Source of the DNA: Reichenbachiella faecimaris
GTDB lineage: Bacteria > Bacteroidota > Bacteroidia > Cytophagales > Cyclobacteriaceae
Length of the DNA: 64,000 nt
Direction of reading: 5' to 3'
Assembly (NCBI RefSeq): GCF_900176375.1
Contig: NZ_FWYF01000002.1
Coordinates: forward strand, 532,161-596,160
The translations under genes and the position numbers were made by a program. Position 1 is the stretch's first letter. The number at the start of each line of letters is the position of its first letter. This document shows, piece by piece, positions 1-64,000 of the stretch. Below the pieces are notes generated by a model. That model ran no database searches. It saw only the letters and a program-made list of their open reading frames with translations, and was not told the origin of the DNA.

Positions 1-337
1 CTACTGAATATGAGACGATCAAGATAGGAACAACTAGCGTTGCTCCTAATAAGATTTCACTAGCCAAATCAGCCACCTGACCTACAGCCAGGTAGTGCTG
101 ATGTCCTGCATTCCATATACCAAACAATAAACAGGGTAGCATAGCAATGATCACTGTCATCATCATACGTTTCATGTCGATCGCATCCTTGATCTGAGCA
201 CCTTTTGCACTTGTTGTGCTGTTAGGTGCTAGAAAGAGCGTCTCATGCGCTTCGTATATATAGAAAAACTTCTCCCACTTACCACCTTTTTCAAAGTTGG
301 GGCGAACCTTCGCAAATATGTCTTCTATAAATTTCAT
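1..337 (-). CDS. nqrB: Na+-translocating NADH:quinone reductase subunit B (partial, N-terminus only)
   Basis: Membrane subunit of the Na+-NQR complex, which couples NADH oxidation by quinone to sodium export; NqrB carries a covalently bound FMN and part of the Na+ path. Only the first 112 residues lie in the window; the gene continues past base 1. The translated start (MKFIEDIFAKV, then FEKGGKWEKF and EAHETLFLAP) is typical of NqrB, and a first membrane helix (MMMTVIIAMLPCLLFGIW) follows. It starts 6 bases after the nqrA stop, so the two are one operon. It lacks a stop in the window, so length and flavin site cannot be checked. The family call is confident. Confidence 0.93.
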   Translation of the reverse strand, partial: MKFIEDIFAKVRPNFEKGGKWEKFFYIYEAHETLFLAPNSTTSAKGAQIKDAIDMKRMMMTVIIAMLPCLLFGIWNAGHQHYLAVGQVADLASEILLGATLVVPILIVSYSV

Positions 338-343
338 CGATTC

Positions 344-1699
344 TTAACTATTTTTTACTAGATCTAGTCCTTCTCTTAAAATGGCCTGAACATCATTCTT
401 AGACACGTCAATAAATTCACAAAGTGCCAAATCTTCTTCGATCACCTCGTAAATACCTAGGCCTTCCATATCATCAAAATCCTCCGCGAGGATGGCTTTC
501 AACAAATAAGTAGGAAGAATGTCCATTGGGGTTACCTTCTCAAAGGCACCAGTCTGAACAAATGCTCTATGCTGACCTCTGTTGTTGGTGTCAAGCACAA
601 ATTCCTTTTTCTTTCCACCTAGGAAAGACAGCAACCCAAACGCTCTATGAAAACTCAAACGATTTGTGGTGGGCAAAATCCAGCCAAACAATTCATAGTA
701 ATCTCCCTCTGGAATTACAGTCAATTGATTGTGATAGAACCCTAAATACCCTGTAGAGTTTACCTGATTACCAGTCAAAACATTACCTGAGATATATCTC
801 ACATAACCGTCCTTAACGGTACCCTCGATCAACTTATTGATGGCAGCACCAGTGTATGTCTTATAGTATTGAGGAGCCTTCACTTCAGATCCTGCCAAGG
901 CAATCACTTTAGAAGCGTCATATTTTCCCTCTAAGAAAAGTTTGCCAATCTGTGCCACTCCATAAGGGTGCACTGTCCATGAAACCTCTCCTTTGTTGAT
1001 TGGAGCTAGATGGTGAATCTGAACACCAACATTACCTGCTGGATGTACTCCAGATACCGTGTTCACCTGAGCTTCTGATCCTTTGAACAAATCCGAAGAA
1101 TCGCCAGCACTCACATTTACGTGCACTTTGCCTTCTGTCAGTTTTGCTAAAATACTAATGCCAGCCTCAAAGTATTTCTTCTGCCCTTCGAGGATATAGT
1201 TCATATCCGAAGCCAAAGGATGTGTATCAAATGCTGATACAAAAATGTTTTTTGGAGAATCATTTGGGTCAGCCACTACGCCAAAAGGACGTTGGATGAT
1301 GTTCGGCCAAACGCCACCTTTGGTCATCTGCTCAAGTGCTGTTTCCTTTGAAATTTCTTTTACATTGTCGTGCTTGTCGAACGACTCGAAAGACACCTCT
1401 TTGTCAGCCAAGATTCTAATTTCTAAAATTTTTCTTTTAGCGCCTCTTACCACTTCAGCGATTTCTCCACTCACAGGTGAAGCGTACATCACGTTTTCAA
1501 CAAGTTTGTCGATCATGATAGGTGTGCCTGCCTTCACGTTGTCACCTTCCTTTACGAGAAGTTTAGGACGGCTCATACCTACAAAATCTGTGGGTTTAAT
1601 GGCGTAAGTCTCCGCTGGTGGGAGCACTCCGATTTTCTTTTCAGCTTTTCCTGCGAGATTGATATCGAATCCCTTCTTAAGCTTTATATTCTGAGACAT
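344..1699 (-). CDS. nqrA: Na+-translocating NADH:quinone reductase subunit A
   Basis: Peripheral cytoplasmic subunit of the sodium-pumping NADH:quinone reductase, implicated in quinone binding. The 451-residue product has the usual family length, with the N-terminal lipoyl/biotinyl-like segment (KEGDNVKAGTPI, about residues 51-62) and the conserved interior seen in NqrA proteins. It is the first gene of the operon, with nqrB 6 bases downstream. An ATG start at 1699 gives the expected N-terminus (MSQNIKLKKGFDINLAGKAE). A candidate -7 element lies about 36 bases upstream. Presence of Na+-NQR fits a marine or halotolerant bacterium using sodium energetics. Confidence 0.95.
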   Translation of the reverse strand: MSQNIKLKKGFDINLAGKAEKKIGVLPPAETYAIKPTDFVGMSRPKLLVKEGDNVKAGTPIMIDKLVENVMYASPVSGEIAEVVRGAKRKILEIRILADKEVSFESFDKHDNVKEISKETALEQMTKGGVWPNIIQRPFGVVADPNDSPKNIFVSAFDTHPLASDMNYILEGQKKYFEAGISILAKLTEGKVHVNVSAGDSSDLFKGSEAQVNTVSGVHPAGNVGVQIHHLAPINKGEVSWTVHPYGVAQIGKLFLEGKYDASKVIALAGSEVKAPQYYKTYTGAAINKLIEGTVKDGYVRYISGNVLTGNQVNSTGYLGFYHNQLTVIPEGDYYELFGWILPTTNRLSFHRAFGLLSFLGGKKKEFVLDTNNRGQHRAFVQTGAFEKVTPMDILPTYLLKAILAEDFDDMEGLGIYEVIEEDLALCEFIDVSKNDVQAILREGLDLVKNS

Positions 1700-1734
1700 A
1701 TTTTACTGCAAAAGTCCTGTTTTATAAAACGAGG

Positions 1735-1742
1735 CAAAAATA
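1735..1742 (-). promoter_or_regulatory. Candidate -7 promoter element for nqrAB
   Basis: Read on the minus strand the site is TATTTTTG, matching the Bacteroidota -7 consensus TAnnTTTG. It lies about 36 bases before the nqrA start codon. I see no clear TTG at the usual -33 spacing, so this is a weak call based on one box. Confidence 0.35.
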
Positions 1743-1842
1743 ATAAAAAATTGATGATTATGAGCTAGGCACGCAATTATCGTAAAAGTATTTGAGGAAG
1801 GAAAGCGGAGAGAAAAAAATAGCGGAATGCTATAGGAAAATT

Positions 1843-1956
1843 GTCATTGCCATGGGTAAGTCTGGGCAATCCCCTTCTACTAGCAGCATGATTCTATTGG
1901 CAGCGCTCCTCCCAGGCAGATTCCCCGAATTCTCCTCCGTCGAATCGGAGAATGAC
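1843..1956. repeat. Palindromic MITE/REP-like intergenic element, copy A
   Basis: A 114-bp element bounded by the inverted ends GTCATT (1843-1848) and AATGAC (1951-1956). Inside it are two dyads: ATTGCC/GGCAAT (1846-1851 and 1865-1870), and a hairpin near 1930-1953 with arms TTCTCC and GGAGAA. The words GTCATTGCC, GGCAATCC and TAGCAG recur in the same order at 13831-13891, so the two loci appear related. The open frame running through it into the next gene is judged non-coding. It lies between nqrA and the outer-membrane protein gene; no transposase is present. Confidence 0.5.
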
Positions 1957-1980
1957 GAAGAGTTATCTTACTTTTATCCC

Positions 1981-2658
1981 ATGAAAAAGAAAATCATACT
2001 GTCTTCACTTGCCTTTGCCCTTTTCAGCCTTTCGGCTAAAAGTCAGGGGGTTTCCGCTTCTTTTATCATCCCTAAAAATGGATACTTCTCCGCTCCTGTG
2101 AGTCCACTATCTGTCAGAGGACTTGGGTTAGATTTTGGTTTACTTGGCATTGAAACTGGGGCTTCTTTATATAACATGCCTGGCCTGCCCATGAATGGAT
2201 TAGCCTTTGAATCTGATGAGCCACTCACAGGGCCGCATTGGTCTATACTCGTGCCCCTCCAACTTTCTATCACTTTAGACTCAGATGCCGTGTCTGTCAA
2301 GTTTCTTGGCGGAGGATTTGGTATGGGTCACATTGCTCCGCGCATCAATTATGGCAACATGGACAGAGCCATCCGCGACTACGAAGGCTGGGACGTGACC
2401 AATGCAGATTTGGATGTAGAAAACAAATTAGGGTTTGGCTGGATGGCTGGGGTAGAATTGGCTTTTCATGTAAACAACAAATTTTCCATCACCACAGAAG
2501 TGCAATACCTCAAAGGGGATTCTGGAGCTGCTATTACTGGCGAATATTCTGGAGGATTTGTCGGAGGAAATATCGAAACGAGAACAGTCGATTATCCTGA
2601 TGCTGTCACCGCTTTGGAAGGCGTTGAGATTTCACTGGGGGTGAAGATGAATAGGTAA
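1981..2658 (+). CDS. Outer-membrane beta-barrel-like protein (unknown function)
   Basis: A 225-residue exported protein. I start it at the ATG at 1981 because it opens with a clean signal peptide (MKKKIILSSLAFALFSLSAKSQG); the longer frame from 1792 would read through a palindromic repeat element. The mature part alternates hydrophobic and polar residues and is rich in Gly and aromatic residues, ending GVEISLGVKM, as in small barrel proteins of the OmpA/porin-like type in Bacteroidota. No enzymatic motif is visible. It converges on ispH and has no operon partner. The precise family is not recognised; the outer-membrane assignment is inference from composition. Confidence 0.75.
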   Translation: MKKKIILSSLAFALFSLSAKSQGVSASFIIPKNGYFSAPVSPLSVRGLGLDFGLLGIETGASLYNMPGLPMNGLAFESDEPLTGPHWSILVPLQLSITLDSDAVSVKFLGGGFGMGHIAPRINYGNMDRAIRDYEGWDVTNADLDVENKLGFGWMAGVELAFHVNNKFSITTEVQYLKGDSGAAITGEYSGGFVGGNIETRTVDYPDAVTALEGVEISLGVKMNR

Positions 2659-2733
2659 AGGAGATGATCTTTCCCAAAGTTTAGCACTTAGGAAAAGTTG
2701 AAAACCACGAAATCTCAACTCAATTTTTACAGG

Positions 2734-3642
2734 TTACACAGGCATGGAAGCGAATTGCTCTTTGATATAATTCCTCACTCGCTCCATCAACCACATGGGC
2801 GTGGAAGTGGCACCACAGATGCCTATGGAATCTGAAGGTTGGATCCAATCCAGATCAATTTCTTCCTCACTTCCTACGAAATAGCTTCGTTCATTAAAAT
2901 TCATACAGATACCATATAATGCACGCCCATTGGAGCTTTTCTTTCCGCTTACGAAAATGATTACATCATGCTTTTGCGAAAACTTCTCCATACTAGGCTC
3001 GCGATTAGAGACTTGTCTACAGATACTGTCGTTGGCTTTGAAGTCTGTAACTTCCAGTTGCTGACCTTTGGCTTCAGCTATTCGAACTTCTATCATTTCC
3101 TTTAGTCGATAGAATCCCTTGGTGCTTTTTGTGGTTTGGCTGTATAAAGTAACAGGGCGTGAAAAATCAATTTGCTCCAGATCTTCATCCTCCATTACAA
3201 TGATAGCTTTTTCTTTGGTCTGGCCTGTGAGACCAATCACCTCGGCATGACCAGGTTTGCCATAAATCACAATCTGACCATTCTGCTCTTCCATTTGGTC
3301 GAAAGACCCCTTCACACGATTCTGAAGTTTGAGCACAACAGGACAAGAGGCATCAATCAGTTCGATATTGTTTTCAATAGCAATTTTATACGTCTCTGGT
3401 GGTTCGCCATGTGCGCGGATCAGGACTTTACAATCCTTCAGGTTTTTTAAATCTTCATTGTTGATAATGACAAGGCCTTTAGCGGCCAATCGCTCCACTT
3501 CCATGTGATTGTGCACAATATCACCCAGACAATAGAGCTGACCACTTTCATTGAGTTCGTCCTCCGCCATCTCTATGGCATATTCTACACCAAAACAGTA
3601 TCCAGAATTCTTGTCTATCTCTATGTTCATCGAATGGATCAT
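2734..3642 (-). CDS. ispH: 4-hydroxy-3-methylbut-2-enyl diphosphate reductase (IspH/LytB)
   Basis: Last enzyme of the MEP isoprenoid pathway: an oxygen-sensitive [4Fe-4S] protein reducing HMBPP to IPP and DMAPP in the cytoplasm. The three cluster-binding cysteines are visible at residues 16 (SGYCFGV), 100 (DASCPVV) and 208 (NDSICRQVSNRE), and the substrate-binding histidine motif RAHGEPPET sits at 76-84. The 302-residue length is normal. An alternative start at Met5 (MNIEIDKN) is equally plausible. It lies 30 bases downstream of cmk on the same strand, so the two may be co-transcribed. ispF of the same pathway is at 10.6 kb. Confidence 0.96.
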   Translation of the reverse strand: MIHSMNIEIDKNSGYCFGVEYAIEMAEDELNESGQLYCLGDIVHNHMEVERLAAKGLVIINNEDLKNLKDCKVLIRAHGEPPETYKIAIENNIELIDASCPVVLKLQNRVKGSFDQMEEQNGQIVIYGKPGHAEVIGLTGQTKEKAIIVMEDEDLEQIDFSRPVTLYSQTTKSTKGFYRLKEMIEVRIAEAKGQQLEVTDFKANDSICRQVSNREPSMEKFSQKHDVIIFVSGKKSSNGRALYGICMNFNERSYFVGSEEEIDLDWIQPSDSIGICGATSTPMWLMERVRNYIKEQFASMPV

Positions 3643-3672
3643 GTATAAGGCACAAAATTAAAGTAAAAAGTA

Positions 3673-4356
3673 TTACTTATTGACTTTTTCGCCTGTTGCC
3701 AATTGTACGATGTGATCTACTTGTTCTTCTAAAAACATGTGTGTGGTATCTACCTCCACACTGTCCACAGGCCGAATCAGTGGGCTCTCTGCTCTAGTGG
3801 TGTCGATTTTGTCCCGTTTTCTTAGGTTCTCTTTCACCTCATCCAAATCCACCAAATTGTCTTTATCAAATAGCTCCTTTTGTCTACGTTCTGCACGAAC
3901 GTCAAAATCGGCATTCATAAAAATTTTCAACTCTGCATTGGGAAAAACTACCGAACCTATGTCCCTGCCATCCATGACCACGCCTTTTGACTTTCCCATC
4001 TTTTGCTGCTGCTTCACCATGGCCTCTCTGACCGCTTTGATCGCCGCTACCTCGCTTACTCTCTGTGAGATTTCCATCTCGCGAATTCTTTCCTCCACAT
4101 TCAGGCCATTGAGATAAGTCTCATTTTGTCCAGTAGAATCATTGTGATGAAAGGTGATACTGATCTCTCCTAGTGCTTTACTTACAGATTTTGGATTCGT
4201 CAAATCAATGTAGTGCTCCATGAAGTATAAAGTGACTGCCCGGTACATAGCCCCTGTGTCTACATATCCGTAATTGAGCGCAGCTGCTACACGCTTTGCT
4301 GTTGAACTTTTGCCGCAAGCCGAATAGCCGTCTATGGCGATGATAATTTTTCTCAT
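3673..4356 (-). CDS. cmk: Cytidylate (CMP/dCMP) kinase
   Basis: Phosphorylates CMP and dCMP with ATP, feeding CDP and dCDP synthesis. The P-loop is at residues 10-17 (GYSACGKS). The CMP-binding segment YVDTGAMYRAVT follows at about 31-42 and the conserved GVVMDGRDIGSVVFPNAELK lies mid-protein. At 227 residues it matches the family. It begins at an ATG directly giving MRKIIIAIDG. It is immediately upstream of ispH (30-base gap), suggesting a two-gene transcript. Nothing unusual. Confidence 0.95.
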   Translation of the reverse strand: MRKIIIAIDGYSACGKSSTAKRVAAALNYGYVDTGAMYRAVTLYFMEHYIDLTNPKSVSKALGEISITFHHNDSTGQNETYLNGLNVEERIREMEISQRVSEVAAIKAVREAMVKQQQKMGKSKGVVMDGRDIGSVVFPNAELKIFMNADFDVRAERRQKELFDKDNLVDLDEVKENLRKRDKIDTTRAESPLIRPVDSVEVDTTHMFLEEQVDHIVQLATGEKVNK

Positions 4357-4412
4357 GAGATGTTTAGCTCAAGTGGATTAATGAGACAATAAATTTTGGA
4401 TGCTAGTGGCTT

Positions 4413-4568
4413 TTAGCAGTCTTTAATTGGGCAAGGAATAGGTTTACCTTTTTTGATTTTTCTAGGTTTTCTTTCCTTTGGATAATGAGACGACTTGCAT
4501 GAGCCAAAACTAAGTAGCAACCCTATTAAAATTAATGAAAAAGTTCGTGAAGTGAGTTTATAGCCCAT
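4413..4568 (-). CDS. Small Cys-rich lipoprotein, 51 residues
   Basis: A complete short gene: ATG at 4568, TAA at 4413, 51 codons. The product begins with a basic stretch (MGYKLTSRTF) and a hydrophobic core (SLILIGLLLSFGSC), with Cys24 as the expected lipidated residue. The mature peptide is very basic (PKERKPRKIKKGKP) and ends with two further cysteines (PCPIKDC). This arrangement of signal, lipobox, lysine-rich linker and CxxxxxC tail resembles small Bacteroidota lipoproteins of unknown function. It stands alone between cmk and the transporter gene. The coding call is supported by the signal-peptide architecture, not by known homologues. Confidence 0.7.
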   Translation of the reverse strand: MGYKLTSRTFSLILIGLLLSFGSCKSSHYPKERKPRKIKKGKPIPCPIKDC

Positions 4569-4770
4569 GTAATTTTTTGTTTGAACAAATATAGTAACAA
4601 AAGGAATTCAGTATCCAAAGATTGTGATGTGATATATAACAGTGTATCTTAAGGGTATTGTGTTTTCATTCGAGCTATTAAATCAATTCATTTTCCTTTT
4701 TATTATTCTGTAAATCCAGATAGGGTGTACATTTCGTATCTCTATCGTTATTAACCAAACAATAAGCAGC

Positions 4771-5874
4771 ATGAGTACTATATCAACAAAGGCAAACGAC
4801 ATCAAGTGGCCAGAAATTTTTAGCCTTGGGGCTTTAAATGTATCAGTGGTTATCAGTTGGATCGCCTACCACGAGTACCAACCTATCCTTCTGGAAAATT
4901 TCAATTTTGATCACCTCTCTGACTTCCTGATCGTTTCGAAGGCCTTTATCTTGGTGATGATACCTGCACTGGCAGGGTTACTAGCTGATTATTTGCTAGG
5001 TAAAAACGGCAAATACTTCACCATTTTTACCGTAGGTATTGGTGCCACAGCTATGATCTTTATGATTGTTGCCTCTATTATAGGCGCTGGACCTGTAGGT
5101 ACTTTGAAGCCATTTCTTCCGTACATGATCATCTTGTGGTTGGTTTCTATGAATTTGTTTATAAGCCCAGCCTACTCTATGATTGAGGCCTTCGCACCCG
5201 CACAAAAACTACCTATCGTCATGGGGTTCTTGTTTTTAGTAACCGAGCTGATTTACGCACTCGAACCATTGGTAGTAGGCTTAGTTCAGTTCTTTGGGGA
5301 TACTTTGACATTCATAGTAGGTGGAATTCTGATTTCAGTGAGCGGTTATATTTTCCACAAAATCTCCTCCAATGAAGTAATATCAAGGAAGAAAGAATTG
5401 CTCGAAGCCAAAGTGAAAAAGGTGAGTGTAGAAAGCTATATCGCTATAATCATTGTAGGCTTAGCCCTAGGCATAGGCAAGGCTTTTTTAGTGGAATACA
5501 TTCCTGCCAATTTTGAAGCTAGCTTCCCAGACATGGGCAATGCTGGTGATTATATTTCATTTGCCTTACTTGGTTTTTCTGCCATCATTGCCTTCACCAT
5601 CAGTAGAAAAGTAGCTGTATGGAATACACAAAAAGTGCTGGTGACCAGTTTAATCATTATGGGGTTGGGTGCATTGATACTCCTCGCATCCTCAAGCGTT
5701 TCTGTTTCTATCGCGGGAGGCATCATTACTGCTATCGGATTTAGTGTGCTGAACATCAGTGGTCTACCGTTCGCCATCAACCAGCTTTCAGTAAAACATA
5801 TCACTTATGGTGTAGGTATCTATATCGGCGCGTCTGAAATCTGTACTGGTTTTTTTGAATATTACTTCAGATAA
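4771..5874 (+). CDS. MFS-like multi-pass transporter
   Basis: A 367-residue integral inner-membrane protein with about 11-12 hydrophobic helices (for example near residues 14-34, 48-70, 78-100, 112-135, 223-245, 312-335) and a charged central loop (SRKKELLEAKVKKV, about 204-217) as in the two-halved major facilitator fold. The loop between helices 2 and 3 (GLLADYLLGKNGK) resembles the family GxLaDrxGrr motif. The substrate cannot be inferred. The start ATG at 4771 gives a short cytoplasmic N-terminus. It is monocistronic and converges on lgt. The upstream gap 4569-4770 is AT-rich, with only a partial -7 match (TACATTTC). Confidence 0.75.
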   Translation: MSTISTKANDIKWPEIFSLGALNVSVVISWIAYHEYQPILLENFNFDHLSDFLIVSKAFILVMIPALAGLLADYLLGKNGKYFTIFTVGIGATAMIFMIVASIIGAGPVGTLKPFLPYMIILWLVSMNLFISPAYSMIEAFAPAQKLPIVMGFLFLVTELIYALEPLVVGLVQFFGDTLTFIVGGILISVSGYIFHKISSNEVISRKKELLEAKVKKVSVESYIAIIIVGLALGIGKAFLVEYIPANFEASFPDMGNAGDYISFALLGFSAIIAFTISRKVAVWNTQKVLVTSLIIMGLGALILLASSSVSVSIAGGIITAIGFSVLNISGLPFAINQLSVKHITYGVGIYIGASEICTGFFEYYFR

Positions 5875-5928
5875 AAATACTGCTTATTGACCGTGAGTGG
5901 ATGAAGGAGATTTCATCTGCTTGCGGTA

Positions 5929-7026
5929 TTAAGCTTTCTTCTTCACAAACCCCCAATACTTGATCATAAAGGTAACACCCCAAAGAAATAAAGGAATGCT
6001 CAGCCACTGCCCCATATTGAGCGGGATGTCGGCTTCCCAGGCTTCTTGGTTTTCCTTAAAGAACTCTACAAAGAATCTTTCTGACCAAAGCATGGTCATG
6101 AAAAAACCAAAAAGGAAGCCCTCTTTGAGCTGGTCTCTGTGATAATACCAAACATGGGCAAGTATCAAAAACATCAGTATGCAGGCCATGGATTCATACA
6201 GTTGTCCAGGATGTCTTGGAACTCCTAGTACATAAATTTTGGCATATTGAACACCACCTTCCTTGTATAAGTCATAAGGCATTTCCATGCCAGTCTGATA
6301 ATAGATATGCTTGCCGATACCACTTGATCTGGCAAATGCATTTGGAATGCTACGTTCAAAAAAGTTTTTGGAAGTAGCTGGATCCAAATCAATTCCTCTT
6401 TTGTACTCAAGCACTACGGTCATGGGCACCAAACCAGCACTATCCGTCTCGGCTTTTCCTCCTTTTTCAAAGGAGACCTCTTCAATTCTTTCATCCCCAT
6501 TTAAAAACATGTCTTCGACACTTCGAGAGAATACTATCCCGCTCTCTGTCCCAGTAGGTAGTCCAATGATTTCTGAATTCATGAAGTTTCCAAATCGGAT
6601 AAATGCTCCAACCAATACAGTGACAATAGCCACTCGATCTAAAATCCATAGATAGGTAAATCCATATTTTTTGGCAAAAAGATAAAGCGCGATAAACATC
6701 CCTATGGCTCCGCCATGACTGGCCAGTCCACCTTCCCAAATCTTAATAATCTCTATCGGATTGCTTAAATAATATGTTGGGTTATAGAATAAGCAGTGAC
6801 CCAATCTCGCGCCTACTACTACGGCTATGACCAAATACATGGTCAATTGATCGACATCCTTTGGATTCTTATTTTCTTTTTTGAATATCCAATACATGAC
6901 CTGCTGAGCCACGATGAACCCCATGGCGAACAGCAGTCCATACCAGCGAACTTCGCGATCAATGCCAGGAATAGTGAACATTTCTGGGCTTGGACTCCAA
7001 ATAATAAAATCAAGAATAGATGTCAT
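5929..7026 (-). CDS. lgt: Prolipoprotein diacylglyceryl transferase
   Basis: Inner-membrane enzyme that transfers diacylglycerol from phosphatidylglycerol to the lipobox cysteine of prolipoproteins, the first step in lipoprotein maturation. Signature segments are visible: GLASHGGAIGMF, RFGNFMNSEIIG and PRHPGQLYES. At 365 residues it is longer than the roughly 290-residue E. coli enzyme. The extra length is a soluble insert of about 75 residues between the RFGNFMNSE and HPGQLYE motifs, as is common in Bacteroidota. It serves the many lipoproteins seen in this window (for example at 4413, 20618, 51286, 60659). It follows trkH by 6 bases in the trkA-trkH-lgt run. Confidence 0.95.
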   Translation of the reverse strand: MTSILDFIIWSPSPEMFTIPGIDREVRWYGLLFAMGFIVAQQVMYWIFKKENKNPKDVDQLTMYLVIAVVVGARLGHCLFYNPTYYLSNPIEIIKIWEGGLASHGGAIGMFIALYLFAKKYGFTYLWILDRVAIVTVLVGAFIRFGNFMNSEIIGLPTGTESGIVFSRSVEDMFLNGDERIEEVSFEKGGKAETDSAGLVPMTVVLEYKRGIDLDPATSKNFFERSIPNAFARSSGIGKHIYYQTGMEMPYDLYKEGGVQYAKIYVLGVPRHPGQLYESMACILMFLILAHVWYYHRDQLKEGFLFGFFMTMLWSERFFVEFFKENQEAWEADIPLNMGQWLSIPLFLWGVTFMIKYWGFVKKKA

Positions 7027-7032
7027 GCTTAG

Positions 7033-8490
7033 TTATATTTTGCGCCAGAAATATGGCGTCAGTAAAATCAATACAGTAAAAAGTTCTAGTCTACCTAGCA
7101 ACATTAAAAAAGATAAAAACCATTTGCCTATATCTGGAATGTTTGCAAAGTTGTCTACAGGCCCTACCTCACCTAAGCCTGGTCCTATATTTCCCAGACA
7201 AGTAGCCACTGAGCCCACAGCTGTGAGAAAGTCTGTTCCTATCCAAGCCATAATTACAGATCCTACGGCAAAAATGGATATGTATATCATGATAAAAGCC
7301 AAAATATTGAAAGTAATGTCTCGATGAACGGCCTTTTTATTTAGCCTAACGGGTATGATGGCAGACGGGTGCAGTTGTCTTTTGAGCTCAAGGATGCTGT
7401 TCTTAATCAGTACAATATGTCTTACGATTTTGACACCACCAGCTGTACTGCCAGCTGATGCACCAAGAAACATCATCACAAACATCAATACCACAATTGA
7501 GGAGGCCCACTGACTGTAATCTGCCGTGACATAACCTGTAGTAGTGATAATAGAAATAACTTGAAACAACCCATCTCTAAAGGATTGCTCCAGGCCTTGA
7601 TTGGAATGTGTGAATACACTGATAGAGCAAATGACAGTAAGAAGAAGGCAAAATGTGGCGTAAAATCTAAACTCTTCATTACGATAGACAGTCAAAAACT
7701 TGCCATGTAATCCAAAATAAGTTAAAGTAAAATTCGTGCCTGCCAAGAACATGAATAAGGTAATGACGTACTGAATGAAAGGAGATTGGAAATGAGCCAC
7801 ACTAGCATTTTTTGTAGAGAATCCACCAGTAGCCATAGTAGTCAAGGCATGGTTGATCGCATCATAGAAAGTCATGCCACCAGCCCACAGCAAGAGCATT
7901 TCTGTCAAAGTCAGTCCCACATATATCAGCCAAAGGCGCTTGGCCGTTTCTGTAATTCTTGGTTTCAATTTGTCTGGAGTAATTCCAGGCGCTTCTGCCA
8001 CAAACAGCTGCATCCCACCAATTCCTAATATAGGCAATATGGCTACAGCTAATACAATGATTCCCATGCCACCAATCCATTGTGTGAGGCTACGCCAGAA
8101 TAAAACCCCTTTGTCTACAGCTTCAATATCTGTCAGAATAGTAGCTCCTGTAGTAGTAAACCCAGATATGGTTTCAAAAAATGCATCTGTGAAATCAGGA
8201 ATTGATCCACTTAAAATATAGGGCAAGGTGCCAAAGGCAGACATAGTTAGCCAACCAAGCGTTACGATCAAATAACCGTCCTTTTTCTTGAGATCCTTGG
8301 TCCTGTTTTTTCTAGTGAGGGCAAAGGTGATATACCCTACGAGCATGGTGATGCCTCCTGACTTGAGCAGTGGTATTAAGTCGCCATCTTTGAAGTGCAG
8401 GCTGAAAGGAATACAGAGCATCATAAAGGCGCCATTGAGCAAAACGAGCAGCCCTAGTACATTGAAGATTACTCTGTAGTTGAATCTCAT
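7033..8490 (-). CDS. trkH: Potassium uptake protein TrkH/KtrB family
   Basis: Membrane K+ translocating subunit. The 485-residue protein shows the repeated membrane-pore-membrane pattern with filter-like segments TISGFTTTGATI, TTMATGGFST, ITTTGYVTADY and VATCLGNIGPGLG, diagnostic of TrkH/KtrB. Its start overlaps the trkA stop by 4 bases, showing translational coupling with its regulatory partner. Together they form the K+ uptake system, with TrkA gating the channel by nucleotide binding. lgt follows 6 bases downstream and may be co-transcribed. Length and domain order are normal. Confidence 0.95.
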   Translation of the reverse strand: MRFNYRVIFNVLGLLVLLNGAFMMLCIPFSLHFKDGDLIPLLKSGGITMLVGYITFALTRKNRTKDLKKKDGYLIVTLGWLTMSAFGTLPYILSGSIPDFTDAFFETISGFTTTGATILTDIEAVDKGVLFWRSLTQWIGGMGIIVLAVAILPILGIGGMQLFVAEAPGITPDKLKPRITETAKRLWLIYVGLTLTEMLLLWAGGMTFYDAINHALTTMATGGFSTKNASVAHFQSPFIQYVITLFMFLAGTNFTLTYFGLHGKFLTVYRNEEFRFYATFCLLLTVICSISVFTHSNQGLEQSFRDGLFQVISIITTTGYVTADYSQWASSIVVLMFVMMFLGASAGSTAGGVKIVRHIVLIKNSILELKRQLHPSAIIPVRLNKKAVHRDITFNILAFIMIYISIFAVGSVIMAWIGTDFLTAVGSVATCLGNIGPGLGEVGPVDNFANIPDIGKWFLSFLMLLGRLELFTVLILLTPYFWRKI

Positions 8491-9827
8491 TTGAAGTATC
8501 CTTCTACTTTTCTAATACATTCTGATCTAGACAATACAACTACTCTGTCTTTCACTTCAAAGTGAAAATTGCCCCTTGCGATGTGCCCCAAACCATTGCG
8601 AATCACCCCACCAATAATGGCTGATTTGGGAAACTCTAAATTTCTCAATTCGTGCTCGAGAATTTTAGAACCCTCAGTGACTTCAAACTCTAGAATCTCA
8701 GCGTCTACACCATGGATCGTGGTCATATTGACAACTTGGCCTTTTCGAATGTATCTAAAGATAAAACTTGCCGCAATCAACTTTTTGTTGATCATGGTGT
8801 CCACCCCAATATTCTGAGAGAGGTGAATGTAGTCCATGTTTTCCACCAAAGAAATGGTTTTACCCACTCCATGATTCTTTGCAACCAAAGAAGAAATGAT
8901 ATTGGTTTCAGAGTTGCCAGTTACAGCTATAAAAGCGTCCATATCGTCAATGCCCTCCTCCTTGAGCAGTTCCACATCTCTACCATCACCATTTATTATC
9001 ATGGTGTTTTGCAATGTGTCAGCCAGCTCAAAACACTTATCTCTATCCTCTTCTATCAGTTTGATGTTATACTTTTTGCTCAACTGAAGAGCTGCCTGAA
9101 TACCTATTTTACTCCCTCCCAGGATCATGATATTTCTAATATCCTCGCTTTGCTTTTTGGCCAAGTCGAGCACACGATCTACACCATCTGGTTGACAGAT
9201 AAAATAAGCGTGATCATTATTTTTGAATTTATTATCTCCATGAGGAATGATAGTTTCTCCATTTCGTAAAATGGCCACAGTCGTGAAACTATGATCAGGG
9301 TTGAGATAAGCTGCCTCCACTAAGGTTTTACCACACAGTTCTGATTGCTCATCAATGGTAATCCCAACCAAGGACAAAGTGCCTTTTTCAAAGTCAAATA
9401 AATCCGTCAAGGCTGTTTGCTTCAACAAGCGTTTTATCTCCTTGGCAGCCAGTGATTCTGGCGAGATAATTTCATCAATGCCAATGTCTTTGAGATCAAG
9501 GATTTCTTTTTTGTGCAGGTACTCAGTGTTAGTAATTCTAGCAATCGTTTTTCGTGCACCTAGATTTTTTCCAATAATGGAGGTAGAAATGTTCGTGGCT
9601 TCAGATTCGGTCACAGCTATGAGCAAATCAGCTTTTGCCACTTGTGCATCTTCCAAGGTTCTGAAAGAAGTAGAGTTTCCTTTGGTTGTATGTACATCGA
9701 GGTGATTGGCAATGTATTGCAGTTTATCATCATCTGTATCGATAATGTTGATGTCGTGCGATTCAAATGCCAGTAATTTGGCCAAATGAAACCCAACATC
9801 CCCTGCACCTGCTATTATTATCCTCAT
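8487..9827 (-). CDS. trkA: Trk system potassium uptake regulatory protein TrkA
   Basis: Cytoplasmic NAD(H)- and ATP-binding RCK subunit controlling TrkH. The 446-residue protein is a tandem duplication: first Rossmann motif IIIAGAGDVG at residues 3-12 followed by a TrkA_C domain, and a second Rossmann unit from about residue 232 (IMILGGSKIGIQ) followed by a second TrkA_C domain ending near VVVLSRSE. The stop overlaps the trkH start by 4 bases. The ATG at 9827 gives the canonical MRIIIAGAG start. This is the first gene of the trkA-trkH(-lgt) unit. Confidence 0.96.
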   Translation of the reverse strand: MRIIIAGAGDVGFHLAKLLAFESHDINIIDTDDDKLQYIANHLDVHTTKGNSTSFRTLEDAQVAKADLLIAVTESEATNISTSIIGKNLGARKTIARITNTEYLHKKEILDLKDIGIDEIISPESLAAKEIKRLLKQTALTDLFDFEKGTLSLVGITIDEQSELCGKTLVEAAYLNPDHSFTTVAILRNGETIIPHGDNKFKNNDHAYFICQPDGVDRVLDLAKKQSEDIRNIMILGGSKIGIQAALQLSKKYNIKLIEEDRDKCFELADTLQNTMIINGDGRDVELLKEEGIDDMDAFIAVTGNSETNIISSLVAKNHGVGKTISLVENMDYIHLSQNIGVDTMINKKLIAASFIFRYIRKGQVVNMTTIHGVDAEILEFEVTEGSKILEHELRNLEFPKSAIIGGVIRNGLGHIARGNFHFEVKDRVVVLSRSECIRKVEGYFK

Positions 9828-9927
9828 ATCTGGCTGATCCCTTTACCGATTGGTCTTAGCAAATATAAAAAAACCCTCCTGTTGTGAAACGAATCCCTCA
9901 TTTAGTTGATCGAATTTCGACGAGTAA

Positions 9928-10620
9928 TTATTTAGTGGCCATTTTAGTGCCTCTGGTCATTTCCTTTTTGCCAGGAGGACCATCCAACTCTTCCGTGTCA
10001 AAACCAACAGCTTTCAGGTCTCTTTTGAACTGCCCCTGCGCGCAGTAGGTTACAAAGACACCATTTGGTTTCAATAGTTCATGCATTTTACTCAGCACTT
10101 CCTGAGACCACATTTCTGGCTGCTTGGATGGGGCAAAAGCATCAAAATAAATCAAGTCATAACTTTCGCGATCAGGACTGAATGTGGCAATGTCAGTTTG
10201 GATTTTAGTTAAACTAAATGCTTGGGATATTTCACATTGCTTTTCCCATTCTACTTCATGAACCTTGGCAAATAAGGATCTAGCGCCATCAGATTTCCTT
10301 TTGTCTTTATAATTAAGCTTTTCAATCAATTCAGGCTTTAATGGATACTTTTCAATGGAAAAAAAATTGATTTTAAGGCCACTGTTTTCTACTGCCAAAG
10401 CCGTTAACCACACATTGAGTCCAGTTCCAAATCCTATTTCTAAAATGCTGATCTCTTTTTGCTCTGGGTGCTTATCACGAAAGTGATCCAATCCCATTTT
10501 TAAGAATACATATTCGGATTCTGTAATCGCTCCATGGGTGGAGTGATACGTTTCATTCATTTCGGGAATGAGCAGTGAAGACGATCCATCACGGGTTTCA
10601 ATGACTCTGATGTCAGACAT
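9928..10620 (-). CDS. mnmD: tRNA (mnm5s2U34)-methyltransferase MnmD
   Basis: SAM-dependent methyltransferase for the wobble uridine of tRNAs, converting nm5s2U to mnm5s2U. It is the stand-alone form equivalent to the N-terminal half of MnmC. Motifs: SAM-binding ILEIGFGTGLNVW (about residues 62-74) and YDLIYFDAFAPSKQPEMW, the characteristic DAFxPxxxPexW segment of the family. At 230 residues it lacks the FAD oxidase half of MnmC, as usual in Bacteroidota. Its start overlaps the ispF stop by 8 bases, so it is probably co-translated with ispF. Confidence 0.93.
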   Translation of the reverse strand: MSDIRVIETRDGSSSLLIPEMNETYHSTHGAITESEYVFLKMGLDHFRDKHPEQKEISILEIGFGTGLNVWLTALAVENSGLKINFFSIEKYPLKPELIEKLNYKDKRKSDGARSLFAKVHEVEWEKQCEISQAFSLTKIQTDIATFSPDRESYDLIYFDAFAPSKQPEMWSQEVLSKMHELLKPNGVFVTYCAQGQFKRDLKAVGFDTEELDGPPGKKEMTRGTKMATK

Positions 10621-11101
10621 TTTTATAAATTAAGACCACTGCATGGGCAGAAACTCCTTCTTCTCTTCCTACAAATCCTAGTTTTTCTGTGGTTGTGGCT
10701 TTGATGGAAACGTCATCTTGTTCTACTTCCATCACTTCTGCCAAGACCTTTTTCATTTCAGGAATGTGTGGGTTTATTTTTGGTCTTTGTAAGCAAATGG
10801 TGCAATCCACATTGCCCACTTCATAATTGGCCTCACGTATGAGTTTCATCACGTCAGCCAAAAGAATTTTGCTGTCAATGCCTTTGAATTTTGGGTCTGT
10901 ATCGGCAAAATGAAACCCAATGTCGCGCATATTGGCTGCACCAAGTAGGGCATCACAAATCACATGAATGAGCACATCTGCATCAGAATGACCCACTGCC
11001 CCATGCGTATGTGGTACTTCTATTCCTCCTAGCCAAAACGGGTGCCCTTCCGCCAGTTGATGTACGTCGTATCCGTAGCCTACTCTTATGTTTGGTTTCA
11101 T
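10613..11101 (-). CDS. ispF: 2-C-methyl-D-erythritol 2,4-cyclodiphosphate synthase
   Basis: MEP-pathway enzyme forming MEcPP from CDP-ME 2-phosphate with release of CMP; a zinc-dependent homotrimer. Zn ligands and active-site segments are visible: GYDVHQL near residues 9-15, GHSDADVLIHVICDALLGA at about 38-56, and the C-terminal TTTEKLGFVGREEGV. Length 162 is normal. It overlaps mnmD by 8 bases. Upstream (11,102-11,165) is a hairpin-rich intergenic repeat. With ispH at 2.7 kb it confirms isoprenoid synthesis by the MEP pathway. Confidence 0.96.
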   Translation of the reverse strand: MKPNIRVGYGYDVHQLAEGHPFWLGGIEVPHTHGAVGHSDADVLIHVICDALLGAANMRDIGFHFADTDPKFKGIDSKILLADVMKLIREANYEVGNVDCTICLQRPKINPHIPEMKKVLAEVMEVEQDDVSIKATTTEKLGFVGREEGVSAHAVVLIYKNV

Positions 11102-11107
11102 TGTTTC

Positions 11108-11176
11108 AATTTGAAAACTTGAAGATGAGTCAATTAGATAATTAACACATTTTCAAATTAGGTAATTATCTAATTG
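11108..11176. repeat. Two interleaved inverted repeats between ispF and mazG
   Basis: AATTTGAAAA (11108-11117) is exactly complementary to TTTTCAAATT (11150-11159). CAATTAGATAATTA (11131-11144) is exactly complementary to TAATTATCTAATTG (11163-11176). The two pairs interleave, so both stems can only coexist as a pseudoknot-like fold; otherwise they compete. The outer 3' arm overlaps the last mazG codons and its stop. It may act as a transcript end for mazG or be a REP-type intergenic repeat. Confidence 0.6.
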
Positions 11177-11969
11177 TCTTTGCTTTCTCCCAATATTCAT
11201 CCATTTCGGCCAGGGTCATTTCACCCATTGTTTTGCCGTCCTTTTTGCTTTCAGATTCTAGGTATTGAAATCTTTTGATGAATTTTTTGTTTGTGCGTTC
11301 AAGTGCTTCTTCTGGGTCGATATTTACAAATCTCGAATAATTGACCAGAGAGAAAAGTAAATCTCCAAATTCGTCTCTGGCTTTTTCCTGATCGTCTTTT
11401 TCTACTTCGGCTTTAAACTCGTCTAATTCCTCATGCACTTTGTCCCAGACCTGATTTTGATTATCCCAGTCAAAACCTACCCCTCTCGCTTTTTCCTGTA
11501 TGCGCATGGCCTTTACCATAGCTGGCAAAGATTTTGGCACACCTCCTAGCACGGACACATTGCCTTTTTCCTTGAGTTTTAATTTTTCCCAATTCTCTTT
11601 GACTTCTTTTTCGTTCTTGACTTCAGTATCTCCATATATATGGGGATGACGATGGATCAGCTTTTCACAGATGCCGTTCAAAACATCCGCTACATCAAAA
11701 TCATTGGTCTCAGAAGCAATTCGAGAGTAGAACACCATGTGCAACATAATATCCCCAATTTCCTTTTTTACCTCTTGAAGGTCGTTCTCTAAAATAGCAT
11801 CTGACAACTCATAAGTCTCTTCTATAGTCAAGTGTCGAATAGACGCCAGCGTCTGCTTCATATCCCAAGGACAGTTCTCCCTCAGTTCGTCCATGACAGT
11901 CAGGAGTCTGTCAAATGCGGCCAATTTGGCTGAACGGTTATGATCTGGCTTGCTTTTTGCGTTGGGCAT
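11166..11969 (-). CDS. mazG: Nucleoside triphosphate pyrophosphohydrolase MazG
   Basis: House-cleaning enzyme hydrolysing (d)NTPs to monophosphates and pyrophosphate. The 267-residue protein has the two-domain MazG layout. The N-terminal domain has CPWDMKQTLASIRHLTIEE (about 34-52) with the metal-binding EExxE-type helix (EVKKEIGDIMLHM). The C-terminal domain has KARGVGFDWDN and KARDEFGDLLFSLVNYSR. The start ATG at 11969 is preceded by a short palindrome in the 5' leader (11974-11989) and a -7-like box at 12006-12013. The 3' end runs into an inverted repeat. Normal length for the family. Confidence 0.95.
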   Translation of the reverse strand: MPNAKSKPDHNRSAKLAAFDRLLTVMDELRENCPWDMKQTLASIRHLTIEETYELSDAILENDLQEVKKEIGDIMLHMVFYSRIASETNDFDVADVLNGICEKLIHRHPHIYGDTEVKNEKEVKENWEKLKLKEKGNVSVLGGVPKSLPAMVKAMRIQEKARGVGFDWDNQNQVWDKVHEELDEFKAEVEKDDQEKARDEFGDLLFSLVNYSRFVNIDPEEALERTNKKFIKRFQYLESESKKDGKTMGEMTLAEMDEYWEKAKTIR

Positions 11970-11973
11970 GAAA

Positions 11974-12035
11974 AATGATTTGAATCATTAAAGTGGAACT
12001 TTTGGCAAAGCTATTGGCTTTAATGTATAAATTTG
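11974..12035. promoter_or_regulatory. Divergent promoter region for mazG and the 75-residue membrane protein
   Basis: Two matches to TAnnTTTG face in opposite directions: TAGCTTTG on the minus strand at 12006-12013 for mazG, and TAAATTTG on the plus strand at 12028-12035, about 18 bases before the ATG at 12054. A TTG at 12002-12004 lies 23 bases upstream of the plus-strand box. AATGATT-TG-AATCATT at 11974-11989 is a perfect dyad in the mazG leader and could be an operator. Confidence 0.45.
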
Positions 12036-12053
12036 CATTCAACTTTTGAAAAT

Positions 12054-12281
12054 ATGACTACTATATTATTAGGAATTGGATTTGTGGCTATATTCTTCAT
12101 ATTCATGAGCGTAAGACTCATTTTTTTGAAAAATGGAGAATTCAAAGGCACTTGTGCTTCACAAAACCCATATCTCAATAAAGAAGGAGAAGCTTGTGGC
12201 TATTGTGGAAAAACGGTAGCAGCCGGGGAGGCTTGTGGCAACCCAGACAACGAAGTAGATAAGGTCATGAGTAAATTTTAA
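12054..12281 (+). CDS. Small membrane protein with a Cys-rich tail
   Basis: A 75-residue protein with one N-terminal membrane helix (ILLGIGFVAIFFIFMSVRLIFL, about 4-25) and a short soluble tail carrying four or more cysteines (GTCASQNP, EACGYCGK, GEACGNP). The cysteine spacing hints at a small metal or disulfide site. I choose the ATG at 12054 rather than the TTG at 12033 because a -7 promoter box at 12028-12035 would place the transcript start between them. It is divergent from mazG and precedes glmM by about 140 bases. It looks like a conserved hypothetical of Cytophagales; no function is assigned. Confidence 0.8.
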   Translation: MTTILLGIGFVAIFFIFMSVRLIFLKNGEFKGTCASQNPYLNKEGEACGYCGKTVAAGEACGNPDNEVDKVMSKF

Positions 12282-12368
12282 TCTGTCGAAAAACGACAAC
12301 CAGCATTTCTAAAAAGTAATTATTAACACGTATCAACGGGTGCCTAGGCAAAAATTCGAAAGACATTT

Positions 12369-12396
12369 TTGAATATCAATGGTTTGTCTACTTTTG
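12369..12396 (+). promoter_or_regulatory. Promoter of glmM
   Basis: TTG at 12369-12371 and TACTTTTG (TAnnTTTG consensus) at 12389-12396, separated by 17 bases. This is slightly short of the usual Bacteroidota spacing but well placed: the predicted transcript start near 12403 gives a leader of about 20 bases before the glmM ATG at 12426. Confidence 0.5.
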
Positions 12397-12425
12397 CGCT
12401 CCCCAAAAACTTATACATCAAATAG

Positions 12426-13823
12426 ATGACTTTAATTAAATCAATATCTGGAATCAGAGGCACCATAGGTGGCAAAGAAGGAGAATCCCTTACACCAAAT
12501 GACGTGGTAAAATATGCCGCAGCATTCGGACACTGGGCCAAGGAGAATTCTGGAATCAATAAAGTAGTAATAGGCCGAGATGCTCGCCCATCTGGGGAGT
12601 TGATTACTAAAATAGCTTCAGGCACCTTACAAGGATTAGGCATAGACGTGGTGGACTTGGGTCTATCCACAACGCCAACAGTGGAAATGGCAGTACCCGC
12701 CGAAAACGCAGGAGGTGGTATTATTATCACCGCCAGTCATAATCCTAATGGATGGAATGCGCTAAAGCTCCTCAACTCAAAGGGAGAATTTATTTCTGCC
12801 GCTGAAGGCGAAAAAATATTGGAATTAGCGGACTCTGGTGAGATAGAATTTGCGCTTTCTAAAGATCTTGGAAAGTACGAGCAAAATGACACTTACATTG
12901 ATTATCACATCGACAAAATTTTAGCGTTGGATTTAGTGGATGTAGAAGCCATTAAAAATAGAAAGTTCAAAATTGGTGTGGATGCCGTTAACTCAACTGG
13001 TGGAATTGCCATTCCAAAGTTGTTGGAGAAACTTGGGGTAACTGACTATAAGGTCTTCTTTGGTGAGCCTAATGGGTTATTTCCACACAACCCAGAGCCT
13101 CTTCCTGAGAATATTACACACATCTGCAATGAAGTAGAAGGTGGGCATTTGGATTTAGGTATTGTGGTAGATCCTGATGTGGATCGCTTGGCATTCGTAG
13201 GAGACAATGGTGAACCTTATGGTGAAGAATATACCTTGGTAACCATTGCTGATTATGTGGTGAAAAACAGGCCTGGTAACACAGTCTCAAATATGTCCTC
13301 TACGCGCGCACTTCGCGATGTGACAGAAAGAGCTGGGGGCTCATACGAAGCGTCTGCTGTTGGAGAAGTGAATGTGGTAAATAAAATGAAAGCGACTAAC
13401 GCCATCATTGGCGGCGAAGGCAATGGTGGAATTATTTTTCCAGAATTGCACTACGGTCGTGATGCACTAGTCGGAATAGCACTTTTCTTAACTCATTTGG
13501 CCAAATTTGGAAAATCGGCTTCTTTGCTAAGAGCGATGTATCCTAATTATCATATCTCTAAAAACAAGATAGATCTGACCCCTGAGATTGATGTGGATCT
13601 GGTGCTAGAGGAAGTGAAAAACAAATACGCCAAGCAGCCCATCAATACGGAAGATGGTGTGAAGATAGAGTTTGACAAGGAGTGGGTACACTTAAGAAAA
13701 TCAAATACAGAACCTATTATCAGAATCTATGCAGAATCTGATTCTAGAAATACGGCAGATGCCATGGCTAAAAAATTAATCATGGACATCAAAGAGATTG
13801 TGACGGAGAAGGTAGAGGATTAG
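12426..13823 (+). CDS. glmM: Phosphoglucosamine mutase
   Basis: Interconverts glucosamine-6-phosphate and glucosamine-1-phosphate for UDP-GlcNAc synthesis (peptidoglycan, lipid A). The phosphoserine loop ITASHNPNGWNALKL lies at about residues 101-115, the Mg2+ loop DPDVDRLAF at about 248-256, the sugar-binding GGEGNGG near 334-340, and the C-terminal phosphate-binding loop RKSNTEPIIRIYAE near 430-443. The 465-residue length and the start MTLIKSISGIRGTIGG are typical of the Bacteroidota enzyme. Phosphoglucomutase or phosphomannomutase activity cannot be fully excluded. It is monocistronic with its own promoter. Confidence 0.92.
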   Translation: MTLIKSISGIRGTIGGKEGESLTPNDVVKYAAAFGHWAKENSGINKVVIGRDARPSGELITKIASGTLQGLGIDVVDLGLSTTPTVEMAVPAENAGGGIIITASHNPNGWNALKLLNSKGEFISAAEGEKILELADSGEIEFALSKDLGKYEQNDTYIDYHIDKILALDLVDVEAIKNRKFKIGVDAVNSTGGIAIPKLLEKLGVTDYKVFFGEPNGLFPHNPEPLPENITHICNEVEGGHLDLGIVVDPDVDRLAFVGDNGEPYGEEYTLVTIADYVVKNRPGNTVSNMSSTRALRDVTERAGGSYEASAVGEVNVVNKMKATNAIIGGEGNGGIIFPELHYGRDALVGIALFLTHLAKFGKSASLLRAMYPNYHISKNKIDLTPEIDVDLVLEEVKNKYAKQPINTEDGVKIEFDKEWVHLRKSNTEPIIRIYAESDSRNTADAMAKKLIMDIKEIVTEKVED

Positions 13824-13830
13824 CTCATCC

Positions 13831-13948
13831 GTCATTGCCTGGTGAAGTTGACATAGGAGAATTCATCCCGGCAATCCACTGCGGGTAGCAGATGGTCTCT
13901 CGTGTATTCAAACTTTAACCAACAGATCGCTTTGACAAGCAAAGGCGA
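13831..13948. repeat. MITE/REP-like intergenic element, copy B, with adjoining hairpin
   Basis: Begins GTCATTGCC (13831-13839), continues with GGCAATCC (13870-13877) and TAGCAG (13886-13891), the same ordered words as the element at 1843. The arms ATTGCC (13834-13839) and GGCAAT (13870-13875) form a dyad. A second hairpin, ATCGCTTTG with CAAAGGCGAT (one bulge), lies at about 13925-13948. It occupies the convergent gap between glmM and the dienelactone hydrolase gene and may help terminate both. Confidence 0.45.
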
Positions 13949-13959
13949 TGATGGCGTTG

Positions 13960-14694
13960 TTAGTTGATTTTTTTCGCAAAAACCTCTTCAAAGAAACTGA
14001 CCATGGCCTGCCAGGCCCGTCTATTAGATGCCTCCTGATAAAACATGCCTTTGTCATGAAAATTTGCCTTTGGATTAGTGAATGAATGACCCGTATGACC
14101 AAAAGCCAATATCTGCCAATCGGCATTTCGCTCTGTGAGTTCATGCCCCAATGCTACTGTACTGTCTGGTTTTGCCAGTGGGTCTTCCCATCCATGTAGC
14201 ACAAGGATAGAAGCTTTGACATCCCCTGTGTGTTTCAGCCCTGGCTGATCATAAATGCCATGAAAGCTTACTACTCCATTGATATCAGCTCCCGACCGTG
14301 CCATATCCAGCATACACTTGCCTCCAAAACAAAAACCAATTCCTCCACACTTTGTCTCGTCCACTTGAGCATGTTTCTTCAAGGTGTCAAATGCTAAGAG
14401 TATATTGTTCAACAGAAGTGACCTGTCATCTAAAAAAGGCTGCATTAAGGCGTCTGCATCCTCAGGTGTATTGGCTCGATTGCCTTGCCCATACATATCC
14501 AAGGCAAACCCTACGTATCCGAGTTTAGCCAATTTTTTCGCTTTCTCCACCTCAAAATCTGACTGGCCCTTGAACGTGTGAGCGACTAAAACACCTGGTT
14601 TCTTTCGTTCTGTTGAATCATCCCAGCAAATGACTCCCTCATATATGTGGTTTGACTTGGGGTCTTGATAAGTTAGTTTTTCTGATCGGATCAT
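13960..14694 (-). CDS. Dienelactone hydrolase family protein
   Basis: Alpha/beta hydrolase of the DLH family, probably cytoplasmic, cleaving an ester or lactone whose identity is unknown. The nucleophile elbow carries Cys122 (GFCFGGKC), and the other triad members fit Asp171 (HGWEDP) and His203 (GHTGHSF). The Cys nucleophile is the DLH hallmark as opposed to Ser lipases. At 244 residues it is normal. It sits 10 bases downstream of the pyrimidine-dimer glycosylase gene on the same strand. No aromatic-degradation genes are nearby, so a true dienelactone substrate is unlikely. Confidence 0.88.
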   Translation of the reverse strand: MIRSEKLTYQDPKSNHIYEGVICWDDSTERKKPGVLVAHTFKGQSDFEVEKAKKLAKLGYVGFALDMYGQGNRANTPEDADALMQPFLDDRSLLLNNILLAFDTLKKHAQVDETKCGGIGFCFGGKCMLDMARSGADINGVVSFHGIYDQPGLKHTGDVKASILVLHGWEDPLAKPDSTVALGHELTERNADWQILAFGHTGHSFTNPKANFHDKGMFYQEASNRRAWQAMVSFFEEVFAKKIN

Positions 14695-14704
14695 TTTGTT
14701 GACG

Positions 14705-15136
14705 TTAAGTGATTACTTCCCAAGGTTCAATATCGCCCTCGACTATTTTAAATATAGGATGCTGATCAAAAATGGAAACAACTTTGTATTCATTGAATTT
14801 AATCATATCCCTAATTTCTAACTTTCTCAAAAGGTGCTCTTTCTCAAAAGTCATTTGTCCAGTAGTAACTGAAATCTGTTTCAAACCAATCTGGTTAGAA
14901 AATTTTGTAGAATCGAAATTATATCCTCTCTGACAGGCTTCATCAAATACGTGTTTCAGGTATAGGTTTATGCCCGCAAGTGGGTCTTCCAATGCTTTAA
15001 ATCTGATAAGCTGTGGATGGTTTTTATAGCCCTTGGTTTTACCCTCAAGGACATGCTTGGCTAGCAATGTTTCTCTCCAGAGCGCCACTAGGCCCTTTGC
15101 GTCTAGGTATCTTGGATGTATAGACCAAATTCTCAA
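14705..15136 (-). CDS. Pyrimidine dimer DNA glycosylase family protein
   Basis: 143 residues beginning MRIWSIHPRYLDAKGLVALWRE, which matches the Pyr_excise family (T4 endonuclease V type and its bacterial relatives). Further family-like segments are LLAKHVLEGKTKGYKNHPQL and the conserved RFK. Such enzymes cut at UV-induced pyrimidine dimers by glycosylase/AP-lyase action, although many bacterial members are untested. Its start overlaps the stop of the upstream secreted-protein gene by 4 bases (ATGA), so they are co-translated, and the DLH gene follows after 10 bases. Confidence 0.82.
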   Translation of the reverse strand: MRIWSIHPRYLDAKGLVALWRETLLAKHVLEGKTKGYKNHPQLIRFKALEDPLAGINLYLKHVFDEACQRGYNFDSTKFSNQIGLKQISVTTGQMTFEKEHLLRKLEIRDMIKFNEYKVVSIFDQHPIFKIVEGDIEPWEVIT

Positions 15137-16017
15137 TCGTGAGTGATTTTTTTGCCTACCTTATCACGAATTTTATAAAATTCATATTGGAGTTCTGTAC
15201 CCTCCTTTTTATCAAATCGGAAAGTGTTGGTTTTCGCATCATATAAAATTTCAAAATATTGCTCTTCCAGCTCTCCTGACATGACATGCGTACTGCGAAT
15301 GTTAGAATCTCTTAGATACAGCTTGCTGGCATAATCAATAGGCATTTCCAACATGATAAAATCTTCGAGATACAAGTCATGATCTTCTCCATTCATTTTG
15401 ATCACAATCCGGTCTTTGGTTTTTTGAAACTGTGTCCTGTAGAGGTAGACTGTACCCACAACATCCGCACTGCTTGAAGAGGCTTCATCAAAGTTGCGCT
15501 TATTGTAATACTCCACAACTGTTTCAATCTCCTTCCATTTAAACTTAAAGCCAGAAGCAGTAATGTAGGCCATTGACTCTGCATCGTCGTTTACAAATGA
15601 CTTCAGTATCTCTAATCGCTGTAATTTTTCTGACTTGGACTCGGTCACCTCAAAGACTTTTTCGAGCCGTTCGCCTTTTTCCATATAAAGGCTTTGGTTA
15701 TTGCCTGTCCCTTCGAACAAGGATAGATTCCCAACACAAAGTCGCCTCACTACCAAGTAATCATTACCACCTTCCGTCTCTGGGTTTTGCTTGAAAAAAT
15801 AGGTTTTTTCTTTCATTCCTTCACTATATCCGTATACCGCATCGTACGGGAAGGCATGAAATTCCTTGGTCACCTCATGTTTGATCTCGACCTGATCTTC
15901 CAAGACTGCCATTCGGGTATAGGGTATTCGTTCACCTGTTTTCAGCACCAGACTGTCCTGTGCAAAAACAAAATTTTGGAATAAAATCAAAAAGAAAAAT
16001 AGCACTAATGCCCTCAT
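15133..16017 (-). CDS. Secreted protein of unknown function
   Basis: 294 residues with a signal peptide (MRALVLFFFLILFQNFVFAQ) and a beta-rich mature part (for example LVLKTGERIPYTRMAVLEDQV and FHAFPYDAVYGY). The start resembles Bacteroidota proteins that set a -ITLKNGEKI- type motif after the signal. No catalytic motif or lipobox is visible. It overlaps the DNA glycosylase gene by 4 bases, an odd pairing of a periplasmic protein with a repair enzyme that probably reflects only transcription economy. Confidence 0.7.
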   Translation of the reverse strand: MRALVLFFFLILFQNFVFAQDSLVLKTGERIPYTRMAVLEDQVEIKHEVTKEFHAFPYDAVYGYSEGMKEKTYFFKQNPETEGGNDYLVVRRLCVGNLSLFEGTGNNQSLYMEKGERLEKVFEVTESKSEKLQRLEILKSFVNDDAESMAYITASGFKFKWKEIETVVEYYNKRNFDEASSSSADVVGTVYLYRTQFQKTKDRIVIKMNGEDHDLYLEDFIMLEMPIDYASKLYLRDSNIRSTHVMSGELEEQYFEILYDAKTNTFRFDKKEGTELQYEFYKIRDKVGKKITHD

Positions 16018-16097
16018 GAATCAGCAGATTTGTTACACAATCATCCTCAAATATATAAAAGGACAGCAGTCCTGAATCCCTACTGATACGAAAGAAT

Positions 16098-16123
16098 AAA
16101 AAAAGTTCCGATAAAATCGGGAC
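16098..16123 (-). terminator. Intrinsic terminator of the TonB-dependent receptor gene
   Basis: On the minus strand GTCCCGAT and ATCGGAAC form an 8-bp stem (one G-U pair) around a 3-base loop, followed by a run of seven T. It lies 20-46 bases past the receptor stop codon. Confidence 0.8.
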
Positions 16124-16143
16124 CTAATCCATAAACCTAATTC

Positions 16144-18552
16144 TCAAAACTGTATTCTGTACAGTATATCTGGGAAGAACCCAATTTGCTCTACCACATT
16201 GATCTCATCGGTTACTTCATTATATCTTTTCACGAACTCATTTTTTCTATTGGTGACATTCTGCAGATCTACAAAAAACTGATGTGATACGCTTTTCTTT
16301 GCACTATTGATTCTGACTCCAAATTTTACGTCCCACCTGAAGTAATTACCATATCTCATGGTATAGGCTTCATCTTCAAACCTGACTTCATCACCTGCAT
16401 TGTTTCGTGTGCCGTCTAGATCGATAGGTGTATAAGGTTTTCCCCCAGAGGTAGTCAGTTTGGTGTCGAAAGTCCAAGCGTTTTTGTTGCCTTTACCAAA
16501 TTTCCATTCTTTGCCAAATAATACATTATAGACGAAGTGGTTGTTGAAAGCCGTGTTTCTTTCCACGCCATCACTTCCTTCATATTTGGAATCAAATACT
16601 GAGGTAGTCATGAGCAAATAGTAATTATTACTAAAAAACTTCTCAAGTGTTATCTCTGCCCCGTAGTTTTTGCCAATCCCTTCATTGACCAGCGATCCTT
16701 TTTCTTCAAATACAAAATCTGCTCCCTCATTGAGAATAGAGTAACTGCTTGCTATCTGCTCTACTGGTACATCAAAAATGTATTGGTAGTACGTTTCTGC
16801 TTTCAATCTCCAGCTTGGGCCAAGATTTCTGTCGTATGCCAGGACTACGTGATGGCTTTTAGTAAAACCTAAACCATCGTTAGTCATTTCGTAATTACCA
16901 GGACTTACCTCTTCTTCATAGAACAGAATAGGACTAGGTACTGCTTGCGCATGTAGCCCATACGCCACACTGAGACGTTGTGCTGGGTCGAATTGCCAGC
17001 TAAGTGCGGCACGGGGTTCTATGATGGATGATTCCGTGAAACTGTGATATTGACCATGAAAACCACCCGTAATACTCAGTTGATCAGTCACATTATATTC
17101 CACTTGAGCAAAACCTTGGGAAACTAGATACTGATCCTTAAAATCCCTGATCAAACGAAAATCGTCTGGTACTCCATCATTATTTGCGTCAGGAATTCCT
17201 GCTTGATTGTCTCGGTCTTCCACAAAGAAATTAGCATCATAGAGTTCTGCCACTATTCCCGCTCTCAGCGACCAGCTTGCATTAAATTTCTTATTGAACG
17301 TAGAGGAAAAATTGTATCTGATTTCCGTATTATCAACATTTGTCGAGCGATACTTCATCAAAGTATTCCCTGTGTTATCACGTACAATATTGTCCTGATA
17401 GTAATTGTTAGTAGTGGCAGAAACGCCCAATATCGTTTTCAGATATGTCGTTTTATTGAGTCTAATCAAGTGCGAAAGGCCAAGAACCCCCAAATCACTA
17501 TCTACATAAGCATCTTCATTGGGGTTGGCAAATAAGTCAGTTTCGTCAATTTCGTCTCCAAAAAAATCTATACTACTTAGTCCGCCCAATCCGAAGATTT
17601 CAAACCTACCGATTTTGGAATCTCCAAGGTTAGCCTTAAAAGAGAAATCATGGTAAATAGGTACAGCACTCGTGCCGGGAGCCGCGAATCTTGCAATCCC
17701 ATACCTATACGAAGCCACAAAGGACGAATTGTTGTCTTTTTTCATTGGCCCTTCGGCCATAAACTCCAAACCAGAAAAGGCAGATAATTGTCCTGTGAAC
17801 TCATATTTGTCGGTATTCCCATTTCTAAAATTGACATCAAAAACGGCCGCATTTGCATTACCATATTCTGAAGGAAATGCGCCAGTCATAAAATCTGAAT
17901 TCCTAAGCAGATTAGTATTGAGAGCACTTACAGGCCCACCTGTTGCACCTACTGTATTATAATGATTTACGGTAGCCACAGGCATTCCTTCAATTCTCCA
18001 TAAGAGTCCACTGGGTGAGTTCCCTCTCACCACAATATCATTTCTGGAATCGTCTGGGGCACTCACTCCCGCGAACGACGCTGCCATTCTTGCGACATCA
18101 TTTCTACCACCCGAGAACCTGGTCACTTCTTCCAAACTAAATGTTCGAGCGCTTACTTTGGCTAGTTCATTGATGGGCAAGTCCTTATTGGCATCTGCAG
18201 TCACAACGATTTCCTCCATTTTTTCAACGGATTCCTCTAGTTTGATCTGAAGCACCACTTCTTTACCTGTAGTCACAAGTACATTGGGAATTGTCTGATT
18301 TTTATACCCCAGGTATTGTATCATCAATGCCTGCCTTCCAATAGGTACATTTTCTAGCTTGAAATACCCGTCTGCGTCTGCGACTGTACCATGATATGGG
18401 TCAGAGCCAATGAGCCCCACAGTGGCTCCAAAGAGCGGATATTCTGCTTGGGCATCGAGTATTTGCCCTTTTACTGTTTGGGTTTGTGCTTTTGCCTTCA
18501 GGCTAAGAAGAGCGACCAATAGGCCAACTGCAACAATCAACTTCTTATTCAT
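16144..18552 (-). CDS. TonB-dependent outer-membrane receptor with CarboxypepD-like N-terminal domain
   Basis: 802-residue outer-membrane receptor. The start is set at the ATG at 18552 (MNKKLIVAVGLLVALLSLKAKA) because it begins with a signal peptide; the longer frame up to 18924 would overlap the divergent kinase gene. After the signal comes a carboxypeptidase-regulatory-like domain (VKGQILDAQAEYPLFGATVGL, about 25-105), a plug domain (around 110-230, with IVVRGNSPSGLLWRIEGMPV) and a C-terminal barrel ending in aromatic residues (PDILYRIQF). The ligand is unknown; no SusD partner is present, so it is not a standard polysaccharide utilisation locus. It is divergent from a LytS/LytTR pair. A strong terminator follows. 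Confidence 0.9.
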   Translation of the reverse strand: MNKKLIVAVGLLVALLSLKAKAQTQTVKGQILDAQAEYPLFGATVGLIGSDPYHGTVADADGYFKLENVPIGRQALMIQYLGYKNQTIPNVLVTTGKEVVLQIKLEESVEKMEEIVVTADANKDLPINELAKVSARTFSLEEVTRFSGGRNDVARMAASFAGVSAPDDSRNDIVVRGNSPSGLLWRIEGMPVATVNHYNTVGATGGPVSALNTNLLRNSDFMTGAFPSEYGNANAAVFDVNFRNGNTDKYEFTGQLSAFSGLEFMAEGPMKKDNNSSFVASYRYGIARFAAPGTSAVPIYHDFSFKANLGDSKIGRFEIFGLGGLSSIDFFGDEIDETDLFANPNEDAYVDSDLGVLGLSHLIRLNKTTYLKTILGVSATTNNYYQDNIVRDNTGNTLMKYRSTNVDNTEIRYNFSSTFNKKFNASWSLRAGIVAELYDANFFVEDRDNQAGIPDANNDGVPDDFRLIRDFKDQYLVSQGFAQVEYNVTDQLSITGGFHGQYHSFTESSIIEPRAALSWQFDPAQRLSVAYGLHAQAVPSPILFYEEEVSPGNYEMTNDGLGFTKSHHVVLAYDRNLGPSWRLKAETYYQYIFDVPVEQIASSYSILNEGADFVFEEKGSLVNEGIGKNYGAEITLEKFFSNNYYLLMTTSVFDSKYEGSDGVERNTAFNNHFVYNVLFGKEWKFGKGNKNAWTFDTKLTTSGGKPYTPIDLDGTRNNAGDEVRFEDEAYTMRYGNYFRWDVKFGVRINSAKKSVSHQFFVDLQNVTNRKNEFVKRYNEVTDEINVVEQIGFFPDILYRIQF

Positions 18553-18787
18553 GGTTTCTGGTTTTGAATTTTCATTATAGACTCGAAAATAGGATTGAGG
18601 TTTACGTTTGATGGTTTCAAAATGACTGAGTTGGGAAATTTTCTGGATGAATCGGGGAAATCGCAGGATGAACTTTGCACATAAAACAGATTGATTCAAG
18701 CGAGATTTTAATGGATTGATCATCAGAAATTCCTGCTTCACCATCTCCAATAGTCTGATATGGGGAAAACCTGATATTATTGCAACT

Positions 18788-19852
18788 ATGAAATGGCCAA
18801 GCGAAAAAGTAATTAGATGGGTTGGGATTCCTATAGTGGGATTAATCATGACTTTTATTATCAAAGACCATGAGCATAAAGAACAGTCATTCTTAATGAA
18901 TGTTCTCATCTCTACAATCTTCACTGCCGTACTATGGAATGGCGCGATGGCAATTATTTTTACCTTAAGAGACTGGATGCCAGAAGTTTCTCAAACAAGT
19001 AAAAGGCTGCTTGTCACCTACCTATTCGTAACACTGTTTATGATCATTTGCCCTAATCTCATCCGGCTTGGACTTGGCATTAGTACATGGACGGAAATCA
19101 TTCAATTCAAAACTATTTTCTCTCATTCTGAAATCAATATGGTGGTGGCCTTCATGGTTTCATCTATTTATGAAGGAGCCTATTTTTTTGGTAAATGGAA
19201 AGAGTCTTTTGCCTTGGCCGAAAAATTTAGAAATCAGCAAATCAGAACCCAATTCGAAGTCTTGCAGAATCAGATGAGCCCTCATTTCCTATTCAATAGC
19301 CTAAATACGCTAACAACTCTAATTGCTGAAGATCAGAAAACAGCAATTGATTTTACACAAACCTTATCTGAAGTGTATAGGTATATCCTTCAAAACAAAG
19401 AGAAGGAACTGGTTAAACTTAGTGAGGAATTAAGTTTTTCCAAGTCCTATGTTTATCTGCTTCAAATGAGATACCCTGAAAATCTAAATGTCCGATTTTC
19501 CATAGAAGCCACACATGAGGAGCGTTATATCGCACCACTTACTCTTCAGATGCTAATTGAAAATGCCATTAAGCACAATGTCATTTCTAAAACAGATCCG
19601 TTACAAATTGATATTTATGTTGAAAAAGACAAAGTCCTTGTGGTAAAAAATAATCTCCAGCTAAAAAATACATTAGAGAAATCTACCAAAACCGGGTTGG
19701 CCAATATCCGCAAGCGTTATGAGTATCTCGGTCAGCGTCAAATTGATGTAATCACTTCGCAAAAAAATTATATGGTAGCTGTACCTTTGATTGAAATGTT
19801 GACCGAACTTGAGTTTGCTAAAGAACTGGCTTATGAAGGTACTGATCATTGA
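18788..19852 (+). CDS. LytS/YehU-type sensor histidine kinase
   Basis: 354-residue membrane kinase, start at the ATG at 18788 (MKWPSEKVIRW). Four hydrophobic helices span about residues 10-150. The His_kinase (PF06580-type) phosphoacceptor region reads NQMSPHFLFNSLNTL with His166. The ATPase part has LTLQMLIENAIKHN (N-box) and TGLANIRKRYEYL (G-box-like). This is the two-component class pairing with LytTR regulators, and the response regulator overlaps its 3' end by 20 bases. It is divergent from the TonB receptor, a possible target. The signal sensed is unknown. Confidence 0.9.
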   Translation: MKWPSEKVIRWVGIPIVGLIMTFIIKDHEHKEQSFLMNVLISTIFTAVLWNGAMAIIFTLRDWMPEVSQTSKRLLVTYLFVTLFMIICPNLIRLGLGISTWTEIIQFKTIFSHSEINMVVAFMVSSIYEGAYFFGKWKESFALAEKFRNQQIRTQFEVLQNQMSPHFLFNSLNTLTTLIAEDQKTAIDFTQTLSEVYRYILQNKEKELVKLSEELSFSKSYVYLLQMRYPENLNVRFSIEATHEERYIAPLTLQMLIENAIKHNVISKTDPLQIDIYVEKDKVLVVKNNLQLKNTLEKSTKTGLANIRKRYEYLGQRQIDVITSQKNYMVAVPLIEMLTELEFAKELAYEGTDH

Positions 19853-20594
19853 GGACGAAGCGCCAGCTTTTCGCCGCTTGCAAAAACTACTGGAAGAAAT
19901 TGACGAGTCCATTCAGATCGTAGAAGTTTTTGATGGTGTGCAAGAAACGGTGAAGTGGCTCAATCATCATCAGTGTCCAGATCTTATTTTTATGGACATT
20001 CAGCTGAGTGATGGGTTAAGTTTCGAAATTTTCGAACAAGTAGAAATATCCAAGCCTGTGATTTTCACCACGGCATTTGATGAATATATGCTCAAGGCCT
20101 TTAAAGTCAATAGCATAGACTACTTACTCAAACCAATCAACAAGGAAGACCTTGCGCGAAGTTTAGATAAATACCGTACGCTCAAATCTCAATTTTCGGA
20201 TGTTCAGCCCCCCTCTATTCAGGAACTTATAAAAAAAATCCGATTGGATGATCGTAAATTCAAATCTCGTTTTTTGGTGAAAATGGGGGAAAAGATGATG
20301 TCTGTAGAAACTGAGGACATCCTGTGCTTTATGGCTAAATCTGGCCTGGTATATTTGCTCACAAAAGGCGGGAAAAAATATTTGCTGGATCAAACCTTGG
20401 ATGATATCTGCAAAGAGCTAGATCCAGAAAAATACTATCGTGCCAATCGACAATACTTATTGAATTATGCTGCAATAGAGGCCGTGCACAAATTTGGAAA
20501 AAGCAAATTACTCGTAGAAACATCCTTTGAGCACGAAGAACAAATAATAGTAAGTAGCGAAAAAGCCACTGCTTTCAAGCAGTGGCTTGGGTAA
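19833..20594 (+). CDS. LytTR-type response regulator
   Basis: 253 residues from the ATG at 19833 (MKVLIIEDEAPAF). The receiver domain occupies 1-120 with phosphoacceptor Asp56 (LIFMDIQLSDG), the conserved Thr at about 80 (FTTAF) and Lys100 (YLLKPI). The LytTR DNA-binding domain is about 145-250 (LVKMGEKMMSVETEDI, YRANRQYLLN). It overlaps the kinase gene by 20 bases, showing translational coupling. Target sites would be paired direct repeats in LytTR-controlled promoters; the divergent receptor promoter is a candidate. The last codons form a perfect hairpin (20563-20588). Confidence 0.93.
   Translation: MKVLIIEDEAPAFRRLQKLLEEIDESIQIVEVFDGVQETVKWLNHHQCPDLIFMDIQLSDGLSFEIFEQVEISKPVIFTTAFDEYMLKAFKVNSIDYLLKPINKEDLARSLDKYRTLKSQFSDVQPPSIQELIKKIRLDDRKFKSRFLVKMGEKMMSVETEDILCFMAKSGLVYLLTKGGKKYLLDQTLDDICKELDPEKYYRANRQYLLNYAAIEAVHKFGKSKLLVETSFEHEEQIIVSSEKATAFKQWLG
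20563..20588 (+). terminator. Hairpin overlapping the 3' end of the LytTR gene
   Basis: AAGCCACTGC (20563-20572) pairs perfectly with GCAGTGGCTT (20579-20588) around a 6-base loop, ending 3 bases before the stop codon at 20592-20594. A T-rich stretch follows loosely (GGGTAATTTCTC). Probably the transcript end of the two-component operon, embedded in coding sequence. Confidence 0.6.
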
Positions 20595-20617
20595 TTTCTC
20601 TAAAATAATATTTTTAA

Positions 20618-22438
20618 CTACTTTCCTATTTTCCATTCATCATCAGGTGTTCCGACGAAGCAATTTGGAGTTACTGGGAATTCGGCTGTAATCACATAAT
20701 AATAAGTGCCCTCAGGATATTCAGGTGTGATGCCTGTTCGTCCATTACACTCATCCAAGTCTCCAAGACCTGCTACATATTCAAAGTCCTGAATATAGGT
20801 GCCATCATGTGTTCCATCAGGATAGTCTTCTCCAGCTGTGCCAGTGCCCGTTCTAGATCCCGATTTCAGTTGATAGCTGGATTCCAGTTCCATAATTCCA
20901 CTGGTAGCATCTTCTGCATCAACGTATCCAAACTTGTAATATATCGGAAACCCATCTGCTGCGAACCCATAAATCAAGGAATGTCTGCTTCCATCTTCTT
21001 CATCTGCTAAGGCCACTATATCTCCATGATAATGATAGTTTCCGGCAGTGGTTACATGAGCACCATAGGCATCCAGATCAGTTTGATTTTCTTTATAAAC
21101 AGCAGATTGCCATTCCCAATTTTCCTCTTCTGTGTCTGGATGCGTCCATGGTTTCAATCCCATGGGGTGAAACTCCACACCATTCACAGCTACCCCAAAC
21201 TGATAGAATTTGTCGTTTGAAGGGGTGGGGCCTCCAGTTTCGTCATATACGTAAGTAATACTTCCAGCCTCAACTGGAGTCAAATCCAAATCATGTGTAG
21301 ATTCCATAGCTGTTGGAGTTCCATTCGGGAAATTTTCTACCGCATGGCTTGGGTACTGATTAGATGAAATAGTCCTGATATCACCGTCAATAGAAAAACA
21401 AACCTGACTTACGGTCGTACTCGTCGTTTCACAAGAGGTAGTAGAGCCTTCTTCTGCATCATACTGATGGTTGTAGACATGAGCACCTGTATAAGGAATC
21501 AGTTTGAAATAATAGGACATATCTGATTCCAGAATGGTAATATCTAACGAAGTGATAGATGTACCATTGTAGATCAATTGCTGACCCACTCCCTGGTAAG
21601 AAGTACTGGCGTCATCGTCATCCCCATCTGTCAAGTCAGTGAAACTATCCTCAGTATTAATTAAAATGGCATAACCTGACGCGTCCGTTACGGCTGCCCA
21701 AGAGTCTATGGTTAGTCCGTTTCCATCTTGGTTGCTAAATGCGAAATCAGCTGTAGTAGAAGTTGAGGCTTCATTGACAGTCACACTAAAAGTATCTGAG
21801 ACAGAAGCGTCACTTGGGTCTTTGGCTGTTACAGTTACTTCTGTTTCTCCTGTGCCCACTTCCGTAATGGTCAATGTCGTTCCAGATATACTGACCGTCA
21901 CAACAGCTTCATCAGCACTTACAGCATTTAAAATCAGCTCGTCACTATCAGCATCATCAAATACATTCATCAGCTCAACAGTAGCTGCACTAAAGCCTTC
22001 TGATAATGTTTGATCTGATATTTCATTCGTTACAGTCGGCGTGTTATTCGTATCTCCTTCTTCAGAAATTTTTAAGGTGAAAGAATCCGTTACACTCTTG
22101 CCTTCTTCATCTTCAGCTTTTACAGTAATATTTGTTGAGCCATTTCCTACTTCAGAAATTGTAAGTGTGGTACCTGCTATGGCAACAGTGGCAACCCCCT
22201 CATCGCTCGAAGTTGCACTTAATGTCAAGTCGTCTCCATCCGCATCTGCAAAAACATCTGAAAGCGCGACTGTTTCGCTACCAAAGCCAGAAGTCAAAGA
22301 CAAATCGGGAATAACATCCTCAATAGTAGGTGCATGGTTTTCGTCCTGAGCAGGCTCGTCCTCCGTACAGGCTAACATAATATTGAGTAGCAAAATCGCC
22401 ACCAAGGTTGATTTTAATTGATTTTTAATCTCTCTCAT
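20618..22438 (-). CDS. YHYH-domain lipoprotein with two Ig/cadherin-like repeats
   Basis: 606-residue lipoprotein: signal MREIKNQLKSTLVAILLLNIMLAC with Cys24 as lipidation site, followed by an acidic stretch (TEDEPAQDEN). Two cadherin/Ig-like repeats (about 38-125 and 133-223) share the pattern of pairs such as TLTISEVGNGSTNITVKA and TLTITEVGTGETEVTVTA. A further beta domain (about 225-330) precedes the C-terminal YHYH domain, named for its NYHYHG motif, with GFAADGFPIYY and NGRTGITPEYPEGTYYYVIT. YHYH proteins are secreted or surface proteins of unknown role, often near transport or copper genes. It is 2 bases downstream of a small exported protein gene. Confidence 0.88.
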   Translation of the reverse strand: MREIKNQLKSTLVAILLLNIMLACTEDEPAQDENHAPTIEDVIPDLSLTSGFGSETVALSDVFADADGDDLTLSATSSDEGVATVAIAGTTLTISEVGNGSTNITVKAEDEEGKSVTDSFTLKISEEGDTNNTPTVTNEISDQTLSEGFSAATVELMNVFDDADSDELILNAVSADEAVVTVSISGTTLTITEVGTGETEVTVTAKDPSDASVSDTFSVTVNEASTSTTADFAFSNQDGNGLTIDSWAAVTDASGYAILINTEDSFTDLTDGDDDDASTSYQGVGQQLIYNGTSITSLDITILESDMSYYFKLIPYTGAHVYNHQYDAEEGSTTSCETTSTTVSQVCFSIDGDIRTISSNQYPSHAVENFPNGTPTAMESTHDLDLTPVEAGSITYVYDETGGPTPSNDKFYQFGVAVNGVEFHPMGLKPWTHPDTEEENWEWQSAVYKENQTDLDAYGAHVTTAGNYHYHGDIVALADEEDGSRHSLIYGFAADGFPIYYKFGYVDAEDATSGIMELESSYQLKSGSRTGTGTAGEDYPDGTHDGTYIQDFEYVAGLGDLDECNGRTGITPEYPEGTYYYVITAEFPVTPNCFVGTPDDEWKIGK

Positions 22439-22440
22439 CG

Positions 22441-22914
22441 CTAGTATTTTATAGTTGTAGAGAATCTTTTCTTACTTAATCGAAATGACCTTCTTTTATC
22501 GTGAAAAGACGCTTTTATAATGTTTAATTGATTTTCTATGATTTCTAGGAGTACTGTGTTTTCGACCTGAATTTCAGAAATATTCTGAATGGGTATGTCA
22601 AGTTTTGCCATCACCACGATGACGTCATCTAGAAAAATAAATTCTTCGTAATCAAATGAAGCCTTAATCCCATTTATCGACAGACTCATGTGAGTATTTA
22701 AGTATTGTGAAAGTGCACAGTTCCAATCCTCTTTGGTGCTTCCTACGTCATTACCTACAGCTTCCACCAGATTGGCCTTGTCCAGCCGAATTTCCATGAA
22801 ATAGGCCTGGTCTTTTTCAAACAAGTCGAATAATCCAAAATTTAGGTCATGAGCTATTGCTGGCAGCCCACCATTCAATACAAGAAGTGAAAGCACTATA
22901 CATACCTTTTTCAT
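22441..22914 (-). CDS. Small exported protein (DUF6702-like)
   Basis: 157 residues; the ATG at 22914 gives a signal peptide (MKKVCIVLSLLVLNGGLPAIAH). The mature start HDLNFGLFDLFEKDQAYFMEIRLDK resembles the DUF6702-type exported beta proteins found beside YHYH and transport proteins in Bacteroidota. It ends only 2 bases before the YHYH lipoprotein start, so they form an operon. A distant look-alike with a similar layout is at 43967-44587. No active-site motif is seen. The family label is tentative. Confidence 0.6.
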   Translation of the reverse strand: MKKVCIVLSLLVLNGGLPAIAHDLNFGLFDLFEKDQAYFMEIRLDKANLVEAVGNDVGSTKEDWNCALSQYLNTHMSLSINGIKASFDYEEFIFLDDVIVVMAKLDIPIQNISEIQVENTVLLEIIENQLNIIKASFHDKRRSFRLSKKRFSTTIKY

Positions 22915-23108
22915 AGCAGATACAAAATTATTGATCTTCCAGGGATACAACGAGATCAAATAAACTTACCCTACTCATAAAATTTTTGAGTACATCATAT
23001 CAGCAATCCCGTTGGGTATTAAACTCGATTAATCAATTCGCAATTATTCTCACGTTCTGTTATCATTTCGTTAAAATATTAACCACACCCTTTGATTTTT
23101 GTCAACAA

Positions 23109-23141
23109 TTGGCTTAAATACAAATTTCCCGTTTATCTTTG
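23109..23141 (+). promoter_or_regulatory. Promoter of the sulfite reductase/siroheme operon
   Basis: TTG at 23109-23111 and TATCTTTG at 23134-23141 (exact TAnnTTTG), spacer 22 bases. The predicted transcript starts near 23148, giving a leader of about 245 bases before the sulfite reductase ATG. That is long for this organism and holds the leader ORF and terminator. The rest of the gap from 22915 to 23108 is AT-rich with no gene seen. Confidence 0.6.
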
Positions 23142-23192
23142 AACCCTGAATTATTAATCCTCGTTGAAGGAATCACTTCCCGACAAAACGAA

Positions 23193-23312
23193 ATGAACAA
23201 AACAACATTAAATAATATCTCAATAATGAACATCTGTTGGATGTGTTGTTGCTGTATGCTGTCATATAGCGGGAGATATACATTTAATGAATTATTGAAG
23301 GATAGAAGTTAA
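23193..23312 (+). CDS. Cysteine-rich leader peptide of the sulfite reductase operon
   Basis: A 39-codon ORF (ATG 23193, TAA 23310-23312) between the operon promoter and an intrinsic terminator. Codons 15-22 (23235-23258) read Cys-Trp-Met-Cys-Cys-Cys-Cys-Met, so five of eight are cysteine and two methionine, the sulfur amino acids made by the downstream pathway. The rest is unremarkable (MNKTTLNNISIMNI before, LSYSGRYTFNELLKDRS after). A second in-frame ATG at 23226 could also start it. By analogy with amino-acid-operon leader peptides, and with polycysteine leader ORFs described in mycobacteria, its role is to let ribosome stalling report cysteinyl-tRNA supply. The peptide itself need not be functional. 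No Shine-Dalgarno is visible, as usual in this phylum. Confidence 0.8.
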   Translation: MNKTTLNNISIMNICWMCCCCMLSYSGRYTFNELLKDRS

Positions 23313-23370
23313 TCAACATAACAATAAGACATTAAAAAGCCTCTCCCGAGAAATCAGGAGAGGCTTTTTT
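23270..23370 (+). promoter_or_regulatory. Transcription attenuator: antiterminator and terminator arms
   Basis: Terminator: GCCTCTCC (23339-23346) pairs with GGAGAGGC (23357-23364), extended by A/U pairs and followed by TTTTTT (23365-23370). Antiterminator: CGGGAGA (23270-23276), inside the leader ORF just past the Cys codons, is exactly complementary to TCTCCCG (23342-23348), which overlaps the terminator 5' arm. The two pairings exclude each other. A third stem, GCTGTAT (23251-23257) with ATATAGC (23264-23270), covers the last Cys codon and would be broken by a stalled ribosome. TCCCG at 23178-23182 could also mask CGGGA. Prediction: cysteine starvation gives read-through, sufficiency gives termination. 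Folding was done by eye. Confidence 0.75.
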
Positions 23371-23394
23371 ATTGGACTAAAATCAGAAAATACC

Positions 23395-25518
23395 ATGCAA
23401 AGTTTTAGATCAGAACTTGAAAATCTAGAAAATCCAGTTGTCCAAAAAGACATCATTGCCCTGGCAGACAAAATTCAAATTTTCCGAGAAGGGAAAATTG
23501 ATCCGGACAAATTCAGAAGCTTGAGGCTAGCCCGTGGAGTTTACGGTCAGCGTCAGCCAGGCAACCAGATGGTTCGTATCAAAATACCATTTGGCAAGAT
23601 GAGTGTAAAGCAGTTGAAAAGAATTGCAGATATCTCTAACGAATTCGGCGGTGGAAACCTACACGCCACTACTCGTCAAGACATTCAAGTACACTACGTA
23701 AGTCTGGATCGCACACCAGAGCTTTGGGCCAAGCTTGAGCAAGACGATATCACGCTGCGCGAAGCCTGTGGAAATACACTTAGAAATGTAACTGCCTCTC
23801 CTGTCGCTGGTATTGATAAAGATGAGCCATTTGATGTCTCTCCTTATGCGCACGCTTTATTCAAGTACTTCTTGAGAAATCCTGTTTGTCAGGAAATGGG
23901 ACGTAAGTTTAAAATTTCATTTTCATCAAGTGAAAAAGATACTGGGATTTCATTCATTCATGACATTGGGTTTATCCCTAAAGTGAAAACTGAAGGTGGC
24001 AAAGAAGTTCGTGGGTTTAAGGTCATGATTGGTGGTGGTCTAGGTGCACAGCCCGTGCCTGCTCAGAAAGCATACGACTTCCTGCCAGAAGATCAAATGA
24101 TTCCATTTGCTGAAGCTCTTTTACGAGTTTTCGATCGCTATGGCGAAAGAAAAAGAAGAATGAAAGCTCGTTTCAAATTCTTGATTACTGAAATCGGAAT
24201 TGACGAAGTGATGAGACTAGTGGAAGAAGAACGAAAGGCTTTGAGCACACAGTCTTATGTAGTTAAAAATCTTTTGGGTCAACCCAGATTGCCAGAGCAA
24301 TTAGTCTTTTCTGACAAAGCCATTAACGATCAGGAAAAATATGAGGCTTGGAGAAATACCAACGTTTGGGAACAGAAACAAGAGGGTTTTTATGCAGTCT
24401 CTATCAAATTACCAAATGGTGACATGAATTGGGAAAAAGCACATGCCTTTGGTGATGTGGTTTTGAAATATGCTGCAGATGACATTCGTGTAACTGTGAA
24501 TCAAGGGTATATCCTTCGATTCGTGAAAGAAGAAAGTTTGAAGTCGCTTTATGCTGAACTTGAAGCTTTGAACCTTGCTGATCCGGGCTTCAACAGCACA
24601 GCAGATATCATCGCTTGTGCGGGTACTGACACTTGTAACTTAGGTATCTCGAACAGTACCAGAGTGGCTTTGGAATTGGAAAATGTAATCGAACAGGAAT
24701 ACCCTGAGCTGATCAAAAACAATAACCTCCACATCAAAATCAGTGGATGTCCTAACTCTTGTGGTCAGCACGCCATTGCGTCCATTGGGTTTCATGGTTC
24801 GTCCTTGAGAAACAAAGTCAACAAAAAAACTGTCCCGGCCGTGCAAGTTTTGCTTGGAGGGGGATTGGGTAGTAATGGCGACGGTTTTATTGCCGAAAAG
24901 GTAATCAAAGTACCAAGTAAACGCACCCCAGACGTCCTTCGTGTTTTGTTCAATGACTATGAAGAAAACGCCAATGAAGGTGAGTACTACTATGACTACT
25001 TCAGAAGACAGGGCAAAGATTATTTCTATCAGCTGTTGAAATTCTTGGCCGACCTGGAAACGCTTAAACCAACAGATTATATTGACTGGGGCAAAGAAGA
25101 GCAGTTTGAAGTAGAGACTGAGGTTGGAGAATGTGCGGGTGTAATCATAGACTTGTTCTCTACCTTGATGCACGATGCGGAAGAAAAATTTGTCTGGGCG
25201 CAGGAAGCTTTTGAAGGAGGAAATATCGCCGATTCCATTTATCATACGTATAATGTATTTATCAATGCAGCAAAAGCTTTGTTGATTGACAAGGGCATTA
25301 CAGTGAATAATCAGGTAAGTGTGATGAACGCCTTTGAGGAAGAGTTTGGTCAGGATTTCAAGAGCCTGACTGGAGGAACATTCAAAGATTTTGTTTTAAA
25401 AATCAATCAAAACGAACCTTCTGAAGCTTTTGCTATCTCTTATAGAGAAGATGCGGCTAAGTTTTTGGAAAGAATAAAAGAAGTACAGAAAGACTTGTTG
25501 GTGGAAGAACCAGCATAA
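23395..25518 (+). CDS. Siroheme-dependent sulfite (or nitrite) reductase with C-terminal HEPN-like domain
   Basis: 707-residue ferredoxin-type reductase catalysing six-electron reduction of sulfite to sulfide (or nitrite to ammonia). It has the repeated ferredoxin-like half domains of the NirA/Sir family; the [4Fe-4S]-siroheme ligands are Cys408, Cys414 (CAGTDTC) and Cys452, Cys456 (SGCPNSCG). Residues about 570-707 form an extra helical region (MHDAEEKFVWAQEAF, YHTYNVFINAAKALLID) that resembles a HEPN fold and is absent from plain Sir proteins. It is followed by siroheme-synthesis genes and preceded by a Cys-codon attenuator, which favours sulfite over nitrite as substrate. No sulfate activation genes are in the window. 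Confidence 0.85.
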   Translation: MQSFRSELENLENPVVQKDIIALADKIQIFREGKIDPDKFRSLRLARGVYGQRQPGNQMVRIKIPFGKMSVKQLKRIADISNEFGGGNLHATTRQDIQVHYVSLDRTPELWAKLEQDDITLREACGNTLRNVTASPVAGIDKDEPFDVSPYAHALFKYFLRNPVCQEMGRKFKISFSSSEKDTGISFIHDIGFIPKVKTEGGKEVRGFKVMIGGGLGAQPVPAQKAYDFLPEDQMIPFAEALLRVFDRYGERKRRMKARFKFLITEIGIDEVMRLVEEERKALSTQSYVVKNLLGQPRLPEQLVFSDKAINDQEKYEAWRNTNVWEQKQEGFYAVSIKLPNGDMNWEKAHAFGDVVLKYAADDIRVTVNQGYILRFVKEESLKSLYAELEALNLADPGFNSTADIIACAGTDTCNLGISNSTRVALELENVIEQEYPELIKNNNLHIKISGCPNSCGQHAIASIGFHGSSLRNKVNKKTVPAVQVLLGGGLGSNGDGFIAEKVIKVPSKRTPDVLRVLFNDYEENANEGEYYYDYFRRQGKDYFYQLLKFLADLETLKPTDYIDWGKEEQFEVETEVGECAGVIIDLFSTLMHDAEEKFVWAQEAFEGGNIADSIYHTYNVFINAAKALLIDKGITVNNQVSVMNAFEEEFGQDFKSLTGGTFKDFVLKINQNEPSEAFAISYREDAAKFLERIKEVQKDLLVEEPA

Positions 25519-25520
25519 CT

Positions 25521-25571
25521 AGAATCAAGATATAAGAGCCAAGAGTCAAGATTTTTTTGGTTCTTGATTCT
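25521..25571. repeat. Heptad-repeat hairpin between sulfite reductase and SUMT genes
   Basis: AGAATCAAGA (25521-25530) is exactly complementary to TCTTGATTCT (25562-25571). Between them are related decamers AGAGCCAAGA (25535-25544) and AGAGTCAAGA (25542-25551) at 7-base spacing, then a run of seven T. It could pause or partly terminate transcription inside the operon, or be a slippage-born intergenic repeat. Confidence 0.55.
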
Positions 25572-25592
25572 CAAAATCTAAAAAGTAATAAA

Positions 25593-26363
25593 ATGAAAAA
25601 TCTAAAAGCTCCTAAATTAACCTTGGTGGGTGCAGGTCCGGGCGATCCGGATTTGATCACCCTTAAAGGCATCAAAGCTTTGAAAGTTGCCGACGTCGTG
25701 TTGTACGACGCATTGGCTAATGAGGAGCTTTTAGATTTTTGTTCTCATGGCACGAAGAAAATTTTTGTGGGTAAACGAGCTGGATTACACCATTATCAGC
25801 AGCATGTCATCAATCAGATGATTGTAGATCATGCGATGCAATATGGGCATGTGGTGAGACTCAAAGGTGGCGACCCCTATGTGTTTGGTAGGGGACATGA
25901 AGAGCTAGAATATGCCGAAAAGCATGGATTGTTAGTTGACTTAGTACCTGGTGTGACCAGTGCCATTTCTGTCCCAGCATTAAACCAAATTCCTTTGACT
26001 CGTAGAGGTATCAACGAAAGTTTTTGGGTGTTGACTGGCACCACAAAAAGTGGCCAACTATCCTCAGACATACAGCACGCAGCTAAATCATCTGCTACTA
26101 GCGTGATTCTCATGGGGGTGAAAAAACTGCCTGAAATCTTGGCCATTTATTCCAAAAGCGGAAAGACAGAAACGCCTGCGGCTATCATCCAGAATGGTTC
26201 TAGACCAGAAGAAAAAATCGTGATTGGAAATGTAAGCAACCTAGAAGAATTGGCATTAAAAAATAATATCGGCTCTCCTGCTATTATAGTCATTGGAGAA
26301 ACTGTAGCTTTAGGTAAGGAAAAACTAAACAGCACCCTGGATAAAATCGTTTTATCCAAATAA
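25593..26363 (+). CDS. cobA: Uroporphyrinogen-III C-methyltransferase (SUMT)
   Basis: SAM-dependent methylation of uroporphyrinogen III at C2 and C7 to precorrin-2, the entry to siroheme. 256 residues from the ATG at 25593. Signature motifs: LVGAGPGDPDLITLKG (about 10-25), VVRLKGGDPYVFGRGHEEL (about 88-106) and PGVTSAISVPA. It is a stand-alone SUMT rather than a CysG fusion; the other siroheme steps are supplied by the next gene. Its place between sulfite reductase and the Met8-like gene shows it makes siroheme for that reductase, not cobalamin. Confidence 0.93.
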   Translation: MKNLKAPKLTLVGAGPGDPDLITLKGIKALKVADVVLYDALANEELLDFCSHGTKKIFVGKRAGLHHYQQHVINQMIVDHAMQYGHVVRLKGGDPYVFGRGHEELEYAEKHGLLVDLVPGVTSAISVPALNQIPLTRRGINESFWVLTGTTKSGQLSSDIQHAAKSSATSVILMGVKKLPEILAIYSKSGKTETPAAIIQNGSRPEEKIVIGNVSNLEELALKNNIGSPAIIVIGETVALGKEKLNSTLDKIVLSK

Positions 26364-26375
26364 ACTCCCAAAACC

Positions 26376-26966
26376 ATGAAATCGCTCAAAAACGGTAATA
26401 ATCTTTTTCCAGTGTTTTTTAAACTTGAGCAACTCCATTTACTTATTGTAGGTGGTGGCAACGTGGGATTGGAAAAATTGACCTCCGTGCTGACCAACAG
26501 CCCTTCTACCAGCATTCGGCTGGTTGCGAAAGAAATCAGTGACGAAGTTCGAGACTTTGTCAAAGATCATCCCAACGTGAAACTGATTGAAAGAGAATTC
26601 AGGCCTTATGATCTGGAGGATATCGAATTGGTCATAGTGGGAATAGACGATACACGAACAAGTGAATTGATCAGAGACATGGCCAAAGTGCGTGGTTTAT
26701 TAGTGAATGTAGCAGACAAACCAGAGCTATGTGACTTCTACTTAGGTTCAGTAGTGAAAAAAGGTGATCTAAAAATCGCCATCTCTACCAATGGCAAATC
26801 GCCTACTGTAGCCAAGCGCATCAAAGAATACCTCAACGAATCCATTCCAGAATCCATCGACGAAGTGTTGCAAAACATGAACAAAATTCGAGAAAAACTC
26901 CACGGCAATTTTGATTTCAAAGTGCGCACGCTGAATAGTATTACCAAAGATTGGTTGAAGAAGTAA
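26376..26966 (+). CDS. Precorrin-2 dehydrogenase/sirohydrochlorin ferrochelatase (Met8/CysG-B type)
   Basis: 196-residue enzyme that oxidises precorrin-2 with NAD+ and inserts Fe2+ to give siroheme. The N-terminal Rossmann motif is LLIVGGGNVGLEKL (about 24-37), followed by NVADKPELCDFYLGSVVKKGDLKIAISTNGKSP, the characteristic CysG-B/Met8 region with the conserved Asp and Cys, and a helical dimerisation tail. It is the third gene of the operon (12 bases after cobA) and completes siroheme synthesis for the sulfite reductase. Confidence 0.9.
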   Translation: MKSLKNGNNLFPVFFKLEQLHLLIVGGGNVGLEKLTSVLTNSPSTSIRLVAKEISDEVRDFVKDHPNVKLIEREFRPYDLEDIELVIVGIDDTRTSELIRDMAKVRGLLVNVADKPELCDFYLGSVVKKGDLKIAISTNGKSPTVAKRIKEYLNESIPESIDEVLQNMNKIREKLHGNFDFKVRTLNSITKDWLKK

Positions 26967-27008
26967 CTCAGCTCACCTAAGCGATTGGTTCAAGTAACTT
27001 CCCCATTT

Positions 27009-28895
27009 TTATTTTCTACGCTTCAACAAAAGATCACCATCCAAAGAAGTGGCTTTTAGGGTATCATTGATATCCTCAAGTTGTAAATGGTTGATAATGA
27101 ATTTTAGTTTAAATTCATTAGACGACGCTTCCAAAGTCATATTCGAAGGATCAAGGTTCGTCTCAGAAACTTTTCCATGGGTTTGTATTAACTCACCTAT
27201 TTTCTCAGTAAACGCAAAGTCAATAGTATCATTCTGGCCTATAAAAAAGAGACCTAGGGAATTACCACTGTTTAGCAAAATCTGGCATGAAGATTCGTCA
27301 ATGGTTATTGCACGTATAGCTTCTTTACCCTGATAATTGTACAAATTAACCCGTGTCAGGTAGTCAAACTCATCCAAAGCCATTACATCTGTGGTTTCAA
27401 TCGAATAGCCAAAATAAGCATCAGAACTGTTGATATATTTATAACTGTAGCTTAGCCCCATCGATCGCATATAAATTTCAGCTTCGTTTCTATATTTGTT
27501 GGAGTCCAGAGAGAGCACGATGAGCGAATCCAAATTTTGCTGATAAATGGGTCGGATACTGGCTAATCCATGATAATCGTCGAGATAGTTTACAATAGAA
27601 TAGACTTCATTGTGCAGAGAGTCTGACAGCACGCCTTTATTCGTGCCCTCTTTTTTTGAATAGAACCAATTAGGCAAACTGTCTGCTTCCCAAACCACTT
27701 CGTTGACGACCTTTCCGTCTTTCAATAAATGGTTGTCATTCAAAATCGTAACGAGTCTTTTCGCTTGACTTTTTTCGCTAATGATAAACATGCCCCAAGG
27801 CCCAAAAGACATTAAGCCTAGTGTGACGGCAAGAGACATAGGAATGAACTTGATGTTTGTTCTGCCAACGGTGAAATAAGTCGCAACTATGGCTAACCAA
27901 ATACCAAGCAGCACAATCACGTATCTATTGATCGTAATTCCATAATCTGAGATTCGCATGGCAATGGCGAAAAAGAGTAGCGCTATCAGTGGAAACAATA
28001 GCAAATAAAACGCACTTGTAGACTTCTTTATCCAGCCATTTTCCTTCAGTTCTCCATACGGGTAGAATAAAAGTACTGTGAGAATACCCAATACGGAAAC
28101 ACATGAAATCAAGTAAGAAACTATGCCCTTGGGCCAATCCCAAAAGATGGTAATTTTAGACCCATAGGCGTATAAAATAATCAGATAAAGAACCAAAAGA
28201 GGAAGTAAAACATACTGCGCAAATACTTTGAGCCCATTGGGATACTCTCGCTCATTATCCAATACTTCCAAGTCAGACGGAATTCCAGACAAGAAAAACC
28301 AAGTATTAAAAAGACCAATAATTACAATGAACAATTCAAAATATAGCTCATCATGAATCTCAATATCAAACAAGAGCTTTAACGCTGTAAGGGCTAGAAC
28401 TAAACCTACATATAAGAATCCTGAATATAATATGGATGTCAATATCCGAATGAACAAGGTCTTGTTAAAGTTCCAAAAGCCATTCAGTTTTTTGCCATTG
28501 ACATAGGGACTAAATGATACCAGGAGGTGAACTATGATGTTGAATATCCCATACCTGATGTATGGAATGGAGGTATTGTGGGTATGTTCGGCATTAGGCA
28601 ATGACAAATAGATTCCCAGTAGTATGAAACCCGCCACAATATGTGCACCTATCTTAAAAGACGAATCAATCCCTTTTTTAGAGCTGATGATCGAAACACA
28701 GAAAAACAAAGGAATACCCAGTGCAAATGTGATCAAGCCATTGATGAATGGGAAGTAATTGGATATTTCATCCTCATATTCAACCAGATATATAGAAAGA
28801 CAAACAGCACACAGTGCACTCAATAGGGTTATTGGGAATCTCAATAAGGATCCTTTAGCTGAACGGAACAGGTAATTGATTGAAGCTAGATTCAT
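27009..28895 (-). CDS. DUF4153 multi-pass membrane protein
   Basis: 628 residues. Residues 1-390 are a string of about 10-12 hydrophobic helices with the DUF4153 pattern (FWNFNKTLFIRILTSILYSGFLYVGL, NGLKVFAQYVLLPLLVLYLIIL). The remaining roughly 230 residues are a soluble, probably extracytoplasmic domain. The family has no known function and is widespread in Bacteroidota and Firmicutes. It converges on the siroheme operon with a 42-base gap that holds no clear terminator. Confidence 0.85.
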   Translation of the reverse strand: MNLASINYLFRSAKGSLLRFPITLLSALCAVCLSIYLVEYEDEISNYFPFINGLITFALGIPLFFCVSIISSKKGIDSSFKIGAHIVAGFILLGIYLSLPNAEHTHNTSIPYIRYGIFNIIVHLLVSFSPYVNGKKLNGFWNFNKTLFIRILTSILYSGFLYVGLVLALTALKLLFDIEIHDELYFELFIVIIGLFNTWFFLSGIPSDLEVLDNEREYPNGLKVFAQYVLLPLLVLYLIILYAYGSKITIFWDWPKGIVSYLISCVSVLGILTVLLFYPYGELKENGWIKKSTSAFYLLLFPLIALLFFAIAMRISDYGITINRYVIVLLGIWLAIVATYFTVGRTNIKFIPMSLAVTLGLMSFGPWGMFIISEKSQAKRLVTILNDNHLLKDGKVVNEVVWEADSLPNWFYSKKEGTNKGVLSDSLHNEVYSIVNYLDDYHGLASIRPIYQQNLDSLIVLSLDSNKYRNEAEIYMRSMGLSYSYKYINSSDAYFGYSIETTDVMALDEFDYLTRVNLYNYQGKEAIRAITIDESSCQILLNSGNSLGLFFIGQNDTIDFAFTEKIGELIQTHGKVSETNLDPSNMTLEASSNEFKLKFIINHLQLEDINDTLKATSLDGDLLLKRRK

Positions 28896-29040
28896 AGACG
28901 AACATTTTTGAGCAAATCAAAAATGAAAAGATACATCTATCTCCGAACATTATAAATACATTTTGGCTTATCCGTGAAATCATCTATTTTTCTTAGTTTT
29001 AACTTATATCCAACTGGCCGCCGTACTCGATTTTAAACAA

Positions 29041-30633
29041 ATGAAAATTGTCACCTCAATCATCTTTACGGTCTTGTGGCTTTCAAATACTCAAGCTCAA
29101 CCAGTACAAGAGCGTATATCAGCCTTGGCAGATACTGTTCCTGACCTTAGATCACAGGTGGATCAACTGTTTTTGCTGTCGGATGAGTACGGTCACTCTC
29201 AGCCTGAAAATAGAAAGTACATTGGTGAAAAATTGTTAGAAATAGGCCAGCAATTGAATGACAACTTCATCCAGGGACGAGGTCACGAGGTCATAGGATC
29301 AGCCATGGCTTTCTCGGATTTCCCTGTGGCCATCCAGAATTTACTTCAGGCCGTTTCCATTTTTGAAGAGCTCAAAAATGATGAGTGGTTGGCCAAAGTC
29401 TACTCTGATCTTTCCGTAGTTTACCAAAGCATGAACGAAAAAGAGAATGCCATCACCTCAATAAATAAAGCCGCGGATTATGCTTACCAAGCGGGTGATT
29501 CCAGCTTTATTTCTACCGTCTATACCAACAAATCTTCTATTTACTATCACTTTAAGAACATTGATTCAGCACTTTACAATGGAAAAATAGCTTTGGCCTA
29601 TAAGAAGGCATTAAATCAAAAAAGAGGCACCAACCTGATACTGCTAAATCTGGGCCTGATCATGACAGAGTATGATTCTTTGTTGGATGAGGGCTTATCC
29701 CTAATACTTGAAGCCAAAGACTTGGCACTAGAGAGAGATGACGGAGTGATGCTCTCAGACGTGATCGCCAATTTGATCTATGTCTACTACCGTTATGATG
29801 ATATAAAAAGTTGCTATGCCTATATAGACTCTGCTGTATGGGCGGCTGACTCGGTAGACAATGACTACACCCTCCAGGCCGTACACAGAATGGCTCAAGA
29901 GGTCTATTCAGAGTTTGGTAAAATGGATAAAGCCTATGCTCATTTGCTCAAGGAGTATGAAATGGAAAAAGAACTCAGAGGGCTACAGGTACAGAAAAAA
30001 TTTGAAATACTCGAACTCAACTACAAAAATGAAAAGGGGCTGAGACAGATTGCTGTATTAGAAAAGGAAAAGGCACAAACGCAGACCAGATACACTGTTG
30101 CCATTATGATTGCGCTCTTTACCATTTTGGTAGCTGCATTGATTTATGTAGTAACCAAAAGAAACGCGAAGATCAGAGAAAGAGAATTGACCTTAGAACT
30201 TGAGCACAAGAAACGTGAACTGGCCTCCTACGCTATCAATTTTGTGCAAAAAAATACCTTGTTCGGCGAACTGAAAGTGCGAATGACTGAACTTCAAAAA
30301 ATAATGGGGCCAGAATCAGCCAAAGAAATTAAACAAATCAAAAGACTGATAGAAGACAATCACAGGGCAGACAAAGAATGGGAAAACTTTAAGTTGCGAT
30401 TTGAAGAAGTACATGAAGACTTTTTCAAGAACCTCACTGCTAAATTTCCCGATTTAGGCAACGCTGAAATCAAACTCTGTGCACTACTTCGACTAAATCT
30501 TAATTTGAAAGAATCTTCACACATTCTTGGTATTTCGCCTGATAGTGTGAAAACGGCCAGACATCGCCTGAGAAAAAAATTAGGCTTGAACACTGAAGAC
30601 AACCTTGTCCAGTTTTTGACAGTCCATCTTTAA
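29041..30633 (+). CDS. TPR-repeat membrane regulator with C-terminal LuxR-like HTH
   Basis: 530 residues: signal peptide (MKIVTSIIFTVLWLSNTQAQ); about six tetratricopeptide repeats in the periplasm (about 45-330); a coiled segment; a membrane helix (VAIMIALFTILVAALIYVV, about 351-369); a cytoplasmic coiled coil; and a C-terminal helix-turn-helix (LNLKESSHILGISPDSVKTARHRLRKKLGL, two halves of one motif, about 482-512). This one-piece sensor/DNA-binding layout is common in Bacteroidota, where the HTH probably acts from the membrane. The next gene, a 7TM receptor on the same strand 122 bases on, may be part of the same signalling route. Confidence 0.85.
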   Translation: MKIVTSIIFTVLWLSNTQAQPVQERISALADTVPDLRSQVDQLFLLSDEYGHSQPENRKYIGEKLLEIGQQLNDNFIQGRGHEVIGSAMAFSDFPVAIQNLLQAVSIFEELKNDEWLAKVYSDLSVVYQSMNEKENAITSINKAADYAYQAGDSSFISTVYTNKSSIYYHFKNIDSALYNGKIALAYKKALNQKRGTNLILLNLGLIMTEYDSLLDEGLSLILEAKDLALERDDGVMLSDVIANLIYVYYRYDDIKSCYAYIDSAVWAADSVDNDYTLQAVHRMAQEVYSEFGKMDKAYAHLLKEYEMEKELRGLQVQKKFEILELNYKNEKGLRQIAVLEKEKAQTQTRYTVAIMIALFTILVAALIYVVTKRNAKIRERELTLELEHKKRELASYAINFVQKNTLFGELKVRMTELQKIMGPESAKEIKQIKRLIEDNHRADKEWENFKLRFEEVHEDFFKNLTAKFPDLGNAEIKLCALLRLNLNLKESSHILGISPDSVKTARHRLRKKLGLNTEDNLVQFLTVHL

Positions 30634-30755
30634 TCTCATAGTATCCATGGTGGGATCAATTGGATTTACCTAAGAGAATCGAAACATATCCTCTACTTGC
30701 CCTCTTCTTTGTTGAAATAGCTTTATTTTAGTTTCGGACGAGATTCTACCAGCAT

Positions 30756-32249
30756 TTGAAAATTACATTATTCTTATTGTTTTTTTCTTTGACGCTGTCG
30801 TATGGTACGACTGCTTATGAGAAAAGAAGTACCTCTTTAGAGGTTAAAACGATCTATGAGTTTTCCTATTGGATAGACGAAGACGGACAAGCCAATGTAC
30901 AGCAAGCTTCAGGTGTACTGGAGAACTCATTTTTCAAAGCCAACGATTCAGATCATGTAAATTTTGCTATTACTGACTCAGTAGTCTGGCTGGCCTTCAA
31001 CATACAGCCTGAAAAAACAATCCAATACCTCAGTCCAGGAAATGAATCAACCATTTGGCAAGCGGCCTTATACACCAAAGATTCATTAGGAAAATACAGA
31101 CGCCTATCGTCATACGATCATCTCAAGGCAACATCCGAATACTTGCCGTTTAGAACGCTAGGCATCCCGTTGTCAAATACTGGCACGGGAGATTACTTGC
31201 TTAGACTTTCTGCCAGAAGACATAGAAACTATATACTGAAAACAGGTGGATTGTCAGAAATGACAAGTTATTTGATTCAAAAGGAAATCATTCCGGTTGC
31301 ATTCATAGCCTTCATGCTATGCATCTTTATTTACAACATATTTCTGTTTGTCTCGACCAAAGACCGTGTTTTCATTCCTTATTTAGTCTATGTACTTTTT
31401 ATACTGTTTGCAGTTCCATTTCATGGCGGATATGTGCTCTTCAGTACCGCATGGATGTGGCAGGGCGTGCCGTTTTATACCGTCTGGACAAGTATTGGCT
31501 ATCTGTCTGGTGGTTTATTTGCCCTGCTCTACTTAGACTTAGGGCGTACTGCACCACGATTTGCTAAAATTATCATCTTTTTGATGTTGATTCTGGTAAT
31601 AGTTGTGCCCGTTTTGGATGCATCACTCATGGTACCCATTGGTACTATGGCTAAGATTGTTTCCATTGCTTCATTACTTTTCAATTTGAATCTCTGGGGT
31701 GCGTCAGTTTATGTCTGGATCAAAGGTCTGGCTAATGCCCAGTTTTATGCCACTGGTTGGTTATTTGCCATTTCCAGTATGGTGCTTTTTATTCTGTCCA
31801 CCAATGGCGTGATCCCCTACAATAGTTTTGTTGAGCAGTCCTTTTATTATGGTTTTGCGATTGAAGCTGTACTGTTTGCCTTTGCACTGGGTGATCGCAT
31901 GAACGTGCTGAAAAAAGAAAAACGAGCCCTAGAAGTCGAGCATGTCAATTATATCACTGAGCAAAATCGACTGTTAGCCAAACAGTCATTTATGAACTCT
32001 CACTTATTGAGAGCCCCATTGTCGAGAATTATGGGGCTTACGAATTTGCTCAAATACACTAACTCCAGGGAAGAGAACGATCATTTTGTAGATCTTGTCG
32101 AACAATCTACAGTGGAAATGGATGACATTGCCAAAAAGATGTCAGCCATGCTCGAAGAGCATGGCTATTTGGATGAATATCAAGAAGATTTTGAAGAAGT
32201 AAAACAGAGTATTTATAGAGACTTAAAAAAGGGAAAGGGCAATCCATGA
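30756..32249 (+). CDS. 7TMR-DISM receptor with His-box domain but no kinase ATPase
   Basis: 497 residues beginning at a TTG codon (30756). No in-frame ATG lies near, and only this start yields the signal peptide (MKITLFLLFFSLTLSYGTTA). Residues about 35-165 form a 7TMR-DISMED2-type sensor domain, and about 180-380 hold seven helices (EIIPVAFIAFMLCIFIYNIFL onward). A coiled coil leads to a dimerisation/His-phosphotransfer-like segment NSHLLRAPLSRIMGLTNLL with His416. The protein stops about 80 residues later with no HATPase domain. This is either a kinase-dead signal relay needing a partner or a natural truncation. It follows the TPR-HTH gene. Confidence 0.82.
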   Translation: MKITLFLLFFSLTLSYGTTAYEKRSTSLEVKTIYEFSYWIDEDGQANVQQASGVLENSFFKANDSDHVNFAITDSVVWLAFNIQPEKTIQYLSPGNESTIWQAALYTKDSLGKYRRLSSYDHLKATSEYLPFRTLGIPLSNTGTGDYLLRLSARRHRNYILKTGGLSEMTSYLIQKEIIPVAFIAFMLCIFIYNIFLFVSTKDRVFIPYLVYVLFILFAVPFHGGYVLFSTAWMWQGVPFYTVWTSIGYLSGGLFALLYLDLGRTAPRFAKIIIFLMLILVIVVPVLDASLMVPIGTMAKIVSIASLLFNLNLWGASVYVWIKGLANAQFYATGWLFAISSMVLFILSTNGVIPYNSFVEQSFYYGFAIEAVLFAFALGDRMNVLKKEKRALEVEHVNYITEQNRLLAKQSFMNSHLLRAPLSRIMGLTNLLKYTNSREENDHFVDLVEQSTVEMDDIAKKMSAMLEEHGYLDEYQEDFEEVKQSIYRDLKKGKGNP

Positions 32250-32251
32250 GT

Positions 32252-33172
32252 CTAAAATACTTCCTCAATGAGGTCTTTGTTTACCACTACGCCAGCCTTG
32301 GTGCCTGAGGCAACCGCCAACGAAAGTGATCTCATGGTAGAATTGTCTCCACAGGCATATACACCCGGTACACTTGTCAACTGAAAACCATCAACATGAA
32401 TGAGGCCTTGTTCATTCAACTGGCAACCCAACTCCTCAGGAATTCTACTGTGCTGCACAAATTCGGGCCCAGAATAGATCGCGCGAAGCTCTACTTTGGT
32501 ATCATCTTCTAATACTATTGCTTGCACCTGTCCATTTACATGCTGAATTCTTTTTATTGGAGTTTCAACTATTGAAATAGCATGTTTTGAAATTTGTTTG
32601 GTTTGATCTGCAGTCAAAGTAGAAGGGCCATGCGTGAAGACTGTTAGCTCGTCTGTCCAGTTCGAAATCAAAGTGGCATAGTGATGCGCTTTTTCACCAT
32701 TTGCAACAATACCTGTTTTTAGCTGCCTGATTTCGTAACCATGGCAATATGGACAGTGCACGACTGATTGCCCCCAGCATTCGGCAAACCCTTCAATGTC
32801 TGGCATGATGTCTTTTAAGCCTGTTGCAAAAATTAATTTCTTGGCAGAAAAAATGATTCCATCCGCTGTTGTAATAGTAAATCCTCCAGGTATTTTATTT
32901 CCTCCAATGGCCAGGCCCTCATAGAACTGAACAGTATTATATTTTTCTACTTGAGATTTGGCAATAGCCGATATTTCATCTGGTGCCACGCCATCTTGCG
33001 TGAGCAAATTGTGAGCATGTGGTGTAGGTAGATTACATGGCTTTCCTGCATCAATTACTAGCACTTTTCTAAGTGAGCGTCCTAGGGCAAGTGCGGCTGA
33101 TAGCCCAGCATAGCTACCGCCAATGATGATAACTTCAAAAGATTTGTCCATTGCGTTTGATTTAGTTTTCAC
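32252..33172 (-). CDS. Thioredoxin-reductase-like NAD(P)/FAD oxidoreductase
   Basis: 306-residue flavoprotein with an FAD-binding Rossmann motif (VIIIGGSYAGLSAALALGRS, about 14-33), a redox-active pair Cys140/Cys143 in HCPYCHGYE (thioredoxin reductase has CAxC; the CPYC form is typical of this stand-alone family), and a C-terminal FAD motif (VPGVYACGDN). It probably passes NADPH electrons to a small disulfide or quinone acceptor; the partner is unknown. An alternative start at Met8 (33151) is possible. It is next to the YrdB-like gene on the same strand, 32 bases away. Confidence 0.85.
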   Translation of the reverse strand: MKTKSNAMDKSFEVIIIGGSYAGLSAALALGRSLRKVLVIDAGKPCNLPTPHAHNLLTQDGVAPDEISAIAKSQVEKYNTVQFYEGLAIGGNKIPGGFTITTADGIIFSAKKLIFATGLKDIMPDIEGFAECWGQSVVHCPYCHGYEIRQLKTGIVANGEKAHHYATLISNWTDELTVFTHGPSTLTADQTKQISKHAISIVETPIKRIQHVNGQVQAIVLEDDTKVELRAIYSGPEFVQHSRIPEELGCQLNEQGLIHVDGFQLTSVPGVYACGDNSTMRSLSLAVASGTKAGVVVNKDLIEEVF

Positions 33173-33204
33173 AATGATACGTCATAAATGCAATAATGTT
33201 GCAT

Positions 33205-33579
33205 TTATGACTCCTTCCTAATCAACCAAAATATTCTATCATAAGAAAGAATGTAGTGAGCCAGACTCACAGCACCCAAACTCCAAGCGTATATGGATAA
33301 GGTCAAGTCCAATAAAGACCAAATAGCTGCTACAAAAATGAAACCCTCAATCACCAATCGAATGGCTCCTGATACAGGTATTGGTGCTTTGCCAGATCGA
33401 CTCGGGTCGTTAGGTACAGCAAAAACACCCCATACTGCTGCCGATACTAATGGTAATCCTATTGCTAACAGATAGCCAATCCATCCGTCAGCAGATTTTG
33501 CTCCCCAGAGACCAAGAGAAAACAAAGCGGATAATTCAAGCAAAAACCTAATCGTCAGATTGACTGGATGGGTACTCAT
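33205..33579 (-). CDS. YrdB family (DUF2568) membrane protein
   Basis: 124 residues with four predicted membrane helices. Conserved family features include the N-terminal RFLLELSALFSLGLWGAKS, WGVFAVPNDPSRSGKAP in the middle loop and a C-terminal Tyr-Asp-Arg segment (LSYDRIFWLIRK). The family has no established function. It may be co-transcribed with the downstream flavoprotein (32-base gap). It is divergent from the SRPBCC gene. Confidence 0.82.
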   Translation of the reverse strand: MSTHPVNLTIRFLLELSALFSLGLWGAKSADGWIGYLLAIGLPLVSAAVWGVFAVPNDPSRSGKAPIPVSGAIRLVIEGFIFVAAIWSLLDLTLSIYAWSLGAVSLAHYILSYDRIFWLIRKES

Positions 33580-33652
33580 AATTTTTATTTAATAATTGTC
33601 CTAAGTGCATTTACTCGTTCGTCATAGTCATGAAAACAAAAAGAATCAAGAA

Positions 33653-34081
33653 ATGGATATTACACACAAGTTACAAATTAACGCCACTGCTCGAACGATA
33701 AAAGACGCCGTGGCTACGCAAACGGGTATTACGGGCTGGTGGTCTAAGGATTGTCAAGTAGGCGAATCTGAAGGGGAAAACTCTCTGCTCAAATTTGACA
33801 AGCAAGGCACTATTGTAGAAATGGGCTTCAAAACTATTTCGGTCACAGCTAGTCAGGTGATTTGGGAGTGTACCACCAATGCCAACCCAGCTTGGATAGG
33901 CACTAAAATTATCACAGATATTGCTTCAAAGGATAGTGGTAGTGAGGTGGTATTTTCTCATGCTGGCTTTGACGACAACTGGGCTAGACAAGAACCCTTT
34001 GAAATGACCAAACAGGGATGGGAACACTTTGTGAATAGCCTGGTAAGCTACTGTGAAACTGGATCAGGTCAGCCTTGGTAA
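33653..34081 (+). CDS. SRPBCC (AHSA1/START-like) domain protein
   Basis: 142 residues from the ATG at 33653 (MDITHKLQINATARTIKDAVA). The sequence follows the SRPBCC pattern: a first strand ITHKLQI, a helix with IKDAVATQTGITGWWSKDC, a hydrophobic-cavity beta sheet and a final long helix (GWEHFVNSLVSYCETG). Such proteins bind hydrophobic ligands; many are of unknown function. I reject the upstream start at 33605 because MDITHKL is the standard family beginning. A clear hairpin terminator follows. Confidence 0.85.
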   Translation: MDITHKLQINATARTIKDAVATQTGITGWWSKDCQVGESEGENSLLKFDKQGTIVEMGFKTISVTASQVIWECTTNANPAWIGTKIITDIASKDSGSEVVFSHAGFDDNWARQEPFEMTKQGWEHFVNSLVSYCETGSGQPW

Positions 34082-34089
34082 AATATCTT

Positions 34090-34126
34090 GAAACAGTCTT
34101 ATCATCATTTGCGTTGAGACTGTTTC
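34090..34126 (+). terminator. Terminator of the SRPBCC gene
   Basis: GAAACAGTCT (34090-34099) pairs exactly with AGACTGTTTC (34117-34126), loop 17 bases, followed by ATCCTTTTCT. It lies 9 bases after the stop codon. Confidence 0.65.
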
Positions 34127-34260
34127 ATCCTTTTCTATCACCTTAAAAGAACATGAGATGAATGCGAACAATCAAAATTTGAAACTCTCCAATCCGTACG
34201 GCACTTCTGGCAAAGTACCAGAATGGAGAATGCTGACCAGTTACGAGAAACTTCATTTGA

Positions 34261-34296
34261 CTTCGTGTAAGAAGTAAGTTTATTTCTTACACGAAG
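34261..34296 (-). terminator. Perfect 13-bp hairpin after the amidohydrolase stop
   Basis: CTTCGTGTAAGAA (34261-34273) and TTCTTACACGAAG (34284-34296) form a perfect stem with a 10-base loop, 8 bases past the amidohydrolase stop. No T-run follows on either strand, so it may be a processing or stability hairpin rather than a classical terminator. The remainder of 34127-34260 holds nothing I recognise. Confidence 0.5.
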
Positions 34297-34304
34297 CCTA
34301 GCTG

Positions 34305-37300
34305 CTATTTCATTCCTGGTACGCCTATAGGCTTGTCTATTTCCCAAATGGATCTATCTAATTCCCTATTGTCGGGATACACCTCATTGAGCTCATCACC
34401 TGTATACAGTCTACCATTTTTCATCACTTGATAAATCGTATTGGTATTTCTAATATCGTCCAGTGGGTTCTTATCGAAAATCACCAAATCCGCCAGCTTA
34501 CCTAACTCTAGAGAACCCAAATCATTGTCCAGACCAATACCTCTTGCCCCATGAATGGTAGCTGCTTTTAATATATCGTGTGATGAAATACCTCCACTTT
34601 GCATGGCCCAGAGTTCCCAATGATAACCCAGCCCCTGCAATTGTCCATGACTACCCACTGCAGGGTACCCTCCTGCTGCATCCAGGTCTTTTACAAATTC
34701 TGCATGACGCTCAAAAATGTGTTCTTCTTTCACAAACCACGCTCCCCTTCTTCTGGATTTTTGATCCAATTCTTCATGGGCACTGAACCTTTGTAACTTC
34801 TCGTCGTTGTGCACATCTTCAGTGGCATAGAAATATTCTTCCCCCCAGGGGCCTCCATAAGCTACCAACAAAGTAGGTGTGTAAGTGGTGCCTGCTTTTG
34901 CTACAAATTGGATGACGTCATTATATAAAGGGTAGATTGGAAAGCTATGTTCATGACCTGGAAAACCATCTGTAATTTGTGTCAAGTCCAGCTTCATATC
35001 CAATGCTCCTTCAGTTGTGGGCATTAGATTTTGCTCTTTGGCTGCCTGTATGATCCATTGACGTTGTTGGCGATTGCCTGTGATATACATTTTGATCGTT
35101 TTGGTATCGTAGTATTCACTGTACTGTTTCAACACCTTTCTTGCATGCGCCAAACTTTGAATGTTATTGGCCCAAAAGCCTACACCTGGTCCTGTCGAAT
35201 AAATTCTCGGCCCTACCATATTGTTGGCTCTTACATGATCTGCATAAGTCAAAACATCGTCAGATCCTGTTTGTGGATCCCTTGTGGTGGTAACACCATA
35301 GGCCAAATTGGCGGCATACATCCAGACCTGTTCTTTATGAATTCCCCACTCTGGCCACATGTGTGCGTGGGTATCCACAAAGCCAGGTGCCATGGTTTTT
35401 CCAGACAAATCCATGGTCTTGGTTCCTGATGGGACTGTAAGCGACCCTGATTGACCAATCGCCTTGATCCGATTGTTGCTAATAAGAATGTCTCCTTTTT
35501 CAATGACCTCATCTCCTTTCATCGTGATGATTCTGGCGTTTTGCAACAATAGAGAGCCTTTAGGAATATCGCGATCAATCATTACTTTTACACGAACCTC
35601 AGCCGCTTCATACATGGGCTCCTCCTTGTCTTCCTCCTCTTTCTTTTCTTCTTTATCCTTGTCTACTTCCTCGCCTTCCTCTTTCTTCTTTTTCTTTTCT
35701 TCTGCTTCAGCCTTTTTTGCCGCCTTCAAACTATCTACAAAGGCAATCGCTTCTGGAATATCATAATCAAAAAAAGCATTCCCCAAAGTGAAATGAACCT
35801 TCTTACCACCAGCATTCCAAGTAGCAAAATGCCCTCCCATGCTGGTCACTTGTCGTGCCGGGAATTCCGCATCAGCTGGTTTTGCCACTGATATTTCTAT
35901 CGTCTTTCCTCCTTTATAGGGCACGGTTACTACATAAACATCATTATTAATTTGTACCAAGGCCTCCTGCCCATTCGGCGACAAACGAATCATTTCTGCT
36001 TTAGATGGATCCTTTGCTCCGAAAGTAGTAATACCAGTGACAGTCAAGTGTTCTTTGGCATCCGTTCCATCCCAACGAATAGAAACCAATCCTTTTTCAT
36101 AATTGGTGAAATAGATGCGGTCATTGACATTCGTAAAATGTGGAGTGAACCTACCCTTGGTTCTGTCAATTACAGTTGTTTTTCCTCCACTTGCTGGCAC
36201 CCATGCAATCTCTGCATCTATGCCTCTATGAAACGGACTATAAGCATCATCAAATTTCTGTGCTGGCCCCTGAATGAATACAATGCGGCCAGATTTAGAC
36301 CAGGCGGGCTCCATGTACACACCAGTAGTAGCAGTCAGTTTTACAGGTTTTGGTTTGCCCTGTACATTTACTTTGTTCAAGTTTCCACCTCCTTTTTTCC
36401 AGGTGGTATAGGCGATCCACTTGCTATCTGGTGACCAGGCTGGGTATCCTTCAGACTCTGTAGATTTGGTAAGTCTTCTAGGGGTTCCAGACGGATAATC
36501 CATGACATAGAGTTTGTCCAAAACTGAAAAAGCTAACTTTGATCCATCTGGCGAAAGTTTAGCATCCCTGATTTGTCTTGCGATAAATTGTGGATCATCA
36601 GAAATTGGGTAATCAAAATCTAGCTCTGGGCCTAAGTCCAATTGAACATCCACTGAAAATGGGATTTCAACTGCATCTCCTCCAGCCACAGGCACCTTAT
36701 AAATTTTTCCACCATAGGAAGTCACCAAGTACTGATTGTCTGGAGTAAAAGACATACCTGGCAAAACATCCATGGTCGCAATGGATTCCTGTTCATCTCT
36801 CTGCACGGGATAAGCCAGCCAGCGCTCTTCTCCACTTTTTAAATCTCTAAGTATTAGACCTGTTTTAGTTTCAAACCTGGTCCCGTAGACCAACCACTTA
36901 CCATTAGGTGAGATAGTAGGTGTAAAGGCTGAGCCATAGCGATCTGTTATGACCTCAGACTCGTCAGTTTCACGGTCGTAAACTACCAACTGGTATTGCG
37001 GCAACTGCGCATTGTAGTGCCACCCTCTATGTCTTTGGGAATACCAAATATATCTTCCGTCTGGTGTTATAGCTGGCTCTACGGTTTTCATTTCTTTAGG
37101 TTCATCAATGAGCTGAGCGCCACCTCCACCATCTTTGTGATACAACCAAAGCTTGGTTTGTCTCAAAGCCAAAGCGCCACCTTTGGATACCACCAAATAA
37201 TTGCCATCAGGTGTCCAGTCGGCAGATTGCATGCTACTGCTGCTACCCTTGGTGATTTGTTTCTGTTCTCTAGATTCCAAATCAATGCGCCAGAGGTTTT

Positions 37301-37658
37301 CACTTCCGCTCTTGTCAGATATAAAAGCTATAGATTTTCCATCAGGACTGAATCTTGGGTGCGTGTCATAAGGCATGCCTGAAGTCAGTGTATCAGCTTT
37401 CCCTCCAGCGATTGGTAATAGATACAAATCTCCTAACATATCAAATACAATCGTTTGCCCATCTGGGCTCACATCCAAAGAAATCCATGTGCCTTGGTTT
37501 GTTGTGAACTCTATTTTTCTAGTGGGTTCTAAGGGCAGTTCCTTAGTTGCTTTTTTGACTGTGTCAGATTTGACGGTGTCTGATTGGAAAGTAAAGGCCT
37601 GCAAGTTTAGTGTGAGACACAAAACCATTGTGCCTAGAGAAGTGGTTTTTAGAAACAT
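34305..37658 (-). CDS. Secreted amidohydrolase with N-terminal TolB/PD40 beta-propeller
   Basis: 1117 residues, exported (MFLKTTSLGTMVLCLTLNLQAFTFQS). Residues about 45-620 are WD40-like PD40 repeats (recurring FSPDGKSIAF, WSPDSKWIAY, LSPNGQEALV) as in TolB and prolyl oligopeptidase propellers. A highly charged Lys/Glu linker (about 640-690) follows. The C-terminal part is an amidohydrolase: GFVDTHAHMWPEWG (HxH metal ligands near 763-765), further His-rich segments (FPGHEHSF, GSHGQLQG), and the closing GSLELGKLADLVIFDKNP typical of the superfamily. Substrate unknown; a periplasmic peptidase or cyclic amidase role is plausible. It is the standard two-domain architecture in Bacteroidota. Confidence 0.88.
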   Translation of the reverse strand: MFLKTTSLGTMVLCLTLNLQAFTFQSDTVKSDTVKKATKELPLEPTRKIEFTTNQGTWISLDVSPDGQTIVFDMLGDLYLLPIAGGKADTLTSGMPYDTHPRFSPDGKSIAFISDKSGSENLWRIDLESREQKQITKGSSSSMQSADWTPDGNYLVVSKGGALALRQTKLWLYHKDGGGGAQLIDEPKEMKTVEPAITPDGRYIWYSQRHRGWHYNAQLPQYQLVVYDRETDESEVITDRYGSAFTPTISPNGKWLVYGTRFETKTGLILRDLKSGEERWLAYPVQRDEQESIATMDVLPGMSFTPDNQYLVTSYGGKIYKVPVAGGDAVEIPFSVDVQLDLGPELDFDYPISDDPQFIARQIRDAKLSPDGSKLAFSVLDKLYVMDYPSGTPRRLTKSTESEGYPAWSPDSKWIAYTTWKKGGGNLNKVNVQGKPKPVKLTATTGVYMEPAWSKSGRIVFIQGPAQKFDDAYSPFHRGIDAEIAWVPASGGKTTVIDRTKGRFTPHFTNVNDRIYFTNYEKGLVSIRWDGTDAKEHLTVTGITTFGAKDPSKAEMIRLSPNGQEALVQINNDVYVVTVPYKGGKTIEISVAKPADAEFPARQVTSMGGHFATWNAGGKKVHFTLGNAFFDYDIPEAIAFVDSLKAAKKAEAEEKKKKKEEGEEVDKDKEEKKEEEDKEEPMYEAAEVRVKVMIDRDIPKGSLLLQNARIITMKGDEVIEKGDILISNNRIKAIGQSGSLTVPSGTKTMDLSGKTMAPGFVDTHAHMWPEWGIHKEQVWMYAANLAYGVTTTRDPQTGSDDVLTYADHVRANNMVGPRIYSTGPGVGFWANNIQSLAHARKVLKQYSEYYDTKTIKMYITGNRQQRQWIIQAAKEQNLMPTTEGALDMKLDLTQITDGFPGHEHSFPIYPLYNDVIQFVAKAGTTYTPTLLVAYGGPWGEEYFYATEDVHNDEKLQRFSAHEELDQKSRRRGAWFVKEEHIFERHAEFVKDLDAAGGYPAVGSHGQLQGLGYHWELWAMQSGGISSHDILKAATIHGARGIGLDNDLGSLELGKLADLVIFDKNPLDDIRNTNTIYQVMKNGRLYTGDELNEVYPDNRELDRSIWEIDKPIGVPGMK

Positions 37659-37770
37659 TGTTGAGAATTTTGGTTTCGATAAAAATGCCTCTTTCCTTCA
37701 CGATCTCCAAATCTGATGTTATGGACGGTAAAATTGATTGAACTTATGGTATTGACCTCAATAAGGAGAG

Positions 37771-38694
37771 TTATTGGATAAATTCTGGTACGGTTGGCTC
37801 ATCCTTAAAAAATTCTTTTGGCTTACCTTGACTCAATGCCCACCTGTGGATCCATGAAATCCCCCAATTATCAAAATATGTTACTTCTGTCTGATATGCT
37901 GTTTCCTTTAAGGCTTCTTCTTGTGAAACAAATTGATAACCGTGCGCCACATACTTTTGCATGACCTCATCTAAATACTGGGCATTGAGATAACTTGCAT
38001 GGGTAAGTAAAGTCTGGGCAATCACACGACCAAAAAGCTTAATAGATTGGTTTTCATAATAAACCAATACTTGCTCCATATACTCCACATAAGCCTCTCC
38101 AATTTTTTCCATCAAAACTACATCTCCTTTCTTATAAGCATCACTATAGGCTTTGGCAAAACGCCAATCAGAATTGTCTATAGTGATAGGTGCCACGATA
38201 TAGTTGTGATCAGCTAAAAATTGATTTAAAGAATCATAAGCTGATTGGGTCAGGCCCACTTGCAGATAGGGGTGTCTGAAATACTTGAGCTTCTTGCCAT
38301 ATTTTTTGAGTAGTGGTCTGGTCACTTGTTCCCCTCTGAGTATTCCTGCTGTATACTCATCAAATGGGGTGTTGTGATAGCTCAGATGAGCATAGGTATG
38401 ATTGCCTAGGTCATAGCCATTACCTGCCCATAGTTCGAGATGCTTCACTTTGGTCATATCCAGCGTGTCTTTGGTGTAAACTTTTCTTTCATTCACATAA
38501 CCAATCGCTGGAATCTGATATTTTTTGAACGTATGGATCAGACTGCGCGTAATGCCATAAGTGAAAGTAGTGTCATTTATACCATAATTTACTACCGTCA
38601 AGTCATCTACTGATAGACATACTTGCTTTGGTTGTGACTTTAGGTTAAAGGTAATCAGTAGAAAAGATGTGAATAGACTCAATGAAAAGTGCAT
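37771..38694 (-). CDS. Polysaccharide deacetylase (NodB-like) family protein
   Basis: 307 residues with a signal peptide (MHFSLSLFTSFLLITFNLKS). NodB motifs: LSVDDLTV near residues 27-34 in place of TFDDG (motif 1), the metal-binding HTYAHLSYH (motif 2, HxxxH-type histidines) and FRHPYL (motif 3, arginine-containing). Such enzymes remove N- or O-acetyl groups from peptidoglycan, chitin or other glycans; the substrate here is unknown. The motif-1 region DD is kept, so activity is plausible. It follows the amidohydrolase gene at about 110 bases upstream on the same strand. Confidence 0.83.
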   Translation of the reverse strand: MHFSLSLFTSFLLITFNLKSQPKQVCLSVDDLTVVNYGINDTTFTYGITRSLIHTFKKYQIPAIGYVNERKVYTKDTLDMTKVKHLELWAGNGYDLGNHTYAHLSYHNTPFDEYTAGILRGEQVTRPLLKKYGKKLKYFRHPYLQVGLTQSAYDSLNQFLADHNYIVAPITIDNSDWRFAKAYSDAYKKGDVVLMEKIGEAYVEYMEQVLVYYENQSIKLFGRVIAQTLLTHASYLNAQYLDEVMQKYVAHGYQFVSQEEALKETAYQTEVTYFDNWGISWIHRWALSQGKPKEFFKDEPTVPEFIQ

Positions 38695-38747
38695 ACTAAG
38701 GATGGTTAATTTCTGAACAACAAGTTTAATAAAATATGAGTTTGATA

Positions 38748-39569
38748 TCAGGCCATGACAGAAACCATTTCCAACACTTTTTGGCCTAGGTTTATATCAC
38801 CAGAAATTTTCACTTCATGTCTTATATCATGAGGACGCAAGCTTTTGGTAAATAGCTTCCAAGAAATTTCAATAGGTATCTCAACAAGAACGTCAGAGGC
38901 ATCATGGGGTTGATCTATCAATTGCCAACCCTCTGTCCCCTTTTTCAAAAACCAACTTCCTCCAGCATCAGATGAAATAGTTGTTTGAATTACGATTCCT
39001 TCGTCAGCCTTCACTGATTTAAAAGTATATGGCAAGGCAAGGAAAAAGATATCCATACACGGATAAAAAAACTCACGTGTCAAAATGCCATCCACACCCA
39101 CAGCCTCTCTAATCTGCTGCTGATGGTGCCACTTTTCTGTGTACTCTCTCGCCAAGTGCATCCAGTTGAGACTCTTAGACTCACCCGCCCAGTTCACAGC
39201 AAAAATGGCCTCGTCACTTAAATCCAAGCTTTCGTAGTAATCAGTCACTAAAGGCCCAGTTGTCTGATGCAAAAGTTTTAACACTACTGGACTCAATCTT
39301 TTAGAGGCTTGTACCCAGTCTGCGTTCAATTGATTCAACCATTTTACCAACCCCACATAACTATCTATCTTAGGAGGCTGCTCCCCAAAGTATTTGTCGC
39401 GCTGCATGGAAAGTACTCTTAGGTTCCCATCCAAAAGGTGCGAGACTACATCCTTTACTTTCCATTGTTTGGCAACAGTCTGTGCATGCCAATCGTCTGA
39501 AGTCAAGGACTCCAATAACTCCGTCAACCTTGAATCCAATGGTCTAAAAAGTGTGCGTATATCAATCAT
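38748..39569 (-). CDS. DinB/maleylpyruvate-isomerase N-terminal domain protein
   Basis: 273 residues from the ATG at 39569 (MIDIRTLFRPLDSRLTELLESL). The N-terminal four-helix bundle of the DinB/MDMPI type is shown by VKDVVSHLLDGNLRVLSMQRD (about 45-65) with a conserved metal-type His, and further His residues in KWHHQQQIREA. The C-terminal part resembles the MDMPI C-domain. In actinobacteria such proteins are mycothiol-dependent transferases, but Bacteroidota use other thiols, so the cofactor is unknown. It lies 8 bases after a degraded VOC-like gene. Confidence 0.78.
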   Translation of the reverse strand: MIDIRTLFRPLDSRLTELLESLTSDDWHAQTVAKQWKVKDVVSHLLDGNLRVLSMQRDKYFGEQPPKIDSYVGLVKWLNQLNADWVQASKRLSPVVLKLLHQTTGPLVTDYYESLDLSDEAIFAVNWAGESKSLNWMHLAREYTEKWHHQQQIREAVGVDGILTREFFYPCMDIFFLALPYTFKSVKADEGIVIQTTISSDAGGSWFLKKGTEGWQLIDQPHDASDVLVEIPIEISWKLFTKSLRPHDIRHEVKISGDINLGQKVLEMVSVMA

Positions 39570-39577
39570 GATTTTCT

Positions 39578-39757
39578 TTAGTCCTTGTGCACCATCATCC
39601 ATTGCATGCCATATTTATCTTTGAGCATGCCAAAATGTTCGTCCAAGGGAAACAATACCTGGCCCTCTTCTGCCAATTGATTAAATACCTTTATTTTCAA
39701 TTCTTGGGTAGGAAAAACTAAATAAGGAATGATCATGATTAAGGAGTTCTTTGTCAT
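39578..39757 (-). pseudogene. Remnant of a PhnB/VOC-family gene with internal deletion
   Basis: 59 residues from the ATG at 39757. The first part (MIIPYLVFPT) matches the start of PhnB-like VOC proteins and the rest (FNQLAEEGQVLFPLDEHFGMLKDKYGMQWMM) matches their C-terminal end. The roughly 80-90 residues normally between are missing in frame, so the metal site cannot form. I read this as a decayed gene. A functional micropeptide cannot be ruled out since the frame is open. It lies directly upstream of the DinB-like gene, with which PhnB proteins often cluster. Confidence 0.65.
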
Positions 39758-39770
39758 AAATATAGTATAA

Positions 39771-39820
39771 CTACAATCTTGAATAAAAAATGAAATTTTC
39801 ATTCTTATTCAGGATTGTAG
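39771..39820. repeat. Long near-perfect dyad at a divergent intergenic junction
   Basis: Two abutting 25-base arms (39771-39795 and 39796-39820) are nearly complementary: CTACAATC with GATTGTAG and TGAATAA with TTATTCA are exact, with a one-base slip near the centre. There is almost no loop. It lies between the VOC remnant and the T9SS gene and adjoins a TATATTTA box at 39821-39828. It could be an operator, a cruciform, or a remnant of a mobile repeat. Confidence 0.6.
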
Positions 39821-39901
39821 TATATTTAGTTTCATAATTGAGTACCCAACCCGCCAGATACCAGCTATTTCAACGAATTTTTAGGGCATAATAGTAGCAC
39901 A

Positions 39902-42900
39902 ATGAGAATTAATATGTTCAGGGTTCTGCCCCTGTGTATATGGCTGGGTCTGTCCATAAATGAAGTCCACGCACAGTGGCTTGCAGACTATTGTTATAGA
40001 AAGAGTGTAACAGTAGATGCAACTCAGGTGAGTGGCTCTTCCAATCTTAGCGAATTTCCTGTTCTGATCTCTATCATAGATAATGACCTTCGCACCATAG
40101 CTAATGATGGAAATGTTGAAAATGCCAACGGAGATGATATTCGAATTACAGATAACACTCACACAGAATTAGATATTGAAATTGAAACTTTTGTCGCCAG
40201 TACTGGTCAATTAGTCATTTGGGTAGAAGTTCCCTCTCTAGACTATGACGACAATACTACCCTTTATCTCTATTACGGAAACAGTGCAGCCAGTGCTTAT
40301 GCCAATCCCGAAAACGTATGGGACAGTAATTATCTAGGCGTTTGGCACTTAAATGAAGCCACTGGAAATCAGGTGTTGGACGCCACAGTCAACGACAATG
40401 ATGAAACCATGTATCTGGGAAACCCTGGCTCTGATACTTATACAGAAAACACAACAACCACTTCTATAGCTGGAGTGGTCTCAAACGCCAGAAGCTTTAA
40501 TAATGTAGGTAATGATGGAACCAATGATATCTCTTATATCGAAATTCCTCATTCCGCTTCTATAGATATCACTTCAGATCAACTTACTATTGAGGTTTGG
40601 GCGCGCATGTATTATCCGTCGCCCGAAGACGCTCCGTTTGTGATAAAATCTCCAGGCACAAACACAGAAAGATTCATGTTTGGCACACAAAATAGCGACA
40701 ACGCCATTAACAGACGGATTACCTCTTCCGAAGCCAACACCAACAATGACGGTTGGAATTATAATGATGTCTGCGGCAATAACGGACACTATCGCTACGA
40801 TGACGCCTATGCGTCAGATGCTGACTGGCACTATTTTGTTATGAGTTATGATGGTTCTGATGATGATGGTCTTGATGCGACCAATTTGAGAACCCTCATT
40901 GATGGCTCCTTGCAGACTTTTTCCAGATCAACCGCCACTTGCGACCCCTATCCCTATGGAAACATCGCCACTACCACTGCAGATTTATTTTTTGGTAGAA
41001 GAGTAGGTAATGAGCGGTTTTTCAAAGGAGCCATGGACGAAATTCGAATATCAACCGTCGCTCGATCCACTGACTGGATCATCACCACATACAACAATGT
41101 GGATGACCCATCCAACTTCTATGCCGTGGGAGAGCAGGAATATCCATTGGAAGGTGGAACGGCTACTGCAACCAATAGCCAGTTGGACATAAATGAGAGC
41201 ACTACAATAACACTAAGCGCTTACGACATCACTGCAGCACTACAATGGCAGAGCTCTACAGATAACTCCGCTTTTTCAGATATCAGTAGTGAAAACGCTG
41301 CAACACTGAGTACAGGCAGCCTGACCCAAACCACATTTTTTAGGGTGAAGTCAACACTAGATGGATGTGATGCCTATTCTACTACTGCCCAAGTAACTGT
41401 ACGTGCTACATTCAATGGAACTCATGCCTATAGAACCATAATATCAGTGGATCATACGCAAGTTGAATGCACTTCAAGTCTTACAGATTATCCCTTGCTC
41501 ATCAATATTACTGGAGATGCAAACTTGCAGCAAGCCAATGGCAAAGTCCAAGATGCAAACGGCTATGACATTATTTTCACTGACGCCAGCAATACACAAC
41601 TGAGCCATGATCTCGAAAGGTATGATGGAACCAATGGCGACCTCGTAGCATGGGTTAAAATCCCGACTTTGTATTGCGATGCAAACACTGAGATCTTCAT
41701 GTACTATGGCGAATGTGGGTATGCAAGTGGTGATCAATCAAATACTGATACTTGGTCAAACAACTACAATGGTGTTTTTCATCTAAACAATGATCCCTCG
41801 GCCTCAGGGCTGCAAGTAGACCGCACAGCCAATGGCGATGATGGTACCAGCACCAACTTTGCCTCTGATACCCGTCTGAATGGACAAATAGGTCAGGCCA
41901 TTGAATTCGATGGAGGTGATGACTATGTTACTTTTGGTACTGCTCCTCAGGTGAATGGGACAGGTGGCAGAACCTATGAGTGCTGGATTTTTACGCAAAC
42001 TTTTGGAGCAAATGAAGGGATATTTCAAGCAGGTGATCCAGGCAACAATGACTTTTCACTTCATTTACTCAATAACTCATCAGAAAACTTTGAGGTAGAG
42101 ACTGACGCCAATGATGATGACTTCACATTTGTCTCTTCTACAAACAACTGGAGGCATGTGACTTTAACTTACGACAATGCTGCCACATCCACCAGCGTGT
42201 ATTATGATGGTGTTTTGTTTGATGTAATATCTGGTGAAATTAATACTACCGCCTTTGCCTTGGAACTAGGCCGATATAATGGTGCCGAATTCGACGGATA
42301 TATGGATGAGTTTAGAATTTCGAGTGTAGCGAGGTCTTCTGAATGGTTGAAAACCCAATTTAACAATCAGAGTTCACCATCCACATTTTACTCCTTGGAT
42401 AGTGAAGTTTCTGAATTTGTATGGACAGGAGGAGCTGGCAGTACAGATTGGAATGACGCAAATAACTGGTCTACTTGTAGCGTGCCATCCAGCACGGATG
42501 ATATCATAGTTCCTGGCAGTCTAGGCTTTTATCCTGTTGTAGATCAAAATCGAACGGCTAACTATATCAACATAGCATCTGGCGCAAGCATGGATCTAAA
42601 TGGTTTTGATCTAAATGTGACGGGAGATTTTAAGAATGATGGGGCCTTTAATGCCAACAATGGAGCCGTGATTTTCAGCGGAAGTGGTGAGCAAAATATA
42701 AAAGGAGTGGGAGCATTGTCCTTTTTCGATATGGAAGTCAATAAGCCCGATGGGGAGATCATCCTAAACAAAAATTTGGACGTTACCAACGAACTGACAC
42801 TTACCTCTGGTATCGTACAACTCAATGACAACTCAATGACCATAACGGCTACTGGATCAATTGTTGGGGGATCTGCCTCCTCCTTTTTCGTAACTACCAG

Positions 42901-43897
42901 TAGTTCTTGTCTCACCCAAAATGGTATTGGGTCTGGCGGAAGAACTGGAGACGTTTTATTTCCGATTGGCACCAGTAGTACGAGCTACACTCCTGCAACT
43001 TTAAACAACACAGCTGGCAACATTGATGACTTCTGCGCCTATGTTTGTCAAGGAGTTTATACCAATGGGGCTTGCTCTGGAACACCCATCACCTATAAGG
43101 TAGTAAATAAAACCTGGCAAATTACACCAACTTTCGGGGCTGGCCTGGATGTCACTGTATCTCTCCAGTGGAATGGTGCAGACCAAACAGGCGACTTTGT
43201 AAGTGGCAATGCTTATCCTTCTCAATATAATGGCGGAACGTGGAATGGTATTTTGGGCACAGATGTCAGTGGACAAGCAGATCCTTATGTTTTATCTGCT
43301 ACTGGTATCGCTAATTTCTACCCTTTTGGTGTAGGCTCTGATGATTCTGTCTTGCCAGTTGAGCTATTACAATTTAAAGGCAGTCAATACCAAGATGCAG
43401 TTGAATTGTATTGGCAGACAGCTACTGAATTGAACAATGATAGGTTTGAAATTGAATATTCGGCGAACGCCCTAACGTTTGTGACCAGAGGTGTTGTTTC
43501 TGGAGCAGGTACTTCCAATGACCAACAAGCTTATCAATTTAGTGACAACCAGCCTGTGGAAGGGACTAACTATTATAGATTAAAACAAATTGACTACAAT
43601 GGTGACTATGCCTATAGTGATATTATCAGAGTAGAATATTCATCTTTCCAGATTGCTGCTTTTTTGGTCTATCCAAACCCAAGTTCAGGTACCTTTCAAA
43701 TCATGACAAAATTTGATTTGGATCGACCCGTTGAGCTTGAATTGATAGATATGAGTGGTAAGATCGTTTGGGCACAAAGTTTTAGCAAGAAAAACAAATC
43801 AATGGCTTTTGACCTATCGCATATACAGAGTGGCTACTATATACTCAAAGCAATGAGTGGGTCTCATAGCAGTACCCAAAAGCTGGTTAGAAATTAA
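39902..43897 (+). CDS. Type IX-secreted multidomain DUF2341/LamG protein
   Basis: 1331 residues with a signal peptide (MRINMFRVLPLCIWLGLSINEVHAQ). Domain order: DUF2341 (about 28-130); LamG-like lectin/glucanase fold (about 145-405); an Ig-like spacer (about 415-500); a second DUF2341 (about 505-610) and second LamG (about 615-815), so the first half is duplicated; a repetitive beta region with WTGGAGSTDWNDANNWS (about 840 onward); and a C-terminal T9SS sorting domain (FLVYPNPSSGTFQI to SSTQKLVRN, about 1255-1331). Likely cell-surface or secreted, binding glycans or adhesion targets. Many Asp/Asn residues suggest Ca2+ binding. It is monocistronic. Confidence 0.88.
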   Translation: MRINMFRVLPLCIWLGLSINEVHAQWLADYCYRKSVTVDATQVSGSSNLSEFPVLISIIDNDLRTIANDGNVENANGDDIRITDNTHTELDIEIETFVASTGQLVIWVEVPSLDYDDNTTLYLYYGNSAASAYANPENVWDSNYLGVWHLNEATGNQVLDATVNDNDETMYLGNPGSDTYTENTTTTSIAGVVSNARSFNNVGNDGTNDISYIEIPHSASIDITSDQLTIEVWARMYYPSPEDAPFVIKSPGTNTERFMFGTQNSDNAINRRITSSEANTNNDGWNYNDVCGNNGHYRYDDAYASDADWHYFVMSYDGSDDDGLDATNLRTLIDGSLQTFSRSTATCDPYPYGNIATTTADLFFGRRVGNERFFKGAMDEIRISTVARSTDWIITTYNNVDDPSNFYAVGEQEYPLEGGTATATNSQLDINESTTITLSAYDITAALQWQSSTDNSAFSDISSENAATLSTGSLTQTTFFRVKSTLDGCDAYSTTAQVTVRATFNGTHAYRTIISVDHTQVECTSSLTDYPLLINITGDANLQQANGKVQDANGYDIIFTDASNTQLSHDLERYDGTNGDLVAWVKIPTLYCDANTEIFMYYGECGYASGDQSNTDTWSNNYNGVFHLNNDPSASGLQVDRTANGDDGTSTNFASDTRLNGQIGQAIEFDGGDDYVTFGTAPQVNGTGGRTYECWIFTQTFGANEGIFQAGDPGNNDFSLHLLNNSSENFEVETDANDDDFTFVSSTNNWRHVTLTYDNAATSTSVYYDGVLFDVISGEINTTAFALELGRYNGAEFDGYMDEFRISSVARSSEWLKTQFNNQSSPSTFYSLDSEVSEFVWTGGAGSTDWNDANNWSTCSVPSSTDDIIVPGSLGFYPVVDQNRTANYINIASGASMDLNGFDLNVTGDFKNDGAFNANNGAVIFSGSGEQNIKGVGALSFFDMEVNKPDGEIILNKNLDVTNELTLTSGIVQLNDNSMTITATGSIVGGSASSFFVTTSSSCLTQNGIGSGGRTGDVLFPIGTSSTSYTPATLNNTAGNIDDFCAYVCQGVYTNGACSGTPITYKVVNKTWQITPTFGAGLDVTVSLQWNGADQTGDFVSGNAYPSQYNGGTWNGILGTDVSGQADPYVLSATGIANFYPFGVGSDDSVLPVELLQFKGSQYQDAVELYWQTATELNNDRFEIEYSANALTFVTRGVVSGAGTSNDQQAYQFSDNQPVEGTNYYRLKQIDYNGDYAYSDIIRVEYSSFQIAAFLVYPNPSSGTFQIMTKFDLDRPVELELIDMSGKIVWAQSFSKKNKSMAFDLSHIQSGYYILKAMSGSHSSTQKLVRN

Positions 43898-43901
43898 AAA
43901 G

Positions 43902-43938
43902 ACCCGCAGGCAAGGCCTTCTGCCTCTTTCCCGCGGGT
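43902..43938 (+). terminator. Probable terminator of the T9SS protein gene
   Basis: ACCCGC (43902-43907) pairs with GCGGGT (43933-43938), with an inner AGGC/GCCT stem at 43908-43911 and 43922-43925. No T-run follows. It sits right after the stop codon between convergent genes, so it may serve both strands. Confidence 0.55.
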
Positions 43939-43966
43939 ATCTACTTGAAAAGGTATTTTTATAAGG

Positions 43967-44587
43967 CTATGCCTTTAGTTTTTTTCTAGAAAAGAATACT
44001 ATCACTAGTACGAGTCCAAAAAACAATCCTCCACTGCCTAACATCAGCAACTGACCCTCTTGTGGTTTTTGATCTTGCTGAAAAACTCCACGGGAAGTGA
44101 AAATCAGATTCGCCTCAAAGTCGTTGTCCTCATTGAGGAAAAACTTAGTGATATTTTTTCCACCTCTATAAACCCTAAATAAATTGGTGTGATTGTATGT
44201 AGTCCCAAACATGGGGATGTAAACTTTTGCTTCTGATGGCTGAAGTGGGATTTCAGGCAAAATAAACTTGAGATCCGTTTGATGTGATCCGATCAAGATG
44301 CCTCCATTTCTAAGAGCAATTTCACGACCATCAACAGTCAGGTGAAAATTTGATTTTACATAATTGATGACCAAATCTTGGTATGCTTTCTTCTCGATAC
44401 CTAATATCTTGCTCTTACCATAATGTTCAATCATGGCCGCATCCACTCCTGCTTGTGCAAAATTCATCTCGACCAGCCAGCCAGCCCCTGTGTCTCTCAG
44501 CGTAAATGTTGCCATTTTCGAATTGTGAGCAGCTCCACTATTTAAGACTGTGCTCATCCACAACATCATGAGGTAAATTAATTTCAT
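43967..44587 (-). CDS. Exported protein with C-terminal membrane anchor (DUF6702-like)
   Basis: 206 residues: signal peptide (MKLIYLMMLWMSTVLNSGAAH), a beta-rich domain beginning HNSKMATFTLRDTGAGWLVEMNF with conserved segments LTVDGREIALRN and VYIPMFGTTYNHTNLFRVYR, then a C-terminal helix (MLGSGGLFFGLVLVIVFF) followed by basic residues (SRKKLKA) anchoring it in the inner membrane. Its first half resembles the small exported protein at 22441. Such proteins are often near transport systems such as HupE/UreJ, but none is adjacent here. Function unknown. Confidence 0.65.
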   Translation of the reverse strand: MKLIYLMMLWMSTVLNSGAAHNSKMATFTLRDTGAGWLVEMNFAQAGVDAAMIEHYGKSKILGIEKKAYQDLVINYVKSNFHLTVDGREIALRNGGILIGSHQTDLKFILPEIPLQPSEAKVYIPMFGTTYNHTNLFRVYRGGKNITKFFLNEDNDFEANLIFTSRGVFQQDQKPQEGQLLMLGSGGLFFGLVLVIVFFSRKKLKA

Positions 44588-44678
44588 AGCACAATAACTT
44601 TCTGTCTCATTCCACTATAAAGACGAAGAGATTTAGTTATTCCCTACCCAAAGAAGAAGAATAGCGAAGATTAGTGGG

Positions 44679-45119
44679 CTAGCGACTATAAAATATATAA
44701 TCTGTGGCAATGGGCGGTATCCCATTTTGGCGCAAATCCGAAATGATCTGACCGCGATGATGTGTATGATGATTGGTCACATGAAAGAGAATGTCTCTGA
44801 TACTGTTATTGAAGGTTTGCTTTTTAGAATTGGTATAAGTTAGTTTCAGATCCAGATCGAATGCCTTAATTATTTTCAGACTATCAGTGAAATTTGTTTG
44901 ATCCATTGCCTTACATGCTACCAATGAATGCACTTGAAATACATCCAAAGGTTGTTTTCCTAAGATTCTGGCATTCCAAATCTGATGGGCATTGATGTTG
45001 TGAGAGAACAGTGGAATACTTCTCTCGGTCAATTGATTTTCATGCGCTATTAATTGATCTGCCAGCTGTTGATTGGTGTGATGGTGAAACTCAAAAAGGT
45101 TTTGGAAGAATGGTTTCAT
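44679..45119 (-). CDS. DinB family protein
   Basis: 146 residues, four-helix-bundle DinB protein starting MKPFFQNLFEFHHHTNQQLADQL. Candidate metal ligands are His in FSHNINAHQIWNARIL (about 39-54) and in HVTNHHTHHRGQI (about 113-125), the classic HxxHRgQ-type motif. DinB proteins bind a divalent metal; most act as thiol-dependent transferases or stress proteins, and the role here is unknown. It is monocistronic and lies next to a decayed region. Confidence 0.88.
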   Translation of the reverse strand: MKPFFQNLFEFHHHTNQQLADQLIAHENQLTERSIPLFSHNINAHQIWNARILGKQPLDVFQVHSLVACKAMDQTNFTDSLKIIKAFDLDLKLTYTNSKKQTFNNSIRDILFHVTNHHTHHRGQIISDLRQNGIPPIATDYIFYSR

Positions 45120-45155
45120 TTCAGAAGTTTAATTGTATCTAAAGGTAGCAATCAC

Positions 45156-45292
45156 TTATAACATTCCTTTAAGGCTCTTAAATAGTTTATTCAATGCTGT
45201 GGGTGCTCAAAACCTAAAGCATTAGCCATTTGACTACCAGATAATTCAGTAGTTGAGAGCTTTTCTTTGGCTTGCTCAATTAATTTCTCTTG
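45156..45292 (-). pseudogene. AraC-family HTH fragment with frameshift
   Basis: On the minus strand 45292-45191 encodes QEKLIEQAKEKLSTTELSGS then QMANALGFEHPQH and a stop. Shifting frame by one base continues as LNKLFKSLKGML to a stop at 45156. The joined string is the second helix-turn-helix of AraC/XylS regulators (LIxxAKxLLxxTxLSxSEIAxxLGFxxPxxFxxLFK). An in-frame stop lies just upstream, so the rest of the gene is gone. Clear relic. Confidence 0.7.
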
Positions 45293-45326
45293 GGGTTACC
45301 TGTGGCTGAACGTGGACGACTGGGTT

Positions 45327-45578
45327 CTATAATAATCTTTCGTCAATCAGTTCACCATTTTCATAGATTTCCTCTTTTGCTTTGCGCCCCATCTCACTCC
45401 AAAATATTTGCGCCCCTTGCTTTTTATCATTTTCGTAATTGATCTCGCACAGTTTAGCCCCAGACTCATAGTACCAAACCCATTTTCCTTTTCTTTCTCC
45501 ATCCTGCCACTCTCCTTCAGACCTTGTCAATCCATTTTCATAATAATAAGTATGCCTTCCTGAAACACCTTTGGACAA
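45327..45578 (-). CDS. MORN/YwqK-like repeat protein (possibly truncated)
   Basis: 83 residues with three to four YwqK/MORN-type repeats: YYYENGLTRSEGEWQDGERKG, WVWYYESGAKLCEINYENDK, IFWSEMGRKAKEEIYENGE. These beta-hairpin repeats occur in secreted Bacteroidota proteins. The frame can only start at a TTG (45578), because a stop codon lies just upstream in frame and there is no signal peptide. With decayed genes on both sides, this may be the surviving 3' part of a longer gene. The label antitoxin given to YwqK proteins is not supported here. Confidence 0.5.
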   Translation of the reverse strand: MSKGVSGRHTYYYENGLTRSEGEWQDGERKGKWVWYYESGAKLCEINYENDKKQGAQIFWSEMGRKAKEEIYENGELIDERLL

Positions 45579-45584
45579 ACCATA

Positions 45585-45951
45585 TCATGAAATCCCAATA
45601 ATGCAAAGGCATCCCAAGATCAAAGGCAATCTGAGCTGCGCTCTTTCGGGTCGGACGTCCGCCAACTTCAATACGTCATTTGGTATAGGCCGAAAAGCAA
45701 ATTTGTATCCTGCAAAAGTCGCCATTGCATAAAACAGGAGATCAATCACGTTAAACGTTTCCAAATATATGGCGCTAATAGAGTCTATATTTAAGAGCAT
45801 TAATGTTTCGAAAAAGTCTAAATATTCTGCCTCTGCGATAAACCCTACTTGTGTGAAAAGATTACCAAGTGCACAACCAAGAAAAGCAAAAAATGAACCT
45901 ACAAACCCAAAAACTGGGTCAATGCCAGCACCAAAAAACTTAAATGTTCCT
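45585..45951 (-). pseudogene. 5'-truncated membrane protein gene
   Basis: An open frame of about 121 codons runs from just after an in-frame TGA (45952-45954) to the stop at 45585. It encodes helices FFGAGIDPVFGFVGSFFAFL and IDLLFYAMATFAGYKFAFR and a final helix LILGCLCIIGI. There is no start codon before Met at 45800, which would cut off the first conserved helix. The DPVFGFVGSFFAFLGCALGN segment reads like the interior of a conserved protein, so I infer loss of the 5' end. Confidence 0.6.
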
Positions 45952-46099
45952 CACGCATCATTTGATTGTGTTTGATTGAAGATTAATTTTCAAGAATAAT
46001 CAATTTGAAGTCATGGTCAAAATTTCATCTGAAATTGACTTCATGTTAATTTTTCATGAACATCATCCATCTATTCTAGGAGCAGAATCAATCACTATC

Positions 46100-46155
46100 A
46101 ACTTAAAATTAAGTTAAATAACTTATGAATAAGTTTGTAAACTTAAAATTAAGTT
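46100..46155. promoter_or_regulatory. Three phased palindromic operators of the BlaI-type repressor
   Basis: Three 16-bp sites begin at 46100, 46120 and 46140, exactly 20 bp apart: AACTTAAAATTAAGTT, AACTTATGAATAAGTT and AACTTAAAATTAAGTT. Consensus AACTTAnnnnTAAGTT with perfect arms. TAAGTTTG (46130-46137), an exact TAnnTTTG -7 box, overlaps the second site, and the third covers the predicted transcript start. This is a classic autorepression layout for the regulator starting at 46195. The gap 45952-46099 holds only a short dyad (TGAAGTCA/TGACTTCA). Confidence 0.8.
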
Positions 46156-46194
46156 GTACTATTGTCTAGCTGATTAAAATTAAACTCAAATAGT

Positions 46195-46569
46195 ATGGTC
46201 ACTTTAACTAAGGCAGAGGAGAAGATAATGAAGATTCTCTGGGGTATCGAAAAAGGTTTTATCAAGGATATCATCGATCAGTACCCCAACCCTAAACCTC
46301 CTTACAATTCGGTTTCTACCATTGTGCGCGTATTGGTGCAGAAAGAAATCATAGGCTACACGGCTTATGGCAAATCGCATCAGTATCATCCGCTCATTAG
46401 TAAAGACGAATACAAAAAAGGGCAGATGTCGCGGTTGGTGAAGGACTATTACAGCAATTCACTCACGCAAGTGGTCAACTTTTTTTCCGAGAGCAAAGGG
46501 CTCAGTGAAAAAGAACTAGACGAAGCCATGAAAATGCTCGAAGCACTTAAATCTCAGAAAAATGGATAA
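46195..46569 (+). CDS. BlaI/MecI/CopY family transcriptional repressor
   Basis: 124-residue winged-helix repressor: MVTLTKAEEKIMKILWGIEKGFIKDI is the typical N-terminus; the recognition region is around residues 30-60 (YNSVSTIVRVLVQKEIIGYTAYGK); the C-terminal dimerisation helices end in a leucine-rich segment (EKELDEAMKMLEAL). Such proteins bind palindromic operators as dimers and are released when cleaved by a membrane M56 peptidase. That peptidase gene overlaps by 8 bases downstream, and three operators lie just upstream, so autoregulation is very likely. Confidence 0.93.
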   Translation: MVTLTKAEEKIMKILWGIEKGFIKDIIDQYPNPKPPYNSVSTIVRVLVQKEIIGYTAYGKSHQYHPLISKDEYKKGQMSRLVKDYYSNSLTQVVNFFSESKGLSEKELDEAMKMLEALKSQKNG

Positions 46570-48274
46570 GTTCATTTGGTATTTGATGGAGTCCAGCGTG
46601 ATGCTGACCTGTCTCTATGCACTCTATGTATTGATTTTGCGAAAAGAGACTTTCTTTTCGCTCAACAGATTCTATTTGATTGGGATTGTGCTTTTCAGTT
46701 TGGTTTTTCCGCTTTTGAGTTTCGATTTTAATCCCGCGCCAGTCGCCCAGCTACCCATTCAGGAAATCAGCAAAGCCAGAGTAACGTATTACGATGCTTT
46801 TGCTGAGTGGACGTATGTTCATACTTCTGCAGCTCCAGTCGCCACATCTCCTACACGGTTTAGTGAAATCAACTGGGGAGAAGTAGCATTATGGACGCTG
46901 ATTGGACTTTATTTGATTGGTGTGGTGGTTTGTTTGTCACGTACAGCATGGACGGTTCAGTGGATTTATGGTTTGATCCGCAGGCATGCTGTGGAAACAC
47001 ACGAGGGCGTGCAAGTGGTGAAAATGAAAAACCAAATGGCACCGTTTTCTTTTTTGAATTTTGTTTTCGTACATGAGGAAATAATGGGTACGGCCGAATT
47101 CGATTACATCCTGGCACATGAGCGTACGCACGTGCAGCAGCGACATGCTGCAGACTTAATTTTTGTTCAACTTTTGGCAGCTTTTTTCTGGTTCAATCCA
47201 GTAATCTGGCGGCTGATTAAATCCCTAAAAACAACACATGAATATATAGCAGACAACCACATTATAAACAAGGGTTATTCCTTAGTTGAGTACCAGACCT
47301 TGCTTTTGAGACAATTGATCAGCAACAACTCTTACGGGTTGGTACACAATTTCAATTTATCATTTATAAAAAAGAGAATAACCATGATGAAAAATAAAAA
47401 ATCTGGCGGGTTTGGCAAAGTAAAAGTAGCCGCTGCCTTAGTATTTACCCTAGTATTTGGTATCGTGATGATACAATGTAATTCAGCAATGGATGAACAA
47501 ACACCTATTACTACCTCTGAAAAAGCGATTAGCAATAATTTCTCAGATGGAGTGAACTTACCTGTAATTACAGGTCGCGAGGGTGTATATTATGCATCAG
47601 AATCTGACCTTTTGAATTTCACTGTAGTGAATGATAAGCTTACTATAGATGGCGTAGAACATGAAGTAGATGAAATCGCTAAGGTAATTACTGCTTCAGG
47701 TTTGACTTCTAACGGGATCATTGCCCTCAGAGTAGATAGAGACCAAAAAATGGAAATGATTCGTGCGATTCAAACAGAATTGAGAAAAGCTAATAGACGT
47801 AAAGTACTTCAACTGGGTCAGTCCTCACTAGGACAAGTAGTTGAGTCACCTATGCTCCTACCTCCAATGCCAGGTCAAAGCTTTCCAGGTTCACCAGAAA
47901 TGCCTAAAATAGATGATGCCTATGCCAAGGAGCATGATATAGACATTCTTAAAATCTTTCTGGGAAAACATGCAGATCTTACGCATCAAAAGAATGTTTA
48001 TGACTTTGTAAAAGATCAGATGGCTAAAGGTAAATCCAACTATGTGGTAAGCACCAAGTTTAGCAATTCTGATTCCTATGGAACTTACTTGAAAAATTGG
48101 GTCTATATCCAGGAAGGGTTTAATAAAATCTATCAGGAAAGAAGTCAAGCCATGTTTGGTAAAAACTATTTGGAACTTAATAAGGACATCCCTGAGGAGA
48201 AAACGCAGTATGATGCAGTAAGAAAGGGCATACCTAGAGCGATCTCTTTAGCCGAGCAAGAAGGAGATTGCTAA
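46562..48274 (+). CDS. M56 (BlaR1-like) membrane metallopeptidase with ExbD/TolR-like C-terminal part
   Basis: 570 residues. N-terminal half: helices at about 8-26, 36-54 and 108-127, then the zinc motif HERTH (186-190) with a downstream Glu/Asp-type ligand region (THEYIADNHI), then a fourth helix (VAAALVFTLVFGIVMIQC, about 288-305). The periplasmic C-terminal half is not the penicillin-binding sensor of true BlaR1. It contains a segment resembling ExbD/TolR (LTIDGVEHEVDEIAKVI, IIALRVDRDQKMEMIRAI; about 355-405) and an unassigned tail. It presumably senses a cell-envelope signal and cleaves the co-encoded repressor. A strong terminator follows. Confidence 0.88.
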   Translation: MDKFIWYLMESSVMLTCLYALYVLILRKETFFSLNRFYLIGIVLFSLVFPLLSFDFNPAPVAQLPIQEISKARVTYYDAFAEWTYVHTSAAPVATSPTRFSEINWGEVALWTLIGLYLIGVVVCLSRTAWTVQWIYGLIRRHAVETHEGVQVVKMKNQMAPFSFLNFVFVHEEIMGTAEFDYILAHERTHVQQRHAADLIFVQLLAAFFWFNPVIWRLIKSLKTTHEYIADNHIINKGYSLVEYQTLLLRQLISNNSYGLVHNFNLSFIKKRITMMKNKKSGGFGKVKVAAALVFTLVFGIVMIQCNSAMDEQTPITTSEKAISNNFSDGVNLPVITGREGVYYASESDLLNFTVVNDKLTIDGVEHEVDEIAKVITASGLTSNGIIALRVDRDQKMEMIRAIQTELRKANRRKVLQLGQSSLGQVVESPMLLPPMPGQSFPGSPEMPKIDDAYAKEHDIDILKIFLGKHADLTHQKNVYDFVKDQMAKGKSNYVVSTKFSNSDSYGTYLKNWVYIQEGFNKIYQERSQAMFGKNYLELNKDIPEEKTQYDAVRKGIPRAISLAEQEGDC

Positions 48275-48294
48275 AAAATGGATTAGTACGAAAG

Positions 48295-48333
48295 TACGGT
48301 TGGGTGGCATCTCATCCAACCGTATTTTTTTTT
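48295..48333 (+). terminator. Intrinsic terminator of the repressor/M56 operon
   Basis: TACGGTTGGGTG (48295-48306) pairs with CATCCAACCGTA (48313-48324), one G-U pair, 6-base loop, followed by nine T. The stem's 3' arm and T-run are also the last codons of the convergent DUF4056 gene (stop at 48312-48314). Confidence 0.88.
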
Positions 48334-49385
48334 GCAGCTCTTCGATTTTTTGCCAATTGCCTCTTCGCATATTTCAGATCCAATCTGGCACTTTCCTTCT
48401 CGATAAACGTGACAAGCTCATCAAAGTCATTTTGTGAAACCAATCGATCTTTCTTGAAAGGAAAAATTCGATTGACTGGAAATCGACTATTGAGCTTGAT
48501 GGTCAGGCTATAATACTTTCGCAGGTTTTCTTCTGGAACATCTAAAGCATAGCCCGTCTGCTTCTGGCTATCCTCGGGCAACAGCCATGGCTCCAACTCA
48601 CCATCATTTTGTAAGTATCTCTTGAGTAAAAACTTCTTATTTGGCAACGCTCTTTTACGCGTCCACCAGAGGTTTTCCACTTCTTCCATCGCCAGAAATG
48701 TTTCTTCAATTTCATCTACTGCCTGAAGGGACTTCAAAGTACTTGCCAAGATTTGTGTGACTGCTTCCTCATATTCCAGATCGCTTTTCAAAGCTAAGAT
48801 CCCAATTCTGGCACCTAACAAATTAGAATAAAGGTCTTCTGGAGAAAAACTGGAGAATTTTTCAGGGAAACCCGGAATGTAAGAAGCACCAAACCAGGTA
48901 CTGATCTCGTGCCATACAGATAAATCATAAGCGATTTTACCAGCAAGTTCAAACTTGTCTGTATAGTTATTGATCAAAGCTCGATGGATGGTGAGTGTTT
49001 TTGTTCCTCCTTCAATGCCCAGACGCAAGACCACACTGTCAATCAGACTATCTGCACTCATTACTGCATACAAATAGGCTGTCCAATCTGCATAATCGCG
49101 CAAATGACCCAAGTCCACAAATCCCCCTTTTTGTGTATAGATAATCCCATTCCCCTCAGATGAGCCTCCTAGATACTTATGTTTTCCTAAGGCATCTATA
49201 TCTAGGATATCATTCTTTTTTACAAAAGGAATTCTGCCCACACTCACATCTGAGCCAAAAGCACAGCAGATACGAATGACCTTGGACGGAGGATTGGCAA
49301 GCTGTTTATCAGACAAAATAGGTGCTTTGGCCAGAAGGGCATTCATTGACATAGCCCATAGTGCTGTAAAGATCCATTTATTCAT
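48312..49385 (-). CDS. DUF4056 exported protein
   Basis: 357 residues with a signal peptide (MNKWIFTALWAMSMNALLAKA). The DUF4056 core is recognised by IRICCAFGSDVSVGRIPF, YTQKGGFVDLGHLRDYADWTAYLY (about 99-122) and the later VWHEISTWFGASYIPGFPEKFSSFSPEDLYSN, where HEIxTW and the His/Asp residues look like a conserved active or metal site. Function unknown; the His-rich conserved core suggests an enzyme. It starts 2 bases after the QEGLA metallopeptidase stop, so the two are co-translated. Its 3' end doubles as the terminator of the opposing operon. Confidence 0.82.
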   Translation of the reverse strand: MNKWIFTALWAMSMNALLAKAPILSDKQLANPPSKVIRICCAFGSDVSVGRIPFVKKNDILDIDALGKHKYLGGSSEGNGIIYTQKGGFVDLGHLRDYADWTAYLYAVMSADSLIDSVVLRLGIEGGTKTLTIHRALINNYTDKFELAGKIAYDLSVWHEISTWFGASYIPGFPEKFSSFSPEDLYSNLLGARIGILALKSDLEYEEAVTQILASTLKSLQAVDEIEETFLAMEEVENLWWTRKRALPNKKFLLKRYLQNDGELEPWLLPEDSQKQTGYALDVPEENLRKYYSLTIKLNSRFPVNRIFPFKKDRLVSQNDFDELVTFIEKESARLDLKYAKRQLAKNRRAAKKNTVG

Positions 49386-49387
49386 AA

Positions 49388-50638
49388 CTAACTATTTAGA
49401 ACTGACTCATAATGAATTTTCAATCGATCCAAATTAATGCCATTCAGGAATGAAGAATAACTTAAATACGAAAGCAAAAATCTTTTGTCTTTAATCCAGG
49501 GCGGAAAGAATTTAGGCTTTTCAATCAAACCCATTTCTGAAAGCTCTTTGAGCACAGGCAAATCCATGATATCCAGTTTGCCACAAAACAACAAATCCAA
49601 ATACTCCAGTTTGCCCTTGCTGATCGCAACACGCAAAAAATTGTGGACGGTAATCAACCCTTCCAGGTAGACAATATCTTTCGTAAAAGGTGCACCACCA
49701 GTCATTACCCCTCCTCTAAAGACCCGCTTGGCGCTTTCAAAAGATTGGTCAGGATTATCCGTCTTTTCTAAATAGTACTGATAAACTTGCAGAAAATCTG
49801 CTCCCTCTATCGCCATCTGTATGGCTATCACGCGATCTGAAAGTCGCTGCAACCGATCCAAATCAATGGATCCAGTAATAAACTCCGCAAAAACGGCCAA
49901 GCCTTCTTGCGTCTTGGTCGTGCCAGGGTGTCCTTCTCTTAGAATTTTAATACTGGGTTGATTGTAGCCATTGAGCGAAGTAGCTACGTGTACAAATAGC
50001 TCATGCTGGATCAACTGATTCACGTCTTTGTCAGTAAACTGGGCGGTAGGTCTAAGGCAAACTCTTCGTCTTCCAGCCAGAGCATTTGACGCCAGGGTTT
50101 CATCCATCACAATTTCGGGTGCTAGGTCGCCGAAATTGTCCTTCACCACTTTTCGCATACTTTTAGCAAGCAAGTCTGCTGAAAACTTTTGGCTCGTATC
50201 AACACCTAAGTCTATGTGGTTGACACTGTCAAAAACTGAGTCGAAATGATGAGCCAATTCCAGCGTAGTATGCAGTCCATTGTGCAGAGGGTCTACTGGT
50301 TTACCATAAAGCGCCTCAGTATGAGTGAAAAATTCTGAAGTGCCACGTGAAGCCAAAAGTAGCGCGCTACTCTCTATTTTGTTGGCAATGCCTGAGGCCC
50401 AAGCATGGATGTTGCTGGATTCGCCTCCAATCAGCTGATTAGCTTTTTTGATGAGATCCAAAACAGGTTTTGGGTCATATACCCCATAGTTCACTACGGG
50501 TAATTTTTGTGCCTTATTATTGAAAAATTCGTTTTTGATCGTCTGCGGCCAGGCGATATTTCTCAAGATACGAACGGAAGAAGCTGCTTGCTGTAGACAG
50601 TCGCTAATCTCTTTGATATGCTTTTTATCTGCGTCCAT
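49388..50638 (-). CDS. QEGLA-motif (DUF1704/MATCAP-like) metallopeptidase family protein
   Basis: 416 residues from the ATG at 50638 (MDADKKHIKEIS). It contains HELFVH (HExxxH, from about residue 212), the zinc signature of the DUF1704 family related to eukaryotic tubulin carboxypeptidase MATCAP, and the naming motif TQEGLAVFAEF (about 243-253). Bacterial members were annotated as flavohemoglobin expression-modulating proteins. No signal peptide, so cytoplasmic. It directly precedes DUF4056 (2-base gap) and follows a lipoprotein gene. In many Bacteroidota it sits beside ATP-grasp genes, which are absent here. Substrate unknown. Confidence 0.85.
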   Translation of the reverse strand: MDADKKHIKEISDCLQQAASSVRILRNIAWPQTIKNEFFNNKAQKLPVVNYGVYDPKPVLDLIKKANQLIGGESSNIHAWASGIANKIESSALLLASRGTSEFFTHTEALYGKPVDPLHNGLHTTLELAHHFDSVFDSVNHIDLGVDTSQKFSADLLAKSMRKVVKDNFGDLAPEIVMDETLASNALAGRRRVCLRPTAQFTDKDVNQLIQHELFVHVATSLNGYNQPSIKILREGHPGTTKTQEGLAVFAEFITGSIDLDRLQRLSDRVIAIQMAIEGADFLQVYQYYLEKTDNPDQSFESAKRVFRGGVMTGGAPFTKDIVYLEGLITVHNFLRVAISKGKLEYLDLLFCGKLDIMDLPVLKELSEMGLIEKPKFFPPWIKDKRFLLSYLSYSSFLNGINLDRLKIHYESVLNS

Positions 50639-50720
50639 TTGATTTATTAATAAAAACCATACTAAATGTACAGCGGACACAGATCATTTTGATCAACTGA
50701 AGAAGAATATTTGCAATGGA

Positions 50721-51245
50721 TTATTTGATCCTTCTGCCTTGAGTAGTAAATGAAATACCCTGCTGACCAGAAGTGGAAATCATTACGCCTTCAAAATAGG
50801 GTTCGGGGGTTCGCTCTTTTTTCTTCCAATAGAACAGAAAATTGGCTCCTGTTCCTCCTTGAAGATCGTCTTCACTTAGCACAATCTCAACCGTTTCCAT
50901 TGGTGCAATAAATACAGGTTGATCAATATAAGTCTTGATCAATTGGCCACTGGTATCATAGTATTCCACCTTCTCGATATATACAGAGTCCAGAATGTTG
51001 GTGTTCCTGGCACTCACGGTAGCAGTCAGATCGTGTGTTCGTTTTTCTTTCGAGCTATAGATTTGAGAGTAAATAGATAAATAGGTTTCGCCAGCTACTA
51101 AAGAATCCAGCGTGGCGGAGTTTACCACTCGTTCAAACCAATTGACACTTCCAGGGCCGTGCTCAGGTTCAAGCTCTCTGCATGAGCCTACCATCACCAG
51201 CGAAAGTAAAGATAAAATCATTGTTGTTTTTGGGTACAAATTCAT
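50721..51245 (-). CDS. Lipoprotein of unknown function
   Basis: 174 residues from the ATG at 51245: signal MNLYPKTTMILSLLSLVMVGSC with a lipobox at Cys22, then a beta-sandwich-like domain (SIYSQIYSSKEKRTHDLTATVSARNT, ETVEIVLSEDDLQGGTGANFLFYW). Resembles the DUF3124 type of small exported proteins (pattern of TIYVPAYSHIYH and FLVEW), but I hold this as tentative. It lies between the metallo-beta-lactamase and QEGLA genes on the same strand. Confidence 0.6.
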   Translation of the reverse strand: MNLYPKTTMILSLLSLVMVGSCRELEPEHGPGSVNWFERVVNSATLDSLVAGETYLSIYSQIYSSKEKRTHDLTATVSARNTNILDSVYIEKVEYYDTSGQLIKTYIDQPVFIAPMETVEIVLSEDDLQGGTGANFLFYWKKKERTPEPYFEGVMISTSGQQGISFTTQGRRIK

Positions 51246-51285
51246 AGCCGAATAATTCTTGTACAATTTAGAAAACGCGAATGAC

Positions 51286-52005
51286 TTATGGGCTCTTGGA
51301 TGAGAACATTTCTATGGTCTTGTCGAGCAACTCCGTCCCGCCCGCATCTCCATGTCCAGGAATAACTGTTTTTGTATCAGGGTACTTAGACTTTATTTTT
51401 TCAACTGTGCCTGACCACTCCTCCAAATTAGCATCTCCTAAATAACCCCTTCCAGCTTTCATGGATTTTATCAAGCAGCCGCCAAACATGATCTGCTCAG
51501 AAGGGAAGTATGCGACGACATTGTCAGGTGTATGCCCCTCCCCAACAAAGTCGACAATAACCTCCTGTTGTCCGACAGTAAGATTGATGAAATCATCAAA
51601 TCCCTGCCAGGGAATTACGGCTATAGAATCCAGCAGTTGGATGGTTCTGTGATGCGCTATTGAGGGAATTTGCCTTTCATGAAAAGCGGTCAATCCGCCC
51701 AAACAGTCGCCATGAAAATGGGTAGGTACGATGGCCACCACCTTACTGTCTAATGTTTTCTCCACCCATTCTATTAATTCTGATGAAACCTCGTTTTCAG
51801 CAGGGGTATCAAAAATTATGGCTTCATTTTGATCTATCACAATCATTCCATTGCAAGCCACCTTGCCATAATCGTCAGTCTGAAGATAAGAGATGTGCTG
51901 ATAAGCATGATCGGAAACTTGTTTGATGATCAGGGTTTCGGATTCATAGAGCCCCTTAGAGTCGCAGGCTATAATAAATAGCAAGAAAAAAAAGTATCTA
52001 TGCAT
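51286..52005 (-). CDS. Subclass B1 metallo-beta-lactamase, CfiA/CcrA-like, predicted lipoprotein
   Basis: 239 residues. Zinc ligands of subclass B1 are all present: His96, His98, Asp100 (PTHFHGDCLGGL), His158 (GEGHTPDN), Cys177 (MFGGCLIKS) and His218 (PGHGDAGGTEL), plus the substrate-binding Lys180. The HGDCLGGL and PGHGDxGGTEL strings are the form seen in Bacteroides CfiA. The signal peptide ends in a lipobox with Cys14 (FLLFIIACDS), so the enzyme should be membrane-anchored like NDM. It lies 3 bases downstream of the MutS-like gene. No insertion sequence or integron is nearby, so it looks like an intrinsic chromosomal gene. Beta-lactam hydrolysis is expected but untested. Confidence 0.9.
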   Translation of the reverse strand: MHRYFFFLLFIIACDSKGLYESETLIIKQVSDHAYQHISYLQTDDYGKVACNGMIVIDQNEAIIFDTPAENEVSSELIEWVEKTLDSKVVAIVPTHFHGDCLGGLTAFHERQIPSIAHHRTIQLLDSIAVIPWQGFDDFINLTVGQQEVIVDFVGEGHTPDNVVAYFPSEQIMFGGCLIKSMKAGRGYLGDANLEEWSGTVEKIKSKYPDTKTVIPGHGDAGGTELLDKTIEMFSSKSP

Positions 52006-52008
52006 CTG

Positions 52009-53607
52009 TTATGAAAAATAAGTGCTCATATTCTTTAAATTATTTATTTCGTCCGCAAGTGTTTGGGCTTCTTGTGTAAGCGAACTAGGAAATCCATTTA
52101 ATTCTAGTATTCTGATCGCATTGGTCTGGCTCAGCGTTCCCGCCTTCAGTAAATAATCAAACGAAAGCTTGCCATTTTCAATCGTATCAGAAAAATAATA
52201 ATTGTCATAGCTATCCGTCAGATATTCTGTCAATTCAACATCGTGCGTGGCAGCAAACACATAATTATTCCCTTGATTCAAATAACTGAGGACTGCCTTT
52301 GCAGAGGCTATCCTTTCTATGGTGTTTGTTCCTTTAAATAATTCATCAAGCAAAAACAAGTTCTTGTTTGCTGACGTACTCTCTTCGAGCAATTCTTTAA
52401 TCTTTTTCACCTCCGCATAATAATAGCTAGTGTCTTCCACCAGGTTATCTGACACTCGTATGGCCGAAAAAATCTTCATGTTAGGTAAATCGAAGGACTC
52501 ACAACAAACGGTATTTATTGTCTGTGCTAACAGGACATTAATTCCAACAGCGCGTATCAAAGTGGACTTCCCAGACATATTAGACCCTGTAATGAGCATC
52601 GACCTATCTTCTGTAATGTCTATATCATTAACCACTGGGTCTATGGTCAGTGGGTGGAATATACCTTTCGCTTGGATACGGTTAGAACCACGCGTAAAAT
52701 GTGGAATGGCATAGTTTGGCAAAGATTGCCTAAAAGCAGAAATAGAAATCGCCACATCCAAGGCAGAGACGGCCTCAAAAACTTCTAATACTTCTTGTCG
52801 CTTATTGTCTAACCTTCCAAGGATTGAAAAAAGAAAAATAGGCTCTATCAAAAAAATTCCTTTTAGGAAATCCAGTATATAATCAAAAACCTGACTCAAT
52901 TGATCAGACACCTTTGACTCCCATTTAAAAACAAAAGCAAGCACAGATATTTTGTTCAGCTCATTCTCTGCCTTTTTAATCTCTTCAATGCGAGAATTAA
53001 AGGCATTAAGTTTTACTAAGTTCTTGGCAATTTTGGTGAGTACCATCAGTTGTGGAATGGTATTAGAATGGCCAACTACATTATTCTTATTCCAATAATG
53101 GATCAAACTGTTGATTGTCGTGACCAATAATAGCCCCAGAATCATGGTAGGATATATTAATGATAAAATTATCATACATACGCTGAGGCCTGACAGTATG
53201 GGCAACAAACTAAACCACTTAGGCTTACTCGGAATAGCTCCGTAGATGAGGCGCTGTAAATAGTATGCCCCTGGACTATTTAGTTTATTTAATTCTAAAA
53301 CTGCTGACTTTTTAATTTTGGGCTGTTCGTTGAGGTGCTCAATGATTTTTTCAAATTGATCCACTGGACCTTCAACCAGCGTCCGAAGAACAGCATACAA
53401 GTATTGCTGCCCCACTACTGAAGAGGTTCTGTCCAAATACATAAACAACTCTTCAAAATCCAAGTCCTTGCAGGTACCATCAGATATTACCTGATAAGCT
53501 TTGCTCTTATTCGAATGCTTGAAATAGAGAGATATTCTGTCAAAATCGAAATCCGTTGATTTCAAATAAAATGGCTTTACTTTCCTCTTCTTTTTTAATG
53601 AAAACAT
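52009..53607 (-). CDS. Membrane-associated MutS-like ATPase
   Basis: 532 residues. Only the MutS core and ATPase domains are present: helical lever (about 30-290) and P-loop domain with GSNMSGKST (about 339-347), FLLDELFKGTNTIERIASAK (Walker B/D-loop) and AATHDVELTEYL. The mismatch-recognition domain I is missing. Two helices (about 128-165, LPILSGLSVCMIILSLIYPTMILGLLLV) and another near 235-260 suggest membrane insertion, unlike MutS1 or MutS2. Such short MutS relatives are common in Bacteroidota and have no proven role in mismatch repair. It is flanked by mscS (19 bases upstream) and the metallo-beta-lactamase (3 bases downstream). Confidence 0.87.
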   Translation of the reverse strand: MFSLKKKRKVKPFYLKSTDFDFDRISLYFKHSNKSKAYQVISDGTCKDLDFEELFMYLDRTSSVVGQQYLYAVLRTLVEGPVDQFEKIIEHLNEQPKIKKSAVLELNKLNSPGAYYLQRLIYGAIPSKPKWFSLLPILSGLSVCMIILSLIYPTMILGLLLVTTINSLIHYWNKNNVVGHSNTIPQLMVLTKIAKNLVKLNAFNSRIEEIKKAENELNKISVLAFVFKWESKVSDQLSQVFDYILDFLKGIFLIEPIFLFSILGRLDNKRQEVLEVFEAVSALDVAISISAFRQSLPNYAIPHFTRGSNRIQAKGIFHPLTIDPVVNDIDITEDRSMLITGSNMSGKSTLIRAVGINVLLAQTINTVCCESFDLPNMKIFSAIRVSDNLVEDTSYYYAEVKKIKELLEESTSANKNLFLLDELFKGTNTIERIASAKAVLSYLNQGNNYVFAATHDVELTEYLTDSYDNYYFSDTIENGKLSFDYLLKAGTLSQTNAIRILELNGFPSSLTQEAQTLADEINNLKNMSTYFS

Positions 53608-53626
53608 TTTTGAAATTTAAAGGTTA

Positions 53627-54445
53627 TCAATCCTTATGCACATGCACGTCCATTTGAGGAAATGGGATGCTGATACCTTCTTTGGCAAAAGTCTTGTAAA
53701 TGTTTTCATTCATGTCGAAATGAATCCCCCAATAGTCTTCGGCATTGGCCCAAGCCCTTACTACAAAATTGACCGAACTATCAGCCAAAGCTGAGACAGC
53801 AATGAAGACTTCAGGATCTTTATGAATTCTTTCATCAGCATCTGCCAATCGTTTAATGACTGCTTTGGCCTTATCTACATCATCCCCATAAGCAATGCCA
53901 AAAGTCCAGTCTACTCGTCGCTTGGGTTCTGTTGAGTAATTGGTCATACTGCTTGTAGATAGCCCTCCGTTTGGAATAATAATGGTTTTATTGTCAGGCG
54001 TTTTGAGAATAGTATTAAAAATCTGAATAGAGGAAACACTCCCTGCGAATCCTTGTGCATCAATATAATCTCCTACTTTGAATGGCTTGAACAATAGAAT
54101 GATTACACCTCCTGCAAAATTTTGTAAAGTACCTGAAAGTGCCATGCCTACAGCCAGTCCGGCCGCACCTAGAATCGCCACTAGCGAGGTCATTTCTATA
54201 CCCATGGTGGTCAATACTGAAATGACTAGGATCACTTTAAGTAGCATTGACACCAAGCTTACCAAAAATGGTTTGAGAGAGGCGTCAATGTCTCGTGCAT
54301 TGAGTACTCTTTTGAATCCATTGGATAGGGCTTTTACTACCCAAAACCCAACAACAAGTACGAGAATGGCGCCAACTAATTTTGGGCCATACGCAAAAAT
54401 CAGATCGAGAACTTTGGGCATTAATTCTTCAGGAGTCATACGCAT
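53627..54445 (-). CDS. Small-conductance mechanosensitive channel (MscS family)
   Basis: 272 residues, the E. coli MscS size. Three helices: ILVLVVGFWVVKALSNGF, VSMLLKVILVISVLTTMGI and the pore helix LGAAGLAVGMALSGTLQNFAGGVIIL with the Ala/Gly-rich packing of TM3. The beta-domain follows (FKVGDYIDAQGFAGSVSSIQIFNTILKTPD) and a C-terminal alpha/beta domain. It releases solutes during hypo-osmotic shock. It is the first gene of a minus-strand run that continues with the MutS-like ATPase (19-base gap). Confidence 0.95.
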   Translation of the reverse strand: MRMTPEELMPKVLDLIFAYGPKLVGAILVLVVGFWVVKALSNGFKRVLNARDIDASLKPFLVSLVSMLLKVILVISVLTTMGIEMTSLVAILGAAGLAVGMALSGTLQNFAGGVIILLFKPFKVGDYIDAQGFAGSVSSIQIFNTILKTPDNKTIIIPNGGLSTSSMTNYSTEPKRRVDWTFGIAYGDDVDKAKAVIKRLADADERIHKDPEVFIAVSALADSSVNFVVRAWANAEDYWGIHFDMNENIYKTFAKEGISIPFPQMDVHVHKD

Positions 54446-54526
54446 TGATTTTTTGTTTAAAATTGAAATTAATCAATTCTAAAAGAATGAAAGGCAATCT
54501 GCACGGTCTTTCGAGAGCGATTTGAA

Positions 54527-54901
54527 TTATGAGGTTTTAAACGGATGGGTGAAGGCTACATAACCAAATGAAAAACCGAATGCCATTGATATTGCGGCCA
54601 TGACCCAAACGACAGGACTATCAGCAGCTTTTAAATAGCTCATCCCTGAGGCAAAGAAAAAAAGGAAATTAGCCATCATCAAAGGCTTACCATATATGCC
54701 GCCAAGTATATTGGAGCGTGTCATCCAATTGAGCAAAGCAAATGCTAGCAATGCTGCTCCCAATGTTTGGGAGATGAGCAGACCTACTCCAGCAGTACTT
54801 TGCCCAAAATGAGCATTGACTTCCTGAGGAAGAAATGTAAACAATACGCCTTGTGTAGACAGATAGGCAACACTTAGGATCATTAGGATTTTTGTTTTCA
54901 T
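54527..54901 (-). CDS. Four-helix membrane protein of unknown function
   Basis: 124 residues from the ATG at 54901 (MKTKILMILSVAYLSTQGVLF); an alternative ATG at 54916 adds five residues. Four helices (about 3-20, 36-60, 70-88, 97-117). Features include FLPQEVNAHFG in the first loop and GYVAFTHPF at the end. I do not assign a family. Monocistronic; divergent from the secreted esterase gene across a 210-base AT-rich gap containing a palindrome at 54966. Confidence 0.65.
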   Translation of the reverse strand: MKTKILMILSVAYLSTQGVLFTFLPQEVNAHFGQSTAGVGLLISQTLGAALLAFALLNWMTRSNILGGIYGKPLMMANFLFFFASGMSYLKAADSPVVWVMAAISMAFGFSFGYVAFTHPFKTS

Positions 54902-54965
54902 ATCAGATTTGGTCATGCCATGCAATAAAAAAGTCATTAAATACAAAAATAGTCAGCAATTTGAT

Positions 54966-54977
54966 TTTTGATCAAAA
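54966..54977. promoter_or_regulatory. 12-bp palindrome in a divergent promoter gap
   Basis: TTTTGATCAAAA is a perfect dyad between the four-helix membrane protein gene and the esterase gene. It resembles many regulator half-site pairs but no specific factor can be named. The rest of 54902-55111 is AT-rich, including T/A tracts near 55040, and holds no gene. Confidence 0.3.
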
Positions 54978-55111
54978 TAGACACATAGATGGTCTTATTC
55001 ACATTTTTTATTAAATAAAGGCTGATAAGTCGACCCTGATTTTTTTTAAAAAAAACACTAACCACATAGATAATCAATGAAATTCATAGGTATGATACAA
55101 AAAAAGGCCCT

Positions 55112-57337
55112 ATGAAAAAACTACTAAACTTATTATTCTTTTGCCTGATGATGAGCACAGCTCATGGTCAGCTGACCAGCATTCCCAACTTCGGTTCTAA
55201 CCCTGGGAATTTGTCTATGTATATCCATACTCCGGGCAATATGCCTAGTGATGCACCACTGGTTTTGGTGATGCATGGTTGTACACAAACTGCGAGTTCG
55301 TACTCGAATGAAAGTGACTGGAATTCATTAGCAGACACCTATAAATTCTATGTCATACATGCCCAGCAAAAAAGTGCCAATAATTCTTCGGAATGTTTTA
55401 ACTGGTTCGAAACTGGAGATATCAGTCGCGGATATGGGGAAGCTGCCTCACTCAAAAACATGACTGACTATATGAAAAACAACTACTCCATAGACAATGG
55501 ACGGGTGTTTGCCACAGGTTTTTCTGGCGGAGGAGCAATGACTACCGTGATGCTAGCCACCTATCCAGACATATTCAGTGGAGGAGCTGTGATGTCTGGC
55601 CTGCCATACAAAGTGGCAACATCAACTAACGCTGCATTCATGGCCATGTTTGGCAATGTCAATCAATCTCCTTCGCAGCTCGGTAATAGTGTACGTAGCG
55701 CTTCTAGTCACAATGGCCCTTGGCCTAAAGTTGTGTCCTTTCATGGTTCCTCAGATTATACAGTTTATTATATGAATCAAAATGAAATCATGGAGCAATG
55801 GACTAACGTACATGGCATAGATCAAACGGTTGATGTCACTGAAAATTCTTTCATGGGAAATTCGGCTATTACAAAAAGTCAATTTCAAGATGCCAATGGC
55901 AACACACAGGTAGTTACCTATTCTATCAATGGCATGGGACACACGATTGCCATTGACCCTGGAAATGGAGAAACCCAAGGAGGTCATACAGGTTCGTATA
56001 CCAATGACGTTGATTTCTTTTCCTCCTATTGGGCAGCTGAATTTTTCGGTATTCTTGAAAACACTACCCCCAGTCTGAATCCTCCTACGAATGTTAGCGC
56101 AACGGCAAGTTCGTCTACACAAATAAATTTGAGCTGGATCGACAACGCATCTACAGAAACCGCTTATCACGTGGAACGAGCTTTATCCTCTGGAGGAAAT
56201 TATAGCACAATTGCGACCTTATCCGCCAATGCGTCTAGCTATAATGATGAATCCTTGGCTCCTGCTACTACTTACTATTATAAAATCACAGTGACCGACG
56301 GAAGTACAAGTGCAAGCAGTATCGAGGTAAGTGCCACCACGCAGCAGGGAGGAACGAACTCACCCCCAGCGGCTCCTTCGTCATTGAGCGCGAGTGCCAC
56401 TGGAATGTCATCCGTACAGCTAAGTTGGCAAGACAATGCCAACAATGAAAATGCTCATATTCTAGAACGATCAGAAGGAAATGAATCCAACTATGCTGTA
56501 ATCGCCAATTTATCCGCCAATGTAGAAAGTTATTCAGACAATGGTTTGAGCGCATCGACGACCTACTACTATCGAGTTAAAGCCTCAAATGCAGAAGGTA
56601 ATTCTGCTTACAGTAATTCTGCTAATGCTACCACTGAGGGCCAAGCCACTATTGTTACTATTGGTAGCACTTCGGGTAACGGTATTTTGAGTTATTCCAA
56701 TAGTAATGCCATGGGTCAGTCATTCACTGCAACCGCTGATGGACAAGTGGTAGAAATAGATGTAAAGTTGGTTTACGGTATTTCTGGATCTTCACTAAAA
56801 ATATTTCAAGGAAATACTGTTTCAGGCTCTCCTGCCTATGAACAAACAGGGATTAGCGCAGCAAGTGGGTGGCAAACCATACCCCTGAGTACACCATTTG
56901 ACGTCTCCTATGGTCAGGTATATACTTTCGTTATTACTAATTCATCCATTAGATATGCTTATTCAAACACATACAATAGTGGCAATTTTTGGTACAATAC
57001 GATATCGTATGGTGTATTTGATGCTGCATTTACCATTTCAGTAAGTACCTCATCTGGTTCGGCAAGGTTTGCTGAATCACCAGATAATATTGCTCATTTA
57101 GGTAAACCATTCACTATTTACCCCAATCCTAGTTTTGGAACAATTAAGGTGAGAATTGGCGAAGAAGCCACTTTGGGAAGGTTGGAGTTGATCACCACTT
57201 CTGGTCAGGTCTTGATGCGAAAAGACCTAAACGCCAACCTTTCTGAAGTAAATTTGGAAGGGATCAAATCAGGCTTATACATTTTGCAGATCAAAACCCA
57301 AGATCAGTTATTTAAGAGTCAGTTGGTCGTTAGATAG
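55112..57337 (+). CDS. Secreted PHB-depolymerase-family esterase with Fn3 domains and T9SS sorting signal
   Basis: 741 residues: signal peptide (MKKLLNLLFFCLMMSTAHGQ); an esterase domain (about 25-310) with oxyanion/entry motif VMHGCTQTASSY, nucleophile Ser138 (GFSGGGAMT), Asp215 (HGSSDYTV) and His277 (NGMGHTI); two fibronectin type III domains (about 323-411 and 420-507); a beta-sandwich domain (about 510-650); and a C-terminal T9SS sorting domain (FTIYPNPSFGTIKV to SQLVVR, about 665-741). The catalytic domain is the extracellular PHA-depolymerase/feruloyl-esterase type, so the substrate may be a polyester or an esterified plant or algal glycan. Confidence 0.88.
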   Translation: MKKLLNLLFFCLMMSTAHGQLTSIPNFGSNPGNLSMYIHTPGNMPSDAPLVLVMHGCTQTASSYSNESDWNSLADTYKFYVIHAQQKSANNSSECFNWFETGDISRGYGEAASLKNMTDYMKNNYSIDNGRVFATGFSGGGAMTTVMLATYPDIFSGGAVMSGLPYKVATSTNAAFMAMFGNVNQSPSQLGNSVRSASSHNGPWPKVVSFHGSSDYTVYYMNQNEIMEQWTNVHGIDQTVDVTENSFMGNSAITKSQFQDANGNTQVVTYSINGMGHTIAIDPGNGETQGGHTGSYTNDVDFFSSYWAAEFFGILENTTPSLNPPTNVSATASSSTQINLSWIDNASTETAYHVERALSSGGNYSTIATLSANASSYNDESLAPATTYYYKITVTDGSTSASSIEVSATTQQGGTNSPPAAPSSLSASATGMSSVQLSWQDNANNENAHILERSEGNESNYAVIANLSANVESYSDNGLSASTTYYYRVKASNAEGNSAYSNSANATTEGQATIVTIGSTSGNGILSYSNSNAMGQSFTATADGQVVEIDVKLVYGISGSSLKIFQGNTVSGSPAYEQTGISAASGWQTIPLSTPFDVSYGQVYTFVITNSSIRYAYSNTYNSGNFWYNTISYGVFDAAFTISVSTSSGSARFAESPDNIAHLGKPFTIYPNPSFGTIKVRIGEEATLGRLELITTSGQVLMRKDLNANLSEVNLEGIKSGLYILQIKTQDQLFKSQLVVR

Positions 57338-57342
57338 ATAAA

Positions 57343-57370
57343 AAAAGGCCAACTCTATAGTTGGCCTTTT
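57343..57370. terminator. Bidirectional terminator between the esterase and DUF4834 genes
   Basis: AAAAGGCCAAC (57343-57353) pairs perfectly with GTTGGCCTTTT (57360-57370) around a 6-base loop. The A and T tracts on both sides allow function on either strand, fitting the convergent genes. Confidence 0.85.
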
Positions 57371-57393
57371 ATCAATTCTTGATTTTCTGGAGA

Positions 57394-57654
57394 TTACTCT
57401 ACCTCTTCATAATTCACATAATCCCCTCCTTTGAAATTACCGCCATCTTTAGATTGCTGTCTTTCTCTGGGGTTGAAGTCAATACTTACGTTGCCATCTC
57501 TGGGCTGACGTTGCTGAGCACGCTGCCCTTGTGACTGGTAGGTCTGTTGACGGGCTTGAGTCGTGAAGCCTGAAAACAAAGTGCGAAGAATAAAGCCACC
57601 CAATTTGGCAATGATCCAAATGAATACAAATAATAGGAGTAAAAACTTAAACAT
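57394..57654 (-). CDS. DUF4834 family small membrane protein
   Basis: 86 residues: one N-terminal helix (FKFLLLLFVFIWIIAKLGGFILR) and a polar tail rich in Gln, Arg and Gly (QQTYQSQGQRAQQRQPRDGNV) ending KGGDYVNYEEVE. This N-terminal helix, Gln/Arg tail and acidic GDYVDYEEv ending are the DUF4834 pattern of Bacteroidota. Function unknown. It follows carB by 12 bases, so probably shares its transcript. Confidence 0.85.
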   Translation of the reverse strand: MFKFLLLLFVFIWIIAKLGGFILRTLFSGFTTQARQQTYQSQGQRAQQRQPRDGNVSIDFNPRERQQSKDGGNFKGGDYVNYEEVE

Positions 57655-57666
57655 ACTGTCTTTTAC

Positions 57667-60480
57667 TTATCGACTGAGATATAGGTTTCGTTCTGCGTAC
57701 AATTCCATAAAATAATCATCCATCAAATCATCTATAAAGTAGATTGACTCACCAGTAGATTTCATCTCAGGCCCCAATTCCTTATTTACATTCGGAAACT
57801 TGTGGAATGAGAAAACTGGCTCTTTGATCGCATAGCCTTGTTTCTTCGGATTGAATTTGAAATCCGTGACTTTCTTATCTCCGAGCATTACTTTCACTGC
57901 ATAGTTTACATACGGTTCTTGATAAGCCTTGCAAATGAAAGGTACTGTTCTGGATGCTCTTGGATTGGCTTCTATGATATAGACTTCATCATTTTTGATT
58001 GCAAATTGTATATTGATCAAACCTACTGTTTCCAATGCTACGGCAATTTTTCTCGTGTAGTCTTCGATTTTTCTGATGACCAAATCCCCCAAATTGAATG
58101 GAGGTAAGACAGCGAATGAATCCCCTGAGTGAATACCTGCTGGCTCTATATGCTGCATGATCCCAATGATGTGTACATTCTCTCCATCACAGATGGCGTC
58201 TGCTTCTGCTTCTATGGCTCCATCCAAATAATGATCCAGCATGACTCTGTTTCCTGGGATTTGTCTGAACAACTCTACGACATGTGATTCTAGCTCTTCT
58301 TCATTAATTACGATTTTCATGCCTTGCCCGCCCAATACATAAGAGGGTCTTACCAACAATGGAAATCCTAATTCTTGTGATAAAGACAAGGCTTCATCTG
58401 CAGTCTCAATAATTCCGAACTTGGGATAAGGAATGTCTTGTTCCTTAAGCAAGGATGAAAATGACCCTCTATCTTCAGCCAAATCCAGCGCTTTGAAGCT
58501 AGTGCCAATGATTTTGATTCCATATCTCTCCAGCTTCTCGGCCAATTTCAAAGCGGTCTGTCCGCCTAACTGCACAATCACACCTTCTGGTTTTTCCAAA
58601 AGGATAATTTCATAAATATGCTCCCAGAATACTGGCTCAAAATATAGCTTGTCGGCAATATCAAAGTCAGTCGAAACCGTCTCAGGATTACAGTTGATCA
58701 TGATGGTTTCATAGCCACATTCTTTGGCAGCCAGTATGCCATGCACACAGGAGTAATCAAACTCAATGCCCTGACCTATTCTATTTGGCCCAGAGCCAAG
58801 AACGATTATTTTCTTTTTGTCTGTAGGTATTGATTCATTTTCTTCTTCGAAAGTAGAGTAATAATAAGGGGTTTTTGCATCGAATTCAGCCGCACAGGTA
58901 TCCACCAGCTTGTAGGTACGCTTAATTCCCATTTCTTGTCTCTTAGCAAAAACCTGGCTTTCCAAACAATCAATCAGATGTGCAATCTGTCTATCTGCAT
59001 AGCCTTTTTTCTTTGCAGTTAGCATCAGGTCTTTAGGCAGCGTGTCAAGATCGAATTTGTCAATTTCATTTTCGAGCGCAATCAATTCTTCGATTTGGTT
59101 TAAGAACCAGGGATCAATCTTAGTCAGATTATGAATTGTCTTAAAAGGAATGCCGAGTTTGAAAGAGTCATAGACATGAAATAGTCTATTCCAACTAGGG
59201 TGCTTCAAACTGTACAACAGCTCATCGTGGCTCTTCAACTCTCGTCCATCTGCTCCTAATCCATTTCTCTTGATTTCGAGAGACTGACAAGCCTTTTGCA
59301 AGGCCTCTTGGAAGTTTCGGCCAATGCCCATAGCTTCACCTACAGACTTCATTTGCAAACCAAGATGTCTGTCAGATCCCTTGAATTTATCAAAGTTCCA
59401 TCTAGGTACTTTTACGATCACATAATCTATTGAAGGCTCAAAGAAAGCAGAAGTTGTTTTTGTGATCTGGTTGTTGAGCTCATCCAGATTATAACCAATA
59501 GCCAGCTTGGCAGCTATTTTTGCAATTGGATATCCAGTGGCTTTAGAAGCCAGCGCAGAAGAACGCGAAACCCTTGGATTGATTTCTATACCAATGATTT
59601 CATCGGTTTCAGGGTGCACTGCGAACTGGACATTACATCCTCCCGCAAATTCTCCTATACCAGCTATCATTTTGATGGCATGGTCTCTAAGGTTTTGATA
59701 AACGGTATCAGGAAGTGTCATCGCTGGTGCCACAGTGATCGAATCGCCTGTATGCACACCCATTGGGTCAAAGTTCTCAATAGAACAGATCACAATGAAG
59801 TTGCCAATGCTGTCTCGCATGATTTCCAACTCGTACTCCTTCCAGCCCATGATACTCTGCTCAATCAGCACTTCGTGGATTGGTGAGGCATGAAGTCCAT
59901 CATTCAAAGCTTTGTCAAAATCTTCAGGTTTTTCCACAAAACCACCTCCTGCACCCCCTAGGGTATAAGAAGATCTAATGATCAATGGAAAACCGATTTC
60001 CTGAGCAATTTCTTTGCCTTCTAGGAAAGAGGTAGCCGTACGCCCTTTACAGGTGCCTACGTTCAGTTTTTCCATAAGCAATCTGAATTTCTCTCGATCT
60101 TCAGTCGTCTCGATGGCATCGAAATTTGAGCCAATTACGCGCACCCCATGTTTCTCCCAGATGCCTGCTTTGTCGCAGTCCATAGCTAGGTTCAATGCCG
60201 TCTGACCACCCATGGTTGGCAGTACGGCGTCGATGTCGTGCTTTTCGAGAATTTCTCTAATTGATTTTTTTGTAAGGGGTTTGAGGTAAATGTTGTCCGC
60301 TGTCACCTCATCAGTCATGATAGTCGCAGGATTCGAATTGATCAAAGTCACTTCGATCCCTTCCTCCCTAAGTGATCTTGCTGCTTGCGATCCGGCATAG
60401 TCGAATTCACAGGCCTGTCCAATTACGATAGGGCCGCTTCCAATGATGAGTATTGATTTGATGCTATTGTCCTTTGGCAT
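57667..60480 (-). CDS. carB: Carbamoyl-phosphate synthase large subunit, lacking the C-terminal MGS domain
   Basis: 937 residues. Makes carbamoyl phosphate from bicarbonate, glutamine-derived ammonia and two ATP, for pyrimidines and arginine. Both ATP-grasp halves are present: SGPIVIGQACEFDYAGSQA at the start of the first, GSGPNRIGQGIEFDYSCVH (about 561-579) at the start of the second, each with its GGxGxGF/GGQGMKIV nucleotide loop. The protein ends at MKSTGESIYFIDDLMDDYFMELYAERN, where the E. coli enzyme (about 1073 residues) continues into the MGS allosteric domain for UMP, IMP and ornithine. carA is not in the window. Confidence 0.95.
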   Translation of the reverse strand: MPKDNSIKSILIIGSGPIVIGQACEFDYAGSQAARSLREEGIEVTLINSNPATIMTDEVTADNIYLKPLTKKSIREILEKHDIDAVLPTMGGQTALNLAMDCDKAGIWEKHGVRVIGSNFDAIETTEDREKFRLLMEKLNVGTCKGRTATSFLEGKEIAQEIGFPLIIRSSYTLGGAGGGFVEKPEDFDKALNDGLHASPIHEVLIEQSIMGWKEYELEIMRDSIGNFIVICSIENFDPMGVHTGDSITVAPAMTLPDTVYQNLRDHAIKMIAGIGEFAGGCNVQFAVHPETDEIIGIEINPRVSRSSALASKATGYPIAKIAAKLAIGYNLDELNNQITKTTSAFFEPSIDYVIVKVPRWNFDKFKGSDRHLGLQMKSVGEAMGIGRNFQEALQKACQSLEIKRNGLGADGRELKSHDELLYSLKHPSWNRLFHVYDSFKLGIPFKTIHNLTKIDPWFLNQIEELIALENEIDKFDLDTLPKDLMLTAKKKGYADRQIAHLIDCLESQVFAKRQEMGIKRTYKLVDTCAAEFDAKTPYYYSTFEEENESIPTDKKKIIVLGSGPNRIGQGIEFDYSCVHGILAAKECGYETIMINCNPETVSTDFDIADKLYFEPVFWEHIYEIILLEKPEGVIVQLGGQTALKLAEKLERYGIKIIGTSFKALDLAEDRGSFSSLLKEQDIPYPKFGIIETADEALSLSQELGFPLLVRPSYVLGGQGMKIVINEEELESHVVELFRQIPGNRVMLDHYLDGAIEAEADAICDGENVHIIGIMQHIEPAGIHSGDSFAVLPPFNLGDLVIRKIEDYTRKIAVALETVGLINIQFAIKNDEVYIIEANPRASRTVPFICKAYQEPYVNYAVKVMLGDKKVTDFKFNPKKQGYAIKEPVFSFHKFPNVNKELGPEMKSTGESIYFIDDLMDDYFMELYAERNLYLSR

Positions 60481-60605
60481 TGCGGATGTTTTTTATTTGA
60501 TAGTATGGATACTCTAAAATTGCGCAAATCTAGAAGCTATTCGGCGTAATAAAAAGGTTTGAGCGCATTGTCTCGTAAATTTATTAAGCATGTTTAATCC
60601 ACTTT

Positions 60606-60637
60606 TTGCCAATTCAATATTTATGGTGTTAATTTTG
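60606..60637 (+). promoter_or_regulatory. Promoter of the 140-residue lipoprotein gene
   Basis: TTTTTG (TTG at 60606-60608) and TAATTTTG (60630-60637), spacer 21 bases, a good match to the Bacteroidota -33/-7 consensus. The predicted start near 60644 leaves a leader of about 15 bases before the ATG at 60659. Confidence 0.65.
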
Positions 60638-60658
60638 ACCCTCAATTGAAAAATAGCT

Positions 60659-61081
60659 ATGAAAAAAATATATCTGACCTCTTTGATTATTATCGCTGGT
60701 TTGGCTTTCTATGCCTGCAACTCTTCGAATGAGAATACCTCCAAGGTTTCAGAGTCTCTGGTAGGAGATTGGAAAGTGCAATGGATCACTTATCCAGACC
60801 AAAGTGCCCCATCCAACGACTCTATCAACTATACCATGAATGGTGAGATGAATATCCTTGGAAATGGCAAAATCACCATTAATGCCTTTGGATACAAAAA
60901 TTGTATTTTTGGCACGGATACTTTGATCCATACACTCAATTGGGAAGTCCCATCAGATACCATTTTGAACCTGACAAATGATGGGGATAAGTATGGCATA
61001 CCCTATACCATTATAGAATTAGCTGAAAATAAGGTGAAGCTACAGTTGGTAGAAGATGTGTATTTGTTTTTGACGAAGTAG
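60659..61081 (+). CDS. Lipocalin-like lipoprotein of unknown function
   Basis: 140 residues: signal MKKIYLTSLIIIAGLAFYAC with lipobox Cys20, a Ser/Asn-rich tether (NSSNENTSKVSES), then a small beta-barrel-like domain starting LVGDWKVQWITYPD, the pattern of lipocalin-like proteins in Bacteroidota (LvGtWkl). Alternating strands follow to KVKLQLVEDVYLFLTK. It has its own promoter. No partner is evident; TerB follows 92 bases later. Confidence 0.75.
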   Translation: MKKIYLTSLIIIAGLAFYACNSSNENTSKVSESLVGDWKVQWITYPDQSAPSNDSINYTMNGEMNILGNGKITINAFGYKNCIFGTDTLIHTLNWEVPSDTILNLTNDGDKYGIPYTIIELAENKVKLQLVEDVYLFLTK

Positions 61082-61173
61082 GAGTACTGCCTCCTTCGGG
61101 ATACAAACGAAATATTGGTATGTGTAAAATCAAAAATAAGTATCTTACTCTCTGATCACTTCGATTCTTCATT

Positions 61174-61566
61174 ATGGTAAAAGAACAACTCAAGGCATTG
61201 GCTCAACTTGCCAATAGTGATGGAGAGATAGATGAGCGAGAGCTTAGATTGATCTTCCGCATTGGAGAAGCCCATGGCATGGATCAGACAGAGGTTCAAA
61301 AAATCATTGACCATCCCGGACAGCTTGGAAATCTCAAGTCATTAGATGAAGACGACAAATTTGAGTTTTTGTACAGCATTATTCAGCTGATGAAAATCGA
61401 CGATGAAATCTATAATGAAGAAGTCCTGTTTTGTCAACAAATTGCCATGAAGCTGGGTTATGGACTTGGAGCCGTTATGGAAATGTACCCTCATGTTCAC
61501 AAAAATGTGGTTGTCCGCGAAGAGAAACTTAGGCTCAAAAAGAAAGTACGTGAATTTTTGAAATGA
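61174..61566 (+). CDS. TerB-like protein
   Basis: 130-residue all-helical protein. MVKEQLKALAQLANSDGEIDERELRLIFRIGE is the TerB/DjlA-type first pair of helices with the conserved acidic turn (DGEIDEREL); a second acidic pair lies in MKIDDEIYNEEVLF. TerB domains bind metal ions and occur in tellurite and stress systems, but no other ter genes are here, so tellurite resistance is not implied. It could act as a small cytoplasmic adaptor. Confidence 0.8.
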   Translation: MVKEQLKALAQLANSDGEIDERELRLIFRIGEAHGMDQTEVQKIIDHPGQLGNLKSLDEDDKFEFLYSIIQLMKIDDEIYNEEVLFCQQIAMKLGYGLGAVMEMYPHVHKNVVVREEKLRLKKKVREFLK

Positions 61567-61644
61567 TACGTTTTCCTGATTGGGCTATCTGCAAATCGAC
61601 GTAAACTACTATCTTTAGTCATTTAGTATGTAAAGCATTCATGA

Positions 61645-62730
61645 ATGACCACCACTGAGAAGCCCCCCTTTTACAGTACTTACAGCCCTAATATTCCAGA
61701 GATACTTTGGAAAAACAAACTCACCATTGCTATCACGACTTATCAGGCAGGCAAGGTAATTTTCATCAGCGCCAATAGCGAAAATGGTTTAATCCAATTG
61801 CCTCGGGATTTTAGAAAAGCCATGGGGATGGCTTATCACGGGGGCAAAATGGCAATCGCTACCAGAGAAGAAGTAGTCATATTGAAAAACACTCCTTCAT
61901 TAGCCAAAGGCTATCCGAAAATGCCAAACACGTATGATGGGCTTTTTATGCCTCGCGCCACTTACATGACAGGAGAAGTAGATCTGCATGACATGGCCTG
62001 GGGTCAGGCTGGCTTATGGGCGGTCAACACGCGTTTTTCGTGCTTGTCCATGATCAATGATGACTACAGCTTCGAGCCCAAGTGGCAACCTTCCTTCATT
62101 TCAGATCTGGTGCCAGAAGACCGTTGCCACCTCAACGGAATGGCCATGAAAAACGGCCATCCTGAATTTGTAACGAGCCTGGGCACTACTAATAGTGCCT
62201 TTGGGTGGAGGGAAAATAAAGCCAAAGGAGGGGCCATGATTCATGTACCAAGTGGGGAAATCCTAACAACAGGTCTTGCCATGCCGCACTCGCCAAGATT
62301 AGAAGGAAACAAACTTTTTGCCCTACTATCAGCCACTGGAGAATTGATCGAAGTAGATCAACAAAGTGGAAAATATGAAGTGGTGACAAAGATCCCTGGA
62401 TTTGTTCGAGGCATGTCTCGTTATGGTAATTTACTGTTTATTGGTCTATCTAAAATGAGGAAATCCAGTCCTACTTTCAAAGACCTTCCGATTGCTCAGG
62501 AATCCATTTTTCCCGGGATAGTAGTTGTAGATGCCAATACTGGAAAAATCGTAGGGCACATCAAATACGAAACCAGTCTGGAAGAAATTTATGATGTGAA
62601 AATTATTAGTGGTATGCTGCGCCCAGGGATTATGGGGGTAAATACTGACGATCATCGCAATGGTCTATCTCTACCTACACAAGGGTTTTGGGCTGTTCCT
62701 GAAGAACCAAAAAAAATCGAGAGTGAATGA
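61645..62730 (+). CDS. TIGR03032 family (DUF4915) protein
   Basis: 361 residues, cytoplasmic, beta-propeller-like: LWKNKLTIAITTYQAGKVIFIS, FMPRATYMTGEVDLHDMAWG, LWAVNTRFSCLSMIN, DRCHLNGMAM and MPHSPRLEGNKLF are the recurring family segments. TIGR03032 proteins have no demonstrated activity and often neighbour TPR, sulfotransferase or glycosyltransferase genes. That fits here, as the stop codon overlaps the start of the TPR/OGT-like gene by 4 bases (ATGA), showing translational coupling. The two products probably act together. Confidence 0.85.
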   Translation: MTTTEKPPFYSTYSPNIPEILWKNKLTIAITTYQAGKVIFISANSENGLIQLPRDFRKAMGMAYHGGKMAIATREEVVILKNTPSLAKGYPKMPNTYDGLFMPRATYMTGEVDLHDMAWGQAGLWAVNTRFSCLSMINDDYSFEPKWQPSFISDLVPEDRCHLNGMAMKNGHPEFVTSLGTTNSAFGWRENKAKGGAMIHVPSGEILTTGLAMPHSPRLEGNKLFALLSATGELIEVDQQSGKYEVVTKIPGFVRGMSRYGNLLFIGLSKMRKSSPTFKDLPIAQESIFPGIVVVDANTGKIVGHIKYETSLEEIYDVKIISGMLRPGIMGVNTDDHRNGLSLPTQGFWAVPEEPKKIESE

Positions 62731-64000
62731 TCTCAGGCAAAGCTTATTACGATCAGTTGCTTCAAGAGGCTACATTGGCTCATCAGTCAGGTGACCTAAC
62801 CAAGGCCATCTCGCTTTACAAACAATTGACGCTTGATATGAGTAGCCAGCCCGAACCCTATCATAGGCTCGCTTTGATACACGCTCAGAAGGGTCAGTAC
62901 AAAGAAGCGATTCCTTGGTTCGAAAAAGCAGTGGACATACATCCTAACCATCCTGCCTACAAAACCAATTTTGCAGAAACACTTCAGCGACTGAATCAAA
63001 ATGAAAGAGCTATCCAGTTGCTACGTCAAGCCCTTGAAATAGATAAGGAATTTCTGGAAGCTCAACAAAAATTAGGCACCATTCTAAAGAAAATTGGTCA
63101 ATACGAAGAAGCCTCAACCTTATTCAAATCCATTATTGAAAAGGAATCTAAATTCTACCCTGCTTTCTTTCAGCTTGGCACTTTGATGCTGGAAACAGGA
63201 AACTACAAATCGGCTAAAAAATATCTGAAATCATCGGTAACGCTCAATTCCAAATCAGTTAAAGCATTAAATAATTTGGCCATAGCCCATCAAGAATGGG
63301 ATGAATTTGACGAGGCCATAGCCTGCCATGAAAAAGCTTTGGCAGTTGACCCACAGTATGTTGATAGTTTACAGAATCTGGCATTGATTTATGAAAAAAC
63401 TGGCCATCCTGATAAAGCTAAAGCACTATGGCTTCGACAAGCTCATTTGAAAGGAGCCGACCCATTGATCAGCTGGAAAGCCGAAATACTAGAGCCTTCT
63501 ATTTTTCAATCCACTTCGGAAATAGATCAATTCCGAAAACAAGTGCTTGATCAACTCAAATGGATTAAATCCAAGAAAATCAATCTAGACGCAGATCAGT
63601 TGACCAAATTAGATATCTATCCGCCAGCTGGCTTGATCTATCAGGGGAAAAATGATCTGGAAATCAAAAAAGCATACAGCGAACTTTTCAGTGGTATCCC
63701 AAAAGCCACCTTACCAACTACCCCAAACACGAAACCACAGGTAGGTTTTGTGGTGACAGGAGGCCATGAAGGAGTGTTTGTCAAATGCATGCGAGGTTTG
63801 ATCAATCACCTTTCGACTGAAAAGATGGACATTACCATAATTTGTAGTCTTCCAAATGGTGAAAAAATCGTGAAGCCAGCCATTGAAAACCCAGCCATCA
63901 AGTTTGTCAGCTTACCTAAGTCCCTTGGACAATGTGTTCATCTATTGGTTTCCTTAAATTTTGACTTTCTACATTACTGGGAAGTAGGTACAGATGCCTA
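62727..64000 (+). CDS. TPR protein with O-GlcNAc transferase/SPINDLY-like region (partial, 3' end outside)
   Basis: At least 424 codons open to the window end. Residues 1-230 hold about six to seven tetratricopeptide repeats (for example YHRLALIHAQKGQYKEAIPWFEKA and NNLAIAHQEWDEFDEAIACHEKAL). From about 335 a new domain begins (VGFVVTGGHEGVFVKCMRGLINHLS, then ITIICSLPNGE), with the fold pattern of the N-terminal Rossmann half of OGT/SPY-type GT41 glycosyltransferases. The catalytic C-half is beyond the window, so the enzyme call is provisional. The start overlaps the TIGR03032 stop by 4 bases. It may glycosylate proteins or glycans. Confidence 0.75.
   Translation, partial: MISGKAYYDQLLQEATLAHQSGDLTKAISLYKQLTLDMSSQPEPYHRLALIHAQKGQYKEAIPWFEKAVDIHPNHPAYKTNFAETLQRLNQNERAIQLLRQALEIDKEFLEAQQKLGTILKKIGQYEEASTLFKSIIEKESKFYPAFFQLGTLMLETGNYKSAKKYLKSSVTLNSKSVKALNNLAIAHQEWDEFDEAIACHEKALAVDPQYVDSLQNLALIYEKTGHPDKAKALWLRQAHLKGADPLISWKAEILEPSIFQSTSEIDQFRKQVLDQLKWIKSKKINLDADQLTKLDIYPPAGLIYQGKNDLEIKKAYSELFSGIPKATLPTTPNTKPQVGFVVTGGHEGVFVKCMRGLINHLSTEKMDITIICSLPNGEKIVKPAIENPAIKFVSLPKSLGQCVHLLVSLNFDFLHYWEVGTDA

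Follow-up and report, generated by a model that had tools for sequence, protein, structure and literature searches.

The sulfite reductase gene sir of Reichenbachiella faecimaris is preceded by a leader which we read as a ribosome-mediated transcription attenuator that senses the charging of tRNA-Cys and thereby gates sir (probability about 0.87). Such a leader would very probably switch on sir and the siroheme genes behind it only when cysteine is short. A cysteine-codon attenuator had already been proposed for this site in a sequence-only reading of the window, i.e. the whole 64,000 nt stretch of DNA that was analysed, and the conservation of the Cys codons together with the co-variation of antiterminator and terminator supports that proposal. 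Judged by sequence comparison, the element is not confined to this organism and also occurs in Cytophagales relatives, in Pedobacter and in other members of the class. For a considerable share of the Bacteroidota it offers a testable mechanism by which cysteine could control sulfite reduction and the supply of siroheme. If true, transcription and translation in these bacteria must be coupled so tightly that a ribosome on the leader can steer RNA polymerase.

Results and discussion

Organization of the sir locus

The elements of the leader and the genes behind it are as follows:

23134..23141, plus strand: putative -7 promoter box TATCTTTG, Bacteroidota-type, kept in 8/8 genus loci
23193..23312, plus strand: leader ORF of 39 codons, ATG at 23193, TAA at 23310-23312, Cys at codons 15 and 18-21
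23206..23221, plus strand: segment 1 (protector), pairs with 23273-23289 in the ribosome-free minimum-energy fold
23244..23255, plus strand: regulatory codons Cys18-21 (TGT TGT TGC TGT)
23270..23289, plus strand: segment 2, composed of CGGGAGA and ATTTAATG; its partner is segment 1 or, alternatively, segment 3 together with the flank
23330..23348, plus strand: segment 3, made up of the flank CATTAAA, which enters the inner antiterminator helix, and of TCTCCCG from the 5' arm of the terminator
23339..23370, plus strand: intrinsic terminator formed by segments 3 and 4 and followed by six T, from direct reading and fold
23395..25518, plus strand: sir, sulfite/nitrite reductase-type, 707 aa (Pfam NIR_SIR and NIR_SIR_ferr)
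25593..26363, plus strand: cobA, uroporphyrinogen-III methyltransferase-type (Pfam TP_methylase; the listed ORF starts at TTG 25557)
26376..26966, plus strand: met8, siroheme synthase-type (Pfam NAD_binding_7 and Sirohm_synth_M)

The start codon of sir at 23395 lies 24 bases 3' of the T-run of the terminator, a distance claimed before and borne out by direct reading. The gene order sir-cobA-met8 is kept in 8/8 genus loci and the three genes are presumably co-transcribed. The sir product carries a C-terminal HEPN-like region, which at 20.9 bits scores below the cut-off of 22. The upstream neighbour, a DUF6702 gene, is located on the minus strand; the terminator in the sir leader is therefore not its 3' end.

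From the promoter boxes described in the sequence-only reading the -7 box was retained, which we named by what we take to be the Bacteroidota -7 consensus; a -33 element at constant spacing was not evident among the 8 genus loci. Only one of these, L083, departs from TATCTTTG by a single base (TATATTTG). Transcription is expected to start near 23148. Generic scans of 22900-27200 returned three terminator-like sites where 3.1 were expected, which is not informative, and promoter-like sites no more often than expected by chance. The scan reported the sir terminator hairpin on the minus strand only, because the T-run of the plus strand was counted in the stem.

The leader ORF and its Cys codons

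The leader ORF encodes the peptide MNKTTLNNISIMNICWMCCCCMLSYSGRYTFNELLKDRS, and direct reading of codons 15-22 gives C W M C C C C M, so that the ORF noted before agrees with the DNA base for base. Clustered codons for the amino acid of the controlled pathway in a short leader ORF are characteristic of an attenuator. A Cys-run ORF is present at the corresponding place in 8/8 distinct genus loci, which include Reichenbachiella versicolor and R. agariperforans, and the Cys codons are kept in all eight; a lack of conservation, which would have spoken against the attenuator, was thus not observed. The 12 bases of Cys18-21 are identical in 7/7 aligned genus sequences, and the run is shorter in L084 than in the other genus loci. 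The codons 5' of the Cys run show a pN/pS of 0.88 (7 sequences), i.e. no constraint on the peptide outside the Cys codons in this genus.

Predicted mutually exclusive pairings

Between the leader ORF and sir the terminator consists of the arms GCCTCTCC (23339-23346) and GGAGAGGC (23357-23364), followed by six T at 23365-23370. CGGGAGA at 23270-23276 is complementary to TCTCCCG at 23342-23348, and for both elements the coordinates given earlier were correct. The antiterminator proposed from this 7-bp pairing stands but was incomplete: a second, inner helix (23283-23289/23330-23336) has to be added, as has the protector strand at 23206-23221, which had not been mentioned. Outer and inner antiterminator helices were found in 8/8 genus loci, each folded individually. 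This predicted antiterminator excludes the terminator and lies just 3' of where the ribosome would stall, an arrangement that is weaker in Pedobacter. Its pairing begins 14 nt past the last Cys codon, beyond the edge expected from the footprint of a stalled ribosome, which agrees with the suggestion that a ribosome stalled there leaves CGGGAGA free. According to the modelled folds, the leader has the classical four-segment architecture of attenuators, with an upstream strand competing for segment 2. In the window fold the Cys codons lie between two small hairpins (23228-23268), which might, judged by eye, pause RNA polymerase; comparable hairpins with different sequences are readable by eye in genus loci, where they were left uncounted.

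A fold of -57.5 kcal/mol was obtained for the window leader (z -4.2), and 0/200 shuffled sequences were equally stable. During synthesis of the RNA the pairing 1:2 forms at the beginning, then 2:3, and finally 1:2 together with 3:4. Segment 1 holds segment 2 until about 23342, and once segment 3 has emerged 2:3 is briefly favoured at equilibrium. In the full RNA, 1:2 plus terminator reaches -57.4 kcal/mol versus -43.1 for the antiterminator. When the 5' part was left out to mimic a stalled ribosome, 2:3 reached -16.2 kcal/mol while segment 4 was still untranscribed; for the full-length RNA in the stalled state, the values were -27.2 kcal/mol for the terminator and -19.6 for the antiterminator. 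Because the terminator stays more stable even here, antitermination by 2:3 must act in time, i.e. kinetically.

Occlusion of the terminator arm was calculated by two models. One removes all RNA 5' of the ribosome and in this way partly builds in its result; the figures given here come from the other, which keeps this RNA and is negative for the window alone. Across 61 loci the occlusion was higher with the ribosome stalled than at the stop codon in 35 and lower in 11 (p = 2e-5), and for the window it was 0.66 in both states. The earlier suggestion to fold the leader and compare the competing structures thus had a mixed outcome: both form in the nascent RNA, but in the window equilibrium folding fails to separate stall from stop, even though the protector pairing 1:2 is present in the fold. 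Since occlusion at the stop codon equals that at the stall, the off state in the window would have to come from a 1:2 helix formed beforehand or from the ribosome as it moves.

The mechanism that we propose runs as follows. With cysteine plentiful, the ribosome would clear the Cys codons, and segment 2 would be either bound to segment 1 or disrupted as the ribosome moves on; this would let the terminator form, and transcription would end ahead of sir. With Cys-tRNA scarce, the ribosome would stall at Cys18-21 with its leading edge just 5' of 23270, and segment 2 would be free to pair with segment 3 and its flank once these are transcribed, allowing RNA polymerase to continue into sir, cobA and met8. 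Translation of the leader ORF, stalling on it and a kinetic preference for 1:2 after release are what we infer for this scheme.

Occurrence of the leader upstream of sir

We collected 185 regions of 330 nt upstream of sir from 48 loci on named genome contigs and from genomes of the order, genus and family, the latter mostly with one genome per genus plus closer genomes for family and order. Dropping 2 duplicates left 183 distinct regions; the upstream sequences of L084 and L003 are identical, as are those of L086 and L004, the latter from R. agariperforans DSM 26134. A joint call required a Cys-run ORF and a terminator 20-190 nt downstream of it. This combination was found in 61/183 regions (8 from the genus, 19 from Pedobacter, 34 others), in none of 20 dinucleotide-shuffled sets, in 0/183 on the reverse strand and upstream of other genes in 1/510. 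Counted as negative were seven loci with Cys-rich ORFs that missed the joint call (L053, L055, L124, L164, L176, L187, L189), four of the 23 Pedobacter loci (L007, L009, L016, L017) and all five loci from outside the Bacteroidota (L045-L049). ORFs of <=70 codons with >=4 Cys within 9 codons occur in 37/183 regions versus 0.6 expected from shuffles. In the same scan for clustered codons the next amino acids by z were Val (12 versus 2.1 expected) and Tyr (7 versus 1.6), and the Val clusters probably are Cys codons read in a shifted frame.

A class-level sample yielded the leader in 6/29 further sir loci. Altogether it was found at 67/168 sir genes without a close upstream gene versus 0/44 with one (Fisher p = 7e-9); thus the leader goes with sir genes that stand first in a transcription unit of their own, and the remaining 101/168 have no called leader. 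Also the genes behind differ, as cobA is located 3' of sir in 43/45 leader-bearing loci versus 33/89 others.

A search for a second Cys leader in the window's own genome gave 37 TGYTGYTGYTGY sites, of which 30 were read as loci, and the combination of ORF and terminator was seen only at sir. Likewise, neither of the two PAPS_reduct loci of this genome has a Cys leader within 1.5 kb. In 12 leaderless genomes searched within about 7-8 kb upstream of sir, the only long Cys run was that of L203, without a called terminator; there (L203:6134-6257, genome G235) a short ORF ending in NINCCCCCCCG is separated by about 480 nt from a 394-codon ORF, which in turn lies 5' of sir. The same search gave a single weak call of ORF plus terminator in L195 and another in L199, both of which were taken as chance. 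In a Gemmatimonadales MAG (L046:4601-4741) a terminator comes directly after a short ORF with MIYMVKRCCCRCCL, and a sulfite reductase-like ORF lies downstream of both; from its sequence this single case is possibly a Cys attenuator in another phylum.

Co-variation of antiterminator and terminator

When the segment 3' of the last Cys codon was paired with the terminator 5' arm of its own locus, the mean score over the 61 loci was 15.7, against 11.8 for shuffles. The pairing fell below p 0.05 in 24/61 loci; the other 37, among them 17/19 from Pedobacter, were not better than shuffles at this level. Over 31 distinct arms, own arms scored 16.4 and swapped ones 12.5 (p = 1e-4), with the own arm ranked first in 11/31, including the window (rank 1 of 31). 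Among the 24 loci with p < 0.05, 20 have the start of this pairing 8-19 nt past their last Cys codon. Different sequences fill the same role in the window and in its relatives, namely CGCAGAGG/CCTCTGCG in L126, ACCAGGGG/CCCCTGGT in L136, CACCAGG/CCTGGTG in L142 and GGAAAGGC/GCCTTTCC in L113, and therefore antiterminator and terminator co-vary. An absence of such co-variation had been named beforehand as an outcome against the attenuator, and the comparison of own with swapped arms argues for the contrary. The 1:2 duplexes, too, are more stable in their own than in swapped combinations (p = 2e-4, 61 loci), with only 15/61 beating shuffles at 0.05.

These tests of own against swapped partners were used because the MAFFT alignment of the genus sets segment 2 off by about two columns and RNAalifold on this alignment gives a weak consensus, at least partly due to misalignment (-1.7 kcal/mol, no covariation credit).

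Sister leaders with a conserved peptide

Seventeen distinct leaders of the order, from three families, share the motif N-x-K-x-x-A-[AS]-x-R-[CR]-A-C-W-[FY]-W-C-C:

motif-sharing sir leaders: L052, L053, L094, L096, L102, L104, L106, L108, L111, L113, L119, L150, L154, L157, L166, L167, L176

Synonymous sites vary freely in this group; the conserved R, for instance, is coded as CGT, CGC, CGA, AGA or AGG. As the DNA pattern used to collect these leaders fixes W[FY]WCC, pN/pS was taken from the four codons R[CR]AC unfixed by the pattern, where it is 0.10, versus 0.93 in the 10 codons after CC. W[FY]WCC also turns up independently of the pattern: of the 34 positives that belong neither to the genus nor to Pedobacter, 15 contain it. 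This conservation looks like selection on a nascent peptide that ends at the stall site, as far as codon comparison can tell, and such selection N-terminal to the stall site is seen in the RCACWFWCC group and not in the window genus. The DNA pattern for CWFWCC/CWYWCC occurs at 16 sites in 14 of 395 genomes of the class; none of these has a terminator, so we regard them as chance.

We tentatively suggest, at somewhat less than even odds, that the sir leaders of Bacteroidota form one family in which plain Cys-run sensors stand beside arrest-peptide sensors stalling at Cys-Cys, both gating a similar terminator. If true, these leaders would include a new arrest peptide linked to the supply of cysteine, and an evolutionary step between codon and peptide sensing would become visible; the subgroup with the conserved peptide would allow both ways of sensing to be compared on one gene.

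Alternative explanations

The sister group bears also on the window itself, where a Cys-rich nascent peptide could arrest the ribosome, either unaided or together with a ligand (cysteine, sulfide or a metal, for example), and operate the same RNA switch. The conserved peptide ending at Cys-Cys, with its low pN/pS before and high value after CC, speaks for such an arrest, but the unconstrained codons before the Cys run in the window genus do not, and many other leaders have just a simple run of Cys (CCCCCCCC in L136, CCCACCCC in L116), so that we consider it unlikely here. Clearly less probable still is a metabolite riboswitch or T-box with an incidental ORF. A structured 5' region and a terminator do precede a biosynthetic operon, but Rfam gave no match at gathering score, be it to a T-box, a SAM riboswitch or another family, in the window at 22400-27200 (the best was Phe_leader with 28 of 55 bits) or in 8 relatives, and what the loci share is the Cys run, set in differing RNA sequences.

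Cys-rich peptides can bind metals, and the leader peptide might be a functional microprotein, for example for metal or sulfur binding, which shares the sir transcript while the terminator sets a fixed ratio. However, leader length, C-terminus and non-Cys residues vary widely, four leader peptides compared with Pfam and NCBIfam had no match above cut-off, and it would be left unexplained why the terminator co-varies with the segment 3' of the Cys codons; this explanation is very improbable. Least of all do we believe in a random Cys-run ORF beside an unrelated terminator: the sites in the generic scans did match chance expectation, but recurrence, position and co-variation lie far above the controls. 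Attenuation by a ribosome that stalls on Cys codons remains the reading that we prefer.

Comparison with known attenuators

In the attenuators of the trp, his and leu type, a ribosome translating a leader peptide decides between termination and read-through. The sir leader resembles them in its leader ORF with a run of codons for the end product, its mutually exclusive pairings and a terminator before the first gene, but differs in using Cys codons, in controlling sulfite reductase and siroheme synthesis and in its Bacteroidota host. From the passages of the source cited, the mycobacterial ilvB1 leader is another ribosome-mediated transcription attenuator (PMC13236596). Leader regulation in Bacteroidota is represented by the Bacteroid-trp motif RF01692, which as outlined in its source concerns Trp instead (PMC2864571), and by unspecific signs of leader-peptide attenuation at amino-acid genes of Flavobacterium psychrophilum, for which the portion cited names no cysteine operon (PMC9723704). 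The literature searched, mostly open-access, contained no cysteine attenuator from Bacteroidota, in line with the sequence-only reading, which knew of no description in this phylum; in view of this coverage an earlier description is possible.

Polycysteine leader ORFs of mycobacteria were reportedly described by Canestrari in 2020. In the part of the literature cited here, the mycobacterial polycysteine leaders are described as translation attenuation (PMC13236596), and for the cys operons of Actinobacteria Cys leader peptides are given, with no conserved terminators reported in the sections cited (PMC1262725). The motif uORFC-8-2, which precedes cysS in Rhodobacterales, was predicted, according to the excerpt cited, to be an attenuator; it combines Cys codons in tandem with an intrinsic terminator as the sir leader does, but it is alphaproteobacterial, has two Cys codons and lies before a cysteinyl-tRNA synthetase (PMC8632094), whereas the gene downstream in the window is a sulfite reductase. 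With the leaders of Actinobacteria and mycobacteria, as far as their sources are cited here, the sir leaders have in common short Cys-run ORFs before sulfur assimilation genes; unlike these, the sir leaders of Bacteroidota have terminators, and these co-vary with the segment 3' of the Cys codons. The kind of regulator is thus already known, with Cys leaders described in Actinobacteria and predicted in Rhodobacterales, and, judged by the literature searched, its occurrence at sir in Bacteroidota appears to be new.
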